The notes beneath the pieces are model-generated. The model ran no database searches. It was not told the DNA's origin and saw only the letters and a list, made by a program, of their open reading frames with translations. A program made the position numbers and the translations under genes. A DNA stretch of 64,000 bases from Shewanella sediminis HAW-EB3 (GTDB taxonomy: Bacteria; Pseudomonadota; Gammaproteobacteria; Enterobacterales; Shewanellaceae): positions 4,774,001-4,838,000 of the forward strand of contig NC_009831.1 of the NCBI RefSeq assembly GCF_000018025.1, in the 5' to 3' direction. Positions 1 to 64,000 of this stretch are shown here, piece after piece (the stretch's first letter is position 1; the number at the start of each line of letters is the position of its first letter).

Positions 1-1
1 C

Positions 2-388
2 CAGCAACTGCTGGTGATCGAAACCATGGTGGCAGATCTCTCTATGCCTATTGAGATAATTGGCGTCGACACCATACGTGAAGCCTCGGGCTTAGCCATG
101 AGCTCACGTAATGGCTACCTCAGCCAGGACCAAAAAGACAGGGCGGCGACGCTTAAGCGAACCATGGACACCATGTCTGCAGCAATACAGCAAGGTGAAT
201 CGATTCAGGATGTGATTCAGGCAGGACATAGTCAATTGAGCGAGGCAGGATTCAGACCTGATTACCTCGAGGTACGCAGTACATCTGACCTGTCACCGGC
301 ATCCAGCGAAGATTCTTCACTAGTCATACTCGCAGCGGCCTACATGGGCGATACTCGCCTAATAGATAACCTCTGCTTCACTCGCTAA
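2..388 (+). CDS. panC: Pantothenate synthetase, C-terminal part (cut by window edge)
   Basis: PanC joins pantoate and beta-alanine with ATP in the cytoplasm to make pantothenate for coenzyme A. Only the C-terminal ~128 residues lie in the window; the reading frame is open from base 2, so the GTG at 14 is internal. The stretch [15 protein letters not shown] is the family's conserved block that contributes to ATP binding, followed by the small C-terminal lid domain ending RLIDNLCF. The gene is intact as far as seen and its 5' part lies to the left. Identity is very secure from the motif. Confidence 0.95.
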
Positions 389-407
389 ATAATTCCAGCA
401 CTATCGA

Positions 408-424
408 GGGCACGTTTTGTGCCC
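408..424 (+). terminator. Possible terminator hairpin after panC
   Basis: GGGCAC-GTTTT-GTGCCC, a 6-bp perfect stem 20 bases after the panC stop. No T-run follows directly (a run of T appears about 15 bases later), so it is a weak candidate. Confidence 0.35.
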
Positions 425-691
425 TGCTTATCCCTGCAATTTTTTGATAGCGATTTCTCTCACTGTTTTCTTATTAATCAGGCTCAGCGTAGACACGGCT
501 CATCCTCAAAAAACTGGTTTTATCAAGCAAGTTACGCCATAGTAGTACCAACAAAAATTAATAATATAAAGATGTAACAGCTGGCTGAATGGATGTTCGA
601 ATAATGCTCAGGTATTTTTCGATATACAGCCGGAAAATATGACACTCACCCTATGAGTGAGTCGAAAGCTGAACAGAGGATGTGTAGCCCG

Positions 692-1213
692 ATGGCAAGA
701 GTGATACTCATTATTTTTATCGGTCTGACTTTTTCAGGCCTGCTATTACCCGGCACTGCAGTGGCTGGTAGCATTTTTAAATGTATTAAGGATGACAAGG
801 TCGTCTTTAGCCAAACCACCTGTCCCAAAGAGTTCAGTCAACACCAGATCGAATATGATCTGGGGATCACCACAGAGATCGATTCAGATAAACCCCAAAG
901 TTTTATCGATCCTCTATCTGCACTACTCGATATGAAAGCTATCTCGAAAGAGAAGCTGATGCAGCTGATCAACGGAGAGATGTACCGTTTAAAACAGGAA
1001 AACAGCTATTTCGATATATTGAGAGCCAGCGAGATTCAGAAGATAGAGCGAAAGCGTTACTGGCAGAAACATGAAAAAGATGACCCCGAGTACCTTAAAG
1101 AGTTACAGGAGATGCACCTCTATTTCAATGATCTTATCTCGAATAACCAGAAGAGCATAGATCTCCTGCAAGAGCGCAAGGCGCTGATAGAAGCCGAAGT
1201 GGAGCCGGAATAA
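692..1213 (+). CDS. DUF4124-like secreted protein
   Basis: Function unknown. The product (~173 aa) starts with a hydrophobic signal sequence (MARVILIIFIGLTFSGLL, then AVAG), so it is probably exported. Right after it comes IFKCIKDDKVVFSQTTCP, the pattern of the DUF4124 domain, with a pair of cysteines that could form a disulfide. The rest is charged and helical, with a likely coiled coil around EIQKIERKRYWQKHEKDDPEYLKEL. I prefer the ATG at 692 over the one at 653 because AGAGGA lies about 12 bases upstream and the signal peptide then begins at the N-terminus. It stands alone between panC and another small gene on the same strand. Confidence 0.7.
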   Translation: MARVILIIFIGLTFSGLLLPGTAVAGSIFKCIKDDKVVFSQTTCPKEFSQHQIEYDLGITTEIDSDKPQSFIDPLSALLDMKAISKEKLMQLINGEMYRLKQENSYFDILRASEIQKIERKRYWQKHEKDDPEYLKELQEMHLYFNDLISNNQKSIDLLQERKALIEAEVEPE

Positions 1214-1357
1214 ACAGTGGCACTTCAGTTACGGGCTGCGAGCTACGAGCAGTCCGTCACGGCATGCTTTTAGCGGCTCGCGACTCGAAGCTTTCTCAGC
1301 TTTGTCTTGAGCTAATGGCTTTCCCCTATTCCAGAAGTAGAAGCGTTCAACATTTCG

Positions 1358-1762
1358 ATGAAAAAACTCACTTATCTCACTATTTTTATTACAGGCTTAT
1401 TACTGGGAACCCTCCTCTCCTACTTCACGCTGCAAAAGATCATCGCAAGTCGAGGCGGCATGGGGATGAATGGCTTTGTCGATACTGCACACACGATACT
1501 TAACCGGCCAGAGGTGATGGATATGCTCATCTGTAGCAAACTAGCCATGAGCAAAGGTTATAAAATAGATAACCCAGGTCTCAACCTCATGCTCAATGAG
1601 CAGCTAAAGCCTATTGATAATGGTGAAATGCGTGCCTTCTTCGTGCTGATCTACGTGAAAGGCTACGCCTTCGGAATCGCGGATTCGATCGCAGATAAAG
1701 CCACCGCTTTCGACCAATATAGGTGCGATAGTCAATACCCTTGGCTACTCAAAGAAGGTTAG
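1358..1762 (+). CDS. Hypothetical protein with N-terminal membrane anchor
   Basis: Not recognised. The 134-aa product has one clear N-terminal hydrophobic segment (residues ~4-26, LTYLTIFITGLLLGTLLSYF), which could be an uncleaved anchor or a signal peptide. The rest is soluble, with two cysteines (MLICSK and YRCDSQYPW). The next gene begins 24 bases after the stop, so the two may be co-transcribed. The preceding intergenic stretch carries a degenerate ctacgag-type repeat. Confidence 0.6.
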   Translation: MKKLTYLTIFITGLLLGTLLSYFTLQKIIASRGGMGMNGFVDTAHTILNRPEVMDMLICSKLAMSKGYKIDNPGLNLMLNEQLKPIDNGEMRAFFVLIYVKGYAFGIADSIADKATAFDQYRCDSQYPWLLKEG

Positions 1763-1786
1763 AAAAACAAGTAATAAGAATATGAT

Positions 1787-2152
1787 ATGAACTGTGACGA
1801 GAACAGGCACATCAAGTGGCCGGCAATACTCATTCAAGAAGATCAAGCCGAGCTTGTCTATCTTTCATCAGAGCAAGACTGGCTGCTCGAGCAGCAGAGT
1901 CACATAGTGCAAAGTAGCCGTCTGCTGGACGCATCGGGCATCACCTATAGGCTAATCCCGGCGCAGCGTACTCAATTGAAGCCAGACAAGCAGCTAAGCT
2001 GGCACGTATCGGATGAACCTCTGCGTTTACCTCGGGTATTGGCTTTGGTCAGACAGCATGCCGGCGTATCGGGTCACTGCTGCACCGCCAAGCTGAATGC
2101 TGTATCTATGGAGCAGATTTTCGAGATAATGAAGTATTTAGAAGAAAGCTAA
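1787..2152 (+). CDS. DUF4144-like hypothetical protein
   Basis: Small soluble protein (121 aa) without signal peptide or membrane segment. The opening WPAILIQEDQAELVYLSSEQDWL looks like the DUF4144 family known mainly from Shewanella and relatives; this assignment is from memory of the motif only. A CC pair (GHCCTAK) near the C-terminus is notable. Spacing to the previous gene is 24 bases, so a two-gene transcript is likely. It converges on the ABC pair on the other strand. No function can be assigned. Confidence 0.6.
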   Translation: MNCDENRHIKWPAILIQEDQAELVYLSSEQDWLLEQQSHIVQSSRLLDASGITYRLIPAQRTQLKPDKQLSWHVSDEPLRLPRVLALVRQHAGVSGHCCTAKLNAVSMEQIFEIMKYLEES

Positions 2153-2184
2153 AGGAGTTGAATTCCTTGGTATTAAATCACAAG

Positions 2185-2212
2185 TACCAAAACCCAGGAT
2201 TGAAAGCCTGGG
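2185..2212 (-). terminator. Terminator of the yadGH-like operon
   Basis: CCCAGG/CCTGGG stem (2193-2212) followed on the minus strand by TTTTGG, lying between the convergent stops at 2152 and 2241. Confidence 0.5.
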
Positions 2213-2240
2213 ATCCGAAACCTTCTCACCTTCAACTCTG

Positions 2241-3017
2241 CTAGCTACGTAAACCTATGCCACGGCTGATCAGATAATACGCCAGACTCCACAAGCCGAT
2301 ACAGAAGCCCACCATAACGGCAATCGAAAACGGCACACTGATATCGGCGTAGCCTAAGAAACCGTAACGGAACACATTAATCATGTAGACCACAGGGTTC
2401 AGTGCCGACACACCTTGCCAGAAATCAGGCAACAGGGACAGGGAGTAGAACACGCCACCTAGATAGGTGAGCGGCGTTAACACAAAGGTTGGCACAATAC
2501 TGATATCATCATAACTCTTTGCAAATATAGCATTGATTAAGCCACCCAGCGCAAACAGAATAGAGGTAAGCAGCACAGTTATCGCTACTAAGCCCGCGTG
2601 ATGCAAAGAGATATCGACGAAGAACATTGCCACTCCGGTCACGATGCTACCCACGCACAGCCCCCGCGCAACACCTCCACCCACATAACCGGCAATAATC
2701 ACATAATGAGGCACCGGGGCCACAATCAACTCTTCGAGGTTACGCTGAAACTTGGCGCTGAAAAATGATGAAGCCACATTAGAGTAAGAGGCCGTGATCA
2801 CTGCCATCATAATCAAGCCCGGCGCGATAAACTCCATATAGGTGACGCCACCCATCTCACCGATCCGCTTACCTACCAGGTTCCCGAAGATCAGGAAGTA
2901 GAGCGTCATGCTGATAGCCGGAGGTACCAGAGTCTGTATCCAGATCCGGGTGAAACGATTGATCTCTTTGGTTAAAATACTCTTAAATGCCGTGGCGTAG
3001 AGTGCTCTCATATTCAT
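2241..3017 (-). CDS. yadH: ABC-2 type transporter permease, YadH-like
   Basis: Inner-membrane permease of an ABC-2 type exporter; the substrate of this family is not firmly known. The 258-aa product has about six hydrophobic segments and the ABC-2 signature region (FILTPLTYLGGVFYSLSLLP-like, ending near LNPVVYMINVFRYGFLGY). Its start overlaps the stop of the upstream ATPase gene by four bases (3014-3017), which indicates translational coupling and one complex of two permeases plus two ATPases. Length fits YadH of E. coli. The gene symbol rests on similarity of organisation and motif. Confidence 0.82.
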   Translation of the reverse strand: MNMRALYATAFKSILTKEINRFTRIWIQTLVPPAISMTLYFLIFGNLVGKRIGEMGGVTYMEFIAPGLIMMAVITASYSNVASSFFSAKFQRNLEELIVAPVPHYVIIAGYVGGGVARGLCVGSIVTGVAMFFVDISLHHAGLVAITVLLTSILFALGGLINAIFAKSYDDISIVPTFVLTPLTYLGGVFYSLSLLPDFWQGVSALNPVVYMINVFRYGFLGYADISVPFSIAVMVGFCIGLWSLAYYLISRGIGLRS

Positions 3018-3973
3018 AATGCCACGTCCTTATTCTGAGTTTGCTGATGTTTACCTTTCTCTACCAACTCCACAAACAGCTCCTCTAAACGGTTGGCCTT
3101 GTTACGCATCGACAGCACCTCGAGCCCTTGCTCGCTGAGTTGAGTAAATACCGCATTAAGACTCTGATCTTTCTCGACATCGACCTCTAAAGTATGAGCA
3201 TCGCTTAAACGGCAGGAGAACCCCTTAAGCATTGGAGTCTCTGTGAGATCCGTGCTCAGATCGAGCACAAAGGTTTCAAGATTCAAACGGCTCAGTAACG
3301 ACTTCATACTGGTACACTCAACCAGGATACCTTTATCGATAATACCGATATTACGGCAAAGCATCTCAGCCTCTTCCAGATAGTGAGTCGTCAGAATAAT
3401 TGTCACCCCCTCTGCATTAAGCTCCGTCAGGAAGGTCCACATCGAACGTCTGAGCTCAATGTCGACACCCGCCGTCGGTTCATCGAGAATAAGCAGCTTT
3501 GGCTCATGCATCAGAGCTCTGGCAATCATTAAACGACGCTTCATGCCACCGGACAGTGTCCGTGAGGGACTGTTACGCTTTTCCCAAAGATCCAATTGGG
3601 TCAAATACTTCTCGGCGCGCTTGAGGGCGACAGCCTTGGTCACACCGTAATAACCCGCCTGATTGACCACTATCTGCAGAACAGTTTCAAACTGGTTGAA
3701 GTTAAACTCCTGTGGGACCAAACCGATACACAGCTTAGCCAACTCCAGCTCACTGTCGATATCGTGTTCAAACACAGACACCTTACCTTCACTCTTCTGC
3801 ACCAGTGAGCTAATCACACCTATGGTCGTCGACTTGCCCGCACCATTAGGGCCGAGTAGTGCAAAAAAATCGCCCTTCTTGACCTTGAGGCTAATTCCTT
3901 TTACCGCCTCGACTCCGCCTTTATAGGTTTTCTTCAGCGAGTCGATAACTAATGCGTTCTCTGTATTTGACAT
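3014..3973 (-). CDS. yadG: ABC transporter ATP-binding protein, YadG-like
   Basis: Cytoplasmic ATPase that drives the YadH-like permease encoded directly downstream with a 4-base overlap. Visible motifs are Walker A GPNGAGKSTT (residues ~41-50), the signature LSGGMKRR, Walker B LLILDEPTAGVD and the switch His in TTHYLEE. The 319-aa length includes a C-terminal ~90-residue extension typical of the DrrA/YadG class. It lies downstream of hpt but is separated from it by a good terminator (4041-4067), so it probably has its own promoter in the 113-base gap, which also holds an ATACCAATCGGTAT repeat. Confidence 0.85.
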   Translation of the reverse strand: MSNTENALVIDSLKKTYKGGVEAVKGISLKVKKGDFFALLGPNGAGKSTTIGVISSLVQKSEGKVSVFEHDIDSELELAKLCIGLVPQEFNFNQFETVLQIVVNQAGYYGVTKAVALKRAEKYLTQLDLWEKRNSPSRTLSGGMKRRLMIARALMHEPKLLILDEPTAGVDIELRRSMWTFLTELNAEGVTIILTTHYLEEAEMLCRNIGIIDKGILVECTSMKSLLSRLNLETFVLDLSTDLTETPMLKGFSCRLSDAHTLEVDVEKDQSLNAVFTQLSEQGLEVLSMRNKANRLEELFVELVEKGKHQQTQNKDVAL

Positions 3974-4007
3974 TTTTCTTCCAATGCAGCGAAAAGTACT
4001 GATAAGA

Positions 4008-4024
4008 ATACCAATCGGTATAAG
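4008..4024. repeat. Dispersed repeat ATACCAATCGGTATAAG, copy 1
   Basis: ATACC-AATC-GGTAT is a short inverted repeat. The same 17 bases recur at 28030-28046, and with one change near 8644-8660, all in intergenic DNA. Confidence 0.6.
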
Positions 4025-4040
4025 CCGATATCTGTATAAC

Positions 4041-4067
4041 GAAAAACTCCCGCCAGTTGCGGGAGTT
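4041..4067 (-). terminator. Rho-independent terminator of hpt
   Basis: On the minus strand AACTCCCGC and GCGGGAGTT form a 9-bp stem followed by a T-run (GGGAGTTTTTC). It sits 20 bases after the hpt stop codon. Confidence 0.85.
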
Positions 4068-4086
4068 AATGATAAAGCGAGCGAGC

Positions 4087-4617
4087 TTACTCTTGCGGGA
4101 TAACCTTAGCGATGTAAGGCAGATTTCGATACTGCTCGGCGTAATCGATACCGTAGCCGACGATAAACTCATCGGGAATAGTAAAACCGATGAAATCTAC
4201 GGGTACTTCGATTTCACGACGTTCAGGCTTATCGAGTAGCGTACATAACGCCAGACTCTTAGGATCGCGGAGTAAAAGCATCTCACGGATCTTATTGAGG
4301 GTATTACCCGAGTCGATCAGGTCTTCTACGATAAGCACATCGCGTCCCTGGATATCCGATTGCACGTCTTTAAGAATTTTAACTTCACGTGTACTGGTCA
4401 TCGCATTGCCATAGCTGGATACCGACATGAAATCGATCTCAACATGGCCTTTAATACGGCGACAAAGATCAGCCATAAACACAACTGAGCCTTTCAACAA
4501 ACCCACCATTAACAGGCGCTCGCTGTTAGCGTAATGAGCATTGATCTGCTCGGCCAACAGATCCAGTTTCTCGTCTATCTCTTGGGTAGAGATCATCTCT
4601 TCGATGGTGTGTTTCAT
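4087..4617 (-). CDS. hpt: Hypoxanthine phosphoribosyltransferase
   Basis: Purine salvage enzyme that converts hypoxanthine (and guanine more weakly) with PRPP to IMP or GMP in the cytoplasm. The 176-aa length is standard for bacterial Hpt. The PRPP-binding signature is present as [14 protein letters not shown] (residues ~95-108), and [16 protein letters not shown] near the C-terminus is the purine-binding block. It follows ubiX by 18 bases on the same strand and ends at a strong terminator, so it is probably the last gene of an mpl-ubiX-hpt run. Confidence 0.95.
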
Positions 4618-4635
4618 AGTACTCTCAACATAGTC

Positions 4636-5295
4636 TTAATTGTCGCTGTCACTGGTATTATGCTTATCATAGCCCCAGCGATTCGTTAATTCGTGTTCAA
4701 CGCCCAGATGGTCAAGTATCCGGGCGACCATGAAGTTTACCAGATCTTGTATCGATTTGGGATCATGATAAAAGCCCGGTGCCGCAGGCATGATGGTCGC
4801 CCCCAGACGTGAGAGCGACAACATATGTTCTAAATGTATAGAACTAAAGGGGGTTTCTCTGGGAACCAAGATCAATTGGCCGCGCTCTTTTATTACCACA
4901 TCGGCGGCGCGTTCGAGCAAACTATTGCTCATTCCGGTTGCCACGGCCGCTAACGTTCCCGTGCTACAGGGACAGATCACCATCTGCTTAGGCGCAGCCG
5001 AGCCTGAGGCCGGAGGGGAAAACCACTCCTCCTTGCCCAGAACATGCAGCAATCCGGTGATATCGGAGCCCTGTTCACTAAACAGCTCGAGCAGCTGGTC
5101 CCTTGCCTTGTCACTGTTAGCACTCAACTGCAAGCCATGCTCGGTAGCCATCACTATTCTAGCGGCAGAGGAGATCATCAGGAACACCTGATAATCGGCA
5201 GCAAGCAGACACTCCAGCAGCTTAAGGCCGTAAGGTGCCCCCGAGGCGCCGGTCCAAGCCAGACTGATAGACTTCGTTTTTCTTGGGTAACTCAT
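4636..5295 (-). CDS. ubiX: Flavin prenyltransferase UbiX
   Basis: UbiX adds a dimethylallyl group to FMN to make the prenylated flavin cofactor used by the UbiD decarboxylase in ubiquinone synthesis. The 219-aa product opens with [19 protein letters not shown], the conserved nucleotide-binding start (GASGA), and has [26 protein letters not shown] and the [31 protein letters not shown] block seen in the family. It is followed by hpt after 18 bases and preceded by mpl after 38 bases. Confidence 0.95.
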
Positions 5296-5319
5296 TTAAA
5301 AATCTCAATTTACAAGAAC

Positions 5320-5343
5320 CTAGATACTAGGTACTAGGTACTT
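5320..5343. repeat. Heptamer repeat, CTAGGTA type
   Basis: Three consecutive 7-base units, CTAGATA CTAGGTA CTAGGTA, then CTTA. The last unit supplies the stop codon of mpl (TAG on the minus strand at 5334-5336). Related 7-base tracts occur elsewhere in the window. Confidence 0.7.
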
Positions 5344-6740
5344 AATTTAGCTAACAGCTTCTGATGCAAGCCACCGAAGCCGCCATTGCTCATCACTATG
5401 ATGGTGTCACCGGACTTTGCCTTACTGGCCACGGCATCGATTATTTCATCTATTTGGTATAGCACAGTGACTGGCAGTTCGGCTTTTTCCATCGCCGCCT
5501 TCACATCCCAGCCGATGTTGTCTGCCTGATAAAGATAGGCTTCATCGGCAAGCTTCATCGAATCGGCTAAGGTATCCTTATGCACACCACTTTTCATGGT
5601 ATTAGAGCGTGGCTCTAAAATAATGGTGATCTTACCCTCACCGACCTTAGCGCGAGTTCCCTGCAGGGTTGTCGCAATCGCTGTCGGATGGTGGGCAAAG
5701 TCATCATAGACTTCAATCCCGTTCACCGTACCGATAAGCTCCATGCGGCGCTTAGGTGGCGAAAACTTGGTGAGCGCTTCGATAGCCACTTCAGGCTGTA
5801 CGCCCACATGAAGCGCCGCAGCAATTGCCATGGTGGCGTTCTCGACATTATGCTGGCCGATAAGGCTCCAATCCAAGATGCCCTGGGAGTCGCCATTAAA
5901 GAACAGCTCAAACTTATGGCCATCATCGGCAATAAGTTGAGTCGACCAACCTTGAGCTGGCGCTTGTTGCTCTATCGCTTTAGGCCCACGACTCTGACTC
6001 TTAGTATAGGTCTCCTGCTCGCTCCAGCAGCCCATCTCTATCACCTGCTGCACCGCTTCACTGTCCTTCGGCCAAATAATTTTCCCCTGACCGGGTACGG
6101 TGCGTATCACGTGGTTGAACTGACGTTGAATCGCTTTTAAGTCGTCGAAGATATCCGCATGATCGAACTCCAGATTATTGATCACCAGAGTGCGGGGCTG
6201 ATAGTGGACGAACTTGGAACGCTTATCGAAGAAGGCACTGTCATACTCATCGGCTTCTACCACAAAAAATGGCGAGTTACCCAGACGCGCAGACACGCCA
6301 AAGTTTTGCGGTACGCCACCGATCAAGAAGCCCGGCTCATAGCCGCACTCTTCTAAAATCCATGCCAGCATACTCGAGGTCGAGGTTTTACCATGGGTTC
6401 CAGATACCGCCAGCACCCAACGGTTTGGGAGAATATGTTCGGCCAGAAACTGTGGCCCTGAGGTGTACTTGAGGCCGCGATTCAATACCGCCTCGACACA
6501 TGGGTTACCACGGCTCATGGCGTTGCCAACAACCACCAGATCCGGCGCATCATCTTCGTTTTTCCCGAGCTGACTCGGATCGAAGCCCTGAATAAGCTCG
6601 ATGCCCTGCTCTTCGAGCTGAGTGCTCATCGGCGGATAGACGTTGGCATCGCTGCCAGTAACCTTGTGGCCTTCGGCTCTGGCTAGCAGTGCTAGACCAC
6701 CCATAAAGGTGCCGCAGATGCCTAAGATGTGTACATGCAT
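5334..6740 (-). CDS. mpl: UDP-N-acetylmuramate:L-Ala-gamma-D-Glu-meso-DAP ligase
   Basis: Cytoplasmic murein-recycling ligase that joins the freed tripeptide to UDP-MurNAc with ATP. With the start at 6740 the protein is 468 aa, like E. coli Mpl, and begins MHVHILGICGTFMGGLALLAR, the family's N-terminal nucleotide-fold motif; the longer frame up to 6797 has 19 extra residues without family support. The P-loop is GTHGKTSTSS (residues ~114-123), followed by EADEYDSAFFDKRSKF and the central YDDFAHHPTAI motif. It is upstream of ubiX and hpt. Its stop codon lies within a heptamer repeat, so the last residues (KLST) may have been modified by repeat insertion. Confidence 0.94.
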   Translation of the reverse strand: MHVHILGICGTFMGGLALLARAEGHKVTGSDANVYPPMSTQLEEQGIELIQGFDPSQLGKNEDDAPDLVVVGNAMSRGNPCVEAVLNRGLKYTSGPQFLAEHILPNRWVLAVSGTHGKTSTSSMLAWILEECGYEPGFLIGGVPQNFGVSARLGNSPFFVVEADEYDSAFFDKRSKFVHYQPRTLVINNLEFDHADIFDDLKAIQRQFNHVIRTVPGQGKIIWPKDSEAVQQVIEMGCWSEQETYTKSQSRGPKAIEQQAPAQGWSTQLIADDGHKFELFFNGDSQGILDWSLIGQHNVENATMAIAAALHVGVQPEVAIEALTKFSPPKRRMELIGTVNGIEVYDDFAHHPTAIATTLQGTRAKVGEGKITIILEPRSNTMKSGVHKDTLADSMKLADEAYLYQADNIGWDVKAAMEKAELPVTVLYQIDEIIDAVASKAKSGDTIIVMSNGGFGGLHQKLLAKLST

Positions 6741-7448
6741 GAGGTTGGCTCTGATGAGGAATAATCTGAGGGGTATTCTATCGCTTGGGGAGGCCATTGT
6801 CAGTTAACAATGGTTTAAATAACTTCTGTTTTATCTTTTAACTTTTGTGGTTTTTGGAGGTTTGTTGTAGACCATAGCTACTATGGTATTTGCTACCTGC
6901 GGTATGCTTACAATTATTTTTCCAAACTTCGTTTGGATTAAAGTCGTGGAATTCCATTCCACACCAGGGCAAGGAGGACTGCTCGTCCTTATCCTCCTTG
7001 CATCCTCCATGACGCCCCAACGAAGTTACATGCTATTGATTACGAGCCTCATGCTTACGGATAAATAGCTATCACTTCCGATGGTACATCCACTCTAATA
7101 ACAAACAGTCCAAAAGTTAGCCAGACATCCATGTCTGGACTCACGCTATTGATTCCAACGCACTTCGGCAACTTCAATGGGGACAGTTGTATACCGCGAC
7201 CATATTTTTTCATTTATAGCCTCAACAAGCTTAAATAGCCTCACCACTAACAAAAAGTAACGGTCGCACTTGGAAGCACATGCCATACAGGACTTAAGAT
7301 CTCGAGTCCTCAAAGCTAAAATCGAAGCTTTAAACCATTAAACCTCTAATTAAGAAAACATTCCTCATAAAAAAGCGGATGATTATTTAGTCCATACGAA
7401 TATTTTTGATGGTGATCTACTGCACAGTTTGTTTTGTGAACTTACAAG
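6741..7448. other. Repeat-rich intergenic region without gene
   Basis: About 700 bases with no credible gene. It contains a perfect inverted repeat ACCATAG-CTA-CTATGGT (6871-6887), one copy of a 38-base dispersed element (6919-6956) and a further stem AAGGAGGA / TCCTCCTT near 6970-7000. The short frames that cross it are built from the repeat and have no ribosome binding site or family similarity. Confidence 0.6.
6919..6956. repeat. 38-bp dispersed palindromic element, copy 1
   Basis: Contains CCAAACTTCGTTTGG (a 6-bp stem with 3-base loop) and a GTCGTGGAATTCCA half palindrome. It matches 55073-55110 at 37 of 38 positions by eye. Confidence 0.75.
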
Positions 7449-7490
7449 ATAATCCCCAGTTATTGGCGTAGGCCAATAACTGGGGATTAT
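7449..7490. promoter_or_regulatory. Perfect 19-bp inverted repeat with GTAG loop
   Basis: ATAATCCCCAGTTATTGGC, loop GTAG, then the exact reverse complement. It lies 55 bases before the DUF134 start and has no T-run after it on the plus strand. It may be an RNA hairpin in the leader, an operator, or a terminator of something upstream. The lack of any gene on its left makes a leader or operator role more likely. Confidence 0.7.
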
Positions 7491-7545
7491 TTACCAATAC
7501 TTTTTACTAATAGCTCTTTACCAAAAAGAAGGGAGGCGATTCATT

Positions 7546-7836
7546 ATGCCAAGACCCAGAAAGTGTCGTCGTCTATCGGCCTGTGTGCCCTGTAGCATGT
7601 TTAAACCTAATGGGATCCCTTCGGTCGAGCTAACCAAGATCCAGCTGGAAGCCGATGAGTTTGAAGCGCTGAATTTAGGCGACGTAGAGAAGATGAGTCA
7701 GCTCGATGCCGCCGCCAGGATGGGGATCTCCAGACAGACATTTGGCAACCTGCTGGCCAGCGCACGCAAGAAAGTCGCCACCGCTATCACCCGCGGACAT
7801 GCACTAGTGCTGCCTCAAGAGAGACAAGAGAGCTAA
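7546..7836 (+). CDS. DUF134 family putative DNA-binding protein
   Basis: Small (96 aa) helix-turn-helix protein of the UPF0251/DUF134 family. The N-terminus MPRPRKCRRLSACVPCSMFKPNGIP has Cys residues (RKCRR, ACVPC) that could bind a metal, and LDAAARMGISRQTFGNLLASARKKVATAI is a sigma-70 region 4-like HTH. A strong GGGAGG precedes the ATG. The next gene, a NifX/NafY-domain protein, starts 64 bases later; these two families are often neighbours in other bacteria (knowledge of the families, not shown here). It is probably the regulator of that gene. A perfect 19-bp hairpin lies just upstream. Confidence 0.85.
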   Translation: MPRPRKCRRLSACVPCSMFKPNGIPSVELTKIQLEADEFEALNLGDVEKMSQLDAAARMGISRQTFGNLLASARKKVATAITRGHALVLPQERQES

Positions 7837-7900
7837 GCCGATACCAGACTAATATCAGCCTTTAACAGGACCACCAGTTAAGGGTTCACAAGGAATAACT

Positions 7901-8548
7901 ATGATTATTGCAATGCCAATGAGTCGTGACCGACTCGCGAGCCACTTTACCAAGGCCCAACAGATAGGTTTCTTCAACGAACAGCATCAGCTAATCGCCA
8001 GCTTCGACAACCCCGCACTACAGGGCGAAGGGTGCAGCGCCAAGAAAGCGATGTTGGAGCTTATTATCAATAACAAGTCCAACATCATCATAGTGCAGCA
8101 CATAGGCGAGCGTATGCTCGGTAAGCTGCTCGATGCAGGGATCAGCGTCAGCAAGGGCGATAGTTATCTTTGTGTAGAAGAACTATTAAAAACCACAACT
8201 AACTTAAACCTGCGTCTTCTCGATGCCTCACAAGGCAGAGCCTCAATCAATCATGAGAAGAAAGGCGGCTGTTGTGGCGGCCATTCAGGAGATGGTAAGT
8301 CGGGTGGATGTGGTTGCGGCTCTCACTCACATAGCGATGACTCTGATGCTCACGGCAGTGCAGAAAAAAAGGCCGGTGGATGCTGTGGTGGCCATGCTGG
8401 AAAGTTGGATCATAAAAAGTCCGGTGGGTGTGGCTGTGGCGGTAAAACCAAGAGCCGGGATGAATCAGTTATGAGCCAGATGGGTCGAGGTGGCCAGGCT
8501 AACGCTTCACTGGAGAATGCGAGCTACGCAGGTTTTAGAAAAATGTAG
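7901..8548 (+). CDS. NifX/NafY-domain protein with Cys/His-rich repeat tail
   Basis: The first ~115 residues are a dinitrogenase iron-molybdenum cofactor (NifX/NafY/NifB C-terminal) domain: MIIAMPMSRDRLASHFTKAQQIGFF at the N-terminus and NIIIVQHIGERMLGKLLDAGISV in the middle. The tail (residues ~122-190) is a two-copy repeat: KKGGCCGGH...KSGGCGCGSHSHSD and KKAGGCCGGH...KSGGCGCGGK, rich in Cys, His and Gly and surely metal-binding in character. No nitrogenase genes are nearby, so a role in cofactor carriage for nitrogenase is not supported here. Metal or Fe-S/Mo handling is an inference. An AAGGA site precedes the ATG. It follows the DUF134 gene. Confidence 0.85.
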   Translation: MIIAMPMSRDRLASHFTKAQQIGFFNEQHQLIASFDNPALQGEGCSAKKAMLELIINNKSNIIIVQHIGERMLGKLLDAGISVSKGDSYLCVEELLKTTTNLNLRLLDASQGRASINHEKKGGCCGGHSGDGKSGGCGCGSHSHSDDSDAHGSAEKKAGGCCGGHAGKLDHKKSGGCGCGGKTKSRDESVMSQMGRGGQANASLENASYAGFRKM

Positions 8549-8559
8549 TGTTGCCTGAT

Positions 8560-8590
8560 AACAGTTGAAATATCTTGTATTTCAACTGTT
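8560..8590 (+). terminator. Perfect 13-bp hairpin after the NifX-like gene
   Basis: AACAGTTGAAATA-TCTTG-TATTTCAACTGTT, 11 bases after the stop codon. It is followed by CCCCTTTC instead of a T-run. Placement suggests a terminator or 3'-end stabiliser. Confidence 0.6.
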
Positions 8591-8643
8591 CCCCTTTCAG
8601 CTCTTAGATAGTATTTACATCCCCAGGCGTATCGATGATGTTG

Positions 8644-8660
8644 ATACCAATCGGCATAAA
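8644..8660. repeat. Dispersed repeat ATACCAATCGGCATAAA, copy 3 (variant)
   Basis: Differs by single bases from the copies at 4008 and 28030. It lies between convergent genes. Confidence 0.45.
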
Positions 8661-8706
8661 GATGTGATCGCTCAGCGACAAGTTAAGCTTGTGATCGAAA
8701 GAGACA

Positions 8707-9777
8707 CTATAGTGCCTTCTCGGGAAACGCAGCCTTTATCTCTAATATTTCAGGCAGATGTTCAACAAACAGATTAACGAGCTTAGGATCGAAGTGGCTT
8801 CCGGATTGATCTTTTAGGTATTGAACCGAATCTTCGATTGTCCATGCATGTTTATAAGGCCTCTCGGTAGTTAACGCGTCGAATACATCAACGAGTCCGA
8901 CTATTTGTCCTTCAATCGGAATAGAGTGCCCCTTCAGACCCTTAGCGTAACCAGAACCATCCCATTTCTCGTGATGATATACTGCAATAGATTTAGCCAT
9001 TTGAATCATCATTGAGGGGTGGTCATCAAACAGGTCATTCGCTTTTACAACGTGCTGCTTCATGACTAAATGTTCTGATTCGCTAAGCTTACCCGGTTTA
9101 AATAAGATCTCATCGGGGATCATGATTTTCCCCATATCATGCATAGGCGCGGCTTTTTCTATCATATAGGACACCAGCTCTGTTAACCCTAGCTTCCGAG
9201 CCAGCACTCCTGAATATTTTCCCACCCTAAGAATATGTTGTCCGGTATTTTCATCATGCATTTCGGCAACCATAGCCAACTTATTAACCAGGCATTCGGT
9301 CGCCTGTTCGAGCTCGAAGGTACGCAATTGGACACGTTTCTCAAGCTCATGATTGAGCCTGGACTGCAGCTTAAAAGCGTTCATGATATTAAGCTGATTG
9401 ATAACCCGAAGTTTGAGCTCATACTCATTAAATGGCTTACAGATAAAATCATTTGCACCCGATTTTAATGCCTTAATTTGAGACTTTTGATCGCTCAAAC
9501 CACTGACAACGATAACGGGTAATTTCTCGGGACTGTAAAGTGTTCTGATTTTTTCGAGAATTTCATAACCGGTAAAATAGGGCATTTCCAGATCTAAAAT
9601 AAGCAGGGTTACTTGACTATCCAATTCATTCATCACCTTACGCGGATCGGTGATTTTCGTGACATTCAGCTCCATATCAATAGACTTTAAGATTTCGGCT
9701 ATGATCAAAACATTAGTAACCGAATCATCGCAGATAACGACATTTATCGTTTCCGGTTCCTGAGTATGTAGATTCAT
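8707..9777 (-). CDS. Response regulator with HD-GYP-type domain
   Basis: Cytoplasmic two-domain protein (356 aa). Residues ~12-130 form a receiver domain: VVICDDSVTN acidic pair, LLILDLEMP with the phospho-acceptor Asp, VVSGLSD and the conserved Lys in FICKPF. A linker helix leads to an HD-GYP domain (residues ~170-345) with HDMGKIMIP and HHEKWDGSGY, expected to hydrolyse cyclic di-GMP. The third signature letter is Ala (GYA) not Pro. The residues that ligate metal (HDxGK, HH) are present, so activity is still plausible. No partner histidine kinase is adjacent. It is divergent from nothing on its right: 270 bases of AT-rich DNA separate it from the tnaA terminator. Confidence 0.88.
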   Translation of the reverse strand: MNLHTQEPETINVVICDDSVTNVLIIAEILKSIDMELNVTKITDPRKVMNELDSQVTLLILDLEMPYFTGYEILEKIRTLYSPEKLPVIVVSGLSDQKSQIKALKSGANDFICKPFNEYELKLRVINQLNIMNAFKLQSRLNHELEKRVQLRTFELEQATECLVNKLAMVAEMHDENTGQHILRVGKYSGVLARKLGLTELVSYMIEKAAPMHDMGKIMIPDEILFKPGKLSESEHLVMKQHVVKANDLFDDHPSMMIQMAKSIAVYHHEKWDGSGYAKGLKGHSIPIEGQIVGLVDVFDALTTERPYKHAWTIEDSVQYLKDQSGSHFDPKLVNLFVEHLPEILEIKAAFPEKAL

Positions 9778-10000
9778 TGAACGTCCCTATCGCGGCATGG
9801 TCATGCTCTTCAGCACAGCCAAACATACATGTCCTATGATTAAAAATAGTTCTTTTTTGGGGCATCACAAATTTATATGTGTATTAATTTATGTACCTAT
9901 AATGAGATAGAAGCTATGTGAGTTGAGAAAAGTTGAGGATATAGAAAGAGTTAAATTGAATATCTTTTATAAACCGAATAAGTTTTGAGAGAAAAGCTAA

Positions 10001-10030
10001 CCCGAGGTGAGCTTGAAAGCTCACCTCGGG
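10001..10030 (-). terminator. Terminator of tnaA
   Basis: CCCGAGGTGAGCT and AGCTCACCTCGGG form a perfect 13-bp stem with a TGAA/TTCA loop, 18 bases beyond the tnaA stop. The minus strand continues TTAGCTTTTCTC. Confidence 0.8.
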
Positions 10031-10048
10031 CTGTAACGCAATTGTACT

Positions 10049-11446
10049 CTAAAGAGAGTTGAACTTAGCGGTAAAGTGCCTCAATACCGGCGGCTCGTAA
10101 TCGAAGGTTAACCCCTTAAGCGACGCCGCCTGATCTTTGATGGCGATGAGCGCATCGGCGATATAGTCCATATGATCATTGGTATAAACCCGGCGCGGAA
10201 TGGTGAGTCGCATCAACTCCATAGGTGACACCTTCTGCTCACCGGTTTCAGGCTCGCGTCCAAGTAGCAATGAACCAATCTCTACCGCCCTAATGCCCGC
10301 CTCGAGATAGAGGGCATTACACAGAGATTGTGCGGGAAACTGATGGGCTGGAATATGGGGTAACATCTTCGCGGCGTCGACAAACACCGCATGCCCTCCC
10401 GTGGGATATTGAATTGGGATCCCCGCCTCGCGAAGACGCTCCCCCAGGTAGGCTACCTGACAGACACGGTAATGAAGAAAGTCTTCATCGGCGCCTTCAT
10501 GCATGCCTCTGGCCAACGCCTCCATATCACGGCCGGCCATGCCGCCATAGGTGACAAACCCTTCCATGGGCACGCATCGTGTCTGCACGGCTCTGAATAA
10601 CTCTTCATGATCACGCACACAGCAGAGCCCGCCTATGTTAACCATGGGATCTTTCTTCGCCGACAGGGTAAGCATATCGCCATACTGGAACATCTCACGG
10701 ATGATCTCCAACATGGAGCTATCTTCATATCCCGGCTCACGCTGCTTGATGAAATAGGCATTTTCACAATATCGGGCTGAGTCGATGACGACCGGTATGT
10801 CATGTTTCTGAGCGATCTCATAGACGGCACGCATGTTCGCCATAGAGACAGGTTGCCCGCCGGAGCTATTACAGGTCACTGTTGTGATGATGGCGGCGAT
10901 ATTGTTGGCACCATAGGTAGCTATGGTGTCGCGCAGCTTATCAAGATCGAAGTCCCCCTTCCAGTCGTAGTAACTCTCGGTATCGAACGCCTTTTCGGTC
11001 ACGACATTGAGCGCCTTGCCGCCGTTCATCTCGATATGACCCGCCGTGGTATCGAAATGATAGTTAGAGATAAATATCGGCTCGGTGCCACCGCGTACCT
11101 GCCTCATCCGCTCTATCAGGCAGGGAAACAATATCTGCTCGGCGCCGCGCCCCTGATGAACGGGCACTGTGAGTTTATAACCAAAGAAATGTTCTACAGA
11201 TTCACACAGGTTGAAATAGTTACGACTACCCGCATAGGACTCATCCCCCATCATGAGTCCCGCCCACTGCACATCACTCATTGCGCCGGTGCCGGAGTCG
11301 GTGAGCAGATCGATATAGACATCTTCACTGCGAAGCAGGAAGGGGTTGAGACCCGCCTGGGTCAGGGCTTGCTCTCTGTCTTCAAGGTTAGTCATTTTAA
11401 TTGACTCAACCATCTTGATACGAAAAGGTTCCGGAATACGTTTCAT
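10049..11446 (-). CDS. tnaA: Tryptophanase
   Basis: PLP enzyme that splits tryptophan to indole, pyruvate and ammonia. The 465-aa length and motifs match Tna[24 protein letters not shown] near the N-terminus, [36 protein letters not shown] and the PLP-lysine region [13 protein letters not shown], ending LRHFTAKF. An AAGGGA site lies before the ATG. The leader peptide gene tnaC lies 183 bases upstream, so expression is probably induced by tryptophan through ribosome arrest and anti-termination. No tryptophan permease (tnaB) follows; a strong terminator closes the unit. Confidence 0.95.
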
Positions 11447-11547
11447 TGTTTAATCCCTTGTAGCATTTATTACACCTACCGAGTCGATTAAATACCGCAA
11501 CAATTTCAGCAACTATCTTCAGCAAAAATGGCATGGCAGAGCTCGGC

Positions 11548-11556
11548 TAAATAGCG
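11548..11556 (-). promoter_or_regulatory. boxA-like element in the tnaC-tnaA spacer
   Basis: On the minus strand CGCTATTTA, one base off the boxA consensus CGCTCTTTA, 74 bases after the tnaC stop. In E. coli the tnaC-tnaA spacer also carries a boxA-like and Rho-loading segment; the role here is inferred. Confidence 0.35.
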
Positions 11557-11629
11557 CGTTTTGATTAACTGAATTAGCTAACAGAATTAGCTTAAATGCG
11601 GGCTGATATCCAGCCTGCATCGGGCAGGA

Positions 11630-11725
11630 CTAAACGTTGGGGAAATCGTAGGCGAGTTGAATATCGCAGTTGTACCAATGGAACAACACAGGCGTGTTGT
11701 TGGCGAGCGGTTCCAGCATCGGCAT
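11630..11725 (-). CDS. tnaC: Tryptophanase leader peptide TnaC
   Basis: A 31-codon frame on the minus strand starting ATG CCG ATG, with an ideal AAAGGAGG site just upstream. The C-terminal part reads WYNCDIQLAYDFPNV. In E. coli TnaC the residues needed for tryptophan-dependent ribosome arrest are Trp12, Asp16 and Pro24; here Trp17, Asp21 and Pro29 have exactly the same spacing (W+4=D, D+8=P). Two residues follow the Pro before the stop, as in the Proteus-type leader, which ends with Pro plus two Lys. It lies 183 bases upstream of tnaA. The product is a regulatory nascent peptide, not a working protein. Confidence 0.88.
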   Translation of the reverse strand: MPMLEPLANNTPVLFHWYNCDIQLAYDFPNV

Positions 11726-11783
11726 TATCCTCCTTTGGCAAGTCGTTTATCTAAGACTAACCTTGAGTTGAGGATAAAACAAG

Positions 11784-12404
11784 CTACTCTTGATGCGGGG
11801 TAAAGTAGGTTCCAAGGTAGCGCCTTCCATAGAGCAAAATAAGCCCCAGGACCGGAAGTGCCATGGTGTATTCCCCCCCGATAAACAGGACATCGATCAA
11901 AATCAGTATCGACAGGAATATAACCTTTTCATCAAATTCTGACTTGATGTTTTCGCCGGTAAATGCCAATGAAACTATGGTGACACCCAATAGAAAAACG
12001 GCAGCGTTGAGTATACCCGCGACTCTCGTTTTTTCTAGCTCAACACTGTTTATCTGGGATTTTTGTGTGACACCAGCGTTATCGGCTCTGCGATTTAAAC
12101 TCCCATATTCATTACTTCTATAAGCATTATTACGGTTAATTCCGCTTTGACCATCTTTATCACTTCTCTCACGACTATCCCTTCCGTCTGAGTGCAGATG
12201 ATTAATCTTGGCTCTGTTGTATATAGTCGCGGGTGACACTCTGAGATCGCCAAACTCTGACGCGTTATAGGCCAAGTCGGTCCCATACTGATGGGCTTGG
12301 GTTGCGAAAGAGACATCATTAAGTTTGGCACTATAAATACTGACGAAGATGTAGCAAAAGACAATAGCTAAGCCTAAAAGCAGATTTCTTTTTATAGAAT
12401 ACAT
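11784..12404 (-). CDS. Hypothetical membrane protein
   Basis: Not recognised. The ~206-aa product has an N-terminal hydrophobic segment (LLLGLAIVFCYIFVSIYS), a polar middle part of ~85 residues rich in Arg, Asn, Asp and Ser (NRAKINHLHSDGRDSRERS to VTQKSQ), then two or three hydrophobic segments (AAVFLLGVTIVSLAF, VIFLSILILIDVLFIGG, ALPVLGLILLYG). The ATG at 12404 is preferred over GTG at 12410 because GGTGAGG precedes it. Its stop is only 58 bases from the tnaC start and on the same strand, so the tna promoter must sit in that gap or within this gene, or the two are co-transcribed. Confidence 0.65.
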   Translation of the reverse strand: MYSIKRNLLLGLAIVFCYIFVSIYSAKLNDVSFATQAHQYGTDLAYNASEFGDLRVSPATIYNRAKINHLHSDGRDSRERSDKDGQSGINRNNAYRSNEYGSLNRRADNAGVTQKSQINSVELEKTRVAGILNAAVFLLGVTIVSLAFTGENIKSEFDEKVIFLSILILIDVLFIGGEYTMALPVLGLILLYGRRYLGTYFTPHQE

Positions 12405-12410
12405 ACCCAC

Positions 12411-12720
12411 CTCACCTTAGTTTTCGTTGTTTCCGGCACTCTAATCTGAAGCTAACTGCCTGCCAGTTCCCCGTTAGGGCTCTATCTCAAACACAAAAAA
12501 ACAACCTACAAATAACACTTTGATATCTTACGGCGTAAAAGACAATCTATATTGACTATAGGTAACAATTTGATGCACCGGGAGGGGAGTTCCAAAAAAA
12601 AGGAAAAATAAAAAGAGAAAATAAACTGAAAAATAAGAAAAAAATAAAACCCTTTCTCAAGTTGCCTACGTTTATAACTTCAGCAATCACTTTTATCTTT
12701 CGCTTTTGGAGTTCCAAATA
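12411..12720. other. Intergenic region with A-rich tract
   Basis: No gene seen. From ~12592 to ~12650 the plus strand is almost only purines with long A-runs (an unusual composition), then the SIMPL gene follows. It could act as an intrinsically bent upstream element for one or both divergent genes. Confidence 0.5.
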
Positions 12721-13425
12721 ATGAAAAAATCACTATTAGCAGCAATCATATCCGGCGGTCTTATTCTGGCTGCGCCACAGCTTCAAGCCAGTGAGCTCAG
12801 CTTCCCACACCTTGAGACAATAGGCGTAAGTGAGCTGGCTGTCGAAGCGGATATGGCCGAGATAAATGTGGCCGTCGTTATCAGAGATAAAACCGCCAAA
12901 GGTGCGAAAAACGCCTCAGATAAGGCCGTTGCAAAATTTATCGCCAGGCTGAAAAAAGCAGGCATAGAGCGCTCGCTTATCCAGAGTGCAAACCTGAATC
13001 TACAGCCGCAATACCACTATGAGAAAGATAAGCCTGCCCAATTGACCGGTTACATGGCCAGTCGCCGCCTCACCGTCACAGTGCAAGACCTGACCCGTCT
13101 CAATGCCATCTTAGACTCGGCATTAGAAGAGGGGATCAATCGGGTCAATAACATCGCACTGAAATCCAGTAAGGAAGATGAATATGTGGCTAAGGCCAGA
13201 CTCGCAGCCATCAAAGATGCTCAGGAAAAAGCTCGGCTACTCGCCGAAGGTTTTGGTGAGCAGATCGAGGGGGTTTGGGAGATCCGCTACTTCGAGCAAC
13301 ATCCGGTTCAGCCAATGATGCTACGTATGAATGCCAAAGGTGCGAGTTACGACGTGGGTGAGAGTTATCAGCAGGGAGAAGTGATGATTCGAGACCGCAT
13401 AGAAGTGGTCTATCGATTGAAATAG
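12721..13425 (+). CDS. SIMPL domain (DUF541) periplasmic protein
   Basis: Exported protein of the SIMPL/DUF541 family, linked in other bacteria to oxidative stress protection and outer-membrane processes; exact function unknown. ATG 12721 gives a classic signal peptide (MKKSLLAAIISGGLILAAPQLQAS, cleavage after QAS) and a mature domain starting HLETIGVSELAVEADMAEINVAV, typical of the family, with RRLTVTVQDLTRLNAILDSALEEGINRVNNI in the middle and the C-terminal strand IEVVYRLK. The TTG at 12706 is rejected since GGAG lies ahead of the ATG at a proper distance. About 235 aa, a usual length. Confidence 0.85.
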   Translation: MKKSLLAAIISGGLILAAPQLQASELSFPHLETIGVSELAVEADMAEINVAVVIRDKTAKGAKNASDKAVAKFIARLKKAGIERSLIQSANLNLQPQYHYEKDKPAQLTGYMASRRLTVTVQDLTRLNAILDSALEEGINRVNNIALKSSKEDEYVAKARLAAIKDAQEKARLLAEGFGEQIEGVWEIRYFEQHPVQPMMLRMNAKGASYDVGESYQQGEVMIRDRIEVVYRLK

Positions 13426-13500
13426 AAGTCGACTATTTTTAAAAATAGGAACCGATGATAGATTGAAACAGGAGTCGACTATAGCTTGAAATAAAAGTGT

Positions 13501-15549
13501 TCAGTCGGCTCTCTGCTTCTTACTTTGATGCATCTTAAATTCGACGGCTTCGATCAGTTTTTCTGCATCGACCTCAGAGATCATCCCCTCATGAGATAGC
13601 TCCTGTATCATCTTGCGCTCTGTATTTAACAAGATCCGCAACGCGAGATATGACTCGACCCGCTCGACCAGATGCGGTGATTTTTGTCTGAAATCATTCA
13701 AGGTATTCTGCGCAAATAAATTCACTTGTCTTATCTGCTTCATGGCTTGCTCAAGATGGGCAGGCTCCAGTGACAAACTAGGCGCCAGTTCCAGGATATA
13801 CTGGCTCGACTCGAATAACCCTCTGGCACTCTCGAAGATGATGATATGTTGTCGGTAGCTTACGCCGCGAGCATAGGCTCCAATAAGGGGGACTGAACCG
13901 CAGCGCAGGGACCAGGTTGGAATTGTCCAGTGTTTCTCTATCGAACTTCTGGGCCATATTTTAGGCGTACCATCGAGCGCCTTTTCTATGGCCTCGACCA
14001 GAATATGGGTCGCATCCTGACTCAGTAAGCCCTTGCCAAATTGATTCCAGTAAAACTGTCGCTCCGATTCCAATAGTTTACGTAAAAATTCAACCTCCGT
14101 ATCTAAACTCTGTTCATCTTCAAAGGGCTCACAGACCGACACGATATTTTTATCTACCAGAGGCCAGTTAACGGCTTTCAGGTGCTCATCGGCATGTAAC
14201 CGCTCCCTCACCGTGATGATCTCATCGGAGATCTTATGCTGCACTTTGGCAAACGCCTGCTGCTTGGCCTTAGGGAGTTTATCTAAGCCTAACTTTGCCA
14301 TCACGAAGCGCATGGATGAGCCATTCACTATGATGGTTAATACCACTATGCCTGCGGTCAGAAACAGGACCTGATCCCGCAGTTGAATATCCAAGGACTC
14401 GTTGGTGGCAACGATAAGGGCCAGAGCTAACGAGACGGCGCCACGCAATCCGCCCCATATCAATACAATTGACTTCTCCTTCGTCAGGCCTATCCCTATC
14501 CTGCCCAGAATCGGCATCAGGCCGACAATCACCATGGTACGGATCACTAAGATCCCGGCAAAGATAACCGCCAAGTATTGCCAATTGGCGAGATCTGCGA
14601 TACCCAAGCGAGTAGAGACGACTAATCCCACCAGAATAAAAATCAGGGTATTGAAGAGAAAAGAGAGGGTATGCCAGAAATGGTGCAGATGCTCCATCAC
14701 CTCGGGAGAAAAGCGTGTTCGCCCAGGGCCCGCATAGATCAGGGCAAGGGTAACGACACTCACGACACCAGAAGCATGAAACAGGTGCTCTGACAGATAA
14801 AAAACCAGATAGGGCAACACCAATGTCAGCGCGATCTCAATCAGACTGTCATTGAAGATAGAACCGATAAACTTGAGGCTTATCGCTGCGACCACAGCCC
14901 CTATGAGCACTCCGATAGAAACGACACGAAAGAACTCATAGATCACCTCCAGGGTATTGAACTCGGGTTTGACCTGTGTCGCCAGAGAGAGAAAAAGGGT
15001 AAATAAAACGATAGCCGTACCGTCATTGAGCAGCGACTCCCCCTCGATTAATGTCTGCAATCTGACTCGCGAACACATCTCTTTGAGCAGAGAAACAACG
15101 GCGACGGGATCGGTCGCACTCACTATCGCACCAAACATCAAGGCGGTACCGAGAGACCAATGCCAGGGCAGCACAGTCAGGCTTAAGATGGCCGTAAACA
15201 GGGTACAGATCACCAAGCCGGGAATGGCCAATACCGCAATTTGAGAGAACATACGTTTAAACAGGTGCACCTCGAGGGAGAAAGCCGACTCAAACACCAG
15301 TGCAGGCAGGAAGATAAACATAATCAGATTGGCATCTAACTGGCTGGCGAGAACAAACGCCGAGTTGAGTTCATTGAGGACCGGGATATGCGAGTCAACA
15401 TTCAGGCTGGTACCAATTAACATGCCGAGCAACAACAGGGCTACCGAGTATGGGATCGCAGTATTTTTCAGTAACCTGCGCAATATTATTCCCAATAATA
15501 TCGCTATCACAAAAAAGACCAACAGCAGCAAGGTCGTTTGCATATGCAT
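13501..15549 (-). CDS. Na+/H+ antiporter, CPA1 (NhaP/NHE) type
   Basis: Inner-membrane cation:proton antiporter. The N-terminal ~410 residues hold about 12 membrane spans with family motifs: FIFLPALVFESAF, SATDPVAVVSLLKE (ion-binding Asp-Pro) and EGESLLNDGTAIVLF, then WGGLRGAVSLALALIV. A ~270-residue cytoplasmic tail with helical character follows, similar to plant SOS1-like or long NhaP tails but without a recognisable cyclic nucleotide domain. ATG 15549 with AGGTGG upstream is preferred over TTG 15576. It converges on the SIMPL gene. Confidence 0.88.
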   Translation of the reverse strand: MHMQTTLLLLVFFVIAILLGIILRRLLKNTAIPYSVALLLLGMLIGTSLNVDSHIPVLNELNSAFVLASQLDANLIMFIFLPALVFESAFSLEVHLFKRMFSQIAVLAIPGLVICTLFTAILSLTVLPWHWSLGTALMFGAIVSATDPVAVVSLLKEMCSRVRLQTLIEGESLLNDGTAIVLFTLFLSLATQVKPEFNTLEVIYEFFRVVSIGVLIGAVVAAISLKFIGSIFNDSLIEIALTLVLPYLVFYLSEHLFHASGVVSVVTLALIYAGPGRTRFSPEVMEHLHHFWHTLSFLFNTLIFILVGLVVSTRLGIADLANWQYLAVIFAGILVIRTMVIVGLMPILGRIGIGLTKEKSIVLIWGGLRGAVSLALALIVATNESLDIQLRDQVLFLTAGIVVLTIIVNGSSMRFVMAKLGLDKLPKAKQQAFAKVQHKISDEIITVRERLHADEHLKAVNWPLVDKNIVSVCEPFEDEQSLDTEVEFLRKLLESERQFYWNQFGKGLLSQDATHILVEAIEKALDGTPKIWPRSSIEKHWTIPTWSLRCGSVPLIGAYARGVSYRQHIIIFESARGLFESSQYILELAPSLSLEPAHLEQAMKQIRQVNLFAQNTLNDFRQKSPHLVERVESYLALRILLNTERKMIQELSHEGMISEVDAEKLIEAVEFKMHQSKKQRAD

Positions 15550-15959
15550 GACGCCACCTATCCAATTTCCTGACAAAAATTGTCAAATCCCTCTCTATTA
15601 AAAGTAGTCGTAAAAGCGCAATTACCCAAAGGTAATACCCATCAGTGTAAGATTGCCAACTCGATCACACCGGACATAATCCACTTCCTACCTCTTATCT
15701 GAAATTCACCGCAGTGATTGATTATCGTCACAATGTAGAGGTCTGATCTGAACAGATAGGCACAGTTTAAACTGACTAAGATGCCCATATGTTGTACGAT
15801 TGTCTGGTAACACTTAAATTACATATTGATACTAATTAAGCTGAGATCCGTTAATTCTGACCGAATGGATATCATAGTGAGCTAGCGAACTGTCTCGAGC
15901 TGATCCATATTTGATATGACGTATTGCACCGGCAATAAGCCAAAATCAAGAGCTAGAGA
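15550..15959. other. Intergenic region
   Basis: About 400 bases between divergent genes with no gene or clear operator found. Promoters for the antiporter (minus) and the solute-binding protein (plus) must be here. Confidence 0.4.
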
Positions 15960-16700
15960 ATGAATATAGGTAAAATTTTAACAGCAGTACTGCTTTGGGT
16001 ATCGACATTTCCCCTATTCGCGGCAGAGGTCACTATGGCATTCGGCGAAAAGATCCCCCCCTTCTGTTTTCCCGCCACCGATTCGGGGATTGAAGTGGAG
16101 GTGATAGGTGAAGCCCTGGCCTATCGTGGTCACATACTGAAACCGGAGTATTACCCCTTTGCCAGGATCCCGGTCACCTTTTTAGCGCACAATGTCGATG
16201 CAGCCATGACCGACTTAGGCCGGGATATGGAGCCAGAGGGCGCGTTATATGGCGATCCAGCCGTATTTTATGACAATGTTTTTATCACCCTCAAAGAGCG
16301 TAATATCATCATCGAGAAGCCCGAAGATCTACAGGGCTTGAGCGTGATAGCCTTTTATGGTGCCGCCAAGCGATACCCGAAGTGGCTTAAGAATGTTCAG
16401 GAGTCCAACCTCTACCACGAACAAAATAACCAGTCTTTACAGGCGCTAACACTCAACAGGCAGCATTATGATGTGGTGCTCAGCGATCGTAATATTTTCA
16501 ATTACTTCACTTTGCACCTACAACGAGAAAAAGGATTTAAGCCTAAGCCTGTAGAGGAGCATCATTTTGTTGAATTGAACCCTATGGATTATCGACCGGT
16601 ATTTTGGGACGAACATATTCGAGATGACTTCAATGCCGGGCTAAAACACCTCAAAGAGACGGGGCGTTACCAGGCTATCTACGACAAATACCTGAAATAA
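15960..16700 (+). CDS. Periplasmic solute-binding protein-like (SBP_bac_3)
   Basis: Exported protein (246 aa) with a signal peptide (MNIGKILTAVLLWVSTFPLFAAEV) and the fold signature of family 3 solute-binding proteins, including VEVIGEALAYRGHILKPEYYPFARIPV and ALTLNRQHYDVVLSDRNIFNYF. No ABC permease or ATPase is next to it; such orphan proteins in Shewanella and Vibrio may sense or bind amino acids. A second orphan of this type lies at 28900-29688. Ligand unknown. Confidence 0.8.
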   Translation: MNIGKILTAVLLWVSTFPLFAAEVTMAFGEKIPPFCFPATDSGIEVEVIGEALAYRGHILKPEYYPFARIPVTFLAHNVDAAMTDLGRDMEPEGALYGDPAVFYDNVFITLKERNIIIEKPEDLQGLSVIAFYGAAKRYPKWLKNVQESNLYHEQNNQSLQALTLNRQHYDVVLSDRNIFNYFTLHLQREKGFKPKPVEEHHFVELNPMDYRPVFWDEHIRDDFNAGLKHLKETGRYQAIYDKYLK

Positions 16701-16859
16701 TATGAAGTCGGCAAGTGTTCAACGGCGTCCTCTTTATGATGAAGGCGTCGCCGTGCTCATATGACACACTGCTAAATAGACATTTACTGATTTACTTCAA
16801 TAAGGCTCAAACGAGTCTTGTTATAATCCCCTTCAGGATTAACGCGAAAGGCTGTTCTA

Positions 16860-17756
16860 ATGAGTTCAAACCCCGCTTGTGAGCTGCAATTAATCTACCT
16901 TTTTGTCCATCTGGTCAATACGGGTGGGTTCTCTCAAGTCGCTAAAGCGCTAAACATGCCAATCGCGACGGTGAGCCGTAAGGTACATAAGCTTGAGGAG
17001 AGCCTGGATACCCAACTTATCATGCGTAGCACACGAAAACTGCGCTTGACCGAAGAGGGCGAGGCGCTTTTTAAACGCTATCAGGATGCCATATCTCAAT
17101 TCGATAACTGCTCAGATTCAGTGATTAATAAACCGGAAGGGACGCTGAGAATTGCGGCGCCGGTATCGATCATTTCAATGATATTTATCGGTGCGTTAAA
17201 TGAATTTTCTAAAATGCACCCCGATATTCAACTGCATATAGCCCAAAATAATAATGCTATAGATCTGGTTGAAGAGGGAGTCGATATTGCTATCGTCGGT
17301 GGTGCTCAACCTGACTCATCTTGGGTATCGAACTCACTGGGTGTACTCAACTATGGTCTGTATGCCTCACCGAGCTATTTAACGCAGGCCGCAGAGATCG
17401 ACCACCCAAATCAACTGAAGCAACACGCCTTAATCAAGGTGTGGCCCCTGTTTAACTGGACGTTGAAACACCGAAGTGGTGAAGATTTTTACTATGATGG
17501 CCCGGCCAAACTTACCTTAGGTGATCTGTATGGTGCTGTCCATGCCGCCGTAGATGACGGTGGCATCTTGTATGGACCCGAGTTATTTGTAAAGCAGCAG
17601 GTAAAATCCGGACAGCTGGTCGAGGTACTGCCTGAGTGGACAGGAGAGCAGCGACGGATCTCCATGTTGTATCATCAACGTAGCCAGCAACCTCTTAAGG
17701 TCAAACTCTTTATTGAATTTATGCAGTCAAAAGCTCAAGAGCTTTTTACGGTATAG
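16860..17756 (+). CDS. LysR family transcriptional regulator
   Basis: DNA-binding regulator (298 aa). The N-terminal winged HTH covers residues ~8-66 (FVHLVNTGGFSQVAKALNMPIATVSRKVHKLEESL), and the C-terminal ligand domain follows (GTLRIAAPVSIISMIF to ...SMLYHQRSQQPLKVKLFIEFM), the layout of the CrgA/AaeR-like LysR subgroup. Neighbours are an orphan solute-binding gene upstream and the convergent lactate genes, so the target is unclear. Effector unknown. Confidence 0.88.
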   Translation: MSSNPACELQLIYLFVHLVNTGGFSQVAKALNMPIATVSRKVHKLEESLDTQLIMRSTRKLRLTEEGEALFKRYQDAISQFDNCSDSVINKPEGTLRIAAPVSIISMIFIGALNEFSKMHPDIQLHIAQNNNAIDLVEEGVDIAIVGGAQPDSSWVSNSLGVLNYGLYASPSYLTQAAEIDHPNQLKQHALIKVWPLFNWTLKHRSGEDFYYDGPAKLTLGDLYGAVHAAVDDGGILYGPELFVKQQVKSGQLVEVLPEWTGEQRRISMLYHQRSQQPLKVKLFIEFMQSKAQELFTV

Positions 17757-17766
17757 AGGTGCAGAT

Positions 17767-17796
17767 ACGAGGAGCGGAACAGTCGCCCAGCTCCTC
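17767..17796. terminator. Hairpin between convergent lysR and lldG genes
   Basis: CGAGGAGC and GCTCCTCG form an 8-bp stem around a 14-base loop, just after the regulator stop. No long T-run on either side. Confidence 0.4.
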
Positions 17797-17811
17797 GAGT
17801 CTTATTAACCG

Positions 17812-18381
17812 TTAAACCAGATATACGTTTAAGCTACAGGCGCCGTGGGCACCAACAACCAATGCCTGTTCGATATCAGCGGTTTTTGACGGGCCCGCGA
17901 TAAAGGTACCGAACTCTCCCTTCTCTAAGGTGACCTTAGAGGCAGCCTGATGCATATTGGCTACTATCGTATCGGCTTCAATAACCAGAAAGAGGTTTTC
18001 ACAGATAAACGGCGTGACTCTGTGTCCCAGATTTTTGTTATTCACCCAGATAGCCCCATTCTCGGCTACACCTAGATCGCCGGGGATCACCGCATAATCG
18101 ATATCTCTGAGTTCATGCGCAGTATCGGTAACCGCTCGGTTTCCCTTAATGCCATCCACCATAGAGATAACTTGCAGCCCCTGAGCGATAAGCTCATCAA
18201 CCTTCAGCTGCAGTGCCACTAACCCGCCTTCCCTATGGAGCGTTCCCGCTACGGTATTAAGGTTGGTCTCAAATTGACCCACAAGATCATCAATTCGCGG
18301 AGCCACATTAAACACCGGCATAGCCTGAGGGGCGATGGCCGAGCTCTTAAGCGCATTCAAAATATAATCTTTACTCGACAT
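17812..18381 (-). CDS. lldG: L-lactate oxidation protein LldG (LutC/YkgG family)
   Basis: Third subunit of the LldEFG (LutABC) iron-sulfur complex that oxidises L-lactate to pyruvate. The protein from ATG 18381 has ~189 aa, begins MSSKDYILNALKSSAIAP and includes the DUF162/LUD pattern (AVTDTAHELRDIDYAVIPGDLGVAENGAIWV, ...TFIAGPSKTADIEQALVVGAHGACSLNVYLV). AGAGG precedes this ATG. The longer frame to 18447 overlaps the end of lldF and is rejected. Gene order and strand match the lld operon known in Shewanella. Confidence 0.92.
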   Translation of the reverse strand: MSSKDYILNALKSSAIAPQAMPVFNVAPRIDDLVGQFETNLNTVAGTLHREGGLVALQLKVDELIAQGLQVISMVDGIKGNRAVTDTAHELRDIDYAVIPGDLGVAENGAIWVNNKNLGHRVTPFICENLFLVIEADTIVANMHQAASKVTLEKGEFGTFIAGPSKTADIEQALVVGAHGACSLNVYLV

Positions 18382-18385
18382 CTTT

Positions 18386-19759
18386 TTAGCCTCTGTTTTT
18401 CTTAAACCAAGCTTCGAAACTTGAGTTTGGAGCGGTAGGAAGTTCACGATATTTACCCCAGGCGCCAGAGAAAGGCTTGAGGAGGCTACCGGGAAGGACT
18501 TTTAGTGCGGTGCGAGCAACACTCATCGAGCAGTTAAGCATGGTTTCGCTCGCCATAAAATTCCCCACCAGAGGCATATAACTACTCTTACCATAGGGGA
18601 GTTTACCGGCCTCGGCTTTCAAGCGACGATGATGGTGAATGATCTTATCTAACGGCACCTTAGTCGGGCAAACATAGGAGCAGCTACCACACAAGGTACA
18701 AGCCCATGGAATAGAGTTGGTATCATCATTTTGTGCCCCGACAGCAATTCCGATAGGACCGGGAATTGTGTAGTTATAACTATGACCACCGGAACGGCGG
18801 TAAACCGGGCAGGTATTTAAACAGCCACCACAACGGATACATTTGAGAGATTCTGCCAATATCTTATCTTTAAGCATATCGGTGCGGCCATTATCGACGA
18901 TAATGACATGCATCTCGCCACCCTCCTGAGGACCACGATAAAATGAGCTATAGGTGGTGACCGGCTGGCCCGTCGCATTACGTGCCAAGGTTCTAAGCAG
19001 AGCCGACGCACTTTCAAGATCGGGAACAATCTTATCGATACCCATGGAGTGCAACTGCAACTTAGGCAAGTTGGCTCCCATATCCGCGTTACCTTCATTG
19101 GTACACACGACCACGGCGCCTTTATCGGCAACGGCCATATTAACACCGGTCATAGCGGCATCAGCCGACAGAAACTGCTCTCTGAGATGGGCTCTGGCGG
19201 CGCGGGTCAGGTAGAATGGATCGGAAGCGCCAGCCTCTGTGCCAATTTTATCATGGAAGAGATCGCCCACTTCCCCCCTCTTCATATGGATAGCGGGGAG
19301 AACGATGTGCGAAGGCGGCTGACCCGCAAGCTGAATAATTCGCTCACCTAAATCGGTGTCGATCACCTCAATGCCATGTCCTTCAAGGTAAGGGTTTAAG
19401 TGACACTCTTCGGTTAACATCGACTTAGACTTAACCAATTTTTTCACTTTCTTATCGGCTAAAATTTTATGCACGATACGGTTATGTTCGGCCCCGTCTT
19501 TAGCCCAGTGAACCTGAATTCCATTTTCCAGACAGTTTTTCTCAAACTCTTCCAGGTACAAACCAAGATTCGTCAGAGTGTGTAGCTTCATCTCTGAACC
19601 TATCTGACGCAACTGTTCCCATTCGGGCAGGCTACCGGCTGCACGGTCACGCTTTTCCCGAACCGTCCACAGGGCTTTCGAGTGCCAGTCGACTCTCGCT
19701 TCATCCCGACAAAATATCTCGGCCTTCTTGGCATGTACCGCTGAATTCTTATTTGACAT
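18386..19759 (-). CDS. lldF: L-lactate oxidation iron-sulfur protein LldF (LutB)
   Basis: Central subunit (457 aa) of the L-lactate oxidase complex. It has an N-terminal LUD domain (LTNLGLYLEEFEKN, SMLTEECHLNPYLEG, GEVGDLFHDKIGTEAGASD) and two 4Fe-4S clusters of ferredoxin type, CIRCGGCLNTCPVYRRSGG (~305-323) and CTLCGSCSYVCPTKVPLDKI (~355-374). It lies 10 bases after lldE and only 4 bases before lldG, a tight operon. Electrons are thought to reach the quinone pool or another acceptor. Confidence 0.94.
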   Translation of the reverse strand: MSNKNSAVHAKKAEIFCRDEARVDWHSKALWTVREKRDRAAGSLPEWEQLRQIGSEMKLHTLTNLGLYLEEFEKNCLENGIQVHWAKDGAEHNRIVHKILADKKVKKLVKSKSMLTEECHLNPYLEGHGIEVIDTDLGERIIQLAGQPPSHIVLPAIHMKRGEVGDLFHDKIGTEAGASDPFYLTRAARAHLREQFLSADAAMTGVNMAVADKGAVVVCTNEGNADMGANLPKLQLHSMGIDKIVPDLESASALLRTLARNATGQPVTTYSSFYRGPQEGGEMHVIIVDNGRTDMLKDKILAESLKCIRCGGCLNTCPVYRRSGGHSYNYTIPGPIGIAVGAQNDDTNSIPWACTLCGSCSYVCPTKVPLDKIIHHHRRLKAEAGKLPYGKSSYMPLVGNFMASETMLNCSMSVARTALKVLPGSLLKPFSGAWGKYRELPTAPNSSFEAWFKKNRG

Positions 19760-19769
19760 AGTGAGCTCT

Positions 19770-20513
19770 CTATAATGCGGCGTTAATCACCTGGGCGATG
19801 TGACGGATCTGTATCGGCAATTTCTGACGTTTAATCATGCCGTCAATATGTAGCAGGCAAGAGGGATCGAAACCTACCGCGTAAGCCGCGCCTGTTGCCG
19901 CATGAGCTTGCGCCTTATCTTTACCCATCTTCCCGGATACAGCCCCTTCATCCAGAGCAAATGTACCACCGAAGCCGCAACACTCATCGCGTCTGTCCGG
20001 ATAGACAATTTCAATCTGAGGGATCTGACTCAGCACCGCCTCAACCTTATTATTTCGAGGCCCCATCTGCTCACTCGGTGTTGCTAAGTCCAACATACGG
20101 ATCCCATGGCAACTCATCTGCAGGCTGATTTTATGGGAGAACGGCTTACTAAAGACCGGGATAGGAGAGACATCATGTAGAAACTCGGTCAGTTCATACA
20201 GCTTATCAATCACCTTCTGAGCTTCCGGACTGGTATCAAACTCATGAAAGTTCTCTTTCGCAGCAACTAAACAGGAGGCCGCCGGGCAAACAATCGCGTC
20301 ACACTCGACACCTTTAAACGCATTCAATAACTTAAGGGTGGTTTTCTTAGCTTCATTAAAACAGCCGGAGTTAGTCATAGGTTGACCACAGCAGGTCTGC
20401 CCCTTGGGCAATATCACCTGATGACCCAGCTTTTCCAGCAATTCCAGCGTAGCAATGCCGACATCCGGCATCATCTGATTCACCAGACACGGAATGAAAA
20501 GTGCAACTCTCAT
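19770..20513 (-). CDS. lldE: L-lactate oxidation protein LldE (LutA), CCG domains
   Basis: First gene of the lldEFG operon (247 aa). It has two CCG cysteine-rich domains typical of heterodisulfide-reductase-like proteins: CCGQPMTNSGCF and CPAASC in the first half, CHGIRML and CCGFGGTF in the second, expected to bind an iron-sulfur centre. Unlike the arrangement I recall from S. oneidensis, no D-lactate dehydrogenase or lactate permease lies directly upstream; a divergent WD40 lipoprotein gene does. Confidence 0.93.
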   Translation of the reverse strand: MRVALFIPCLVNQMMPDVGIATLELLEKLGHQVILPKGQTCCGQPMTNSGCFNEAKKTTLKLLNAFKGVECDAIVCPAASCLVAAKENFHEFDTSPEAQKVIDKLYELTEFLHDVSPIPVFSKPFSHKISLQMSCHGIRMLDLATPSEQMGPRNNKVEAVLSQIPQIEIVYPDRRDECCGFGGTFALDEGAVSGKMGKDKAQAHAATGAAYAVGFDPSCLLHIDGMIKRQKLPIQIRHIAQVINAAL

Positions 20514-20956
20514 ATAGCGTTCTCTTATTGTTGGCTGCCGCGGGTATCTGGCTCATCACTCATTGAAAACTGAGGTATCAGTCAGATACATCTCCCCGGT
20601 GGCAGGGTTATTAAATAGCCACAAGTCTAGGCATTAGCCAAATAATAAGTAGTGCTAATTTAGTAAATATGACTCACAATATTTCCAAAAATGAAACATA
20701 GCCAGCGAATATCCTCCACCTATTCACAACAAGATAACTCAGTTAGCGAATACGTATAACAGAGCCAGAGTCATTCTGGGTTAGCACCTGAATAAGGCAT
20801 AGCGAAGTGATAATTCTCTTAGTTATCCGGCCTAAGACAGAGTATCCACACTCAGTCTTTAGCAGGATTCATGGAGGGGACAAAAGTTGCAAATCTAACG
20901 TTAATAATTGGTACGCTTACTGTGTTAGGCTAACGAAAAACCAAGGAGAGATAAGA
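20514..20956. other. Divergent intergenic region lldE / WD40 gene
   Basis: About 440 bases, AT-rich in the middle (20630-20720). It should carry the lld promoter. No operator could be identified by eye. Confidence 0.4.
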
Positions 20957-21967
20957 GTGAAAGTCATCATGCTTCCCCTACTCTGCATCTGTATAACACT
21001 GAGTTTGACAGCTTGCAGCGAACCTCCCGCGGGGCAAACATCATTATCGACAGATAGATTGACCAGCGATCGCGTGATTGCGGCTCAACTATCCGATGAT
21101 GCGACGATCTCGGCCCTCCTGACCCGAAAGCATCACCTTTCGGTATGGGATAACGATTCGAAAAGCTTGATTCACGAATGGAACGAGTCTGACTTCATCG
21201 AAGAGCTCTACCATATTTCACTGTCGGGAGATAAACGTCTGCTGGGCACTGCGGGTAAGCATCGAGTGTCGATTTTTGATATCAAAACAGGAAAGTTAAC
21301 CGTGACCTGGCAAGTTGAGGGATTCGATCCCGAGGCTGTCATCACCAGTCTGCACCTGAGCCATACGGGTAATGAGGTACTCATCGGGTTGAATGAAGGC
21401 TCGGTTATTTCGGTGGATCTGATTAGTAATCAGATGTCGATGTTTCTGGTTCACGATGGACCAGTCACTCGTATCGAATATGCGGCGCACAACCAGCAGG
21501 TGATGTCGGCATCACACGATGGTCACGTGCTGTTCTGGGCTGCCACCACAGGCAAGGTGATCCATGAATACTCCAATCAGTTCCGGATAACCAGCGTCTC
21601 TTATGATGAAGCGAATCGAAAAATATTTGTCGCCGATGCCCTGGATAATCAATTCATCGCCGATTCGTTAACGACACAAGCCCTTAGCCAACTCGACTAT
21701 CTGGAGCGCTACCGCTATTTTCGTCAGGCGCTATTTGTCGAACGTGGCCAGATGCTGATCACCTCATCGTCTAAGCAGGAGTTGGCAAGTTGGGATGTTA
21801 AGACGGGAAAAGAGTTGGCAAAGTGGAACATCACCGCCTTCTCTGCCGGTACCACAGTGGTTTCAATGGCCGTAGATAGCTCAGGAACCCTATGGAGTCT
21901 GAGCTCCGATGGCGCATTAGAGACCTGGGATATTGAATCAATTAATATCTCCAGGTCGGGACTGTAA
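20957..21967 (+). CDS. WD40-repeat lipoprotein
   Basis: From GTG 20957 (GGAGAG six bases upstream) the product is ~336 aa. It starts with a lipoprotein signal, with the lipobox LTAC at residues ~17-20, so it is probably anchored in the inner or outer membrane. The mature part has about six beta-propeller blades of WD40 type (LSVWDNDSKSLIHEWNES, VSIFDIKTGKLTVTWQV, VLFWAATTGKVIHEYSN, LASWDVKTGKELAKWN, LETWDIESIN). Likely a scaffold for protein contacts; no partner is evident. The longer frame from 20807 crosses the promoter region and is rejected. Confidence 0.82.
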   Translation: MKVIMLPLLCICITLSLTACSEPPAGQTSLSTDRLTSDRVIAAQLSDDATISALLTRKHHLSVWDNDSKSLIHEWNESDFIEELYHISLSGDKRLLGTAGKHRVSIFDIKTGKLTVTWQVEGFDPEAVITSLHLSHTGNEVLIGLNEGSVISVDLISNQMSMFLVHDGPVTRIEYAAHNQQVMSASHDGHVLFWAATTGKVIHEYSNQFRITSVSYDEANRKIFVADALDNQFIADSLTTQALSQLDYLERYRYFRQALFVERGQMLITSSSKQELASWDVKTGKELAKWNITAFSAGTTVVSMAVDSSGTLWSLSSDGALETWDIESINISRSGL

Positions 21968-22095
21968 AGTCGGTATAGGAAAGTGATCTATTCAGCGTTT
22001 TTTTGGCAAACTAATTCAAGACGAATGGATGAGGGAATGGTGATCCCTCTTGAAATCATTCAACGCAGAAGTAGGCAGCCAAAAAGCCTCCTGAA

Positions 22096-22887
22096 TTACT
22101 GCGCAGCCCTGTTAGACTTAATATAAGGCATAACCAACAGAGCGATACCGACCACAAGGAAGGGAATACTCAACATCTGACCGGCACTCATGACCCAATC
22201 ATCGGCGTAGACCGCCTGCTTTACTTTGACAAATTCGATAGCAAATCTGGCGCCGAAGACGAGACAGAGGAAGAGACCGAATATTGCGCCCTCTTTTTGC
22301 TTCATCCGGGTATATTTGAATATTGCAGATAAACCGATGAAGATAGCCAAATAGGCAAAGGCTTCATAAAGTTGCGCCGGATGACGAGGCAGCATATCGA
22401 CACGTTCGAAGATAATCGCCCATGGTGCCGTGGTCGGCAGGCCTAAGATCTCAGAGTTCATGAAGTTTGCCATTCTGACAAAAAAGCCAAATATCGCGGT
22501 AGCTATGGCTAATCGGTCGAGCAGATAGAGAAAAGGCATCTTCACTTTTTTATGATAATAGAAGAGCGCTAAAATAGCGCCTAAACCACCACCATGACTG
22601 GCCAATCCTCCTTCCCAGATAGCGAAGATCTTTAAAGGGTGGCTGAAATAATAGGCCGGGTCGTAGAAGAAGCAATGGGCTAACCGGGCACCGACGATGA
22701 TCCCCACCACACAATAGATCAGTAAATTGTCTAACGACTCAACATCGTGTCCCTCCTTGATATAGATGCGTTTCATCACCTGAAAGCCACATGCGATGGC
22801 CGTCGCAAACAGCGCACCATACCAATGTACCTTTAGCCCCATAAACGAGATTAATACAGGATCGATATTCCAAATAAAGTGGTCCAA
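22096..22887 (-). CDS. lgt: Prolipoprotein diacylglyceryl transferase, Bacteroidetes-like
   Basis: Membrane enzyme that moves diacylglycerol onto the lipobox Cys of prolipoproteins. The 263-aa product has about seven hydrophobic spans and key residues at expected places: His98 in SHGG, Arg138, Asn141 and Glu146 in RMANFMNSEILG, RHPAQLYE (167-175) and Arg214/Glu218 in FGARFAIEFVK. Details such as HCFFYDPAYYFSHPLKI, WEGGLASHGG, NSEILGLPTTAPW and EFVKVKQ look like Lgt from Bacteroidetes rather than the enterobacterial form (GRLGNFINGELWG). It could be an acquired second copy. It stands alone, without the thyA neighbour common for the housekeeping gene. Confidence 0.86.
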   Translation of the reverse strand: MDHFIWNIDPVLISFMGLKVHWYGALFATAIACGFQVMKRIYIKEGHDVESLDNLLIYCVVGIIVGARLAHCFFYDPAYYFSHPLKIFAIWEGGLASHGGGLGAILALFYYHKKVKMPFLYLLDRLAIATAIFGFFVRMANFMNSEILGLPTTAPWAIIFERVDMLPRHPAQLYEAFAYLAIFIGLSAIFKYTRMKQKEGAIFGLFLCLVFGARFAIEFVKVKQAVYADDWVMSAGQMLSIPFLVVGIALLVMPYIKSNRAAQ

Positions 22888-23121
22888 ATTAAGCCTTCCG
22901 ATTTAAAGCGAGAAAATTGTTTATCTGACAGGAGTTTTACGCTGATACGCTTGATTAGGCAAGCATTGTGTCACTCTTAACTAAGAGATAACCACAAACC
23001 TACCGAAGGCATGACCATGAACCAGGTCAGGAGATTATAATGAGTGCCGACTCAAAAATGGCCACCTGCATGTGGGAGCCGGCTATACTGCGACCATTTT
23101 AGAGATATATCGTCGTTAGAA

Positions 23122-23652
23122 TCAAAGCTCTTTGTAAAACAAAACCGTCGCCTCATACTCACCACTTGAGCTCAATGCGAAGTTGGGGATCTCTCCCGCA
23201 AAACTATAACCAAGATTGATATACAGGGTCGAAGCAACATCCCCCTTACGCGTATCTAATACGATAAGCGTCCTATCTAACTCGAGCGCCAACCCTTCGA
23301 GCTTAAGCATCAGCTTCTTAGCGATCCCCTTTCCTCTGGCGCTGGTTCGCACCATCAACTTCTCAACCTCGCCGCGATGCAGGCCATTGCGCTTATCTGT
23401 CGTAGATAGTTGAACACAACCTAAGATCTCATCGCCATCACATGCCAGAATAAGCTTGCGCATGCCTGAGTTTATATCGGCTTCGACACCATCCCAATAA
23501 GCCATAGCGTCAGCATGAGAAAAGGGGGTAACAAACCCCACCGATGCGCCGCTATCTACACTGTCGATTAACAATGAACTCAACGCATCTCTGACATCTT
23601 GACTCGAGGCTAACCCCGTCGTTTCGAACGACTCTACCACTGAGATATCCAC
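23122..23652 (-). CDS. GNAT family N-acetyltransferase
   Basis: 176-aa acyl-CoA-dependent acetyltransferase; substrate unknown. The GNAT core is visible: ILGCVQLSTTDKRNGLHRGEVEKLMVRTSARGKGIAKKLMLKLEGLA, with the R-G-K-G-I-A pyrophosphate-binding loop at residues ~126-131, followed by LVLDTRKGDVASTLYINLGYSFAGEIPNFA, the acceptor-binding end. It is monocistronic between lgt and gabT. Confidence 0.88.
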   Translation of the reverse strand: MDISVVESFETTGLASSQDVRDALSSLLIDSVDSGASVGFVTPFSHADAMAYWDGVEADINSGMRKLILACDGDEILGCVQLSTTDKRNGLHRGEVEKLMVRTSARGKGIAKKLMLKLEGLALELDRTLIVLDTRKGDVASTLYINLGYSFAGEIPNFALSSSGEYEATVLFYKEL

Positions 23653-23888
23653 ATCAACTCCTTGAACAATCCTCTGCTAAACATATAAAAAGTAACCCAG
23701 CTCCAGTCCTACCAGAGTCCCGCTCTACTTCACGAGCTTCTCCAGTATTTGAGCTCTAGTATTAGTTTAGTCCCATATTTTCACATTTTAACAATCAGAT
23801 CAGCATCCCTGCCATTATTTGGCTGCTTAGAGCATCAAGCCAGATCCTGAAACCAGTTCAGGATGACGGCATTAAAGCCGGCTGACAT

Positions 23889-23920
23889 AAAAAAACACCC
23901 CGCCACTGAGGACGAGGTGT
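23889..23920 (-). terminator. Terminator of gabT
   Basis: On the minus strand ACACCTCG ... CGGGGTGT (8 bp with one G-T pair) followed by a run of seven T. It lies ~130 bases beyond the gabT stop, on the far side of the heptamer repeat. Confidence 0.75.
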
Positions 23921-23975
23921 AGACTTCAAACTTATAAGCTTACTCTCGAGATTCGCGGCTAAAGCCAGCTCCTAC

Positions 23976-24036
23976 AGCTCGTAGCTCGTAGCTCGTAGCT
24001 CGTAGCTCGTAGCTCGTAGCTCGTAGCTCGTAGCTC
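23976..24036. repeat. Tandem heptamer repeat AGCTCGT, ~8.7 copies
   Basis: 61 bases of exact 7-base units between gabT and its terminator. The unit, read as CGTAGCT, differs at one position from the reverse complement (CGTAACT) of the heptamer tract at 53069-53130. Confidence 0.95.
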
Positions 24037-24052
24037 AAGGCTGGATCCTTTT

Positions 24053-25336
24053 TTAACTTCCCGCAAGCTCATTAAACAGACTATTGAACTTATCTAAGCC
24101 TTCATAGATTATCTCATCTGAGATAGTCAGAGCCGGCAAGAAACGAATCACATTGCCATAGAAACCGCAGGCCAGGAGAATCAGCCCATGCTCCGCCGCT
24201 TTACCGATAATAGCTTGAGTGAGCTCAGTATTTGGCTTGTCAGCATCTCCATCGATGACCAGCTCCAGGGCGATCATCGCCCCCTGATGACGAACTTCAC
24301 CGATCAGATCCGGATATCTATTTTGAAGTGAAGTAAGATGCTCATTGAAGATACTGCCAATAAGCGATGCTCGCTGAACCAGGTTCTCCTCCTCCATCAC
24401 CTCCAATACCGCCAGCGCAGAGACGCAGCCCACGGGAGAGCCACCATAGGTACCACCTAAACCTCCGGGCAGAGGCGCGTCCATAATCTCACTCTTGCCC
24501 ACGACGGCCGCGATAGGAAAGCCACCGGCGATCCCTTTCGCCATGGTCATCAGATCTGCTTCGACGTTCGCGTGTTCAAAACTGAACATCTTACCGGTAC
24601 GGCCAAATCCGGTTTGGATCTCATCGGCAATCAAGACGATACCATGTTGATCGCATAGCCGACGCAGTGCCTGTAAAAACTCACTTGGCGCGGCATAGAA
24701 GCCGCCCTCGCCCTGCACAGGCTCTACGATTATGGCCGCGACATCGCTCGGAGCAATATCCACCTTAAACAGGTTTTCCAGCGCCTTAAGCGAATCCTTT
24801 ACCGAAACATCATGGAAGGCCATCGGAAAGGGGGCATGGTAAATATCACCGGCAAATGGGCCGAACAGCTGCTTATAGGGACTGATCTTGCCTGTTAATG
24901 CCATCGTTAAGTTAGTTCGACCGTGGAAACCACCGTTAAAGGCGATAACCCCTCTTCGACCGGTATGGGCGCGGGCAATCTTGACACAGTTTTCTACCGC
25001 TTCCGCCCCAGTTGTCACAAAGATGGCTTTCTTTTCGCTATCACCCGGCGCGATCGCCGTGAGTTTTTCGGCCAATTCTACCGCCGACTCATAGGGGTTG
25101 ATCATAACGCAGGTATGGCTGAACTTATCTAACTGAGCCTTAACAGCAGCTACAATTTTAGGATGGCTATGGCCGGTATTACACACCGCGATCCCCGTTC
25201 CGAAATCGATATATCGCTTGCCCTCCACATCCCAAAGTTCGGCATTCTTAGCACGCTCGACATACACAGGATAGACATTACCCTGGCCACGGGGCATCAC
25301 CTTGGCTTTGCGCGCCTGTAAATTGCTGTTGGTCAT
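24053..25336 (-). CDS. gabT: 4-aminobutyrate aminotransferase
   Basis: PLP enzyme that transfers the amino group of GABA to 2-oxoglutarate, giving succinate semialdehyde. The 427-aa length and motifs are typical of class III aminotransferases: FVTTGAEAVENCVKIARA, FNGGFHGRTNLTMALTG, LIADEIQTGFGRTGKMFSFEH (PLP Asp) and the lysine of MTMAKGIAGGFPIAAVVG. It follows gabD on the same strand after 129 bases; that gap holds a CTTAGCT/AGCTAAG hairpin. Together they complete GABA degradation to succinate. Confidence 0.94.
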   Translation of the reverse strand: MTNSNLQARKAKVMPRGQGNVYPVYVERAKNAELWDVEGKRYIDFGTGIAVCNTGHSHPKIVAAVKAQLDKFSHTCVMINPYESAVELAEKLTAIAPGDSEKKAIFVTTGAEAVENCVKIARAHTGRRGVIAFNGGFHGRTNLTMALTGKISPYKQLFGPFAGDIYHAPFPMAFHDVSVKDSLKALENLFKVDIAPSDVAAIIVEPVQGEGGFYAAPSEFLQALRRLCDQHGIVLIADEIQTGFGRTGKMFSFEHANVEADLMTMAKGIAGGFPIAAVVGKSEIMDAPLPGGLGGTYGGSPVGCVSALAVLEVMEEENLVQRASLIGSIFNEHLTSLQNRYPDLIGEVRHQGAMIALELVIDGDADKPNTELTQAIIGKAAEHGLILLACGFYGNVIRFLPALTISDEIIYEGLDKFNSLFNELAGS

Positions 25337-25465
25337 TACTCTTGTCCTTTTATTTAAGGTCTTAGCTCCTGAAAGCTAAGATGACGGCCTGAGGCCTATC
25401 GCTTCGCGGACGGCTACGCCTATTAGACAGGCAAAGCCCTAGTAGGCCTAGCTTCATCTCAGTCT

Positions 25466-26935
25466 TTACCTGTCCAAGCCACCCATGCACAGGTATTTGA
25501 TCTCCAGATAATCGTCGAGACCATACTTAGAGCCTTCACGACCATTCCCCGATTGCTTTACTCCGCCAAATGGCGCTGCGGCATTCGAGATAATGCCCTC
25601 GTTTACTCCCACCATGCCAAATTCGAGCCCCTCACCGACTCGCCAGATTCGGCCAATATCGCGGGAATAGAAATACGCCGCCAGTCCATATTCGGTATCG
25701 TTGGCCATGGCGATCGCCTCCTCTTCGTTATCGAAGCTGATGATCGGCGTCACGGGGCCAAATATCTCATTACGTGCCAATGACATCTCATTGGTGACTC
25801 CGGTGACAATTGTCGGTTCGAAGAAGTTAGCCCCCACTTCGCTACGCTGACCACCGGTTAACAATTTGCCGCCCTGGGCGAGTGTGTCTGCGACCAATTT
25901 GCTGACGTTATCCACCGCTGTCGATGAGATCATCGGGCCAATAGTCACCCCTTCACTGAGTCCATCTCCCAATGTCAGGTTCGCAACCGCAGTGGCAAAT
26001 TTATCGGTAAACTCCTTAGCAATACCTTTTTGGAGATAGATACGATTAGTACAGACACATGTCTGGCCGGCATTACGATACTTAGAGACGAGTGCTCCCT
26101 GCACGGCAGCGTCGATGTCCGCGTCATCGAAGACGATGAAGGGGGCATTACCACCCAGCTCCATGGAGACCTTCTTCACAGTCGTCGCGCTCTGCGTCAT
26201 CAAAATCTTGCCCACGGCCGTCGAGCCAGTAAAGGTAAACTTTGAAACATCGGGATGTTGCGTCAGCACTTCTCCCATGCCTACGGCATCTTCACCCACC
26301 ACGACATTTAATACACCGGCCGGGATCCCCGCCCGCTCGGCCAACTCTGCCATGGCAAGCGCCGACAGTGGCGTCAGTGGTGAAGGGCGAACCACAAAAG
26401 TACAACCTGCCGCTAATGCCGCCGCCGCTTTACGTGCGATCATGGCATTGGGAAAGTTCCAGGGAGTGATAGATGCCACAACCCCCACAGGCTGCTTAAT
26501 GACGATGATGCGCTTATCACCCGATGGCGCCGGAATCGTATCTCCATAGACGCGCTTTCCCTCTTCGGCAAACCATTCGATGAAAGCGGCACCATAACCA
26601 ATTTCACCTTTCGCTTCGGCGAGGGGCTTACCCTGTTCCAGAGTCAGGATCCGTCCCAGGTCATCTTGATTCGCCATCATGAGGTTGAACCAGGCTCTGA
26701 GTATGGCGGCTCGCTCGTTAGCTGACTTTTTAGACCAGGCCGGAAGGGCTCTCTTCGCAGCCAGTACTGCCGCCTCGGTTTCATCGATACCGGCATTAAG
26801 CACATTGGCAACGACGCTATCATTAGCAGGGTTGGTCACTTCAAAAGTGACAGAGGAAGCAATACCAGCCTCGCTCCATCGGCCATCGATATAAGAGCTG
26901 AGCTTAACCAAACTGGGGTCTTTAAGATCTTGCAT
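25466..26935 (-). CDS. gabD: Succinate-semialdehyde dehydrogenase
   Basis: NAD(P)-dependent aldehyde dehydrogenase (~489 aa) that oxidises succinate semialdehyde to succinate. The active-site Glu lies in VSMELGGNAPFIVF and the nucleophilic Cys in NAGQTCVCTNRIY; GSTAVGK is the cofactor-binding turn. A Cys follows two residues after the nucleophile (CVC), as in E. coli GabD, where this pair forms a redox-sensitive disulfide. ATG 26935 is chosen because AGGAG lies five bases ahead. It is divergent from a LysR gene, its likely regulator. Confidence 0.94.
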   Translation of the reverse strand: MQDLKDPSLVKLSSYIDGRWSEAGIASSVTFEVTNPANDSVVANVLNAGIDETEAAVLAAKRALPAWSKKSANERAAILRAWFNLMMANQDDLGRILTLEQGKPLAEAKGEIGYGAAFIEWFAEEGKRVYGDTIPAPSGDKRIIVIKQPVGVVASITPWNFPNAMIARKAAAALAAGCTFVVRPSPLTPLSALAMAELAERAGIPAGVLNVVVGEDAVGMGEVLTQHPDVSKFTFTGSTAVGKILMTQSATTVKKVSMELGGNAPFIVFDDADIDAAVQGALVSKYRNAGQTCVCTNRIYLQKGIAKEFTDKFATAVANLTLGDGLSEGVTIGPMISSTAVDNVSKLVADTLAQGGKLLTGGQRSEVGANFFEPTIVTGVTNEMSLARNEIFGPVTPIISFDNEEEAIAMANDTEYGLAAYFYSRDIGRIWRVGEGLEFGMVGVNEGIISNAAAPFGGVKQSGNGREGSKYGLDDYLEIKYLCMGGLDR

Positions 26936-27076
26936 ATTCACTCCTGCAGAAATAAATTTATCTCTAAAAACTTTTTATAAAAAACTTTCTCTAAAACTTG
27001 TAGTCCCTATTGAATAGCAAAATGAACTCATGTTAAATACAAAACATTAAACCTTATGTTTTATGGTGGTAAAACT

Positions 27077-28021
27077 ATGGCCAAGCATTCGATCATTCCA
27101 AAAGCCATTACCGAGTATGACCTGCGTCTTCTGCGTATATTTCGAACCGTTGTCGAAAATGGAGGCTTCTCGGCATCCGAAGCCGAGCTGGGTGTCACGC
27201 GCTCGACCATCAGCGTGCACATGTCTAACCTTGAGAGCCGCATGAAGCTCAAACTCTGCAGCCGCGGACGTGGTGGATTTGCCTTAACCGAAGATGGACA
27301 GGCCGTCTATCATGCCTGCATAGAGCTGTTTGACTCACTCAACGACTTTTCACTCTTGGTCAATGGCTTAGGTAAAGAGCTGAGTGGTGAATTGATTCTG
27401 CTCTGTGCCGATCAGCTCGACAGTACCATGCAGCAGAAGCTTGCTCAGGTTATCCAGTATCTGCACATCAAAGAGCCGCAGCTGCACCTGATCTTAGACG
27501 GTGAAGCCATTCACAATATCGAGCGAGCCTTATTGCAGGATAAGGCACATGTCGGCTTGCTACCCAGCTATCAGCAGATCGAAGGCCTGAGCTACCAGAC
27601 TATCTTCAGTGAACCTATTTATCTGTGTTGCAGTAGCAATCACCCCTATTTCAAACTGAACGATGAAGAGATCACTCCCGAGATGTTAGCCCAGTCCCCA
27701 TCCATACACCCGGGGATAGATATCGACTCTGAGGGGCGTGAGCAGTTGAAGAAACTTAATCTCTCGGCAAAAGCGTACAAGTTTGATACCAGAAAGACCC
27801 TGATACTCTCCGGCTGCTATATCGGCTACCTGCCACAGAGTTATATCCAAGCAGAGCTGGAGTCGGAGCAGATGAGGATCATCCACTCAGACTCGGCCAG
27901 TTATCAATTTAACCTATCGATGGTGTTTAAGAAGAGCCCGCGGGAAACCAGCAAAGTAGAGCTACTGAAAGCCGCGTTCGAAGAGGTTTTCCACTTGAAA
28001 CCAACGGGAAACTCGAGATAG
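27077..28021 (+). CDS. LysR family regulator, probable gab regulator
   Basis: ~314-aa regulator with N-terminal winged HTH (LLRIFRTVVENGGFSASEAELGVTRSTISVHMSNLESRM) and a C-terminal effector domain. It is transcribed divergently from gabD with ~140 bases between, a standard layout for a LysR activator and its target. I chose ATG 27077, preceded by GGTGG, over ATG 27056 which has no ribosome binding site. Effector unknown; GABA or a succinate semialdehyde-derived signal is inferred from the context. Confidence 0.87.
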   Translation: MAKHSIIPKAITEYDLRLLRIFRTVVENGGFSASEAELGVTRSTISVHMSNLESRMKLKLCSRGRGGFALTEDGQAVYHACIELFDSLNDFSLLVNGLGKELSGELILLCADQLDSTMQQKLAQVIQYLHIKEPQLHLILDGEAIHNIERALLQDKAHVGLLPSYQQIEGLSYQTIFSEPIYLCCSSNHPYFKLNDEEITPEMLAQSPSIHPGIDIDSEGREQLKKLNLSAKAYKFDTRKTLILSGCYIGYLPQSYIQAELESEQMRIIHSDSASYQFNLSMVFKKSPRETSKVELLKAAFEEVFHLKPTGNSR

Positions 28022-28029
28022 GACCATTA

Positions 28030-28046
28030 ATACCAATCGGTATAAG
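28030..28046. repeat. Dispersed repeat ATACCAATCGGTATAAG, copy 2
   Basis: Identical over 17 bases to 4008-4024, nine bases after the regulator stop codon. Confidence 0.6.
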
Positions 28047-28064
28047 CCTGAATGAGAGTGAGGG

Positions 28065-28706
28065 TCAGGTCTGCTGACCGAGTGCCAACTTGATCCCGAA
28101 GCCGATAAACAGAGTACCTGCAATTTTATTCAACCAATGGCTCAGGAATGAACTATGTTTTACTTTACGACTCAATGAAGAGGAGCTCCACGCTAGAAAG
28201 TGACACCAGACCATGCCATTAAAGATAAATATCAAACCTAAAATGATGAATGACAGCGCTTTGTTCGGGGAATCATAGGCGATAAATTGTGGCACGAAGG
28301 CCAGGAAAAACAGGGCGATTTTTGGGTTCAACACATTGGTTAAAAATCCTTGAGAGTAGATCCTATAGAGTGAGGTTGGCGCTTGATCTTTAACATCCTG
28401 CGTCGCTGCTCCCCGGCGGCTCAATAACATAGTCAGGCCGATATAGATCAGGTAACAACACCCAACCACTTTAATAACGGTGAAAGCCATCGCCGATGTC
28501 GCGAGTATTGCCGATAAGCCAAACGCTGCGGCCAAGATATGCACTAAGGTGCCGGTCGCTATTCCCCAAGAAGCCATCGAGCCGCCCCTGAAGCCCTGTG
28601 TCGCACTGCGGCCGACAATATAAAGCGAGTCGGGCCCCGGCATGATATTCAGCGCAATTCCCGAGAGTACAAACAACCAAATATCGTTAATTCCCAATCG
28701 ACTCAC
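28065..28706 (-). CDS. LysE family exporter
   Basis: Inner-membrane amino acid or metabolite exporter (213 aa, about six hydrophobic spans). The N-terminal NIMPGPDSLYIVGRSATQGFRGGSMASWGIATG is the LysE/RhtB signature, and GFLTNVLNPKIALFFLAFVPQF is the second conserved block. The start is GTG 28706; TTG 28697 with GGTGAG ahead is a possible alternative. Adjacent to the gab regulator but on the other strand. Substrate unknown. Confidence 0.88.
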   Translation of the reverse strand: MSRLGINDIWLFVLSGIALNIMPGPDSLYIVGRSATQGFRGGSMASWGIATGTLVHILAAAFGLSAILATSAMAFTVIKVVGCCYLIYIGLTMLLSRRGAATQDVKDQAPTSLYRIYSQGFLTNVLNPKIALFFLAFVPQFIAYDSPNKALSFIILGLIFIFNGMVWCHFLAWSSSSLSRKVKHSSFLSHWLNKIAGTLFIGFGIKLALGQQT

Positions 28707-28899
28707 CCTCTGCTTCCACCTGAAAATATTCCCCTCGGCAACGACTCTCTATCTGAGATATAGCAAATAAATGGATCTCTGCATAGCTTTTAGGAAATTG
28801 AGTGGTGGGTATTTAGTGATGGGCACTAGATTACCGATGGACACAGAGATAACTCTCTTCGCAGGCCGGTAGCTAGATTCTAGATCCTGGCTCCTAATC

Positions 28900-29688
28900 T
28901 TATAAACTATGCTCACTCCACCAGGCTTCGACAATCTTCTCATAGCTGCCATCTCGCTTCATCTCAGTCAGGGCCTCATCAAATCTATCCCTGATATGAG
29001 TGAGTTTATTCACCTTAGAGAAGCCCATATACGCGGATGTGGATTGAATAACTGGTGATAATCGCTTGATATTTTTACAACGTTTAATAGAGGTATTTTG
29101 CAGCACCTTGATCCTGCTGGAAACATAGTGAATGGTATTTTTTTCACCGATAAGAATATCGATATCACCGGTACATAGCTTGAGCAGCAGGGTATCAAAC
29201 TCAACATCGATACTCATATGCTTAATGACCCTGTTGGCAACCGCCTCATCGAAAATTGTGCCATAACTGAAATCTTGCCGGGCGCCAAAATGATACTCTC
29301 TCAGTGCCGTCAGATCTCCATCGAAGGTTATTGGGGAGTCTTCGACGACAAACAAGGTTATCCTCTCCTCCATTAATACTACCTGGCTAAAATCGATATA
29401 GGCCAGTCTTTCGGGGACAACCAGGACTTCGATTAAGCCATCAATTCTTCCCTCTTTCATAAATTTTAACGCTCTGGACCAGGGTAATACCTGTAACTTA
29501 ATGGGTTGCTCTATACGCTGAAAGACGGCTTCGACCAGACGCACCGATACGCCATGAAACTGGCCGTTATCGGTATACTCATAGGGGGGATATTCCAGTA
29601 TCGCGATATCGAGCGCATCATCAGAGCTCGCCTGAAGATGTAAGCTGCCACACAAGAATAGGATTAACGCTATGATGGTTTTTTTCAT
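28900..29688 (-). CDS. Periplasmic solute-binding protein-like (SBP_bac_3)
   Basis: 262 aa, with a signal peptide (MKKTIIALILFLCGSLHLQASSD) and features of family 3 binding proteins: LDIAILEYPPYEYTDNGQFHGVSVRLVEAVFQRI, LPWSRALKFMKEGRIDGLIEV and a C-terminal MKRDGSYEKIVEAWW. Two Cys in the middle (KLCTGD, RCKN) may form a disulfide. No transport genes adjoin it; an orphan like the one at 15960. Confidence 0.8.
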   Translation of the reverse strand: MKKTIIALILFLCGSLHLQASSDDALDIAILEYPPYEYTDNGQFHGVSVRLVEAVFQRIEQPIKLQVLPWSRALKFMKEGRIDGLIEVLVVPERLAYIDFSQVVLMEERITLFVVEDSPITFDGDLTALREYHFGARQDFSYGTIFDEAVANRVIKHMSIDVEFDTLLLKLCTGDIDILIGEKNTIHYVSSRIKVLQNTSIKRCKNIKRLSPVIQSTSAYMGFSKVNKLTHIRDRFDEALTEMKRDGSYEKIVEAWWSEHSL

Positions 29689-29827
29689 GACTCACCCGGA
29701 TAAGAGCATCAGCCAATCGAGTGTTGGCAACAGATGCTCCCACCAAGTTTAGACCAAAATTCCCCTGCTCACCTTTCTCTGGGTGATGAGTGGAACCTGA
29801 TTTAAACTGCTTACTTTAATGCTAACT

Positions 29828-30376
29828 TTAACTTTTAGTTTTCAGCTCTGATAGCATAGATTCTTCGAACATATCGGGCGATACCGACAGCCCCAATCCG
29901 GTTATCGTCTCTTCGTGCTGTACGATATCTTTCTCTAACTTGGGCATAGTGAGCGTATTATTATCAAGCAGGTAGACCTGCTTCAGGCTTGTGTAATAAA
30001 AACTCAAGGTAATGAGCGCATCGAGGTTATCTGCATCTGCTGCACTTTTGATGATTTTAAGCTGGCGGTAGATACGGTTATGCAGCGCCTTGAGTCGCCA
30101 AACATAATAGACTTCGGCCAGAAACGGATTGTCTTTTATCCGCCATAGACCGCCGCCACACACCAGGGCGGCGAAGATAACCCCGAGCAGGTTGAGATGA
30201 AAATTACCGGTCGACTCAACTTCTGCGGCATTTGCTAAACTCGTATCGACTCCGAAGATGGCAATCAGCCCAGTACCAAAAACCAATGACAAAATGATCA
30301 GGCCGGCCACTAACCCCACGCTGACAATATTGAGATTCTTTTTATATATATTCTTATCAATTTCACGTAACTTCAT
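29828..30376 (-). CDS. Hypothetical two-span membrane protein
   Basis: Not recognised. 182 aa, with two hydrophobic segments (residues ~18-42, VGLVAGLIILSLVFGTGLIAIFG, and ~63-80, GVIFAALVCGGGLWRI), then a soluble, helical C-terminal ~100 residues with likely coiled coil. It is divergent from the MetT-like transporter across 346 bases that contain MetJ boxes, so MetJ might affect it too. Confidence 0.65.
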   Translation of the reverse strand: MKLREIDKNIYKKNLNIVSVGLVAGLIILSLVFGTGLIAIFGVDTSLANAAEVESTGNFHLNLLGVIFAALVCGGGLWRIKDNPFLAEVYYVWRLKALHNRIYRQLKIIKSAADADNLDALITLSFYYTSLKQVYLLDNNTLTMPKLEKDIVQHEETITGLGLSVSPDMFEESMLSELKTKS

Positions 30377-30531
30377 TTATTCACTTTCTCTAAGATACAG
30401 GCACGGATGTGATTTAATCTAAATTTTAATCATATTAGCCATAGTATCCCAAGAGACACTTAAGACTGAATGAATTAGGTGATTGAACGCACATTTTTGT
30501 TTGCAAAAACAGAAAAACAGATTAGAAGTAA

Positions 30532-30571
30532 AAACATCTAGACGTCTAAATTGACAGACGTCTATAAATCT
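30532..30571. promoter_or_regulatory. MetJ operator, array of met boxes
   Basis: Five 8-base units in exact register: AAACATCT, AGACGTCT, AAATTGAC, AGACGTCT, ATAAATCT. Two are perfect copies of the met-box consensus AGACGTCT; the outer two match at 5-6 positions and the middle one is weak. It lies 151 bases upstream of the NhaC-family transporter and 155 bases upstream of the divergent hypothetical gene. MetJ with S-adenosylmethionine should repress here. Confidence 0.85.
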
Positions 30572-30722
30572 CATATCCTCTCGACTATTGAGATGTACCA
30601 TTTCGTCATTTTTGGTTCATAGTTAAACAATAACTAAGCATTGGTTAAACATGAGCTAGATATGAGATAAAAAATGACGGCGTGTTCCAGCTAGGAGGGC
30701 GGAACCAATGGTTTGATGAACG

Positions 30723-32096
30723 ATGAAAAGAGAGAACACTTTGACGACTTCTACTAATACCCAAGAAACAGCAGCCAATGGCATTGCTCCTAACGCCTCA
30801 TTTTTGGCACTACTCCCCCTTTTTCTATTCCTGGCCCTATTTATTGGTGCCGGCGTCTACTTCCAGAGCCAGGGCGTTGATTTTGCGTTTTATCAACTTC
30901 CCAGCGTTATCGCGATTTTGCCAGCCATTATCTTTGCGCTCATCATCTCGAAACAGAAGCTCAACCAAAGCATAGATACCTTTATTGAAGGTATCGGTCA
31001 TTCAAACATCATCGCTATGTGCCTTATCTACCTGTTAGCCGGCGCATTTGCATCCGTAGCCAAAGCAACCGGTGGCGTGGATGCCACTGTGGCACTGGGC
31101 CTATCTTTAGTTCCGTCAAACTTGCTACTACCCGGGTTCTTCGTCATCGCCGCCTTCATTGCGACCGCCATGGGAACCTCTATGGGCACGATTGCCGCCG
31201 TGGCACCGATAGCGCTAGGCGTGGCTAACGAAGCCCAGATTGAATTGGCCATAATGGCCGGTGCGGTAATATCGGGCGCTCTGTTTGGCGATAACCTCTC
31301 TATCATCTCGGATACCACGATTGCGGCGACGCGTACCCAAGGTTGTGAGATGAAAGATAAGTTCAGAGAGAACCTAATCTTCGCCATTCCAGCCTCTATC
31401 ATCACCTTAATCGTCTTCACATTAGTCGGTCAGGGTCAAGCTGATGTAGCGCCACAAGAGATAGATTTTATCAAGGTAATCCCTTACCTCACCATTTTAA
31501 TCTTGGCGGTATCTGGCTTAAATGTATTCGTCGTGCTCACGATAGGTATTTTATTGGCAGGTGTCACCGGCTTATTCACCATGGATTATGGTCTGATACA
31601 ATTCGGTCAGGATATCTATACCGGTTTCACCAACATGCAGGAGATCTTCATTCTCTCTATGCTCGTCGGCGGATTGGCGGCGTTAATGCAGCAACAGGGC
31701 GGTCTTACCTTTGTCAGCGAGCAGATTGAGAAACTGATCACACGTTTCTCTAAAGCCAAAGGCGAAGCATCGACTCGCGCATCGGAGCTGGGTATGGCCG
31801 GCATTGTAGCCTTGACCAACACCTGTGTGGCCAATAATACCGTCTCTATCGTTGTCACGGGTGACATAGCTAAAGATCTGGCTCAAAAACATGAGGTGAC
31901 ACCTAAGCGCGCCGCCAGCATCATGGATATCTTCTCCTGCATAGTGCAAGGGCTGATCCCCTATGGCGCACAGGCACTGCTGGTCGCTTCAATCTTTAGC
32001 ATCTCACCGCTGCAAGCTGTCACTCACGCCTGGTACTGCATGATCTTAGCCGTTGTCGCTATCTCTATCGTTATTTTACGTAAGCGAACTGCTTAA
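30723..32096 (+). CDS. metT: NhaC-family transporter, probable methionine carrier MetT
   Basis: Inner-membrane carrier (457 aa, about 11-12 hydrophobic spans) of the NhaC superfamily, often named Na+/H+ antiporter. Motifs include ATAMGTSMGTIAAVAPIALGVA, GALFGDNLSIISDTTIAATRTQG and NTCVANNTVSIVVTG. The MetJ boxes 151 bases upstream fit the comparative-genomic prediction (Rodionov and co-workers) that a MetJ- or SAM-controlled NhaC-type protein, MetT, imports methionine in Shewanella and Vibrio. This is inference from regulation, not proof. A T-rich terminator follows at 32294. The ATG lacks a close ribosome site; AGGAGGG lies 24 bases upstream, before a tiny ATG GTT TGA frame. Confidence 0.8.
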   Translation: MKRENTLTTSTNTQETAANGIAPNASFLALLPLFLFLALFIGAGVYFQSQGVDFAFYQLPSVIAILPAIIFALIISKQKLNQSIDTFIEGIGHSNIIAMCLIYLLAGAFASVAKATGGVDATVALGLSLVPSNLLLPGFFVIAAFIATAMGTSMGTIAAVAPIALGVANEAQIELAIMAGAVISGALFGDNLSIISDTTIAATRTQGCEMKDKFRENLIFAIPASIITLIVFTLVGQGQADVAPQEIDFIKVIPYLTILILAVSGLNVFVVLTIGILLAGVTGLFTMDYGLIQFGQDIYTGFTNMQEIFILSMLVGGLAALMQQQGGLTFVSEQIEKLITRFSKAKGEASTRASELGMAGIVALTNTCVANNTVSIVVTGDIAKDLAQKHEVTPKRAASIMDIFSCIVQGLIPYGAQALLVASIFSISPLQAVTHAWYCMILAVVAISIVILRKRTA

Positions 32097-32293
32097 TAGC
32101 TTATACCTATAGTGGTATTGAAGATGTGGATAAAATAGGGCACCTTATGGGGATAATTCAGCTAGACTCTTTGTTGTACCGGAGTCAGGTCTAATTAGAG
32201 TCGATACCGGGTCAATAGCGAGCCACCTCGCCCTACCCGATACCTCTAAGCTGAAACAGATAAGGATATCTAATCTCAAATATGAGACCCGGT

Positions 32294-32324
32294 AAAGGAG
32301 TGCAGATCGCTGCGCTCCTTTTTG
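32294..32324 (+). terminator. Terminator of metT-like gene
   Basis: AAGGAG-T-GCAG / CTGC-G-CTCCTT stem followed by TTTTTG, ~200 bases after the stop codon and just before the next gene. Confidence 0.8.
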
Positions 32325-32354
32325 TTATTCACCGATAGAAAGCGAGTGCTGACG

Positions 32355-33047
32355 ATGCAGACAGAACTCAATGTCCACTCTACCGATTACGATCTACATC
32401 GTTTGGTGATCTGGATGATTCTGGCCGGCGCTCTGGTGACCTCCGCCGGCATCTCTATCTCTGTCTGGGCCGAATATCAAAGAATTGGTGTCGAAGTATT
32501 TTTCAGGCGTGCCGATTTGCTGGGGGACTATATTCACTCTCCACTGGCCTACGTCTATAACATGTCCCTGATAAGCGCCGGATCGTGCATCTTATTGGCC
32601 ATGTATGGTCTGTATCAGCTCAAACTCGGCGACTTTAGCCACTATCTCTCTCTTTCTGGTTTCTGGGTGGGACTCTCAATTATTCTGATTGGGGTATTCC
32701 CGATTAACTACCTCGATGAACACAGGCTGGTATCCACCAGCTTCTTAATCGGCACCTTTGTCCTTCACCTGCTAACCATCACCACACGAATTAACCATAA
32801 AGAGATCTGTTCAAATTCACTGTTTGTCTTGGCTATTTTAGGTTTTATCAGTGCCTCAGGCCTTATTTATCAACTCGACTGGAGCCAGTTAGATTTTAAG
32901 CCCTGCCCCCACGACAAACTCGAGATATGCTGGGTCGCACTCAATATGTGGTTTCAGACCAATGTCACTATGCTTTGGTGTATCTTGCTGGCATTAAATG
33001 TAAGAAAACTCGCCATCAATAATACACAGGTACGGCCGTCAAAATAG
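32355..33047 (+). CDS. DUF998-like integral membrane protein
   Basis: About 230 aa with six or seven hydrophobic segments. The pattern GISISVWAEYQ ... SPLAYVYNMSLISAGSCILLAMYGLYQLKLG ... GVFPINYLDEHRLVSTSFLIGTFVLHL resembles the DUF998 family; tentative. The frame opens at 32322, but those codons overlap the T-run of the preceding terminator, so ATG 32355 is taken as start. No function can be named. Confidence 0.65.
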   Translation: MQTELNVHSTDYDLHRLVIWMILAGALVTSAGISISVWAEYQRIGVEVFFRRADLLGDYIHSPLAYVYNMSLISAGSCILLAMYGLYQLKLGDFSHYLSLSGFWVGLSIILIGVFPINYLDEHRLVSTSFLIGTFVLHLLTITTRINHKEICSNSLFVLAILGFISASGLIYQLDWSQLDFKPCPHDKLEICWVALNMWFQTNVTMLWCILLALNVRKLAINNTQVRPSK

Positions 33048-33154
33048 GTCAGACTCAGAAGCACGAGGGCATCTTTCGGTTTCTATCGGTCAGCGAACCA
33101 TTTAAATGCTAAAATCATCCACTGACAATTACCGCTCCTCCTTCAATAGGCTCT

Positions 33155-33940
33155 ATGACTCCCTCTCCTATCATTTCACCGACAGCGATTTCACCGGCAA
33201 AAACTTCGGTGGCAAAAAAAATCAGACTCGCTAAATATCTCGCCCTGACAGGTCTGTGCTCACGCAGGGCCGCAACTCGTTATATTCGTGATGGCCTGAT
33301 CATGATTGAAGGGCGCCAGGCGAATCATATCGATACCGTCACGCTCATTGAGTCCCCCGATGGTTTGATCTGCAAAGAGTTACTCCTGTTCGATGGCATG
33401 GCGGTCGAGGGCATAGAGCCGAAACAATACCGGATGCTCAACAAATGCGTCGGCACCGATTGCCGTCTGCTGCCCGATGACTCCGATTCCCTGCTGCACC
33501 TGCTACCTGCAAGCCCCAGACTCTACCCCGTTGGGCGTTTAGACAAAGACTCCCGTGGTCTCTTGTTACTCACCAATGACGGAGAACTCACCCAGCACTT
33601 GATGCACCCCGATTTTGGCCATACTAAAACCTATCGGGTGCGCGTCGACCGCCCCTATGGAGATGAGTTTTTGCAAAAGATGGCTCAGGGGGTCAGCTAC
33701 CGAGATGTCACCACACTCCCGTGCACTATGACACGTTTAAGTGAAGACCAATTTGAGATAGTGCTGACACAAGGGCTAAACCGACAGATCCGCCGCATGA
33801 GTCAGGCGCTGGGTTTCAAGGTCATCGACCTCAAACGGGTGAAAATCCAGACTCTGATGCTTGAGGATCTTAACGAGGGTGAGATGAGAGAGTTAACGGT
33901 TGAAGAGATTGATAAATTAAAGCAGGAAACAAGGATCTAG
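33155..33940 (+). CDS. rluF: 23S rRNA pseudouridine synthase, RluF-like
   Basis: RNA-modifying enzyme (261 aa) of the RsuA/RluB/RluE/RluF family. An N-terminal S4 RNA-binding domain (RLAKYLALTGLCSRRAATRYIRDGLIMIEG, residues ~24-53) is followed by the synthase domain with the catalytic Asp in VGRLDKDSRGLLLLTNDG and the KTYRVRV and GLNRQIRRMSQALGFKVIDLKRV motifs. Having an S4 domain and this length, RluF (U2604 in E. coli 23S rRNA) is the best match; RsuA-type is less likely. The Ser/Thr/Pro-rich first ~20 residues may mean that the true start is slightly later. Confidence 0.82.
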   Translation: MTPSPIISPTAISPAKTSVAKKIRLAKYLALTGLCSRRAATRYIRDGLIMIEGRQANHIDTVTLIESPDGLICKELLLFDGMAVEGIEPKQYRMLNKCVGTDCRLLPDDSDSLLHLLPASPRLYPVGRLDKDSRGLLLLTNDGELTQHLMHPDFGHTKTYRVRVDRPYGDEFLQKMAQGVSYRDVTTLPCTMTRLSEDQFEIVLTQGLNRQIRRMSQALGFKVIDLKRVKIQTLMLEDLNEGEMRELTVEEIDKLKQETRI

Positions 33941-33997
33941 GAACTCGAATCTCGAGCTGCGAAATCAATCTCACAACTCGAAATTCGTCGCTAAATG

Positions 33998-36154
33998 CTA
34001 GTGAACGATCTCCATCTCGGCTAACAAGTTATCTGCATTGTCCAGATACTTCATTACCCACAGCATGTAGCGGCTATCGATCTGAATAGAGCGGTTAGTC
34101 TCAGGATCGTAGCCCCAATCACCGATGATGCTCTCATATACACCATCGAACAGCAGACCTACTAATTCGGCGCGGCCGTTCAGTGTCGGAGAACCTGAGT
34201 TACCACCTGTGGTATCTAAGGTCGAGAGGAAGTTAACCGGTACAGAGTCCAGAGACTTCACGTAGAAATCGCCATACTGCTTCTGCTTGATAAGCTCGAG
34301 TTGCTTAGATGGCGCATCGAAAGGATTCGCTCCCGTGTCTTTAGCCAGGATCCCCTCTAAACGCGTGAATGGCACAGCCTGAAGACCGTCTTGAGGCGAG
34401 TAACCTTTCACATGACCGACAGACACACGCAGGCTTGAGTTAGCATCGGCGTACACAGGCTTACCCAGCTCTGTGTTATAGGCGATGATGGCATCCATAT
34501 ACTGAGGACGCACCTTCATCAGCTTACCCGCAAGCTCCTTATCTTTCTTCTCCTCTTTCATGTCCGTGTCATACATGGCAACGGCAAACTTGATGAAAGG
34601 ATCATTAGACGCTTTAAAATCGGCAACCGACTTATCCAGCCAAGCCAGACGGGTATCCATATCACCAAGCGTTGTCTTGGCATACATCTTATCTAAGGTC
34701 TTAGACAGCTTCTTTTCGTCCAGATTCTTACCGATACCGAACACTTTATCTAAGGCACTGATGCGCTCGCTACCTGGCAATACGGCATAACGCTTCAACA
34801 GATCGAACAATACCGCCTTATCGACGCTGGCTGCGTAACGACGATCGATGCGCTCCATCGAAGACTTGAAGCGGATCATATCACGCTCCTGGTAACCCGG
34901 TTCACGCGCCATATCATCGAGCTGCTTCTCATTGGCAAGGCGATATAGCTTACGTGCCGTAGGCACCATAGTGGTGTAACGGATATAACCTAATATGATA
35001 TCGCGTGCCTGATGCTCTTGCCCCTCGGCAATCAACTTATCCAGCTCTGCCAACGTCTTACCATATTGCTGCTGACGCTTACTGTCTTTGCTGATCCAGT
35101 TAGCCAGCTCAGACTCACGACCCTTACGGTCGTCGAGCATCGTCGACTTACCATAAAACTCGATCATAGAGGTGAAGTTCTTGGCATAGTTAGCCAGACC
35201 CGCTATCAGGCTCTCATACTTGATGCGCTCGTCGCTGCCTTCAGGCGCCGTCTCTTTGATGATCTCGATGAAGCGTTCACGCAGCATCTTACCTTCAGGA
35301 TATGCCCACTCAAACTGATTCTCGACTTCATTGGCGGTGCGGTAGCGGTTAGTACGGCCTGGATAACCGGCAACCATGACAAAATCGCCATCGCTCACGC
35401 CCTTAGCCGACACCTTCAGGAAGCTCTTTGGCTCGTAGGGTACGTTGTCTTTGCTGAAATCGGCAGGCTTACCCTGTTTAGATACGTAACCACGGTAGAA
35501 AGAGAAATCACCGGTGTGACGAGGCCACATCCAGTTATCGATATCTCCGCCGTATTTACCCACGCTTGCAGCCGGGTTATACACCAGACGCACATCTCGG
35601 ATCTCAAGCTGCTTAACCAGGTAATACTCGAGACCACCATGGAAGCTATAGACCTGACAACGATAACCATCTTCGGCTTCACACTCGGCAACTAAGGACT
35701 TTTCCTTATGCTCTATGCCCTGATAAAAATCATTACCAACCTTGCTCTCTAACCCTTTCTTAACCTTGTCAGTCACATTGATGACGGCTTCGGTGACGTA
35801 GATACGAGAACCCGGAGTCGCTTGCAGCTCTTCGCCATAAGACTTAGCCAGGAAACCATCTTTAAGCAGGTTTTTCTCGGGAGTCGAGTTGTACTGAATC
35901 GAGCCATAGGCACAGTGATGGTTAGTCACGGCAAGACCTTTAGGCGAGACAAATGAAGCGGTGCAGCCACCCAGGCTGATCACGGCATTCATGGGGAATT
36001 CGGTTAATTTCGAGATCGATTTTGCATCTATCTCCAGCCCTTTAGCCTTTAGCTCATCGGCCAAGGCAGGCAGTTGGTATGGTTGCCACATACCTTCGTC
36101 GGCTTGAGCGCCGAAAGAGGCGGCGACAGCGACAGTAAGAAGCCATTTTTTCAT
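33998..36154 (-). CDS. S46 family dipeptidyl-peptidase (DPP7-type)
   Basis: Exported serine dipeptidyl-peptidase (718 aa) with signal peptide MKKWLLTVAVAASFGAQA. It releases dipeptides from the N-terminus of oligopeptides in the periplasm or at the surface. The catalytic His is in AVTNHHCAYGSIQ (~79-80) and the nucleophilic Ser in TTGGNSGSPTLNG. In this family the residue 18 positions after the Ser sets specificity: Arg in DPP11 (acidic P1), Gly in DPP7 (hydrophobic P1). Here it reads LLFDGVYES, with Gly, so DPP7-type is inferred. Common in Shewanella, where it supports growth on peptides. Confidence 0.9.
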   Translation of the reverse strand: MKKWLLTVAVAASFGAQADEGMWQPYQLPALADELKAKGLEIDAKSISKLTEFPMNAVISLGGCTASFVSPKGLAVTNHHCAYGSIQYNSTPEKNLLKDGFLAKSYGEELQATPGSRIYVTEAVINVTDKVKKGLESKVGNDFYQGIEHKEKSLVAECEAEDGYRCQVYSFHGGLEYYLVKQLEIRDVRLVYNPAASVGKYGGDIDNWMWPRHTGDFSFYRGYVSKQGKPADFSKDNVPYEPKSFLKVSAKGVSDGDFVMVAGYPGRTNRYRTANEVENQFEWAYPEGKMLRERFIEIIKETAPEGSDERIKYESLIAGLANYAKNFTSMIEFYGKSTMLDDRKGRESELANWISKDSKRQQQYGKTLAELDKLIAEGQEHQARDIILGYIRYTTMVPTARKLYRLANEKQLDDMAREPGYQERDMIRFKSSMERIDRRYAASVDKAVLFDLLKRYAVLPGSERISALDKVFGIGKNLDEKKLSKTLDKMYAKTTLGDMDTRLAWLDKSVADFKASNDPFIKFAVAMYDTDMKEEKKDKELAGKLMKVRPQYMDAIIAYNTELGKPVYADANSSLRVSVGHVKGYSPQDGLQAVPFTRLEGILAKDTGANPFDAPSKQLELIKQKQYGDFYVKSLDSVPVNFLSTLDTTGGNSGSPTLNGRAELVGLLFDGVYESIIGDWGYDPETNRSIQIDSRYMLWVMKYLDNADNLLAEMEIVH

Positions 36155-36248
36155 TATATTAAGTCCGTTTTGAATTATTATTCGATCAATTTGCTTGTGT
36201 TGCTTTTGTTGATTACGTTGCGAATTATTGCTTTGCTAAAAACCGGGC

Positions 36249-36290
36249 AAAAAAAAGCCGAGTCCGATATTTTCATATTCGAACTCGACT
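36249..36290 (-). terminator. Terminator of the aromatic amino acid permease gene
   Basis: On the minus strand GTCGAGTTCGAATAT and ATATCGGACTCGGC pair (two mismatches) and are followed by eight T. Confidence 0.8.
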
Positions 36291-36364
36291 TTATCATAAG
36301 CGGCCATCGTTACGACAGCCCCTGAATTATTCCCTTACAAAGCTATAAGCTGGTATGGCGTCCC

Positions 36365-37555
36365 CTATAGAGCGACCCAAAGTTGTGAGGCAATAATCAC
36401 TGTGCCTAACACGCCGGCTATGGCTAGCGCAGGAGTTCCACCCGCTACCTGATACCCATTCTCTGTTGCCTGTGGGCGTTGCTTTAACGCCATCACTATT
36501 GGCAGGAAGATGATCATCACGACCAAAGGAATTGCCGCGAAACCCAATACCGCAACGAATCCTTCCGGAATATAGAGTGCACACAAGACCGGAGGGATGA
36601 AGGTGATCAACCAGGTTTGAATACGACCCGCAATGGTAGGTCTGGCGCGGGTTAACTCTCCGATGAAGTCATATAGGCTTAGGGTCACACCGAGGAAAGA
36701 GGTCACTAAGGCAAAGTCTGCAAATAGCGAGATACACCTGCTCACCCATGGCTGAGCCGCAATATCCTGCAGAGAACTCACCAGTGCCGGCAATGAACCA
36801 CCAAACCCATGAATGGCTTCACCGCCAACGGTACCCAGTGTTACCAATAACCATAAGACATAACATAGCAGAGGCAGCGTCGAGCCAATCAAGAGCACCT
36901 TACGCAGTGTCATAGTATCGCCGTCAAGATAGCGCACTAAGGTTGCGATACAGACATGAAAACCAAATGAGGTAAATACCACAGGGATAGCTGCCATCCA
37001 GACATCGAAGTTACCCCTTTCCATCGCGGCAACCGCCATCTTAGATGGGCTAACTTCAGGCATTAAGAATCCAACGGTGACGACCAAAAGCGCAATCATC
37101 AAAGAGAAGAGGATACGGGAAACCTTATCGACCCAGGCCACACCGAAGGCGGCAAACAGTCCAAGCGTCAGAGTGAATAAGATCACTGCCGCTTGGTTAT
37201 CTAACGCGACATCGAACATGGTTTCGGCTTTCAGAACCAATAGAGATGAACCACCGGTTAGATATGCCGCAGTCAGGGCAAACAGTAGGCTTAAGAAGGA
37301 AGCCCCCTGAACAAGCTGACCTCTCTTACCCAAAACTTTACCGGTAATGGCATGAACATTATCACCCACGCCGGTACGAAGATTAATCTCCAGCATCAGT
37401 AGTGAGGTGTAGGCAGAGACGCCCCAAATGAGAACGAGTAAGAGTATGGCAGGAATGATCCCAAGAGCAGCGGTGGCCAGAGGCAGCGCTAACATTCCGG
37501 CACCGATGGCGGTACCAGCAACGATAGCGATAGAGCCGAGCATTTTTAAATTCAC
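36365..37555 (-). CDS. Aromatic amino acid permease (TyrP/Mtr family)
   Basis: Inner-membrane proton symporter of the HAAAP family (396 aa, about 11 spans). The start MNLKMLGSIAIVAGTAIGAGMLALPLATAALG is the family signature, and VVFTSFGFHVCIATLVRYLDGD is the second conserved block. TyrP-like tyrosine or Mtr-like tryptophan uptake cannot be told apart from sequence alone; TyrP-like is my preference. With a tryptophanase in the window, tryptophan supply would also make sense. It ends at a good terminator. Confidence 0.87.
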   Translation of the reverse strand: MNLKMLGSIAIVAGTAIGAGMLALPLATAALGIIPAILLLVLIWGVSAYTSLLMLEINLRTGVGDNVHAITGKVLGKRGQLVQGASFLSLLFALTAAYLTGGSSLLVLKAETMFDVALDNQAAVILFTLTLGLFAAFGVAWVDKVSRILFSLMIALLVVTVGFLMPEVSPSKMAVAAMERGNFDVWMAAIPVVFTSFGFHVCIATLVRYLDGDTMTLRKVLLIGSTLPLLCYVLWLLVTLGTVGGEAIHGFGGSLPALVSSLQDIAAQPWVSRCISLFADFALVTSFLGVTLSLYDFIGELTRARPTIAGRIQTWLITFIPPVLCALYIPEGFVAVLGFAAIPLVVMIIFLPIVMALKQRPQATENGYQVAGGTPALAIAGVLGTVIIASQLWVAL

Positions 37556-38040
37556 AAAATTGTCCTGTTAGATTTGTATCTTATTTTATTTTGGTGGGTC
37601 AAATTTAGAACGACTTTGAAGGAGAGATTTAGCAAGATATCAAATCAAGATTAACAGCCTCCAATCGAATCGGGTCTATCGACCACCATGATTTCAATTG
37701 GCCTCAATGGCTTAGTTAATCAATAAGTGAATTCACCCAATTAACTCAGCCACTGAGGCTGCATAAATCGAGAAGAAAATTGATAGAACTGCTGCATTAC
37801 GACTCTATACTCTAAAAAATGATTGTAAGCGGACATTAACAGCTCAGCCCCCGCTGGGCAAGCCACTTGTACACAAACTAAGACGACAACTAAAGTTGTA
37901 ACATCTTTATATCGAGTCATTAAAGCTTATTGGCAAACCGCCCAGATCAACTGACCTTTGTAAAAATTGTTAGATTCCTCATAGATAACCCAAAGCAGTT
38001 CCAACGAGTTGCGCTCAATCTAAGCTTCAGTATAATGCCG
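37556..38040. other. Intergenic region with long imperfect inverted repeat
   Basis: No gene found. An inverted repeat of ~20-base arms (37701-37720 GCCTCAATGGCTTAGTTAAT with 37739-37758, few mismatches) lies ~150 bases upstream of the permease start. It could be an operator or a leader hairpin. Confidence 0.5.
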
Positions 38041-38049
38041 TCACTACTT

Positions 38050-38196
38050 CAGGGGAGTAGCTAACTATTTAACCTGATTCAATAGCAGGTTAAACAGAGT
38101 GAACATCAACATACTTGGCCAGATCGCCATGGTGTTCACGGCAACAGGACTCGATGAGTCATATTGCCAGGCAAGACCTGAGTGCAGTTACCGCTT
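38050..38196 (+). ncRNA. yybP-ykoY manganese riboswitch (probable)
   Basis: Leader of a UPF0016/TMEM165 gene with hallmarks of the yybP-ykoY aptamer: the 5' box AGGGGAGTAGCTAAC (38051-38065), a hairpin TTAACCTG/CAGGTTAA (38069-38093), a GTGAACA/TGTTCAC arm (38099-38139) with ACATCAACATAC in it, a GACTC/GAGTC hairpin (38148-38160), and the 3' box GGCAAGACCTGAGTGCAG. A G6C/GC6 hairpin (38214-38252) that ends just before the ribosome binding site may be the expression platform. This class senses Mn2+ and turns on Mn exporters. Read by eye, no covariance search. Confidence 0.82.
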
Positions 38197-38213
38197 ATTA
38201 TTTATAATGAATT

Positions 38214-38252
38214 GGGGGGCGGTGGAACTGTGCTCGGAATTTTTTGCCCCCC
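38214..38252 (+). promoter_or_regulatory. Expression-platform hairpin of the riboswitch
   Basis: GGGGGGC (38214-38220) can pair with GCCCCCC (38246-38252), with TTTTTT just inside the 3' arm. The AAAGGA ribosome site is two bases further on, so the fold could act on translation or transcription. Confidence 0.55.
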
Positions 38253-38269
38253 TAAAGGAAAAACATCAA

Positions 38270-38836
38270 GTGGAAGCTCTACTCGCCTCAACTCTTACCG
38301 TTGCCATTGCCGAAATCGGTGATAAAACTCAACTGCTCGCCCTCATTCTTGCTGCCAGATTCAGTCACCTCAGCGGAGGGAAAACGGCCATCATTCTTGG
38401 CATATTTCTTTCTACGTTAGTGAATCATTTTGCCTCTGCCTGGTTTGGCCAATGGGCCATAGGTTTGATCACTCCAGAATTAGCCAGATACCTGATTGCG
38501 GGTTCATTTTTTGCAATCGCACTCTGGGTTCTCGTTCCCGATAAGATGGATGAAGAGCAGAGCCGTTTCTATAAGATGGGCCCCTTTGTCGCGACCTTTA
38601 TTCTGTTTTTTATCGCAGAGATGGGAGACAAGACTCAAATTGCCACCGTGGTGCTAGCGGCAAAATATGATGCTCTGGCTATGGTGGTTATGGGGACGAC
38701 ATTAGGCATGTTGATCGCCAATGTTCCCGTGGTCATTGCCGGTCACTTCAGTGCGGAAAAGCTGCCTATGACCCTGATACACAGAGGTTGTGCGGTGCTA
38801 TTTGCACTGCTGGGTGTATTGACACTGATATTCTAG
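38270..38836 (+). CDS. UPF0016/TMEM165 family Mn2+ exporter
   Basis: Inner-membrane protein (188 aa, six spans) of the UPF0016 (GDT1/TMEM165) family, cation/proton exchangers that expel Mn2+ in bacteria (MneA of Vibrio is a member). The two family signatures are EIGDKTQL and EMGDKTQI, one in each half of an internal repeat. GTG 38270 with AAAGGA ten bases ahead is taken as start; it gives MEALLASTLTVAIAEIGDKTQLLAL, the usual N-terminus. The longer frame from 38099 is the riboswitch read as protein. Confidence 0.9.
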   Translation: MEALLASTLTVAIAEIGDKTQLLALILAARFSHLSGGKTAIILGIFLSTLVNHFASAWFGQWAIGLITPELARYLIAGSFFAIALWVLVPDKMDEEQSRFYKMGPFVATFILFFIAEMGDKTQIATVVLAAKYDALAMVVMGTTLGMLIANVPVVIAGHFSAEKLPMTLIHRGCAVLFALLGVLTLIF

Positions 38837-38848
38837 AATTCAGAAGGT

Positions 38849-38885
38849 AAAAAACGAGGCCCTAGTTCCTGGGTTCTAGGGCCTC
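38849..38885 (-). terminator. Terminator of the catalase gene, built from heptamers
   Basis: GAGGCCCTAG / CTAGGGCCTC 10-bp perfect stem; the minus strand continues CGTTTTTTACC. The sequence in the stem and loop reads CTAGTTC CTGGGTT CTAGGGC, i.e. degenerate 7-base repeats. Confidence 0.82.
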
Positions 38886-38898
38886 GACACCTTACCTG

Positions 38899-40380
38899 TT
38901 ACAAACCTAAAGCCTGTTTGATGCGCTGACCGTAGTCGGCATCGGCTTTAGTGAAGTGTTCGACCATGGTCTGCTGCACATCGAGTGTGGTCTGACTCAG
39001 GGTTCCGCAGATATTGTTGATCAAGCGCGCTTTTTCCTCTTCGGAAAGAATGCGATACAGGTTACCCGCCTGAGTAAAATCATCTTGGTTATAACGACTG
39101 TATCTGTCGGCCTCGCCATCGAGACGCAAAGGTGGCTCGATAAACTGAGAGGTGTCGCTCAAGCCTTCAATGCGGCTGTTCGGACCATAGTTTGCAGAAG
39201 CATCACCGCCGGTCTGACTGCCATGATAAGGACACTGAGTGCCAGCCATCGCTCCGGCTCTTTGATGATGGTTTGCCTTAGTCCCATGAGGGCAATTTAC
39301 CGGTAGCTGGTTATAGTTAGCCCCGATACGGTAGCGCTGAGCATCGGCATATGCGAATAATCGGGCTTGCAACATCTTATCCGGTGAGGCGCCAACCCCC
39401 GGAACCAGATTGCTTGGTGCTAATGCTACCTGCTCGACTTCGGCAAAGTAATTTTCCGGCATACGGTTGAGTTCCAGCTCTCCAATTTCGATCAGCGGGT
39501 AATCCCCATGTGGCCATACCTTGGTCAAGTCGAATGGGTTAATAGAATAGGTATTCGCATCAGCCTCAGGCATGATCTGTACTTTCACCGACCAACGTGG
39601 GAAGTTGCCATCGTTTATCGCCGCGACCATGTCTCGCTGTGATGAGTCGGGATCGATACCCTTTAAAATATCGGCCTGCTCAGGGGTCAAGTTAGCGATT
39701 CCCTGCTTGGTCTTAAAGTGGAATTTAACCCAGAAGCGTTCACCCTTCGCATTCCAGAGCGAGTAGGTGTGCGAACCATAGCCATTCATCTGACGATAGT
39801 TAGCCGGGATCCCGCGATCAGACATCAGCACAGTGACCTGATGTAAAGCCTCGGGGTTCAATGCCCAGAAGTCCCACATTGCTTGCGGATCTTTCAGGTT
39901 TGTCTGAGGGTTACGCTTTTGGGTATGGATAAAGTCCGGAAACTTAATCCCGTCACGCAGGAAAAAGGTTGGCGTGTTATTTCCGACTATGTCGTGATTA
40001 CCACGAGCGGTGTAAAAACGCAGACCGAAGCCCCGGGGATCTCGCTCGGCATCGGCCGATCCCATCTCACCGCCTACGGTAGAGAAACGCACGAAGGTCT
40101 CAGTCTGTTTGCCCACTTCATTAAAGTGATCCGCAATCGTGTACGCACTCAAATCTTTTGTCACGGTAAAAGTGCCATATACCCCTGTACCTTTCGCATG
40201 GACCACTCGCTCCGGAATTCGTTCGCGATTGAAGTGAGCGAGTTTTTCTAACAGATGAAAATCTTGCAGCAGTACAGGTCCACGCTCTCCCGCCGTCAAT
40301 GAGTTTTGATCATCAGCAACCGGCGCGCCATTTTGGCTGGTCAGGTAGTTGGTTTGCTCTGTCATATTTTGCTTATTCAT
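38899..40380 (-). CDS. Catalase (heme, small-subunit clade)
   Basis: Heme catalase (493 aa) that decomposes hydrogen peroxide. The distal His is in [18 protein letters not shown], the distal Asn region is [22 protein letters not shown], and the proximal heme Tyr is in [20 protein letters not shown] 40380 has GGAGAAGAG just ahead and is preferred over the start at 40398. No signal peptide, so cytoplasmic. It resembles KatA/KatB of Vibrio and Pseudomonas; symbol left open. Confidence 0.93.
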
Positions 40381-40398
40381 GCTCTTCTCCAAAATCAA

Positions 40399-40827
40399 AT
40401 CTGCTCGTTGTGGCTCGTTTCAATTAACCAATTTTCAATCACATCGTAGATGGTAGGCATAGATATAGCTCCATAAATTAATCATTAGGGCCATAAGCTT
40501 AAGAGTCATTGTAAAGTTAGCCTCTTAAGTCGTACCTATGTCGATGGAGTAATGATAGTCAAAGCAATAAAAATGATAAAGCGATTAAACAAGATAACCT
40601 TAATCGGTTTTAACGGATAAGATAAAGATTAAAGATAACCGCGCTGTGTGATCGCTCGAATGTGTGAGTGAGTGTGAAGCTCGAAGCGCACGAGGGGAAA
40701 CAACGGATATACTATCAACGAGCAATAGCAAATACCGCTAGGTGATGGTGAGGATGGTGAGAAGTTAAAGATGAAAGTGAAGATAACCGTCAAGGCCCGC
40801 TCGGCCTTGACTGTTATTAAAAGTAAG
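40399..40827. other. Intergenic region upstream of catalase
   Basis: About 430 bases. GATAG/GATAA elements near 40554-40600 are spaced like part of an OxyR site but the match is too weak to call. A GTCAAGGCC/GGCCTTGAC hairpin (40790-40812) closes the region on the right. Confidence 0.45.
40790..40812 (-). terminator. Hairpin after the small membrane protein gene
   Basis: GTCAAGGCC-CGCTC-GGCCTTGAC, a perfect 9-bp stem 15 bases beyond the stop at 40828. Only a weak T-tract follows on the minus strand. Confidence 0.55.
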
Positions 40828-41067
40828 CTAGTCAGGTTTGTGCTCGTATTTGTACAGTCTTACTAAATAGTAAATATCGATAAGTACAATAAAGAAGTTG
40901 ACCAGGGCTACGGGAATTGCACTGATCGCCATACCATAGGCCACAAACAGCGCCGCACCGACAAGATTCCACCAACGCAATTTCTTAATATTCGACATCA
41001 TGAGTGAAATGGCGACCACGACCGAAGCCAGATAACCCACCCATTCCCAAATTGCTGCGTTATCCAT
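40828..41067 (-). CDS. Small inner-membrane protein, YgjV-like
   Basis: 79 aa made almost wholly of three hydrophobic segments (WVGYLASVVVAISLMMSNI, WWNLVGAALFVAYGMAI, ALVNFFIVLIDIYYLV). It resembles a half-size PQ-loop or YgjV-type unit; tentative. It has an intact frame with a terminator-like hairpin after it. No function can be named. Confidence 0.65.
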   Translation of the reverse strand: MDNAAIWEWVGYLASVVVAISLMMSNIKKLRWWNLVGAALFVAYGMAISAIPVALVNFFIVLIDIYYLVRLYKYEHKPD

Positions 41068-41198
41068 ACGCTCTCCAGTGTTTTATTCAAATACTACTGT
41101 ATCTATTATGAACAAAAGCCTGCAATTCCGACAGTTTATTTAAATAAAAATCTGAGATAAAGAGGAGAATAATTGACTAAACTGTCCAGAAATTATGA

Positions 41199-41636
41199 CT
41201 AGCGCGCCACTACTGCGGCCGTCATCCTCGAGATGCAACATAACTGACCCGCTCCATTATGAATTAACACCTCCCAAACGGAGCTTCTCTTACCCAGGTG
41301 GACCGGTTTGGCCGTCGCCGTTAAGATACCATTACGGGAGGCTTTAAGGTGGTTGGCATTAATCTCCTGGCCAACGCAGTAGAACTGCTCATAGTCGACC
41401 ACAAAATTCGCCGCATAGCTGGCAACAGTCTCGGCTAGTACCACATTGGCTCCACCATGAACGATACCCAGAGGATTATGAACGTCGGGAGACGCTGGCA
41501 TAGTCGCCTTCATATAATCATCACCAATCTCTGAAATCTGAATGCCCAAGGTCTTCATCAAGGTGCCTTTACCATGCATTCCCTCATCCATCTTGGCGCA
41601 ATCTTCCAAGGTTACCGCTCTGAACCAAATCGACAT
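41199..41636 (-). CDS. Hotdog-fold thioesterase (PaaI/EntH/YdiI type)
   Basis: Acyl-CoA thioesterase (145 aa from ATG 41636). The hotdog signature NPLGIVHGGANVVLAETVASYAAN has the catalytic Glu on the helix, and GQEINANHLKASRNGILTATAKPVHLGKRSSVWEV is the paired strand region. This matches YdiI/EntH-like enzymes, including the menaquinone-pathway DHNA-CoA thioesterase, which this genus would need; the exact substrate is not shown. The upstream extension to 41768 has a different character and lies in an inverted-repeat region. Confidence 0.85.
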   Translation of the reverse strand: MSIWFRAVTLEDCAKMDEGMHGKGTLMKTLGIQISEIGDDYMKATMPASPDVHNPLGIVHGGANVVLAETVASYAANFVVDYEQFYCVGQEINANHLKASRNGILTATAKPVHLGKRSSVWEVLIHNGAGQLCCISRMTAAVVAR

Positions 41637-42337
41637 TTTACATCCATCCCTTTTTAATAGTATTCCACAGTCTACTGTGTCATAAGCAAAATTTAAACAG
41701 GTGTTCGGAATGGGATGGCTCTCGAATACTCTTATTTTTTGTGCCGATTCGTTCGAGACGACCGACATTAGGTGAATATTCGAGAGCCGTAGGGCAACTT
41801 TTTATATTAGGGAGCTCTTGTCCGAAATGAGTACAGCCAACCGATCTGGCAGCATCACAAACAAACTGATGAAAACTTCCATACATTTTTCACCGTTGAA
41901 ACTTTAAGATGGAGGCAGTGTATACAGGCTCACATCATGAGCAAGGGATCTGCATCACTTTGTCAGAGATAAATAACTTTTTTAAGGGGAAGAGGCATTT
42001 TTTCAACTCAAGTGTTCAAAAGAGGTTATCAAGCATAGAAATAAGAAAACAAAACCATTTACAAAAATACACATAGACAACAAAAACAAAAAGATGCACA
42101 AACCACATTTACTTATATAAGTCTTTCAGTATTTACCTGGTTTCATAGGGCAAGACCCAAAAACAGATCTAAAAGAGACAATACTGTAATTAAATAACGT
42201 ACAAAAATCCTCAATTCATCCTGATTTATAGGAGCACCCATTATTAATGCAACTTTTTGAAACAAGGCTGTGCTAAGGCTAGCAATGGAACGGTATGAGT
42301 TGACGACACAGGGAACTTGGGGATAAACCTTGGGCAT
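41637..42337. other. Intergenic region with 12-bp inverted repeat
   Basis: About 700 bases without credible gene. GGCTCTCGAATA (41717-41728) and TATTCGAGAGCC (41777-41788) are perfect inverted repeats 48 bases apart, upstream of the thioesterase. The rest is AT-rich and featureless. Confidence 0.5.
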
Positions 42338-42373
42338 AAAAAAACCGCCTTCAGTAGAGACTGAGGGCGGTTT
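42338..42373 (-). terminator. Terminator of ExeM-type nuclease copy A
   Basis: AAACCGCC-CTCAG / CTGA-GGCGGTTT stem followed on the minus strand by a run of seven T, 22 bases after the stop. Confidence 0.88.
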
Positions 42374-42394
42374 ATAAAGACTAATTATTCAGAT

Positions 42395-45052
42395 TTAGCG
42401 AATGCGACGACGCAAACCAAATAGTGAAAGCATAGCCAGACCTAAGAAACCTAAAGAACCACCATCATCATCTTCTTTTTCAGGTTCAACCGGTTCAACA
42501 GGGTCTACTGGTGCAGGATAATTCAGAGCAACAATCACAGGGTCGTGATCCGAAGAGCTATAGACATTCTCAGACTTAACCAAGTCGCCCGTGTACTTGC
42601 CCGAATATTCAAACAAGCCAGATTCAACTGAGTTGATATGCCAATCCTGAATATCGACCAGTCTTGCAGCGGCGCTCGCATTGCCGAGTGCGTGATCCAG
42701 GTTACCTAACTCACCGCCGTAACTATAACTATAGGTTTCCGCTCCATGAGCCTGAGTGTTTAGGTTGATTAGGCCATAACCTTTCTCAATCACACTTCCC
42801 TCTTGCTCATAGGTTTCACCATTGAGCGTTGTCCAAGATGCAGTTACTACGTCGCGTGTCGACGTCGCCGCATCATAATCGGTTAGTACGCGAACAGGAT
42901 CTTCCATGCCGTAGGCATTCAAATCACCGATAACCAACAGATCACCCTCGACATCCTTTAGTGAATCACCGATAGCCTTAGCGGCCGACACACGGAACTC
43001 ATTACACTTGCCTTGCAGATCGGCTGGGTCTTTGCTCTCAGAGAACTCCAACCAATCTTCCAGACAACCAGAGCCTTTAGACTTTAGATGGTTAACGACA
43101 ATAGTTAACTTCTCATCATGGATCTGGAACGTCTGAGCCAGGCTATGACGTTGATACTTGTTATAGCTTGGGCTGGTTTCAACATCATCACCCTCTCCGC
43201 GAGTCGCAACACCTTCCGCCGCATGCTGCTCGGGGGTAGCGATAACGAATGCGTCACCGGCTGGCTTCACCTTATTAGGACGGTAAAGGATACCGACCAT
43301 GATCGCGTCACTACCGACGAACTCACCCTGGTACTTATCGGCATCGGCGATTTCGATAAACTTATAGGCATCGATGGCTGGCAGCTCGGCATTAATCGAA
43401 TTCAGCAGATACTGAATTGAGCTTGACTCGCTAAAGCCATTATTTTCAATTTCCATCAAGCCTACGATGTCAGCATCCATCTCTTTGAGTGCATTAACAA
43501 TCTTAGTACGCTGAAGCAGATATTCATCCAAAGAGTGTGCACCACGACCACAACCTCTACTCGCATCAGCGTCGGCCTGATCTTCACAGGTCGCATTTAA
43601 CGGCCCACCGATATCGCTATCACTGGTGAACAAGTTCAACACGTTAAAGCTGGCGACACGAATATCACCTTTAGTCGCTATTTCAGGCGCGCCTGCTCGA
43701 TCATTTTCGCGGATGAAGTCACCGGCAACGATCTCATTGGTCGCATATAGACGATAGGCGTTATAGCTGTAGTTAACCATGCCTTCTATATTGTTCAGCT
43801 GATCGCCGATACGCATATATCCGGTTTCGGCATTGAAAGTAGGGAAATAAGCAATGTGACCATTAGGTGCAGATAGACCCGTTTCAATCACCAGCTTATT
43901 CTTAGCGTTCGCCGACGCTATTGCCGCAGCCTCTTCAGTACCTGCAGCGTGAACCTGAGTCGCCTTAAACAGAGGAGCCTTATGAGAGAGTGACATGGTA
44001 TTGCCATATCCATCATACCCATATGGGCTGGTGACCTTCATTTCACTGCCGGAGTCGAGTTTAATCTTCATCCCTTCGTGGCGCTCTAACGCATCGGCTA
44101 AGGTCTCACCGTCATTGATAACAAGCGCTACCACAGCAGGAAGCTCTGCATCTCCGGTAATAGCCAGATTATCAGGGTTACCTACGATTTCAGTCTGCTT
44201 ATAGTTCTCTTTAACTTTACCTTCTAAACAGACTAGCTTACCCGGTACGATTTCTGCCGGTGCTACAGCCCCCAGTGACACAAAGATACCATCGGAAGTT
44301 GCAGCCGAACCATCACCGACTACCTCTTGAATAAAGAAGCCTTTCTTCTTATCCAGACGAGCGGTCACCACACCTTTAACAATAACCGCATCGGCAGATT
44401 CATAGGGATATGAAGACGATGTCAGAGGACTGTACTGACCATCACCCTGAATATCATAGATCGCGGTGACATCGCCGATACAGGCATAAGGCTCAACGGG
44501 TTCAACTTCACCGCCAACAAACTCACCAGAGCGAACACCTAAACCACTGAAGGTATCCTTTGCAAGCTCAGTCCACTGCGCCGCATCAAACACGGTTTTA
44601 GCCGCAGTCACATCGTCGTTACGTTGAAATGTCTTATCGTATCCCCAGCCATCCGGCGTAGGAATGGTACCGATAACATCGACGATAACACCGTCTTTCA
44701 AGAGGGCAACCGCGTCACCACCATTGAAGTATAAGTTGCCAGTCATCGAGTCGACACCTGCGCCCAGAGTGATAGTGGCGCTTGGATGAGTGATGACTTT
44801 GACAGATTTGGAAGCGATCGCCTGACCATCTAAGGCAACCAGATCTAATGATGTTTCCGCACCATCTTTGAAGCGTACCAGCTTATAACCGGCCAGATCG
44901 ACGGATGCATCACCCGTGTTATACAGCTCGATAGCTTTATTATTGCTGCTGCCTTCTACATATTCACTAATCATGACATCTGCGCTCGCCATCATAGGCA
45001 GAGCCGCAGCGATTGACAGTGCCAGCACTGACAATTTTTTAACATTATCCAT
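42395..45052 (-). CDS. exeM: ExeM-type extracellular nuclease with GlyGly-CTERM (copy A)
   Basis: Exported nuclease (885 aa). Order of parts: signal peptide (KKLSVLALSIAAALPMMASA), lamin-tail domain (~25-125, ISEYVEGSSNNKAIELYNTG), OB-like region (~200-300), then an endonuclease/exonuclease/phosphatase domain (~465-840) with IRVASFNVLNLF, LMEIENNGF, VVNHLKSKG, VIGDLNAYG and SSDHDPVIV. The C-terminus is an acidic linker, DDDGGSLGFLGLAMLSLFGL and RRRIR: the GlyGly-CTERM signal cut by rhombosortase and linked with type II secretion. S. oneidensis ExeM uses such a protein to degrade extracellular DNA and shape biofilms. Tandem copy B lies directly upstream. Confidence 0.9.
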   Translation of the reverse strand: MDNVKKLSVLALSIAAALPMMASADVMISEYVEGSSNNKAIELYNTGDASVDLAGYKLVRFKDGAETSLDLVALDGQAIASKSVKVITHPSATITLGAGVDSMTGNLYFNGGDAVALLKDGVIVDVIGTIPTPDGWGYDKTFQRNDDVTAAKTVFDAAQWTELAKDTFSGLGVRSGEFVGGEVEPVEPYACIGDVTAIYDIQGDGQYSPLTSSSYPYESADAVIVKGVVTARLDKKKGFFIQEVVGDGSAATSDGIFVSLGAVAPAEIVPGKLVCLEGKVKENYKQTEIVGNPDNLAITGDAELPAVVALVINDGETLADALERHEGMKIKLDSGSEMKVTSPYGYDGYGNTMSLSHKAPLFKATQVHAAGTEEAAAIASANAKNKLVIETGLSAPNGHIAYFPTFNAETGYMRIGDQLNNIEGMVNYSYNAYRLYATNEIVAGDFIRENDRAGAPEIATKGDIRVASFNVLNLFTSDSDIGGPLNATCEDQADADASRGCGRGAHSLDEYLLQRTKIVNALKEMDADIVGLMEIENNGFSESSSIQYLLNSINAELPAIDAYKFIEIADADKYQGEFVGSDAIMVGILYRPNKVKPAGDAFVIATPEQHAAEGVATRGEGDDVETSPSYNKYQRHSLAQTFQIHDEKLTIVVNHLKSKGSGCLEDWLEFSESKDPADLQGKCNEFRVSAAKAIGDSLKDVEGDLLVIGDLNAYGMEDPVRVLTDYDAATSTRDVVTASWTTLNGETYEQEGSVIEKGYGLINLNTQAHGAETYSYSYGGELGNLDHALGNASAAARLVDIQDWHINSVESGLFEYSGKYTGDLVKSENVYSSSDHDPVIVALNYPAPVDPVEPVEPEKEDDDGGSLGFLGLAMLSLFGLRRRIR

Positions 45053-45418
45053 TTTTTCAACCCCATTTTTATAATATCGCCGCTAATTTCTATTAACGTG
45101 CGTAGGGATTGTTGCAGAGTTTTATGACAAAAAAAAGAAGGGTTAATCACATTTATCAAGCATAAGCACTTGTTAAACAAGGAAAAATCGATGCAAACTA
45201 ACCACCTGAGAGAACAGGGTGTGAACATGATGGCTTTAGGGTGTAAAAATCATATACTTAAGCAAGAACAGAGATACGAACTTTTTGTATATAATGATGC
45301 AGTCAAAGTTAGTATTTTTTTATAAAGCACTAAATATAATTTATGAATCTGCTACTACAGACTGAAAATAGTCAGTAAATCACGTTAAACAGCTTGAAAA
45401 ATGCTATTTTACAGAGAT
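45053..45418. repeat. Duplicated upstream region of nuclease copy A
   Basis: About 365 bases that align along the whole length with 48215-48585 (shared blocks include AGAGTTTTATGACAAAAAAAAG, ACTTAAGCAAGAACAG, ATAATGATGCA/ACAATGATGCA and AATCTGCTACTACAG). It should hold the promoter of copy A; no operator was identified. Confidence 0.8.
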
Positions 45419-45455
45419 AAAAAATCCCCAATCAAAACCTTCGAATGGGGATTTT
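45419..45455 (-). terminator. Terminator of ExeM-type nuclease copy B
   Basis: AAAATCCCCA / TGGGGATTTT 10-bp stem with a T-run on the minus strand, 80 bases after the stop of copy B. It marks the border between the two duplicated units. Confidence 0.82.
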
Positions 45456-45535
45456 ATTTCCGTATCGGATCGGTCAAGATGAATTAACTAACCTATGGTT
45501 TCTCAGCCATGGAGTTTATTCAACTTAGCGCTGAC

Positions 45536-48214
45536 CTATCGGCAGAAGGGGTGTGATGGCTTAATCTCACACCAGCTAGCACACGTCTCTCCGAGCCATG
45601 GATTTCTTCCTTTTCCTTTGCCAATTCCTTTTCCTTTGCCTTTTCCTGGCTTGTGACACCTTGGGTATGTCAGGGCTATGATCACAGGGTCGTGATCCGA
45701 AGAGCTAAAGACATTTTCAGACTTGGCCAAATCACCGGTATACTTACTCGAATACTCGAACAGATTCGACTCTAGTGAGTTGATATTCCAGTCTTCGATG
45801 GCCACCAGCTTATCGGCCACGACCTCATTGGCTAAGGCATGATCCAGGTTACCCAACTCGCCACTGTAGCTGTAACCGAAGGTCGCAGTACCATGGGAGA
45901 GGGTACTGAGGTTAATCAGACCATAACCCTTGTCTATCACACTGCCTGTTTGCTCGTAGACCTCACCATTCAGGCTAGTCCAGGACGCAGTAACCAGATC
46001 ACGATTCGACGTCGATGCATCATAGTCAGTCAGCACGGCAATAGGATCTTCCTGCCCATAGGCATTCATATCACCAATCACTAACAGGCCACCTTCAACA
46101 TCTTCAAGGGATTCACCCAGCACCTTGGCAGCCGATACACGGAACTCGTTACACTTGCCCTGAAGATCGGCCGGATCCTTATTCTCAGAGAACTCCATCC
46201 AGTCCTCCAGACAGCCAGAACCTTTAGACTTAAGGTGGTTAACCACTACCGTGAGTGGCTCGCCATGGATCATAAAGGTCTGGGCCAGACTATGACGCTG
46301 ATACTTATCATAACTTGGGCTGGTCTCGACTTTGGCTCCTTCGCCACGAGTCGCAACACCAGCTTCGGCGTGCTGCTCAGGTGTCGCGATAACCAAGGCA
46401 TCGACTGCAGGCTGCACCTTAGCCGGACGATACAAGATCCCCACAGTGATAGCATCGGTGCCGATAAATTCACCCTGATACTTGTCAGCAGGTGCTGGCT
46501 CGATAAAGGCGTAAGCATCCTCCTGCGGCAGTTCGGCATTGAGCGAATTTAGCAGGTATTGGATCGAGCTATGCTCACCAAAACCATTGTTTTCGATCTC
46601 CATCAGTCCAATCACATCGGCATTCATGGCTGTGATGGCATTGACTATCTTAGTGCGCTGCAGTTGATAATCTTCCAGCGAGTGTGCGCCCCGGCCACAG
46701 CCCTTACTGGCATTGGCATCGGCCTGATCTTTACACATAGGGTTTAGTGAACCGCCGATGTCGCTGTCACTGGTGAACAGGTTCAATACATTGAAGCTGG
46801 CGACCCGGATATCCCCCACATAGGCAACTTCTGGTGCATCGCTACGCTCATTGACCCGCACAAGATCACCGGCCACTATCTCATTGGTAACCACCAGACG
46901 TGGCTCGCCATAGCTGTAGCTCACCATCCCGGTCATATTGTTGACTCGATCGCCAATGCGAATATAACCGGTCTCGGCATTAAAAGTCGGGAAATATGGC
47001 ACTTCGCCATTTTTAGCCTTGTAGTCTGACTCGACATAGAGCTCATTGCTACGGTTAGCGCTTTGCAGCTCAATCGCCTCTATGGATAGCGGCGCAAAAA
47101 CTTGAGTCGGCTTCATCAGAGGTGATTTATGAGACAACACCATATTGTTACGACGGCTATCATAGTCATAACCGAAGCTACGAGTGACCTTCATATCGCT
47201 GCCGGCATCGAGCATAATTTGCATGCCCTCATAACGATTCATAGCCTGGGTTAAGCTCTCACCTTCGGCAACATAGAAGGGTGCAGGAGATGGCATCTGA
47301 CCAATCTCACCTATGTCCATCTTCTTGTCTTTCTTAATATCGACCTGAGTCAGGCCATAGTAGTCTTTGACCTTGCCTTGCACGCAGACCCGCACTCCGG
47401 GCTGAATAGCCTCGGGCGCCGCCTCTCCCAGGTAAACAAAAACGCCATCAGAGGTGTCAGGTGAACCATCACCGACGACTTCCTGCAAGTAGAAGCCCTT
47501 AAACAGACTCTCACCTCGGGCGGTAACCACACCACTGATGGTCACCTCGTCTGCCGACGCGTATTTTCCGTCTTCGATTAACGGACTCTTGCGCTCCGAT
47601 CCCTGAACATCATAGATGGGCGTGATTGCTTCGCCCACACAGCTAAAGGCAGGCTCGACGGGCGTACTGCCTCCACCGAAATCACCACTGCGTGCGCCTA
47701 GACCACTAAAGGTGTTCTTAGCTTTTTTCGTCCACTGGCTCTGAACATAGTCGGCACTGGCCGCAGTCACATCCGCTTTGCGCTCCATCGTGACATCTTT
47801 CGCCCAGTCACCCGTTGTGCCTACCTCGCCCAGAATATCAACCAAGGTGCCATCTTTGATGAGGCCGACCTTGTCATCACCATTGAAGTAAATGGTCGCT
47901 AACCGGGAGTCGATGGCCGAATCCAGGCTAATGGTATTTCTCGAATCCTTGTTACTGATCACCTTAACGGCATTGGCTGCCAGCGTGCTGTCGAGCGCTA
48001 TGATGGTCTTAGGCGTAGTCTCGCCCTTTGAGTAGTAGACCAGTGAGTAACCGGACAGATCGACGGTCGCCGATCCTGAATTATATATTTCAACGGCCTT
48101 GTTCCAGCCTGAACCCTCAACGTATTCGCTGATCAGTATGTCGGCATTGGCCACTGCCGGCATCGTCGCAGCCATCGCCAGCGCCAACACTGACAATCTT
48201 TTAACATTATCCAT
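45536..48214 (-). CDS. ExeM-type extracellular nuclease without GlyGly-CTERM (copy B)
   Basis: Paralogue of copy A (892 aa from ATG 48214; MDNVKRLSVLALAMAATMPAVANA signal peptide). It has the same lamin-tail, OB-like and endonuclease/exonuclease/phosphatase parts with all motifs (IRVASFNVLNLF, LMEIENNGF, VVNHLKSKG, VIGDMNAYG, SSDHDPVII). After ALTYP it diverges fully: the GlyGly-CTERM signal is replaced by a Gly-Lys run (KGKGKGIGKGKG) and a short Cys-containing end (ETCASWC ... HPFCR). The product should therefore not be anchored or processed like copy A, and may be released freely. The basic run could bind DNA or polysaccharide. Start chosen by comparison with copy A. Confidence 0.9.
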   Translation of the reverse strand: MDNVKRLSVLALAMAATMPAVANADILISEYVEGSGWNKAVEIYNSGSATVDLSGYSLVYYSKGETTPKTIIALDSTLAANAVKVISNKDSRNTISLDSAIDSRLATIYFNGDDKVGLIKDGTLVDILGEVGTTGDWAKDVTMERKADVTAASADYVQSQWTKKAKNTFSGLGARSGDFGGGSTPVEPAFSCVGEAITPIYDVQGSERKSPLIEDGKYASADEVTISGVVTARGESLFKGFYLQEVVGDGSPDTSDGVFVYLGEAAPEAIQPGVRVCVQGKVKDYYGLTQVDIKKDKKMDIGEIGQMPSPAPFYVAEGESLTQAMNRYEGMQIMLDAGSDMKVTRSFGYDYDSRRNNMVLSHKSPLMKPTQVFAPLSIEAIELQSANRSNELYVESDYKAKNGEVPYFPTFNAETGYIRIGDRVNNMTGMVSYSYGEPRLVVTNEIVAGDLVRVNERSDAPEVAYVGDIRVASFNVLNLFTSDSDIGGSLNPMCKDQADANASKGCGRGAHSLEDYQLQRTKIVNAITAMNADVIGLMEIENNGFGEHSSIQYLLNSLNAELPQEDAYAFIEPAPADKYQGEFIGTDAITVGILYRPAKVQPAVDALVIATPEQHAEAGVATRGEGAKVETSPSYDKYQRHSLAQTFMIHGEPLTVVVNHLKSKGSGCLEDWMEFSENKDPADLQGKCNEFRVSAAKVLGESLEDVEGGLLVIGDMNAYGQEDPIAVLTDYDASTSNRDLVTASWTSLNGEVYEQTGSVIDKGYGLINLSTLSHGTATFGYSYSGELGNLDHALANEVVADKLVAIEDWNINSLESNLFEYSSKYTGDLAKSENVFSSSDHDPVIIALTYPRCHKPGKGKGKGIGKGKGRNPWLGETCASWCEIKPSHPFCR

Positions 48215-48585
48215 TTTCTTTAACCCCATTTTTATAATATTACCGCTAACTTCTGTTAACGTGCGCAGCAATTGTTACAGAGTTTTATGACAAAAAAAAG
48301 AAGGGGGAATCACACTTTTCACTGCATAAGTATCTGTTAAACAAGAATAAAAACCCACGCATTAGCTCCTTATAAGAACAGGCAGAGAGTATATTAGCTT
48401 TATAAAGTGAAAATCATGCACTTAAGCAAGAACAGGGGGGGAAGTATTTTTGTATACAATGATGCATTGTCACACTCACTGCTTTTATAAAGCGCTAAAA
48501 ATAATTTATAAATCTGCTACTACAGGCTGAAAATAGTCTGTAAATCTCTTTAAACAGCTTCAAAAAGGCTTTTTACAAAGATAAA
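48215..48585. repeat. Duplicated upstream region of nuclease copy B
   Basis: Counterpart of 45053-45418; similarity covers the whole stretch and stops at the terminator of the next upstream gene, as in copy A. Confidence 0.8.
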
Positions 48586-48614
48586 AAGCGGCCGCCAATT
48601 GGCTTAGCCGGGAA
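48584..48614 (-). terminator. Terminator after the LuxR-type gene and its 3' remnants
   Basis: Minus strand CGGCTAAGCCAATTGGCGGCCG followed by CTTTTTATC; nested palindromic stems with a T-run. It lies after both decayed 3' copies, so these are probably still transcribed. Confidence 0.5.
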
Positions 48615-48630
48615 AGATTAAGACACCTTT

Positions 48631-48740
48631 CTAAGAACACAGCTCGAACTATCTTATAACCGTGAGTCTGGTAGGTTTGAGCCCATCGCTGTTTTTCAAT
48701 CCAGTCGACGCGAATGTTGATGATTGAGTCTTTCAAGAGG
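48631..48740 (-). pseudogene. Decayed 3' end of a LuxR-type gene (remnant 2)
   Basis: On the minus strand: AAGACTCAATCA ... CGATGGGCTCAAACCTACC ... TTCGAGCTGTGTTCTTAG, i.e. the coding 3' end of the gene at 48918 with an insertion and rearranged middle. Only remnants of RWAQTYQ and FELCS-stop can be read. Confidence 0.7.
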
Positions 48741-48775
48741 GGCTATACCATGAGCACCTTTCTAGAGCTTTCCAC

Positions 48776-48860
48776 CTAAGAGCAGAGCTCGAAGTGGCTC
48801 TGGTAGGTTTGAGCCCATCGAAGTAGTTCTACGCGAATGTGGATGATTGAGTCTTTCAAG
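48776..48860 (-). pseudogene. Decayed 3' end of a LuxR-type gene (remnant 1)
   Basis: Minus-strand copy of the last ~25 codons of the gene at 48918: KTQS, a short length change, then VELLRWAQTYQSHFELCS and stop. In the aligned VELL...FELCS part the differences from the intact gene are all in synonymous third or first (Leu) positions, so the copy diverged while it was still coding. Confidence 0.8.
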
Positions 48861-48917
48861 AGACGGATTCCATAAGCACCGTGCTAAAAGCTCCACCTCT
48901 TTTCTACGAACACGTTT

Positions 48918-49583
48918 CTATGAACAAAGTTCAAAATGACTCTGGTAGGTTTGAGCCCAGCGGAGTAATTCTACACGGTTGCGTGATTGAGTCTTTCTGA
49001 AGATAGATGAGATGTGTGCCTTCACCGTGTGCTCACTGATGCAAAGGTTATGGGCGATCTCTTTATTTCTGGCTCCACTGGAGACTAATTGAATGATGGT
49101 ACGCTCCCGTTTCGTGAGCATCTCCAGCATAGCCACCGTCTCTTGAGAATAATCATTGGCACTGTCTAATCGCTTCACAAGATGACGAAACATCTTGCTG
49201 ATCAAGGTTCTGTCATACCATAACTCGTCGGCGACCATCTTTCTCAGACCGGTTAAGAGCAGATCCATACGCTGATCGGCATAGAGGAGCCCACGGATCC
49301 CCAATAACAGCGCCGTTTCAGGCTCCAGCTTATCGCGATCGACTTGATATAGAGCGACGGGGACATGAGGCACCAGACGAGAGGCCAGTAAAGGGATCCC
49401 TTTACTGTCGAGTGCTGCACCTTCTTGTGAAATTAGGTAGAAACTATCACCGTCCCTTTCAGGCTCTAAATCAGACACCTGCTTTACGATACGGGTCTTT
49501 AATCCGATAGATTCAGCCAAGATGGCCAGATGGCATGGGGCTGCAACTTGGTGCAAAAACACTAACCCGTCAATTTTACTCAT
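48918..49583 (-). CDS. LuxR/CsgD-type transcriptional regulator
   Basis: DNA-binding regulator (221 aa). The C-terminal HTH is of LuxR type (LTKRERTIIQLVSSGARNKEIAHNLCISEHTVKAHISSIFRKTQSRNRVELLRWAQ, ~150-210). The N-terminal ~120 residues look like a degenerate receiver domain without the phospho-acceptor Asp, as in CsgD and VpsT, which control biofilm matrix genes. GGAGAG precedes the ATG. Its 3' end is repeated twice downstream in decayed form (48776-48860, 48631-48740). It sits just upstream of the ExeM pair, both linked to biofilm biology in related species; a regulatory tie is inference. Confidence 0.85.
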   Translation of the reverse strand: MSKIDGLVFLHQVAAPCHLAILAESIGLKTRIVKQVSDLEPERDGDSFYLISQEGAALDSKGIPLLASRLVPHVPVALYQVDRDKLEPETALLLGIRGLLYADQRMDLLLTGLRKMVADELWYDRTLISKMFRHLVKRLDSANDYSQETVAMLEMLTKRERTIIQLVSSGARNKEIAHNLCISEHTVKAHISSIFRKTQSRNRVELLRWAQTYQSHFELCS

Positions 49584-49750
49584 TCACTTCTCTCCCTGAA
49601 AAGTTACCTCGATGCAATGAAGGCTTCCCTATCAATCTCAATGATGACTATTTTGAACAGTTTTAGTAAGTTTGACTAGCCTTACATGTAACAAAAAAGC
49701 GATAAAAGTTAAAATTACGTAAACCACCATAAATAACCCTATTAAGTACT

Positions 49751-49870
49751 TTAAATCAGCTTATCGATCTGTCGATTATGAAGTCGTGACAATAAAAACA
49801 CACTCATAACCGCACCCAACAGCGCCATCCCCATATCTGAAGTTCGAATATTCCAGATATAACCACTTCT
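49751..49870 (-). pseudogene. Detached 3' end of a YjdF-like gene
   Basis: Minus strand reads GYIWNIRTSDMGMALLGAV then MSVFLLSRLHNRQIDKLI and a stop, in one open frame. It parallels the C-terminus of the intact gene at 49883 (GYIWDTQSDMGMALLGAV, MSVLLLSRLHDKQI) with a 144-base offset. It has no start or 5' part. Confidence 0.8.
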
Positions 49871-49882
49871 CTCGCAATGGTC

Positions 49883-50494
49883 CTATGGAGTACCTAGTTT
49901 AAGTTGGCAGATCTGTTTATCGTGAAGCCGTGATAATAGAAGCACACTCATAACCGCACCCAACAGCGCCATCCCCATATCAGATTGAGTGTCCCAGATA
50001 TAACCTTGAGTGCCGAGAAATGCTTCGGCATCTTCACCGGTTAACAGTGCGACCCACCACTCAATCAGTTCATAGAAAGCCGAGAATGCGAGGGCGAAAC
50101 AGACAGCCAAAAAATTGCACCAGTGACCCGGCTTCACCACCTCCCTTCTGATAAATATCTCTCTGGCTAATATAACAGGGACAAAACCTTGAGCTAAATG
50201 GCCCAGCTTGTCGTAATTATTTCTATCTCCATCAACAAGTTGTGATATCCAATCAAAAAGTGGAACCTCAGCATAGGTATAATGACCGCCTACCATCAGG
50301 ATGACACAATGGATCAATATAAGCAGGTAAGCCAAAGGGCTCATCGGGAAGCGATTGCGGCTAAAAAATAGCACAGGTAGAGCGATTAATGCCGGCAAGA
50401 CCTCAAGAAACCAGGTGAACTGATCCTTCGGCCCTATAGCCGACCAGATCAGTACAGAGAAAAAAACGATTAGCCAGATGACGCGTTTATTCAA
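49883..50494 (-). CDS. YjdF-like membrane protein (DUF2238)
   Basis: Inner-membrane protein (203 aa, about six spans) of the DUF2238/YjdF family; function unknown. Recognisable parts are the region NNYDKLGHLAQGFVPVILAREIFIRR, then FSAFYELIEWWVALLTGEDAEAFLGTQGYIWDTQSDMGMALLGAV, with conserved acidic and His residues at membrane borders. A second, detached C-terminus of the same type follows at 49751-49870. It is divergent from serA. Confidence 0.85.
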   Translation of the reverse strand: MNKRVIWLIVFFSVLIWSAIGPKDQFTWFLEVLPALIALPVLFFSRNRFPMSPLAYLLILIHCVILMVGGHYTYAEVPLFDWISQLVDGDRNNYDKLGHLAQGFVPVILAREIFIRREVVKPGHWCNFLAVCFALAFSAFYELIEWWVALLTGEDAEAFLGTQGYIWDTQSDMGMALLGAVMSVLLLSRLHDKQICQLKLGTP

Positions 50495-50710
50495 AATTGG
50501 AACCTCTTAGTACAAATTAATCATATTGTTTTATCACCAGAATAATGACTTTAGCCATCTAGCCCTCCACAGTGAACAAAAAAAGTGCTATTTTGGTTGA
50601 GCATTGACAGATCATAGCCAAACTCCACCATTATGCAGGGTTCTGCAAGTGAGCGTTGTTTGGTGAAAACAAATAATATAATACCAATAACCGAAGAGGG
50701 TACCTAAATC

Positions 50711-51946
50711 ATGGCGAAACATTCGCTGGACAAGGATAAGATCAAGATCCTGCTGTTGGAAGGCGTCCACCAATCTGCGGTAGATGTACTCGAACGTGCG
50801 GGCTATACCAACATTGAATACCACAAAGCATCCCTCGGGGAGGAGGCACTCATCGCCTCTATTAAGGATGCACATTTTGTCGGTCTTCGTTCCCGTACTC
50901 AGCTTTCGGAAACGGTATTGAGTCAGGCTGACAAATTGGTCGGTATTGGTTGCTTCTGTATAGGCACCAATCAGGTAAACCTTAAGGTTGCAGAGAAGTT
51001 GGGCATACCTGTATTTAATGCACCGTTTTCTAACACACGAAGCGTTGCAGAGTTAGTATTGGGCGAGATTATCATGCTCCTGCGTGGCATTCCGCAGCGT
51101 AATGCTATGGCACACAGAGGCGGATGGTTAAAGAGTGCCAGCGGTAGCTTCGAAGCTCGTGGAAAAACCTTAGGTGTTATCGGTTACGGTCATATTGGTA
51201 CTCAGCTTGGTATCTTAGCTGAAACCTTAGGCATGAGAGTGATCTTCTTCGATATCGAAGATAAGTTGCCTCTTGGTAACGCCCAACAGATCCACTCTAT
51301 GCAGGAGTTGATGACTCTTGCCGATGTGGTCAGTCTGCATGTACCCGAGACCCCACAGACCAAAGAGATGATCGGCGAAGCCGAACTTGCCTGCATGAAG
51401 AAGGGCAGCATCTTGATCAATGCCTCTCGCGGAACCGTTGTCGATATCGACGCGCTGGCATCTGTGCTCGAAGCAGACAAGATTGCCGGTGCGGCAATCG
51501 ATGTGTTCCCTGTCGAACCGAAATCCAACGATGATGAGTTTATCAGCCCTCTTCGTGGCTTAGATAATGTCATCTTGACGCCGCACGTCGGTGGAAGTAC
51601 GCAGGAAGCTCAGGAAAATATCGGCATCGAAGTGGCCGGAAAACTGGCTAAATACTCAGACAATGGCTCGACCATGACTGCAGTAAACTTCCCCGAGGTA
51701 TCACTGGCACAACATAAAGATACCTCTCGTCTGCTGCATATTCATCATAACCAACCAGGTGTGTTAATTCAGATTAACCAAGCCTTTGCAGAGAAAGGGA
51801 TCAACATCGCGGCCCAGTACCTGCAGACGACTAACGAAATCGGTTATGTTGTGATGGAAGTTGACTCAGACCAAGCCGAGGAAGCTCTGGAGCAGATGAA
51901 GACAATCGATGGCACTATCCGTACTCGCTTGCTTCATTCACACTAA
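50711..51946 (+). CDS. serA: D-3-phosphoglycerate dehydrogenase
   Basis: First enzyme of serine synthesis, oxidising 3-phosphoglycerate with NAD. The 411-aa product has the NAD-binding turn LGVIGYGHIGTQLG, the active-site His in LTPHVGGSTQEAQENIG, and a C-terminal ACT domain (LHIHHNQPGVLIQINQAFAEKGINIAAQYLQTTNEIGYVVMEVD) that binds serine for feedback inhibition. GAGGGTA lies ahead of the ATG. E. coli SerA has nearly the same length. It is followed by a strong terminator at 51988. Confidence 0.95.
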   Translation: MAKHSLDKDKIKILLLEGVHQSAVDVLERAGYTNIEYHKASLGEEALIASIKDAHFVGLRSRTQLSETVLSQADKLVGIGCFCIGTNQVNLKVAEKLGIPVFNAPFSNTRSVAELVLGEIIMLLRGIPQRNAMAHRGGWLKSASGSFEARGKTLGVIGYGHIGTQLGILAETLGMRVIFFDIEDKLPLGNAQQIHSMQELMTLADVVSLHVPETPQTKEMIGEAELACMKKGSILINASRGTVVDIDALASVLEADKIAGAAIDVFPVEPKSNDDEFISPLRGLDNVILTPHVGGSTQEAQENIGIEVAGKLAKYSDNGSTMTAVNFPEVSLAQHKDTSRLLHIHHNQPGVLIQINQAFAEKGINIAAQYLQTTNEIGYVVMEVDSDQAEEALEQMKTIDGTIRTRLLHSH

Positions 51947-51987
51947 GGGCTCCCCCAAAGCAGACCTTTGGTTGTAACAGGACAGAT

Positions 51988-52027
51988 ATGGCGCGCTCAA
52001 TTGCAAAATTGTGCGCGCCATTTATTT
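51988..52027 (+). terminator. Terminator of serA
   Basis: ATGGCGCGC / GCGCGCCAT with further CAATT/AATTG pairing, followed by TTATTT, 42 bases after the stop. Confidence 0.8.
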
Positions 52028-52090
52028 AAGTAATCTTCAATTGGTATTACAATCACCCTCTCTCAACGCCTAACATTCCAGGAAAATGAT

Positions 52091-53056
52091 ATGACGACTT
52101 CAGTTTCTCAGCTCGATTGGAACTTGAATGATCCGCTTCCATCGCTTGTTTTTTCAGATCTGACTCACCTTGGACTCATGAGCATTACCGGTGAGCAAGG
52201 CCGTAGCTTCATTCACGGGCAAGTCACTACCGACATCAGCTCACTCGAGAAAGATCAATGGTGTTGGGGCGCTCACTGCGATCCAAAAGGAAAGATGTGG
52301 GCCAGCTTCCGAACATTTGCCATCGAAGATACGCTCTTCATGATGATGCCCTCGGATACCCTCGAGGTCGACCTGCCACAATTGGCTAAATATGCCGTAT
52401 TCAGTAAGGCTGAGTTAACGAATGTTAGCAGTGACTGGTTGATTCTGGGTGTCGCCGGAGAACAGGCTCAAGAGTGGGTAAATAACTACTTTGGTGATAT
52501 AGACAAAGCAGTGACAGAGATCCCCGGTGGTGCCTTGCTGAAAGACGGCTCACGTTTCATCATCGTCATTGAAAAGACTCCATCTCAGGCACTACTGACC
52601 TCAATCAATGCCCCTATCTATGAGTGCAAAGTCTGGCAAGCGCTCGAGATCCAGTCGGGTTATCCTAACCTTGCCGCCGCCCATCAGGGACACTTTGTTC
52701 CTCAGATGTGTAATCTGCAGGCCATCGGTGGGATCAGTTTCGAAAAAGGCTGCTACATGGGCCAGGAAACCGTAGCCAGAATGAAGTACCGTGGCGGCAA
52801 TAAGCGCGCCCTCTATATCTTATCGGGCAACGCTTCTGAAGCAGTGACTTTGGAGAGTAAGTTAGAGCTGGCACTTGAGGATGGATTCAAGACAACCGGT
52901 ACTATCATCGAAGTCGTACAATCGGGCGAGCAGGTACTGCTCACGGCAGTGCTACCAAACGATACCGAAAACTCGGCGAGTCTGAGACTTACAGGTGATG
53001 AGAGTTCTTCGCTAACCATTCAGCCTCTGCCCTATTCTCTGGAAGATGAAGCATAA
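52091..53056 (+). CDS. ygfZ: tRNA-modifying protein YgfZ (folate-binding)
   Basis: Folate-binding protein (321 aa) of the YgfZ/GcvT-like family that supports Fe-S enzymes such as MiaB. The family signature K-G-C-Y-x-G-Q-E is present as FEKGCYMGQETVARMKYRG (~217-235), with the Cys that YgfZ uses. No signal peptide. It stands alone between the serA terminator and its own terminator, with a heptamer repeat tract after the stop. Confidence 0.93.
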   Translation: MTTSVSQLDWNLNDPLPSLVFSDLTHLGLMSITGEQGRSFIHGQVTTDISSLEKDQWCWGAHCDPKGKMWASFRTFAIEDTLFMMMPSDTLEVDLPQLAKYAVFSKAELTNVSSDWLILGVAGEQAQEWVNNYFGDIDKAVTEIPGGALLKDGSRFIIVIEKTPSQALLTSINAPIYECKVWQALEIQSGYPNLAAAHQGHFVPQMCNLQAIGGISFEKGCYMGQETVARMKYRGGNKRALYILSGNASEAVTLESKLELALEDGFKTTGTIIEVVQSGEQVLLTAVLPNDTENSASLRLTGDESSSLTIQPLPYSLEDEA

Positions 53057-53068
53057 GTTATAGGCTGC

Positions 53069-53130
53069 GAGTTACGAGTTACGAGTTACGAGTTACGAGT
53101 TACGAGTTACGAGTTACGAGTTACGAGTTA
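53069..53130. repeat. Tandem heptamer repeat GAGTTAC, ~8.9 copies
   Basis: 62 bases of exact 7-base units between the ygfZ stop and its terminator, preceded by TAGGCTGC. Reverse complement unit CGTAACT is one base off the unit at 23976-24036 (CGTAGCT). Confidence 0.95.
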
Positions 53131-53145
53131 AAGAGTAAATGAAAG

Positions 53146-53178
53146 GCGCACTAAATCAAACTTAGTGCGCTTTTTTTT
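53146..53178 (+). terminator. Terminator of ygfZ
   Basis: GCGCACTAA-ATCAAAC-TTAGTGCGC, a perfect 9-bp stem followed by eight T. Confidence 0.92.
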
Positions 53179-53257
53179 ATCCCACTCACACAGCTTTACA
53201 TCCCCGGTATTGCAGGCTAACGTATGCGCTTACACCTCCAAAACGGGCCACTACGAT

Positions 53258-53617
53258 TTGAAGCAAGCCGAACTGACATTACCTCAAAAAAGGCAGTTAT
53301 TGAGCCAGCTCGAGGCGCAGCTCATCGAGCTTGAGCAAGAGGTCATCGCTATTCACAGTCGTGGTGCGCCGGTACAACTCGACCAACAAGCCGTCGGGCG
53401 GGTGTCACGTATCGATGCCATACAGCAGCAACAGATGGCCCAGGCCAATGAGACTCAGATGAGTCAACAACTCCTGCGTATCAAGCAGATCCTTCTCGAC
53501 CCCGATGAGTATGGGTTCTGCCACGAGTGTGGAGAGAGTATCGGCATAGGCAGGCTCACTATTCATCCCACAGCAGAGCTCTGCATTCAATGCCAGGGGG
53601 AATTAGAAAACCTTTAA
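53258..53617 (+). CDS. DksA/TraR-type zinc-finger protein
   Basis: Small protein of the TraR/DksA family; such proteins may bind RNA polymerase. An N-terminal coiled coil (LPQKRQLLSQLEAQLIELEQEV) precedes QLDQQAVGRVSRIDAIQQQQMAQA and a C4-type finger (FCHECGES ... LCIQCQGEL). The frame is open from 53165, but that GTG lies inside the T-run of the ygfZ terminator. I take the TTG at 53258 (119 codons), which gives MKQAELTLPQKRQ, near the usual family start; no strong ribosome site is visible, so the start is uncertain. Confidence 0.78.
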   Translation: MKQAELTLPQKRQLLSQLEAQLIELEQEVIAIHSRGAPVQLDQQAVGRVSRIDAIQQQQMAQANETQMSQQLLRIKQILLDPDEYGFCHECGESIGIGRLTIHPTAELCIQCQGELENL

Positions 53618-53735
53618 GTGATAATATCAGAACAGATTAATTTTCTTAATCATCAAGTAACTAGCGTAAAACATTAGACTTTACCCAGCCCCACAACTAT
53701 TCTCATATTAGTCAACCAGAGAATCGGTTCTACAG

Positions 53736-54980
53736 ATGCGCTTTCTATATTTAGTTCTTGTATTGTTGGTGACGACTCGAATATTTGCCGTGATCGCCAA
53801 ACGCCTAAAACTACCGCCCATTGTTGGTGAATTGGTGTCGGGGATAGCGCTTGGTTATTTTCTTTACCACTTTCAAGACGTGTTTCCACTGCTATGGGAG
53901 GTAACCCAAGGGGAAGCATTTGAGGCCCTGGCCGATCTCGGCATGTTTTTCCTGATGCTATTAGCGGGTGTACGCATGAGCCCGCTGGACTTTAAGAAAA
54001 CTTCCAGCTCGGCGCCTGCTGTAGCCTTTGGGGGCATGCTGGTGCCCATCATCTCCGGTACATTAATAGGCTTGATGTTCTTCCCTGAATCCCCCTTTAA
54101 GATGGTTCAGAGCTGGTTTTTAGGCACAGCCTTGGCGATCACAGCAGTACCGGTAACGATTCGTATGCTGATGGAGTTTAACAAACTGGATACGGCAGAG
54201 GGTAAAACCATTGTCGCGGCAGCACTTTGGGACGATCTGTTAAGCCTGTTTATTCTGGCACTCCTGCTAGCCACCATAAACAATGGCGGCACTCTATCTT
54301 TTACTCCGGATCTCTGGCTGCCATTGCTGGGCAAAGTGATCCTCTTCTTCGCTATCACCATACCTGTCGGACACTACCTGTTCCCACTTATCGGTAGTCG
54401 CCTCAAGGCCACAGAAATTCCTGACATCGATTTCAGTATGCTGTTGATCGCCGCACTGGCATATGCGGTACTCGCAGAGATGCTGGATCTACACTTTATT
54501 ATCGGCGCCTTTGTCGCGGGCATGTTTTTTCACCCGGCTGTAGTAAAGCAGGAGATTTATGATCGTGTAGATGAGCAAACCTCCGGTATTACGTCCGGTT
54601 TCCTTGCGCCAATTTTTTTCGTGTCGATAGGCTTTCATCTGGACTTAACCGCACTGGCATCGATACCAGGGTTCGTCACTCTGCTCATCATAGTTGCCTT
54701 ACTAAGTAAGTTAGTCGGAGCCGGAGTATGTGCACGGGCCACCGGCCATGATACTCAAGAGTCGCTACGCATAGGAGTGGCAATGAGTGGCCGGGGAGCG
54801 GTTGAGATCGTTTTGGCCGGCGTCGCCTTGCGAGCCGGATTATTCAACCATCCAGACCCTACGCCATCGATTATCACCGGATTGTTCTCAGCTATCGTCA
54901 TCATGGCGATAGTGACCAGTATTGTGACACCGCTGATATTAGCCTTTTTGATCCGCTGGCAGGAGAGGAGTGGACCATAA
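53736..54980 (+). CDS. Cation:proton antiporter, CPA2 family
   Basis: Inner-membrane antiporter (414 aa, about 12-13 spans) of the CPA2 (KefB-like) family, without a TrkA nucleotide domain. Landmarks are PPIVGELVSGIALGYFLY, LADLGMFFLMLLAGVRMSP, AALWDDLLSLFILALLLATI and the late SGRGAVEIVLAGVALRAGLF. Ion specificity (Na+ or K+) cannot be read from sequence. A dispersed repeat follows after its stop. Confidence 0.87.
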   Translation: MRFLYLVLVLLVTTRIFAVIAKRLKLPPIVGELVSGIALGYFLYHFQDVFPLLWEVTQGEAFEALADLGMFFLMLLAGVRMSPLDFKKTSSSAPAVAFGGMLVPIISGTLIGLMFFPESPFKMVQSWFLGTALAITAVPVTIRMLMEFNKLDTAEGKTIVAAALWDDLLSLFILALLLATINNGGTLSFTPDLWLPLLGKVILFFAITIPVGHYLFPLIGSRLKATEIPDIDFSMLLIAALAYAVLAEMLDLHFIIGAFVAGMFFHPAVVKQEIYDRVDEQTSGITSGFLAPIFFVSIGFHLDLTALASIPGFVTLLIIVALLSKLVGAGVCARATGHDTQESLRIGVAMSGRGAVEIVLAGVALRAGLFNHPDPTPSIITGLFSAIVIMAIVTSIVTPLILAFLIRWQERSGP

Positions 54981-55072
54981 GGGATTGTGGTTTAATCTCA
55001 GCCCTATTGAATCAGTATTCGGTAACTTTGGAGTTACTTGGATCTATGATTTATCTTCTACGGCGGCTTAGC

Positions 55073-55110
55073 TTTCCAAACTTCGTTTGGATTAACGTCG
55101 TGGAATTCCA
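55073..55110. repeat. 38-bp dispersed palindromic element, copy 2
   Basis: Same element as 6919-6956. Here its right part extends to a perfect palindrome, GTCGTGGAATTCCACGAC (55097-55114). A GGCCGGAAGGCC stem follows a few bases on. Confidence 0.75.
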
Positions 55111-55201
55111 CGACTTACCTCGGCCGGAAGGCCGTATAGTTCAAAGTAAATTTGAAAGAAAATCCTACTTTACCCGCACTGAATTACAAGAAGTGAAACC
55201 C

Positions 55202-55768
55202 CTACCCACTACCGGGTTCCTGGCTCACCTTGTTCAGCAGTTGCTTCATTTCATCACTTTCCCAGTCGTATTCCCCCACGACTCTGGCAGCGATATATCC
55301 CTTCTGATCTATGATGTAGCTGATAGGGACCGCAAATACGCCCCAGTCATCACTGGCAGCTTTATCTTCATCGACCAACATGGGCAAGTTGATGCCTGAA
55401 GTCTGCTTAAACGCTCTAACATCATGCAATGACTCCCCTACAGCAACAGCCACGACCTGAAGTCCATCTCCCTTAAACTCCTTGTGCAGACCGGATAAAG
55501 ATGGCATCTCCTTGATACAGGGTCCACACCAACTCGACCAAAAGTTAATGATACGCACCTCCCCCTCATGACTATTCAGAGAGTAGGTTTCCCCCTGAAG
55601 ATCATTGAGATGCAGCTTCGGGGCCACCTGCCGGGACTTGGGCTCATAGAGTTTGATCTTCTTTGCTGATGCCACCGCGGGGTTGGCGTGACCCAGAGAC
55701 ATCATCAAAAAGGCTGCGGAAGCGATAAATGGCCTGTTTTTGATAAACTTCTTAATACGTCGTCTCAT
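55202..55768 (-). CDS. TlpA-like thioredoxin-fold protein
   Basis: Exported redox protein (~188 aa from ATG 55768) with a basic N-terminus and hydrophobic segment ending LGHANPAVASA, then a TlpA/ResA-like domain. The active site is SSWCGPCIKEMPSL, with cysteines ~12 residues after INFW; the cis-Pro region is WGVFAVPISYIIDQKGYIA. Likely periplasmic disulfide reduction, e.g. for cytochrome maturation or for a Cys-rich partner. The next gene upstream on the same strand makes a small secreted protein with a Cys/His motif, a possible client. Confidence 0.87.
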   Translation of the reverse strand: MRRRIKKFIKNRPFIASAAFLMMSLGHANPAVASAKKIKLYEPKSRQVAPKLHLNDLQGETYSLNSHEGEVRIINFWSSWCGPCIKEMPSLSGLHKEFKGDGLQVVAVAVGESLHDVRAFKQTSGINLPMLVDEDKAASDDWGVFAVPISYIIDQKGYIAARVVGEYDWESDEMKQLLNKVSQEPGSG

Positions 55769-55890
55769 CAACACACCTTATTCAGCTACCGCCGACACCG
55801 TAAAACCTCTTAAAAGTACATTCGCTTATACCATTTTATACAAAACTTATTATACAACACCTAGTGCTTCAAATTGACCTTGCTCAAATC

Positions 55891-56301
55891 TTAACCGTCG
55901 GCGCCGTGAAGCGATTCCCACTCGTTAATGGCCTCGTCAACCATAGCTGGAGACCAGATGACCTTACCATCGATCAATAGCTCATCAACCAAAATGACTC
56001 TTAACTTTTCATTGACACTGCCCTTCACCGTCGCCAACTGCAGAGCGTAGCGCGCGGCTGTAATACGGGGGACATTAGATAAGAAGTAATAACTTCCATC
56101 TTGTTGTTGCAGTACAAAGGCAGATTCTAATTGAAGGTGGGGATCCAACTTGCTGAGCGGACAAGTATGTCCTGAATGTGCACAAGTATGACCATTAATC
56201 TTCCCTGTGACAGTATCCATTTTGGCCGAAACAACCGCTGAAGCCGACGATAATGCTATGGCCAACAGGGCAGTCATAAGCCCTTTAGTAATAGTGAACA
56301 T
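55891..56301 (-). CDS. Small secreted protein with Cys/His motif
   Basis: Not recognised. 136 aa with a signal peptide (ITKGLMTALLAIALSSASAVVSA). The mature N-terminus has HTCAHSGHTCPLSKLDPH, a Cys/His cluster that could bind a metal or heme, followed by a mixed domain (ESAFVLQQQDGSYYFLSNVPRITAARYALQLATVKG). It lies 122 bases upstream of the TlpA-like gene on the same strand and has a Fur-box-like site ~75 bases before its start, so it may be iron-regulated. Confidence 0.65.
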   Translation of the reverse strand: MFTITKGLMTALLAIALSSASAVVSAKMDTVTGKINGHTCAHSGHTCPLSKLDPHLQLESAFVLQQQDGSYYFLSNVPRITAARYALQLATVKGSVNEKLRVILVDELLIDGKVIWSPAMVDEAINEWESLHGADG

Positions 56302-56375
56302 AATATTTACCTCTGATTTGAGGAGTCTGACTAAACAGGCAACTTAAACAGGCTCCATACTTAAATGTAGCAGAG

Positions 56376-56394
56376 TAAATGATAATCATCCACA
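56376..56394. promoter_or_regulatory. Fur-box-like site
   Basis: GTAAATGATAATCATCCAC matches the 19-base Fur consensus GATAATGATAATCATTATC at about 14 positions, with the core ATGATAATCAT exact. It is upstream of the secreted Cys/His protein gene (minus strand). Confidence 0.6.
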
Positions 56395-56709
56395 TTTAGG
56401 GCAAAGACCATCCTCGTCTAAATAGGTGCATTAGAGGTTGAATTATTAGCACTTTATTGATTACTAATTCTATTTGTAAATAATGCAGAGCAACTCAATG
56501 AGATATCACTTCGCCGGAGCCTTTGAGACTCTTTTCTATGGTTCGGCAAGAGGAGCCAAGCCCTTTAATTACAGGCTGCGAATTGCACATCAACAATTGA
56601 CTTCCCCCCTCACACTAAATGTTCCAAACTGTAAATAAATCAGTCTAGATAGGACCAATCGCCAAAAAACTGAGTTATGCTAAACCAGCCTTAGCATAAG
56701 GGAGATAGA

Positions 56710-57378
56710 ATGACCGAGCAGATTGTTCAACTCAAAGGGGTTAGCAAAGAGTTTATCGATGGCGGGCAACACCACCGGGTGCTCGATAACCTCGACCTGA
56801 CGCTGAGCAGGGGCGAGACCATAGCCCTCACCGGTGCCAGTGGTAGCGGCAAGAGTACCCTACTCAACCTGATAGCAGGTTTCGAATATCCCAACTCGGG
56901 TGAACTGATTTTACTCGATGACAATACGGCAGCATGGAAAGACCATCGCTGGAGTCAATTTCGTCATCAACAACTGGGTGTCGTGTTCCAGCAATTTAAC
57001 CTTCTAACACCGCTTAACGTCAGAGATAACATCGCCTTCCCCTTAAGGATGAACCGTAAACCCTGGAGCCCTTGGTGCGATAACCTCGTCGATTGTTTGG
57101 GGTTAACTTCTCTACTGAATCGACACGTCGATGCCCTATCCGGTGGTCAACAGCAACGTGTTGCTATCGCCAGAGCCCTGGCCCACCAACCCGCACTACT
57201 GCTAGCCGATGAGCCCACGGGAAATCTGGATCAGAGCGCCAGCCAGGAGGTGATGTCACTGCTAAAAACCTTAGCGAGCGAACAGCAAACCACAGTGCTC
57301 ATGGTCACCCACTCTCTCGAGTGCGCCAGTTTCATGGAGAGACGCTGGCATCTGGAGTTGGGACGTATCCATGAATAG
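56710..57378 (+). CDS. ABC transporter ATPase, LolD/MacB type
   Basis: Cytoplasmic ATPase (222 aa) for a MacB/LolD-class transporter. Walker A GASGSGKSTLL (~39-49), Q-loop FQQFNLLTPLNV, signature LSGGQQQRVAIARAL and Walker B LLLADEPTGNLD are intact. It overlaps the permease gene by 8 bases and starts a three-gene operon with an FtsX-like permease and an AttH-like lipoprotein. This is not LolCDE itself by context. Confidence 0.9.
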   Translation: MTEQIVQLKGVSKEFIDGGQHHRVLDNLDLTLSRGETIALTGASGSGKSTLLNLIAGFEYPNSGELILLDDNTAAWKDHRWSQFRHQQLGVVFQQFNLLTPLNVRDNIAFPLRMNRKPWSPWCDNLVDCLGLTSLLNRHVDALSGGQQQRVAIARALAHQPALLLADEPTGNLDQSASQEVMSLLKTLASEQQTTVLMVTHSLECASFMERRWHLELGRIHE

Positions 57379-59920
57379 GCAACTGCTATTGAGTTGCAGG
57401 CTATGCTTATCGACCTTCAGTGCACACTATCGCCAATCCCCGCTGCAGGCGGGCTCGATATTAATCGGCATAATACTCGCGGTCACGCTGCTCATCGGTG
57501 TTCGTGCCACCAACGAAAGTGCCATCGCCAGTTATAGCGATGTCACAGAACTGTTGAGTCAGCAGGCCCATTACTCAATAGTCCCAATCGTTGGCAGCAA
57601 ACGGCTCGATGAATCGCTCTATTTTGATCTCAGAACTCAGGGGTTCAGTAACGCCCTTGCGGTAGTTCAGGGGATATTGACCGACCAGAACAATCGCCGC
57701 TGGCTGGTGCAAGGAAGCGATCTTATTGCGGCGCTCACCGCGCTATCAAGCAATGTTAAACATGAGAATAAAACTAATAGTAAAACCAATAGCAGTAAAT
57801 CGAATCACACCGAAGCGGACCTTCAAGCTTCCCGGCCGACTCTACTGAAAAATGAACTCCCACTTGCAGCCCTGATAAGCGGCGCCCCCATGGTGCTGAT
57901 GAGTCAAGATCAGGCTAAGCAGTTCACCACAGAAACCCCTTTTACGCTAAACGGCGTGAAGCTTGAGGTGGTTGGCGTCGACGATACGATGAATCTGGGC
58001 AACCGTCTGCTGATGGATATCTCTCTGGCTCAGACGCTATTGGGCCGCCAGGGAAGTCTGAGTTACATTGCACTTTTTGGCGATATCACAAAACAGAGAG
58101 GGCAGATAGAGGCACTCATCGAAGGCCGTGGGGAGCTAAACGAACGCGATGGCGGAGAGAGCATGACGGCCCTGACCGACAGCTTTCATCTTAATCTCAG
58201 TGCCATGAGCCTGCTGGCCTTCGTTGTAGGTCTGTTTATCGCCTATAACGGTGTACGTTACAGCCTGTTAAAAAGACAGAGGTTGCTCACTCAGTTGCAA
58301 CAACAGGGCGTCGCCAAGGCCCCCTTGATGCTGGCACTTTGCTTCGAGCTGTTGCTACTGGTGATAGTGGGGTCGGTGCTGGGGTTTGTTTTAGGCTTAC
58401 AGCTCAGCCACTGGTTACAACCTATGGTGTCTGTCACCCTCGAGCAGCTATATGGCGCCAATATCTTACCGGGCAGATGGCAGTGGAGCTGGCTACTGCA
58501 AGCTATGCTGCTGACTTTTATCGCCGCCCTGCTCGCCTGTGCTTCATTGCTTATCGATCTCATCAGGCAACCTTTAGGGCGTAACAGTAACGCATTCTGC
58601 CGGGTAAGAAGCGCCGCAAAGACGCAGAAGATTCAAATTATCACAGCGTCATTATTGGCTCTCTTTGCGGCGATATTGATGCCACTTAGCCAGGATTATC
58701 AATTGACCATGTCACTGTTGGGGTTAGTGGTTATCGCTATTCCTCTGTCGCTGCCATGGTGTCTTGCTCGGCTGGTCTCCTGGCTTAACCTGATGGTTCC
58801 TAAGGGACTTATCGGCTATCAGATTGCCGAAACAAAAGAGTTACTCCCGCCACTTTCCCTGGCCATGATGGCCATGTTGCTGGCCCTGACCGCCAATATA
58901 TCGATGAACACCTTAGTCGGCAGTTTCGAGATCACCCTCAAAAATTGGCTCGATGCGAGACTCCATGCCGAACTTTACCTCAGACCCGGCGATACACAGA
59001 TGCAGGAGGTGGTCGCCTCCCTCGAAGACAACCCTAAAATCGACTCAGTCTATAAACAGTGGAATCTGATAAGTAAGGTATCAAACCACCCTACCTATCT
59101 GCTGACTCGTGACCCGGTATCGATCAAGCGCACCACAGTGCTAAAAAGCGCAATCGATGATCTGTGGCCGGACTTTTTTGCCGGTAAACACCTGCTGATG
59201 AGTGAGCCTTTGTCACTCAAACTTGGACTGGAGTTGGGGGACAGAGTCACCATTGCGGCACTGGATGATGCGAGCCTTACTCTGGGAGGGATCTATTTCG
59301 ATTACGGTAACCCCTATGGCGAGATAATCCTGGCTCCTGTGATATGGCAAAACTCAGGTTTTAACGACACCCCCACCAGCCTGGGATTGGCTACCAGTGA
59401 AGATATCGACACTCTGAAACTCGAGCTACAGCAAAAGTTCTCCCTCAGTGATAGTCAGATCTACAGTCAGGAGAGAATAAAGCGGCAGGCGATCGCCATG
59501 TTTAAGCGCACCTTCTCCATCACTCAGGTGCTCAACAGTCTCACCCTGCTTGTCGCCGCCGTTGGCCTATTCAGTGCCAGCTTTTTACTTACCCAGGCAC
59601 GCATGGCTCCGATGGCGAGACTCTACTGTCTGGGTGTATCGAGGCGCCAATTAGGTTTTATGGTATTTAGCCAGATGTGGCTCATCGTGCTGTTAACTTG
59701 CCTGGTCGCCCTACCGACGGGAGCGATACTCGGTTATCTGCTTATTAATAAGATCACCCTGCAGGCATTTGGTTGGACTATTAATATGGTGTGGGATTGG
59801 CAAGCCTATGGCCAAGTGGTACTGCTTGCGCTATTGGCAACGACCATAGCCATCGCTCTCCCCCTCTTTAAGCTAATCCGTAAACCTCTGATCTCCAGCC
59901 TACAGAGTGACCTGTTATGA
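57371..59920 (+). CDS. FtsX-domain ABC transporter permease
   Basis: Large inner-membrane permease (849 aa). It has two FtsX modules: spans near residues 25-45 and 275-400 in the first half, and ~430-520 plus ~710-840 in the second, with large periplasmic parts between, e.g. 50-270 and 525-700. Two-module FtsX permeases of this size move lipids or lipoproteins or act as mechanotransmitters rather than classic importers. It shares an 8-base overlap with the ATPase gene and a 4-base overlap with the next one, so the three are translationally coupled. Substrate unknown. Confidence 0.88.
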   Translation: MNRQLLLSCRLCLSTFSAHYRQSPLQAGSILIGIILAVTLLIGVRATNESAIASYSDVTELLSQQAHYSIVPIVGSKRLDESLYFDLRTQGFSNALAVVQGILTDQNNRRWLVQGSDLIAALTALSSNVKHENKTNSKTNSSKSNHTEADLQASRPTLLKNELPLAALISGAPMVLMSQDQAKQFTTETPFTLNGVKLEVVGVDDTMNLGNRLLMDISLAQTLLGRQGSLSYIALFGDITKQRGQIEALIEGRGELNERDGGESMTALTDSFHLNLSAMSLLAFVVGLFIAYNGVRYSLLKRQRLLTQLQQQGVAKAPLMLALCFELLLLVIVGSVLGFVLGLQLSHWLQPMVSVTLEQLYGANILPGRWQWSWLLQAMLLTFIAALLACASLLIDLIRQPLGRNSNAFCRVRSAAKTQKIQIITASLLALFAAILMPLSQDYQLTMSLLGLVVIAIPLSLPWCLARLVSWLNLMVPKGLIGYQIAETKELLPPLSLAMMAMLLALTANISMNTLVGSFEITLKNWLDARLHAELYLRPGDTQMQEVVASLEDNPKIDSVYKQWNLISKVSNHPTYLLTRDPVSIKRTTVLKSAIDDLWPDFFAGKHLLMSEPLSLKLGLELGDRVTIAALDDASLTLGGIYFDYGNPYGEIILAPVIWQNSGFNDTPTSLGLATSEDIDTLKLELQQKFSLSDSQIYSQERIKRQAIAMFKRTFSITQVLNSLTLLVAAVGLFSASFLLTQARMAPMARLYCLGVSRRQLGFMVFSQMWLIVLLTCLVALPTGAILGYLLINKITLQAFGWTINMVWDWQAYGQVVLLALLATTIAIALPLFKLIRKPLISSLQSDLL

Positions 59921-61098
59921 TATCTCTACCCACGCGACCTATATCAAGCGTATTGGCTACCTTCAGCCCAAGGCTCTTGGTGTTAGTTATCTTCATCTCC
60001 GCACTCCTGCTGGCAGCATGCTCAGAGCCGAAATCATCCGGTAACGAAGGGATAGATACCGGGTCGATGGGAAACCTGCTGGGCAATAAGAGTGAAGGTT
60101 TTACCCCTGTGTTGCCGGGCGGGAGCATTACTTTCCCCGCCGATCACCAGCCCCATGAAGGATTCAGGCAGGAGTGGTGGTATCTGACCGCTAACCTTAA
60201 GACAGAGCAAGGGAAGCCGCTTGGGCTACAATGGACTCAATTTCGAATCGCGCTGAGTCCTCCTGATCGCAGCTTGGAACAACTAACCGACAGCAGAGGC
60301 TGGGCGACAGATCAGCTCTATATGGCCCACAGCGCCGTCACCACACAAACAAGCCATCTCGCCAGCGAGCGCTGGTCCAGAGCACACCCGCAACTCGCGG
60401 GGGTCGATACCTCCCCCTTTACGGTTAAGCTAGATAACTGGCAGTGGCAGTCTCAGGGAGAAGCGCTCTTTCCTGCCAGCCTGACGGTGAGTGATAACAA
60501 GTTTGCCTATCGACTCACACTCTCCACCCACTCCCCCTATCAGCTTCAGGGCGAGAGAGGTTTTAGCATCAAGAGTGCCGATTGTTCGGTGGCATCTTAC
60601 TACTACAGCCAGCCGTTTATTGAGGTTGAAGGCTGGGTCACTCCCGAGAAGAATAGCGAAAATGAAGGAGATAGTGAGAGACAAAGGGTCAGTGGCAAGG
60701 CGTGGTTAGACAGGGAGTGGAGTTCGCAGTTTCTCAACCGCTCTCAACAAGGTTGGGACTGGTTCTCCCTTAGGCTGAATGATGGCTCGACCTTGATGTT
60801 ATTCCAGCTCAGGGGGGCGCAGAACTTTTATAGTGCCAGACGTATGTTCGTAAACGGTAGTGGCCATAATATTGAATCAGGGATGATACAGATGACCGCC
60901 ATCGACTGGCACCGGATAGGTGATAATCATTATCCTGTTAGCTGGAAGATAGCGATCCCATCCGAGCAGATTGAGATCACGACCCACTCGTTAAATCCCA
61001 ATGCCAATATGCCCCTCAGCGTCAGTTACTGGGAGGGACCCATTAAGATTCAGGGTAGCCACAGCGGCGAGGGCTACATGGAGCTCACCGGCTATTAG
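59917..61098 (+). CDS. AttH/CrtC-like lipocalin-type lipoprotein
   Basis: Predicted lipoprotein (393 aa; lipobox LLAAC at ~28-32) of the AttH / hydroxyneurosporene synthase-like family. Family landmarks are FPADHQPHEGFRQEWWYLTANLK, WTQFRIALSP, QLYMAHSAVT, SGKAWLDREWSSQFL, GWDWFSLRLNDGSTLMLFQLR and a final YWEGPIKIQGSHSGEGYMELTGY. Lipocalin-like barrels bind hydrophobic ligands. The 4-base overlap with the permease gene ties it to the ABC exporter, like attEFGH of Agrobacterium. Ligand unknown. Confidence 0.88.
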   Translation: MISLPTRPISSVLATFSPRLLVLVIFISALLLAACSEPKSSGNEGIDTGSMGNLLGNKSEGFTPVLPGGSITFPADHQPHEGFRQEWWYLTANLKTEQGKPLGLQWTQFRIALSPPDRSLEQLTDSRGWATDQLYMAHSAVTTQTSHLASERWSRAHPQLAGVDTSPFTVKLDNWQWQSQGEALFPASLTVSDNKFAYRLTLSTHSPYQLQGERGFSIKSADCSVASYYYSQPFIEVEGWVTPEKNSENEGDSERQRVSGKAWLDREWSSQFLNRSQQGWDWFSLRLNDGSTLMLFQLRGAQNFYSARRMFVNGSGHNIESGMIQMTAIDWHRIGDNHYPVSWKIAIPSEQIEITTHSLNPNANMPLSVSYWEGPIKIQGSHSGEGYMELTGY

Positions 61099-61314
61099 TC
61101 ACTTTATAAATTGGCGTAGGATTAAAAAGAAAACCGGGAACTCCCCTTAGTCTTCTCCGAAGGTATACCACACTAGAGGTAGTGAGCCTTGCTCGCAGTT
61201 GAGAATAGATCTCAATAAAGTTTGTTCTTTCTCGCCAGTGAGTTAATAGTCGATTCAGGTTATATATCCCAGCCTAAATAAGGCCTTTCTGAAACAGATG
61301 TCGATTCTTAAATC

Positions 61315-61330
61315 TGAGACATAGGTCACA
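61315..61330. promoter_or_regulatory. CRP-like site
   Basis: TGAGA-CATAGG-TCACA, one mismatch from TGTGA-N6-TCACA. CRP controls anaerobic respiration genes in Shewanella (established), which fits a nap promoter. Confidence 0.6.
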
Positions 61331-61366
61331 CATAAAAAGATGATCTCGATCTACTAATACTCCTAA

Positions 61367-61382
61367 TACCTCTTGTTGGGTA
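61367..61382. promoter_or_regulatory. NarP/NarL-like 7-2-7 site
   Basis: TACCTCT-TG-TTGGGTA. The left heptamer fits TACYNMT fully, the right half fits AKNRGTA at six of seven. Two more direct heptamers (TACTAAT, TACTCCT) lie just upstream. Confidence 0.6.
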
Positions 61383-61498
61383 TACCCACATTTTTTATGA
61401 GGTCTAGACTCAATATTAACTTTGGCAGGTAGCTCTCCTAAAGCTTTCCCCCCCCATAGTGCTACCTGCCACTTCTTCGATTAAGGGTAAAGCAAGAG

Positions 61499-61753
61499 AT
61501 GAGTCAGGAATACCATGTCACCAGCTTAGTCGTGCATGCCGCACCGAAAGCGGTTTCTCAGGTTGAAACCAACATTCGAGCGCTTGTCGGTGCCGATATA
61601 CACGCCGTTACCGATGAAGGTAAGTTTGTCGTCACCCTCGAAGGTGAAACACAAGCCGCTATACTGGATAACGTCGAAGCCATTAATGCCCTCGAAGGAG
61701 TGTTAAACGCCAGTCTGATTTACCATCAAGTCGATCCAACAGAAGAAAGTTAA
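61499..61753 (+). CDS. napD: Nitrate reductase assembly chaperone NapD
   Basis: Cytoplasmic chaperone (84 aa) that binds the Tat signal of NapA until its cofactors are in place. It starts MSQEYHVTSLVVHAAPKAVSQVETNIRALVGADIHAV and has the small ferredoxin-like fold pattern with GKFVVTLEGETQ and GVLNASLIYHQVD at the end. First gene of a nap operon, 74 bases before napA. Confidence 0.93.
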   Translation: MSQEYHVTSLVVHAAPKAVSQVETNIRALVGADIHAVTDEGKFVVTLEGETQAAILDNVEAINALEGVLNASLIYHQVDPTEES

Positions 61754-61827
61754 AATAAGTACCCAGTACCTAAACAAGATTGATTTATCAATAATTTGCA
61801 ACAATATAAAAAAGAGTGAGGAACACC

Positions 61828-64000
61828 ATGAGCATTAGCCGTCGCGAGTTTCTGAAAGCCAACGCTGCAGTTGCCGCTGCAACCACAGTTGGTGTCACTC
61901 TGCCAGTGAAGATAGTCGAAGCCGCTGAGCAGAAAGACAACATCAAGTGGGATAAAGCACCTTGCCGTTTTTGTGGCGTAGGGTGTAGCGTTTTGGTTGG
62001 TACCAATAATGGCAAAGTCGTTGCCACTAAAGGTGACCCGGAAAGCCCTGTCAATAAAGGCCTGAACTGTATTAAAGGCTACTTCCTGTCGAAAATTATG
62101 TACGGAAAGGATCGTCTGACGACGCCGCTTCTGCGTATGAAAGATGGTAAGTACGATAAAGAAGGTGAGTTTACCCCAATCAGTTGGGATACCGCGTTCG
62201 ATACCATGGCCGAGAAGTGGAAGCACACACTCAAGACCAAGGGCCCTACTGCCGTAGGTATGTTTGGTTCTGGCCAATGGACAGTGTGGGAAGGCTACGC
62301 GGCATCTAAGCTACACAAAGCAGGTTTCCTTACTAACAATATCGACCCTAATGCTCGCCACTGTATGGCATCTGCCGTGGGCGGCTTCATGCGTACCTTC
62401 GGTATCGATGAGCCTATGGGTTGTTACGACGACTTAGAAGCGGCTGACCACTTTGTATTGTGGGGCGCGAATATGGCAGAGATGCACCCAATCCTGTGGG
62501 CTCGCCTGTCTGATCGCCGCTTGAGTAGCCCGGATAGTCGTGTGCATGTGCTCTCTACCTTCGAGAACCGCAGCTTCGACCTGGCCGATAACCCAATGGT
62601 TTTCCGTCCACAATCTGATCTGGTCATTCTTAACTACATCGCTAACTACATCATTGAAAATGATGCGGTTAACAAAGATTTCGTAAGCAAGCACACTAAG
62701 TTTGTACTGGGTACAACCGATATCGGTTATGGCCTGCGTCCAGAACATCCATTAGAGCAGAAGGCGAAGAACCCGGGAAAGGGGTCATCCACACCTATCA
62801 GCTTCGATGAATACGCTAAGTTCGTCAGCACTTACACGCTTGAGTATGCCGCTAAAATGAGTGGTGTAGAGCCTGAAAAACTCGAGCTTATGGCCAAGGC
62901 TTATGCCGATCCATCGATCAAGGTAATGAGTTTGTGGACCATGGGTATTAACCAGCACACACGTGGTGTCTGGGCGAATAACATGCTCTATAACATCCAT
63001 CTGTTGACGGGTAAGATTGCCACTCCGGGCAACAGCCCATTCTCATTGACGGGTCAACCATCGGCTTGTGGTACCGCGCGTGAAGTGGGTACTTTCGCTC
63101 ATCGTCTGCCTGCAGATATGGTCGTGAAGAATCCTAAGCACAGAGCCATCTCTGAAAAGTTGTGGCAACTCCCGGAAGGGACAATTCCACCTAAGCCTGG
63201 TTATCATGCCGTTCTGCAGAGCCGTATGCTTAAAGATGGCAAGCTAAACTGCTACTGGACTATGTGTACTAACAACGTCCAGGCCGGTCCAAACATTAAT
63301 GAAGAGATCTTACCCGGATTCCGTAATCCGGAAAACTTCATCGTGGTATCGGATCCATATCCAACGGTTTCAGCCATGGCTGCTGACCTTATTCTTCCAA
63401 CAGCAATGTGGGTAGAGAAAGAGGGTGCTTACGGTAACGCAGAGCGTCGTACGCACATGTGGCATCAGCAGGTTAAGCCACCTGAAGGGGCTAAGTCTGA
63501 TCTATGGCAGTTGGTTGAGTTCTCTAAGCGCTTCAAAGTCTCTGAAGTCTGGCCTGCCGAACTTATCGCTAAGAAGCCTGAGTACGCGGATAAGACCCTT
63601 TATGACGTACTTTATGCCAACGGTGAAGTGAACAAGTTCCCAACATCTGACTGTAAAGCAGATCTGAATGATGAGTCAGAAGCCTTTGGTTTCTACCTGC
63701 AGAAGGGGCTGTTCGAAGAGTACGCGCAGTTTGGTCGTGGCCACGCTCACGATCTTGCCGACTTCGATACTTACCATGAGACTCGTGGTCTTCGCTGGCC
63801 GGTTGTCGATGGTAAAGAGACCCTACGTCGCTTCTCTGCCGGAGATCCCTACCTCAAGGCAGGTGAAGAGTTTAACTTCTATGGTAAGCCAGATGGTAAA
63901 GCGGTTATCTTCGCACTGCCATATGAGCCTGCAGCCGAAGAGCCAAACGAAGAGTTTGATCTTTGGTTATCGACCGGTCGTGTACTCGAGCACTGGCATA
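61828..64000 (+). CDS. napA: Periplasmic nitrate reductase catalytic subunit NapA (cut by window edge)
   Basis: Molybdenum bis-MGD enzyme that reduces nitrate to nitrite in the periplasm. GAGGAA precedes ATG 61828. A Tat signal ([19 protein letters not shown]) is followed by the 4Fe-4S site [13 protein letters not shown] with its fourth Cys in [10 protein letters not shown]. The Mo-ligating Cys is in [20 protein letters not shown]. The frame stays open to the right edge after ~724 codons, in the C-terminal domain ([13 protein letters not shown]), so about 100 residues are missing. NapB, NapG or NapH genes would be expected to the right. Confidence 0.96.

Follow-up and report, generated by a model that had tools for sequence, protein, structure and literature searches.

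The luxR gene of Shewanella sediminis HAW-EB3 is followed by two partial copies of its own 3′ end, and the alignments presented here indicate that such tails, in this and five other Shewanella species, are the products of one old founder that expanded as a tandem array and intermixed with the 3′ end of luxR itself. The explanation that we consider probable, with reasonable rather than strong confidence, is that a 3′ partial duplication was followed by unequal exchange and gene conversion, partly between species, and that the resulting array is without function.

RESULTS

The luxR 3′ end recurs twice behind the gene

The window, meaning the whole 64,000-nucleotide stretch of S. sediminis DNA that was analyzed, contains the features listed in Table 1. 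A repeat scan of the window found copies of one repeat family at 48662, 48794, and 48936, with spacings of 132 and 142 bases, and a profile search placed tail 1 at +61..+142 and tail 2 at +184..+287 relative to the luxR stop codon. When the last 90 bases of luxR were compared by BLAST with the 1500 bases downstream, both tails were recovered (tail 1, E 9e-18; tail 2, E 2e-7). Their scores were 74.3 and 39.2 bits, respectively, against 27.4 bits for the best of 1000 dinucleotide shuffles of the downstream DNA. A previous interpretation of this DNA, made without database searches (the sequence-only reading), had described two recurrences of the luxR end at intervals of 142 and 132 bases, and repeat scan, BLAST, and shuffles agree with it.

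Table 1. Coordinates in the window of luxR, the upstream DUF2238 gene, and the elements behind them
Feature	Position	Strand	Remarks
luxR gene, 221 aa	48918..49583	-	GerE HTH domain; last ~80 bases form array unit 1
Linker, luxR stop to tail 1	48858..48917	-	59/60 bases identical to the S. atlantica t4-t5 linker
Tail 1	48776..48857	-	+2 founder junction; centre like that of the gene; stop retained
Linker, tail 1 to tail 2	48735..48775	-	
Tail 2	48631..48734	-	Long form (+9 centre, also present in the five other array-bearing species); 13-base insertion; stop retained
AT-rich hairpin followed by a T run, likely luxR terminator	48568..48589	-	Fold z-score only -0.72; missed by a G+C-based terminator scan
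DUF2238 membrane protein gene, upstream neighbour of luxR	49883..50494	-	Has its own 3′ tail
DUF2238 3′ tail	49766..49864	-	84% over 99 bases; +3 near the 5′ junction

On these matches the tails are luxR 3′ ends. They correspond to about the last 27 codons, and luxR upstream of its last ~80-90 bases is unrepeated; both terminate in FELCS and a stop codon, bearing out the statement that each remnant keeps its stop and lacks a 5′ part. Tail 1 has a +2 frameshift immediately before VELL and so is no open continuation of luxR, and tail 2 has the same +2 together with insertions of 9 and 13 bases. The best NCBIfam model for the luxR product is CsgD, at 73.6 bits, far under the model cut-off of 250.

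A search of the whole S. sediminis genome (a single contig of 5,517,674 bases) with the array gave 14 matches: the luxR locus itself and 13 others of only 15-34 bases at E values of at least 0.17. The array is thus confined to a single locus, and a stand-alone, genome-wide intergenic repeat family unlinked to luxR, which the sequence-only reading had named as the finding that would speak against it, is ruled out. An assembly artefact is unlikely because the array is present in six genomes, including the single-contig genome of S. sediminis.

On the far side of the array, the window also contains two tandem ExeM extracellular nuclease genes (42395-45052 and 45536-48214), with leaders of ~370 bases near 45056-45424 and 48219-48590. 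These leaders resemble that of Shewanella genome G018 and matched no Rfam family at the cut-off.

The tails share one founder junction across six species

We examined the distribution of the array among relatives, whose homologous loci came from Shewanella in 47 of 48 cases. The nearest relatives at luxR are S. canadensis, S. atlantica, and Shewanella sp. N1E18. With an S. canadensis tail as the query, 36 of 129 genus genomes matched at E 0.001, and the tail-specific part of the query was present in six of the 129, in each case with the array behind luxR: S. sediminis, S. canadensis, S. atlantica, and three distant species represented by genomes G018, G009, and G012. Of the 30 other matching genomes, N1E18 (G145) matches through its own luxR end, as judged by coordinates, and the remainder align only from query base 57 on, as a luxR gene end would. 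A tail profile run with nhmmer over 79 luxR loci gave strong matches in the same six species only; a weak match at one further locus (L077, E 0.75) was discarded.

Tail number varies among these species, with two in S. sediminis, two in S. canadensis, six in S. atlantica, one plus a partial tail in G018, and one each in G009 and G012 (at least one tail in each of the three distant species). N1E18 has none, so that the close relatives carry 2, 2, 6, and 0. The junction just before VELL is two bases longer in 13 of 13 tails and also in the partial G018 tail, whereas all 66 distinct luxR genes (among 78 loci counted) carry the gene-type junction and none the tail-type. A +9 centre is found in most tails, the gene-type centre occurring in tail 1 of S. 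sediminis, tail 1 of S. canadensis, and tails 1 and 2 of S. atlantica; a 13-base insertion is common to three tails.

In S. atlantica, the six tails lie head to tail with shared linkers: five of six linkers measure 13 bases and have nearly the same sequence, the linkers behind tails 2 and 3 are identical, and tails 3 and 4 match for 48 bases from their start. One of its linkers is also nearly the same as the first linker of S. sediminis (Table 1). One junction in 13 tails, together with these common linkers, argues for a single founder followed by tandem expansion. Recent slippage of the present luxR is ruled out because the founder tail is common to six species, in agreement with the earlier view that this is not simple slippage of the present gene.

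At four loci (L029, L030, L034, and L035), the luxR product ends in NACHF rather than YQSHF. Two of these (L029, which is G009, and L034, which is G012) have a tail of the usual type directly behind the gene.

Gene end and tails appear to have exchanged sequence

From VELL to the stop codon, tail 1 differs from the adjoining luxR at 10 of 57 bases, and all 10 differences are synonymous, as the sequence-only reading had observed. It had taken this as proof that the copy was once under coding selection, for which synonymous changes alone are insufficient, the gene side having changed as well. Each of the ten sites shows more than one state among the seven other genes compared. When the sites were polarized by N1E18 and S. 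canadensis, the gene departed at four, the tail at two, and four were ambiguous. In simulations without selection, two changes were both synonymous in 5% of runs and four in 0.2%. Coding selection on tail 1 as the sole reading of the ten synonymous differences is weakened by this ten-site comparison.

The tails had also been proposed to be the 3′ ends of old alleles or paralogues left behind as successive new ones recombined in from the 5′ side, with comparison against relatives suggested as the check. Tail 1 is 7/57 from luxR of both S. canadensis and N1E18, 9/57 from that of S. atlantica, and 10/57 from its own, a small margin; S. sediminis luxR is nearest to that of S. atlantica (1/57). Tail 1 is thus nearer to the genes of two sisters than to its own, so it keeps another version of the gene end, and to this extent the idea of old ends left behind stands. 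The entry of whole alleles does not: the body of luxR lies at ordinary distances from its relatives (32/606 from S. canadensis and 41/606 from S. atlantica), and the founder junction is common to the tails. By these comparisons, the exchanged piece is the luxR end and not a whole allele.

The final 42 bases of luxR show homogenization with the tails in two species. In S. canadensis, gene and tail 2 differ by a single base, whereas the gene differs by nine from S. sediminis luxR and by eight from S. atlantica luxR; in S. atlantica, a single base separates the gene from tail 1 and two separate it from tail 3. No homogenization is seen between gene and tail 1 in S. sediminis (7/42), which counts against our explanation, or in G018 (8/42).

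The relationships of the gene itself switch near its end. Against S. canadensis, S. sediminis luxR differs at 12 of the final 60 bases (P = 2e-4 relative to the body), and 11 of the last 20 codons are changed, 11 of 11 synonymously; against S. atlantica it differs at 1 of the final 60. Sites uniting S. sediminis with S. atlantica and with S. canadensis stand at 12:0 from base 586 and 15:25 before it (P = 1e-4), the boundaries for both P values having been picked after viewing the data. This switch inside luxR indicates that lineages have exchanged the end of the gene. As a donor of the end common to S. sediminis and S. atlantica, S. benthica DSM 8812 is suggestive only: its luxR differs from theirs at 8 and 7 of 57 bases there, against 142/609 from both in the body.

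A comparable pattern extends beyond the gene in the distant species. Over the 1.7 kb that begins at the tail, G018 and S. canadensis show 83% likeness, against 69% in luxR and 72% in DUF2238; for G018 and G009 the figure is 82%, starting 178 bases ahead of the luxR stop. Interspecies recombination whose breakpoints fall close to the luxR end is the simplest reading; stronger constraint on the DNA downstream of luxR could also produce such a pattern. For a neutral tail inherited vertically, with neither transfer nor constraint, the likeness of G018 and S. canadensis in tail and downstream DNA is unexpected.

Other Shewanella genes carry 3′ tails

We surveyed 864 kb of the S. sediminis genome, including the window, and accepted five of 673 ORFs as having a 3′ tail: luxR, DUF2238, pxpC, a TonB-dependent copper receptor gene, and a gene for an unnamed 167-aa protein. 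The survey script itself returned six 3′ and two 5′ cases. Two 3′ cases, both in L125 and one of them lying by eye on a repeat before a putative transposase gene, were dropped by judgement, and DUF2238 was entered manually, since its match ends 27 bases short of the stop codon. One 5′ case overlaps the pxpC tail, and the other is a perfect 356-base tandem duplication (L148:11465-12176), which spans the end of one ORF and the start of the next. Automatic, largely uninspected counts for four other genomes gave 3′ cases in 2 of 331 ORFs (G010), 1 of 328 (G034), 0 of 333 (G043), and 1 of 372 (G048), and 5′ cases numbering 0, 0, 0, and 1. More 3′ than 5′ cases would be expected if a duplication that runs across a stop codon does no harm.

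Flanking sequences of these tails bear on an alternative mechanism that we regard as unlikely, a sharper version of what the sequence-only reading had proposed. Incoming homologous DNA would enter by legitimate recombination upstream and illegitimate recombination on the 3′ side, placing a new end with its own flank before the old end, and a tail would then be the old end in its native flank. In the sisters (S. canadensis, S. atlantica, and N1E18), pxpC itself is followed by the flank GATTAAGAAG; in S. sediminis this flank stands behind the tail (L137:12362-12437) and unrelated sequence follows the gene. Plain tandem duplication does not predict this arrangement, which the luxR flanks do not show clearly. 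DUF2238 has one tail in S. sediminis, two in S. canadensis, one in S. atlantica, and none in N1E18, and in S. atlantica it is the tail, not the gene, that ends like the N1E18 gene. A serA tail is found once each in UCD-KL12, DT_112, and S. benthica KT99 (L042, L043, and L045, minus strand of the locus) and is absent from S. benthica DSM 8812 and S. sediminis. In UCD-KL12, the terminator behind this tail is of the type behind S. sediminis serA, and the gene precedes another type, seen by eye only at L042, L043, L045, and L046 among 44 serA loci. The patterns in pxpC, S. atlantica DUF2238, and UCD-KL12 serA favor displacement of this kind, the small-margin affinity of luxR tail 1 to two sisters' genes is in line with it, and the mechanism itself has been proposed for T6SS and Rhs loci (PMC5361080).

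Several observations weigh against displaced ends. The body of luxR lies at ordinary distances, with no sign of replacement by a foreign one, one founder junction is common to all luxR tails, and no donor genome was found. The pxpC tail and the resident pxpC share several states that the sisters lack; between tail and gene, 7 codons differ, all synonymously outside three indel positions, with some changes relative to the sisters on the gene side. The linker behind the copper receptor gene starts like the flank behind its tail, a pattern that favors plain duplication. The serA tails of S. benthica KT99 and DT_112 begin in the same odd way, and their remainder is that of each one's own gene (100% and 97.5%, respectively, over 120 bases), which parallels the exchange that we propose for luxR. 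Duplication and displacement may both be at work. Amino-acid-changing codons, with the divergent 5′ zone included, number 5 of 10 in the DUF2238 tail, 6 of 8 in that of the copper receptor, and 4 of 9 in that of the 167-aa protein. Between pxpC and the next gene, S. atlantica and N1E18 (L239 and L240) have runs of a 7-base repeat, CTCGTAG.

Function, a lost paralogue, and integration are improbable

The likely terminator behind the tails (Table 1) would place them in the luxR 3′ UTR, and a functional element there, acting as RNA decoy, stability element, or silent donor cassette, is an alternative to which we give little credence. Besides this position ahead of the terminator, it has in its favor that long-form tails are 71-89% alike and whole luxR genes 68-73% across 12 pairs with at least one distant species, drawn from the six array-bearing genomes. 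The last 81 bases of luxR itself are, however, equally conserved (69-84% in the same pairs), as is the downstream DNA; gene ends being as conserved as tails, special conservation of the tails is not demonstrated. The tail went undetected in 123 of 129 genus genomes, and the three close species with the array share one LuxR protein end. Structured RNA finds no support: the folds of four tails were no better than those of shuffles (z -1.1 to +1.1), and Rfam gave no family at or above the cut-off, its sole line being a sub-threshold microRNA match outside the array. The tails are probably neutral.

It is very unlikely that a complete luxR paralogue once stood in tandem and was deleted except for its terminal part, the founder tail. 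The founder tail can be read in frame for ~30 codons, with a centre by eye of RVDWIEKQRW versus RVELLRW, but among the matches listed there is no adjacent full second luxR, and close second copies there lie on the same contig ~49-91 kb away. Scarcely credible is an integrative-element attachment site at the luxR 3′ end, with tails as displaced att copies whose cargo was lost: mobile elements do usually scar a gene by 3′-end duplication on integration, but the array matched none of 50,697 phage or 72,556 plasmid records, an exact 19-base long-form piece is absent from viral contigs, and the neighboring proteins whose families were looked up (a subset of ORFs) include no recombinase.

DISCUSSION

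We propose that the array began as a short, old partial duplication across the luxR stop codon. The founder tail, comprising the last ~80-90 bases of the gene and a linker, would have arisen before the six species split or have spread among them, and would have gained small indels because no selection acted on it. Since tails and gene ends have stayed alike, unequal exchange and gene conversion would have continued between them, with DNA from related species carrying the exchange between genomes. Such exchange would multiply or remove tails, yield mosaic units, and sometimes overwrite the end of the working gene; overwrites would survive only with the protein unchanged, so that gene-tail differences in the exchanged tract would be synonymous. 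Of this account, the common founder junction, the mosaic units, the varying tail number, the homogenization of gene and tail in S. canadensis and S. atlantica, and the switch of relationship at the luxR end were observed; how and in which direction each exchange went, and that the array lacks function, are inferred.

The array, for which our literature search found no report, may be read as a fossil of recombination at gene ends, in DNA that is probably neutral. On this evidence, non-coding copies left behind can trade sequence with the end of a working gene; if this holds, synonymous sites at gene ends would mislead trees and tests of selection. Displaced ends, if common, would provide a direct record of a gene's former ends and make homology-facilitated recombination measurable at ordinary housekeeping genes. 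A broader proposition, which we put forward only tentatively and think doubtful, is that gene 3′ ends in this Shewanella clade are preferred landing points for recombination between species, with earlier ends left in the 3′ UTR of a little less than 1% of genes (5 of the 673 ORFs surveyed) and able to write back into the live gene.

Among known systems, minisatellite-like tandem repeats evolve by unequal exchange. The luxR array resembles them in its tandem units, a copy number of 0-6 among close relatives, its mosaics, and homogenization in two species; it is unlike them in that unit 1 is coding sequence, the end of a working gene, with the array extending across its stop codon. Silent-cassette gene conversion is known from pilE/pilS and vlsE, which likewise have 5′-truncated copies beside one expressed gene and exchange of sequence. 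In luxR, however, the protein is undiversified in close relatives and the exchanged differences are synonymous (all 11 codons between S. sediminis and S. canadensis).

The account of pneumococcal transformation in PMC3784515 describes tandem duplications of 100-900 kb arising by unequal crossing-over. For T6SS and Rhs loci, orphan 3′ ends and immunity-gene arrays are attributed to sequential displacement by homology-facilitated illegitimate recombination (PMC5361080). The likeness to luxR lies in old 3′ parts that persist behind a gene after exchange of its end, in their possible pile-up, and in transfer between strains. There, whole novel effector-immunity modules enter and the ends differ; in the luxR array, the ends encode almost the same protein sequence, the units measure ~95-150 bases, and a single founder appears to underlie them all.
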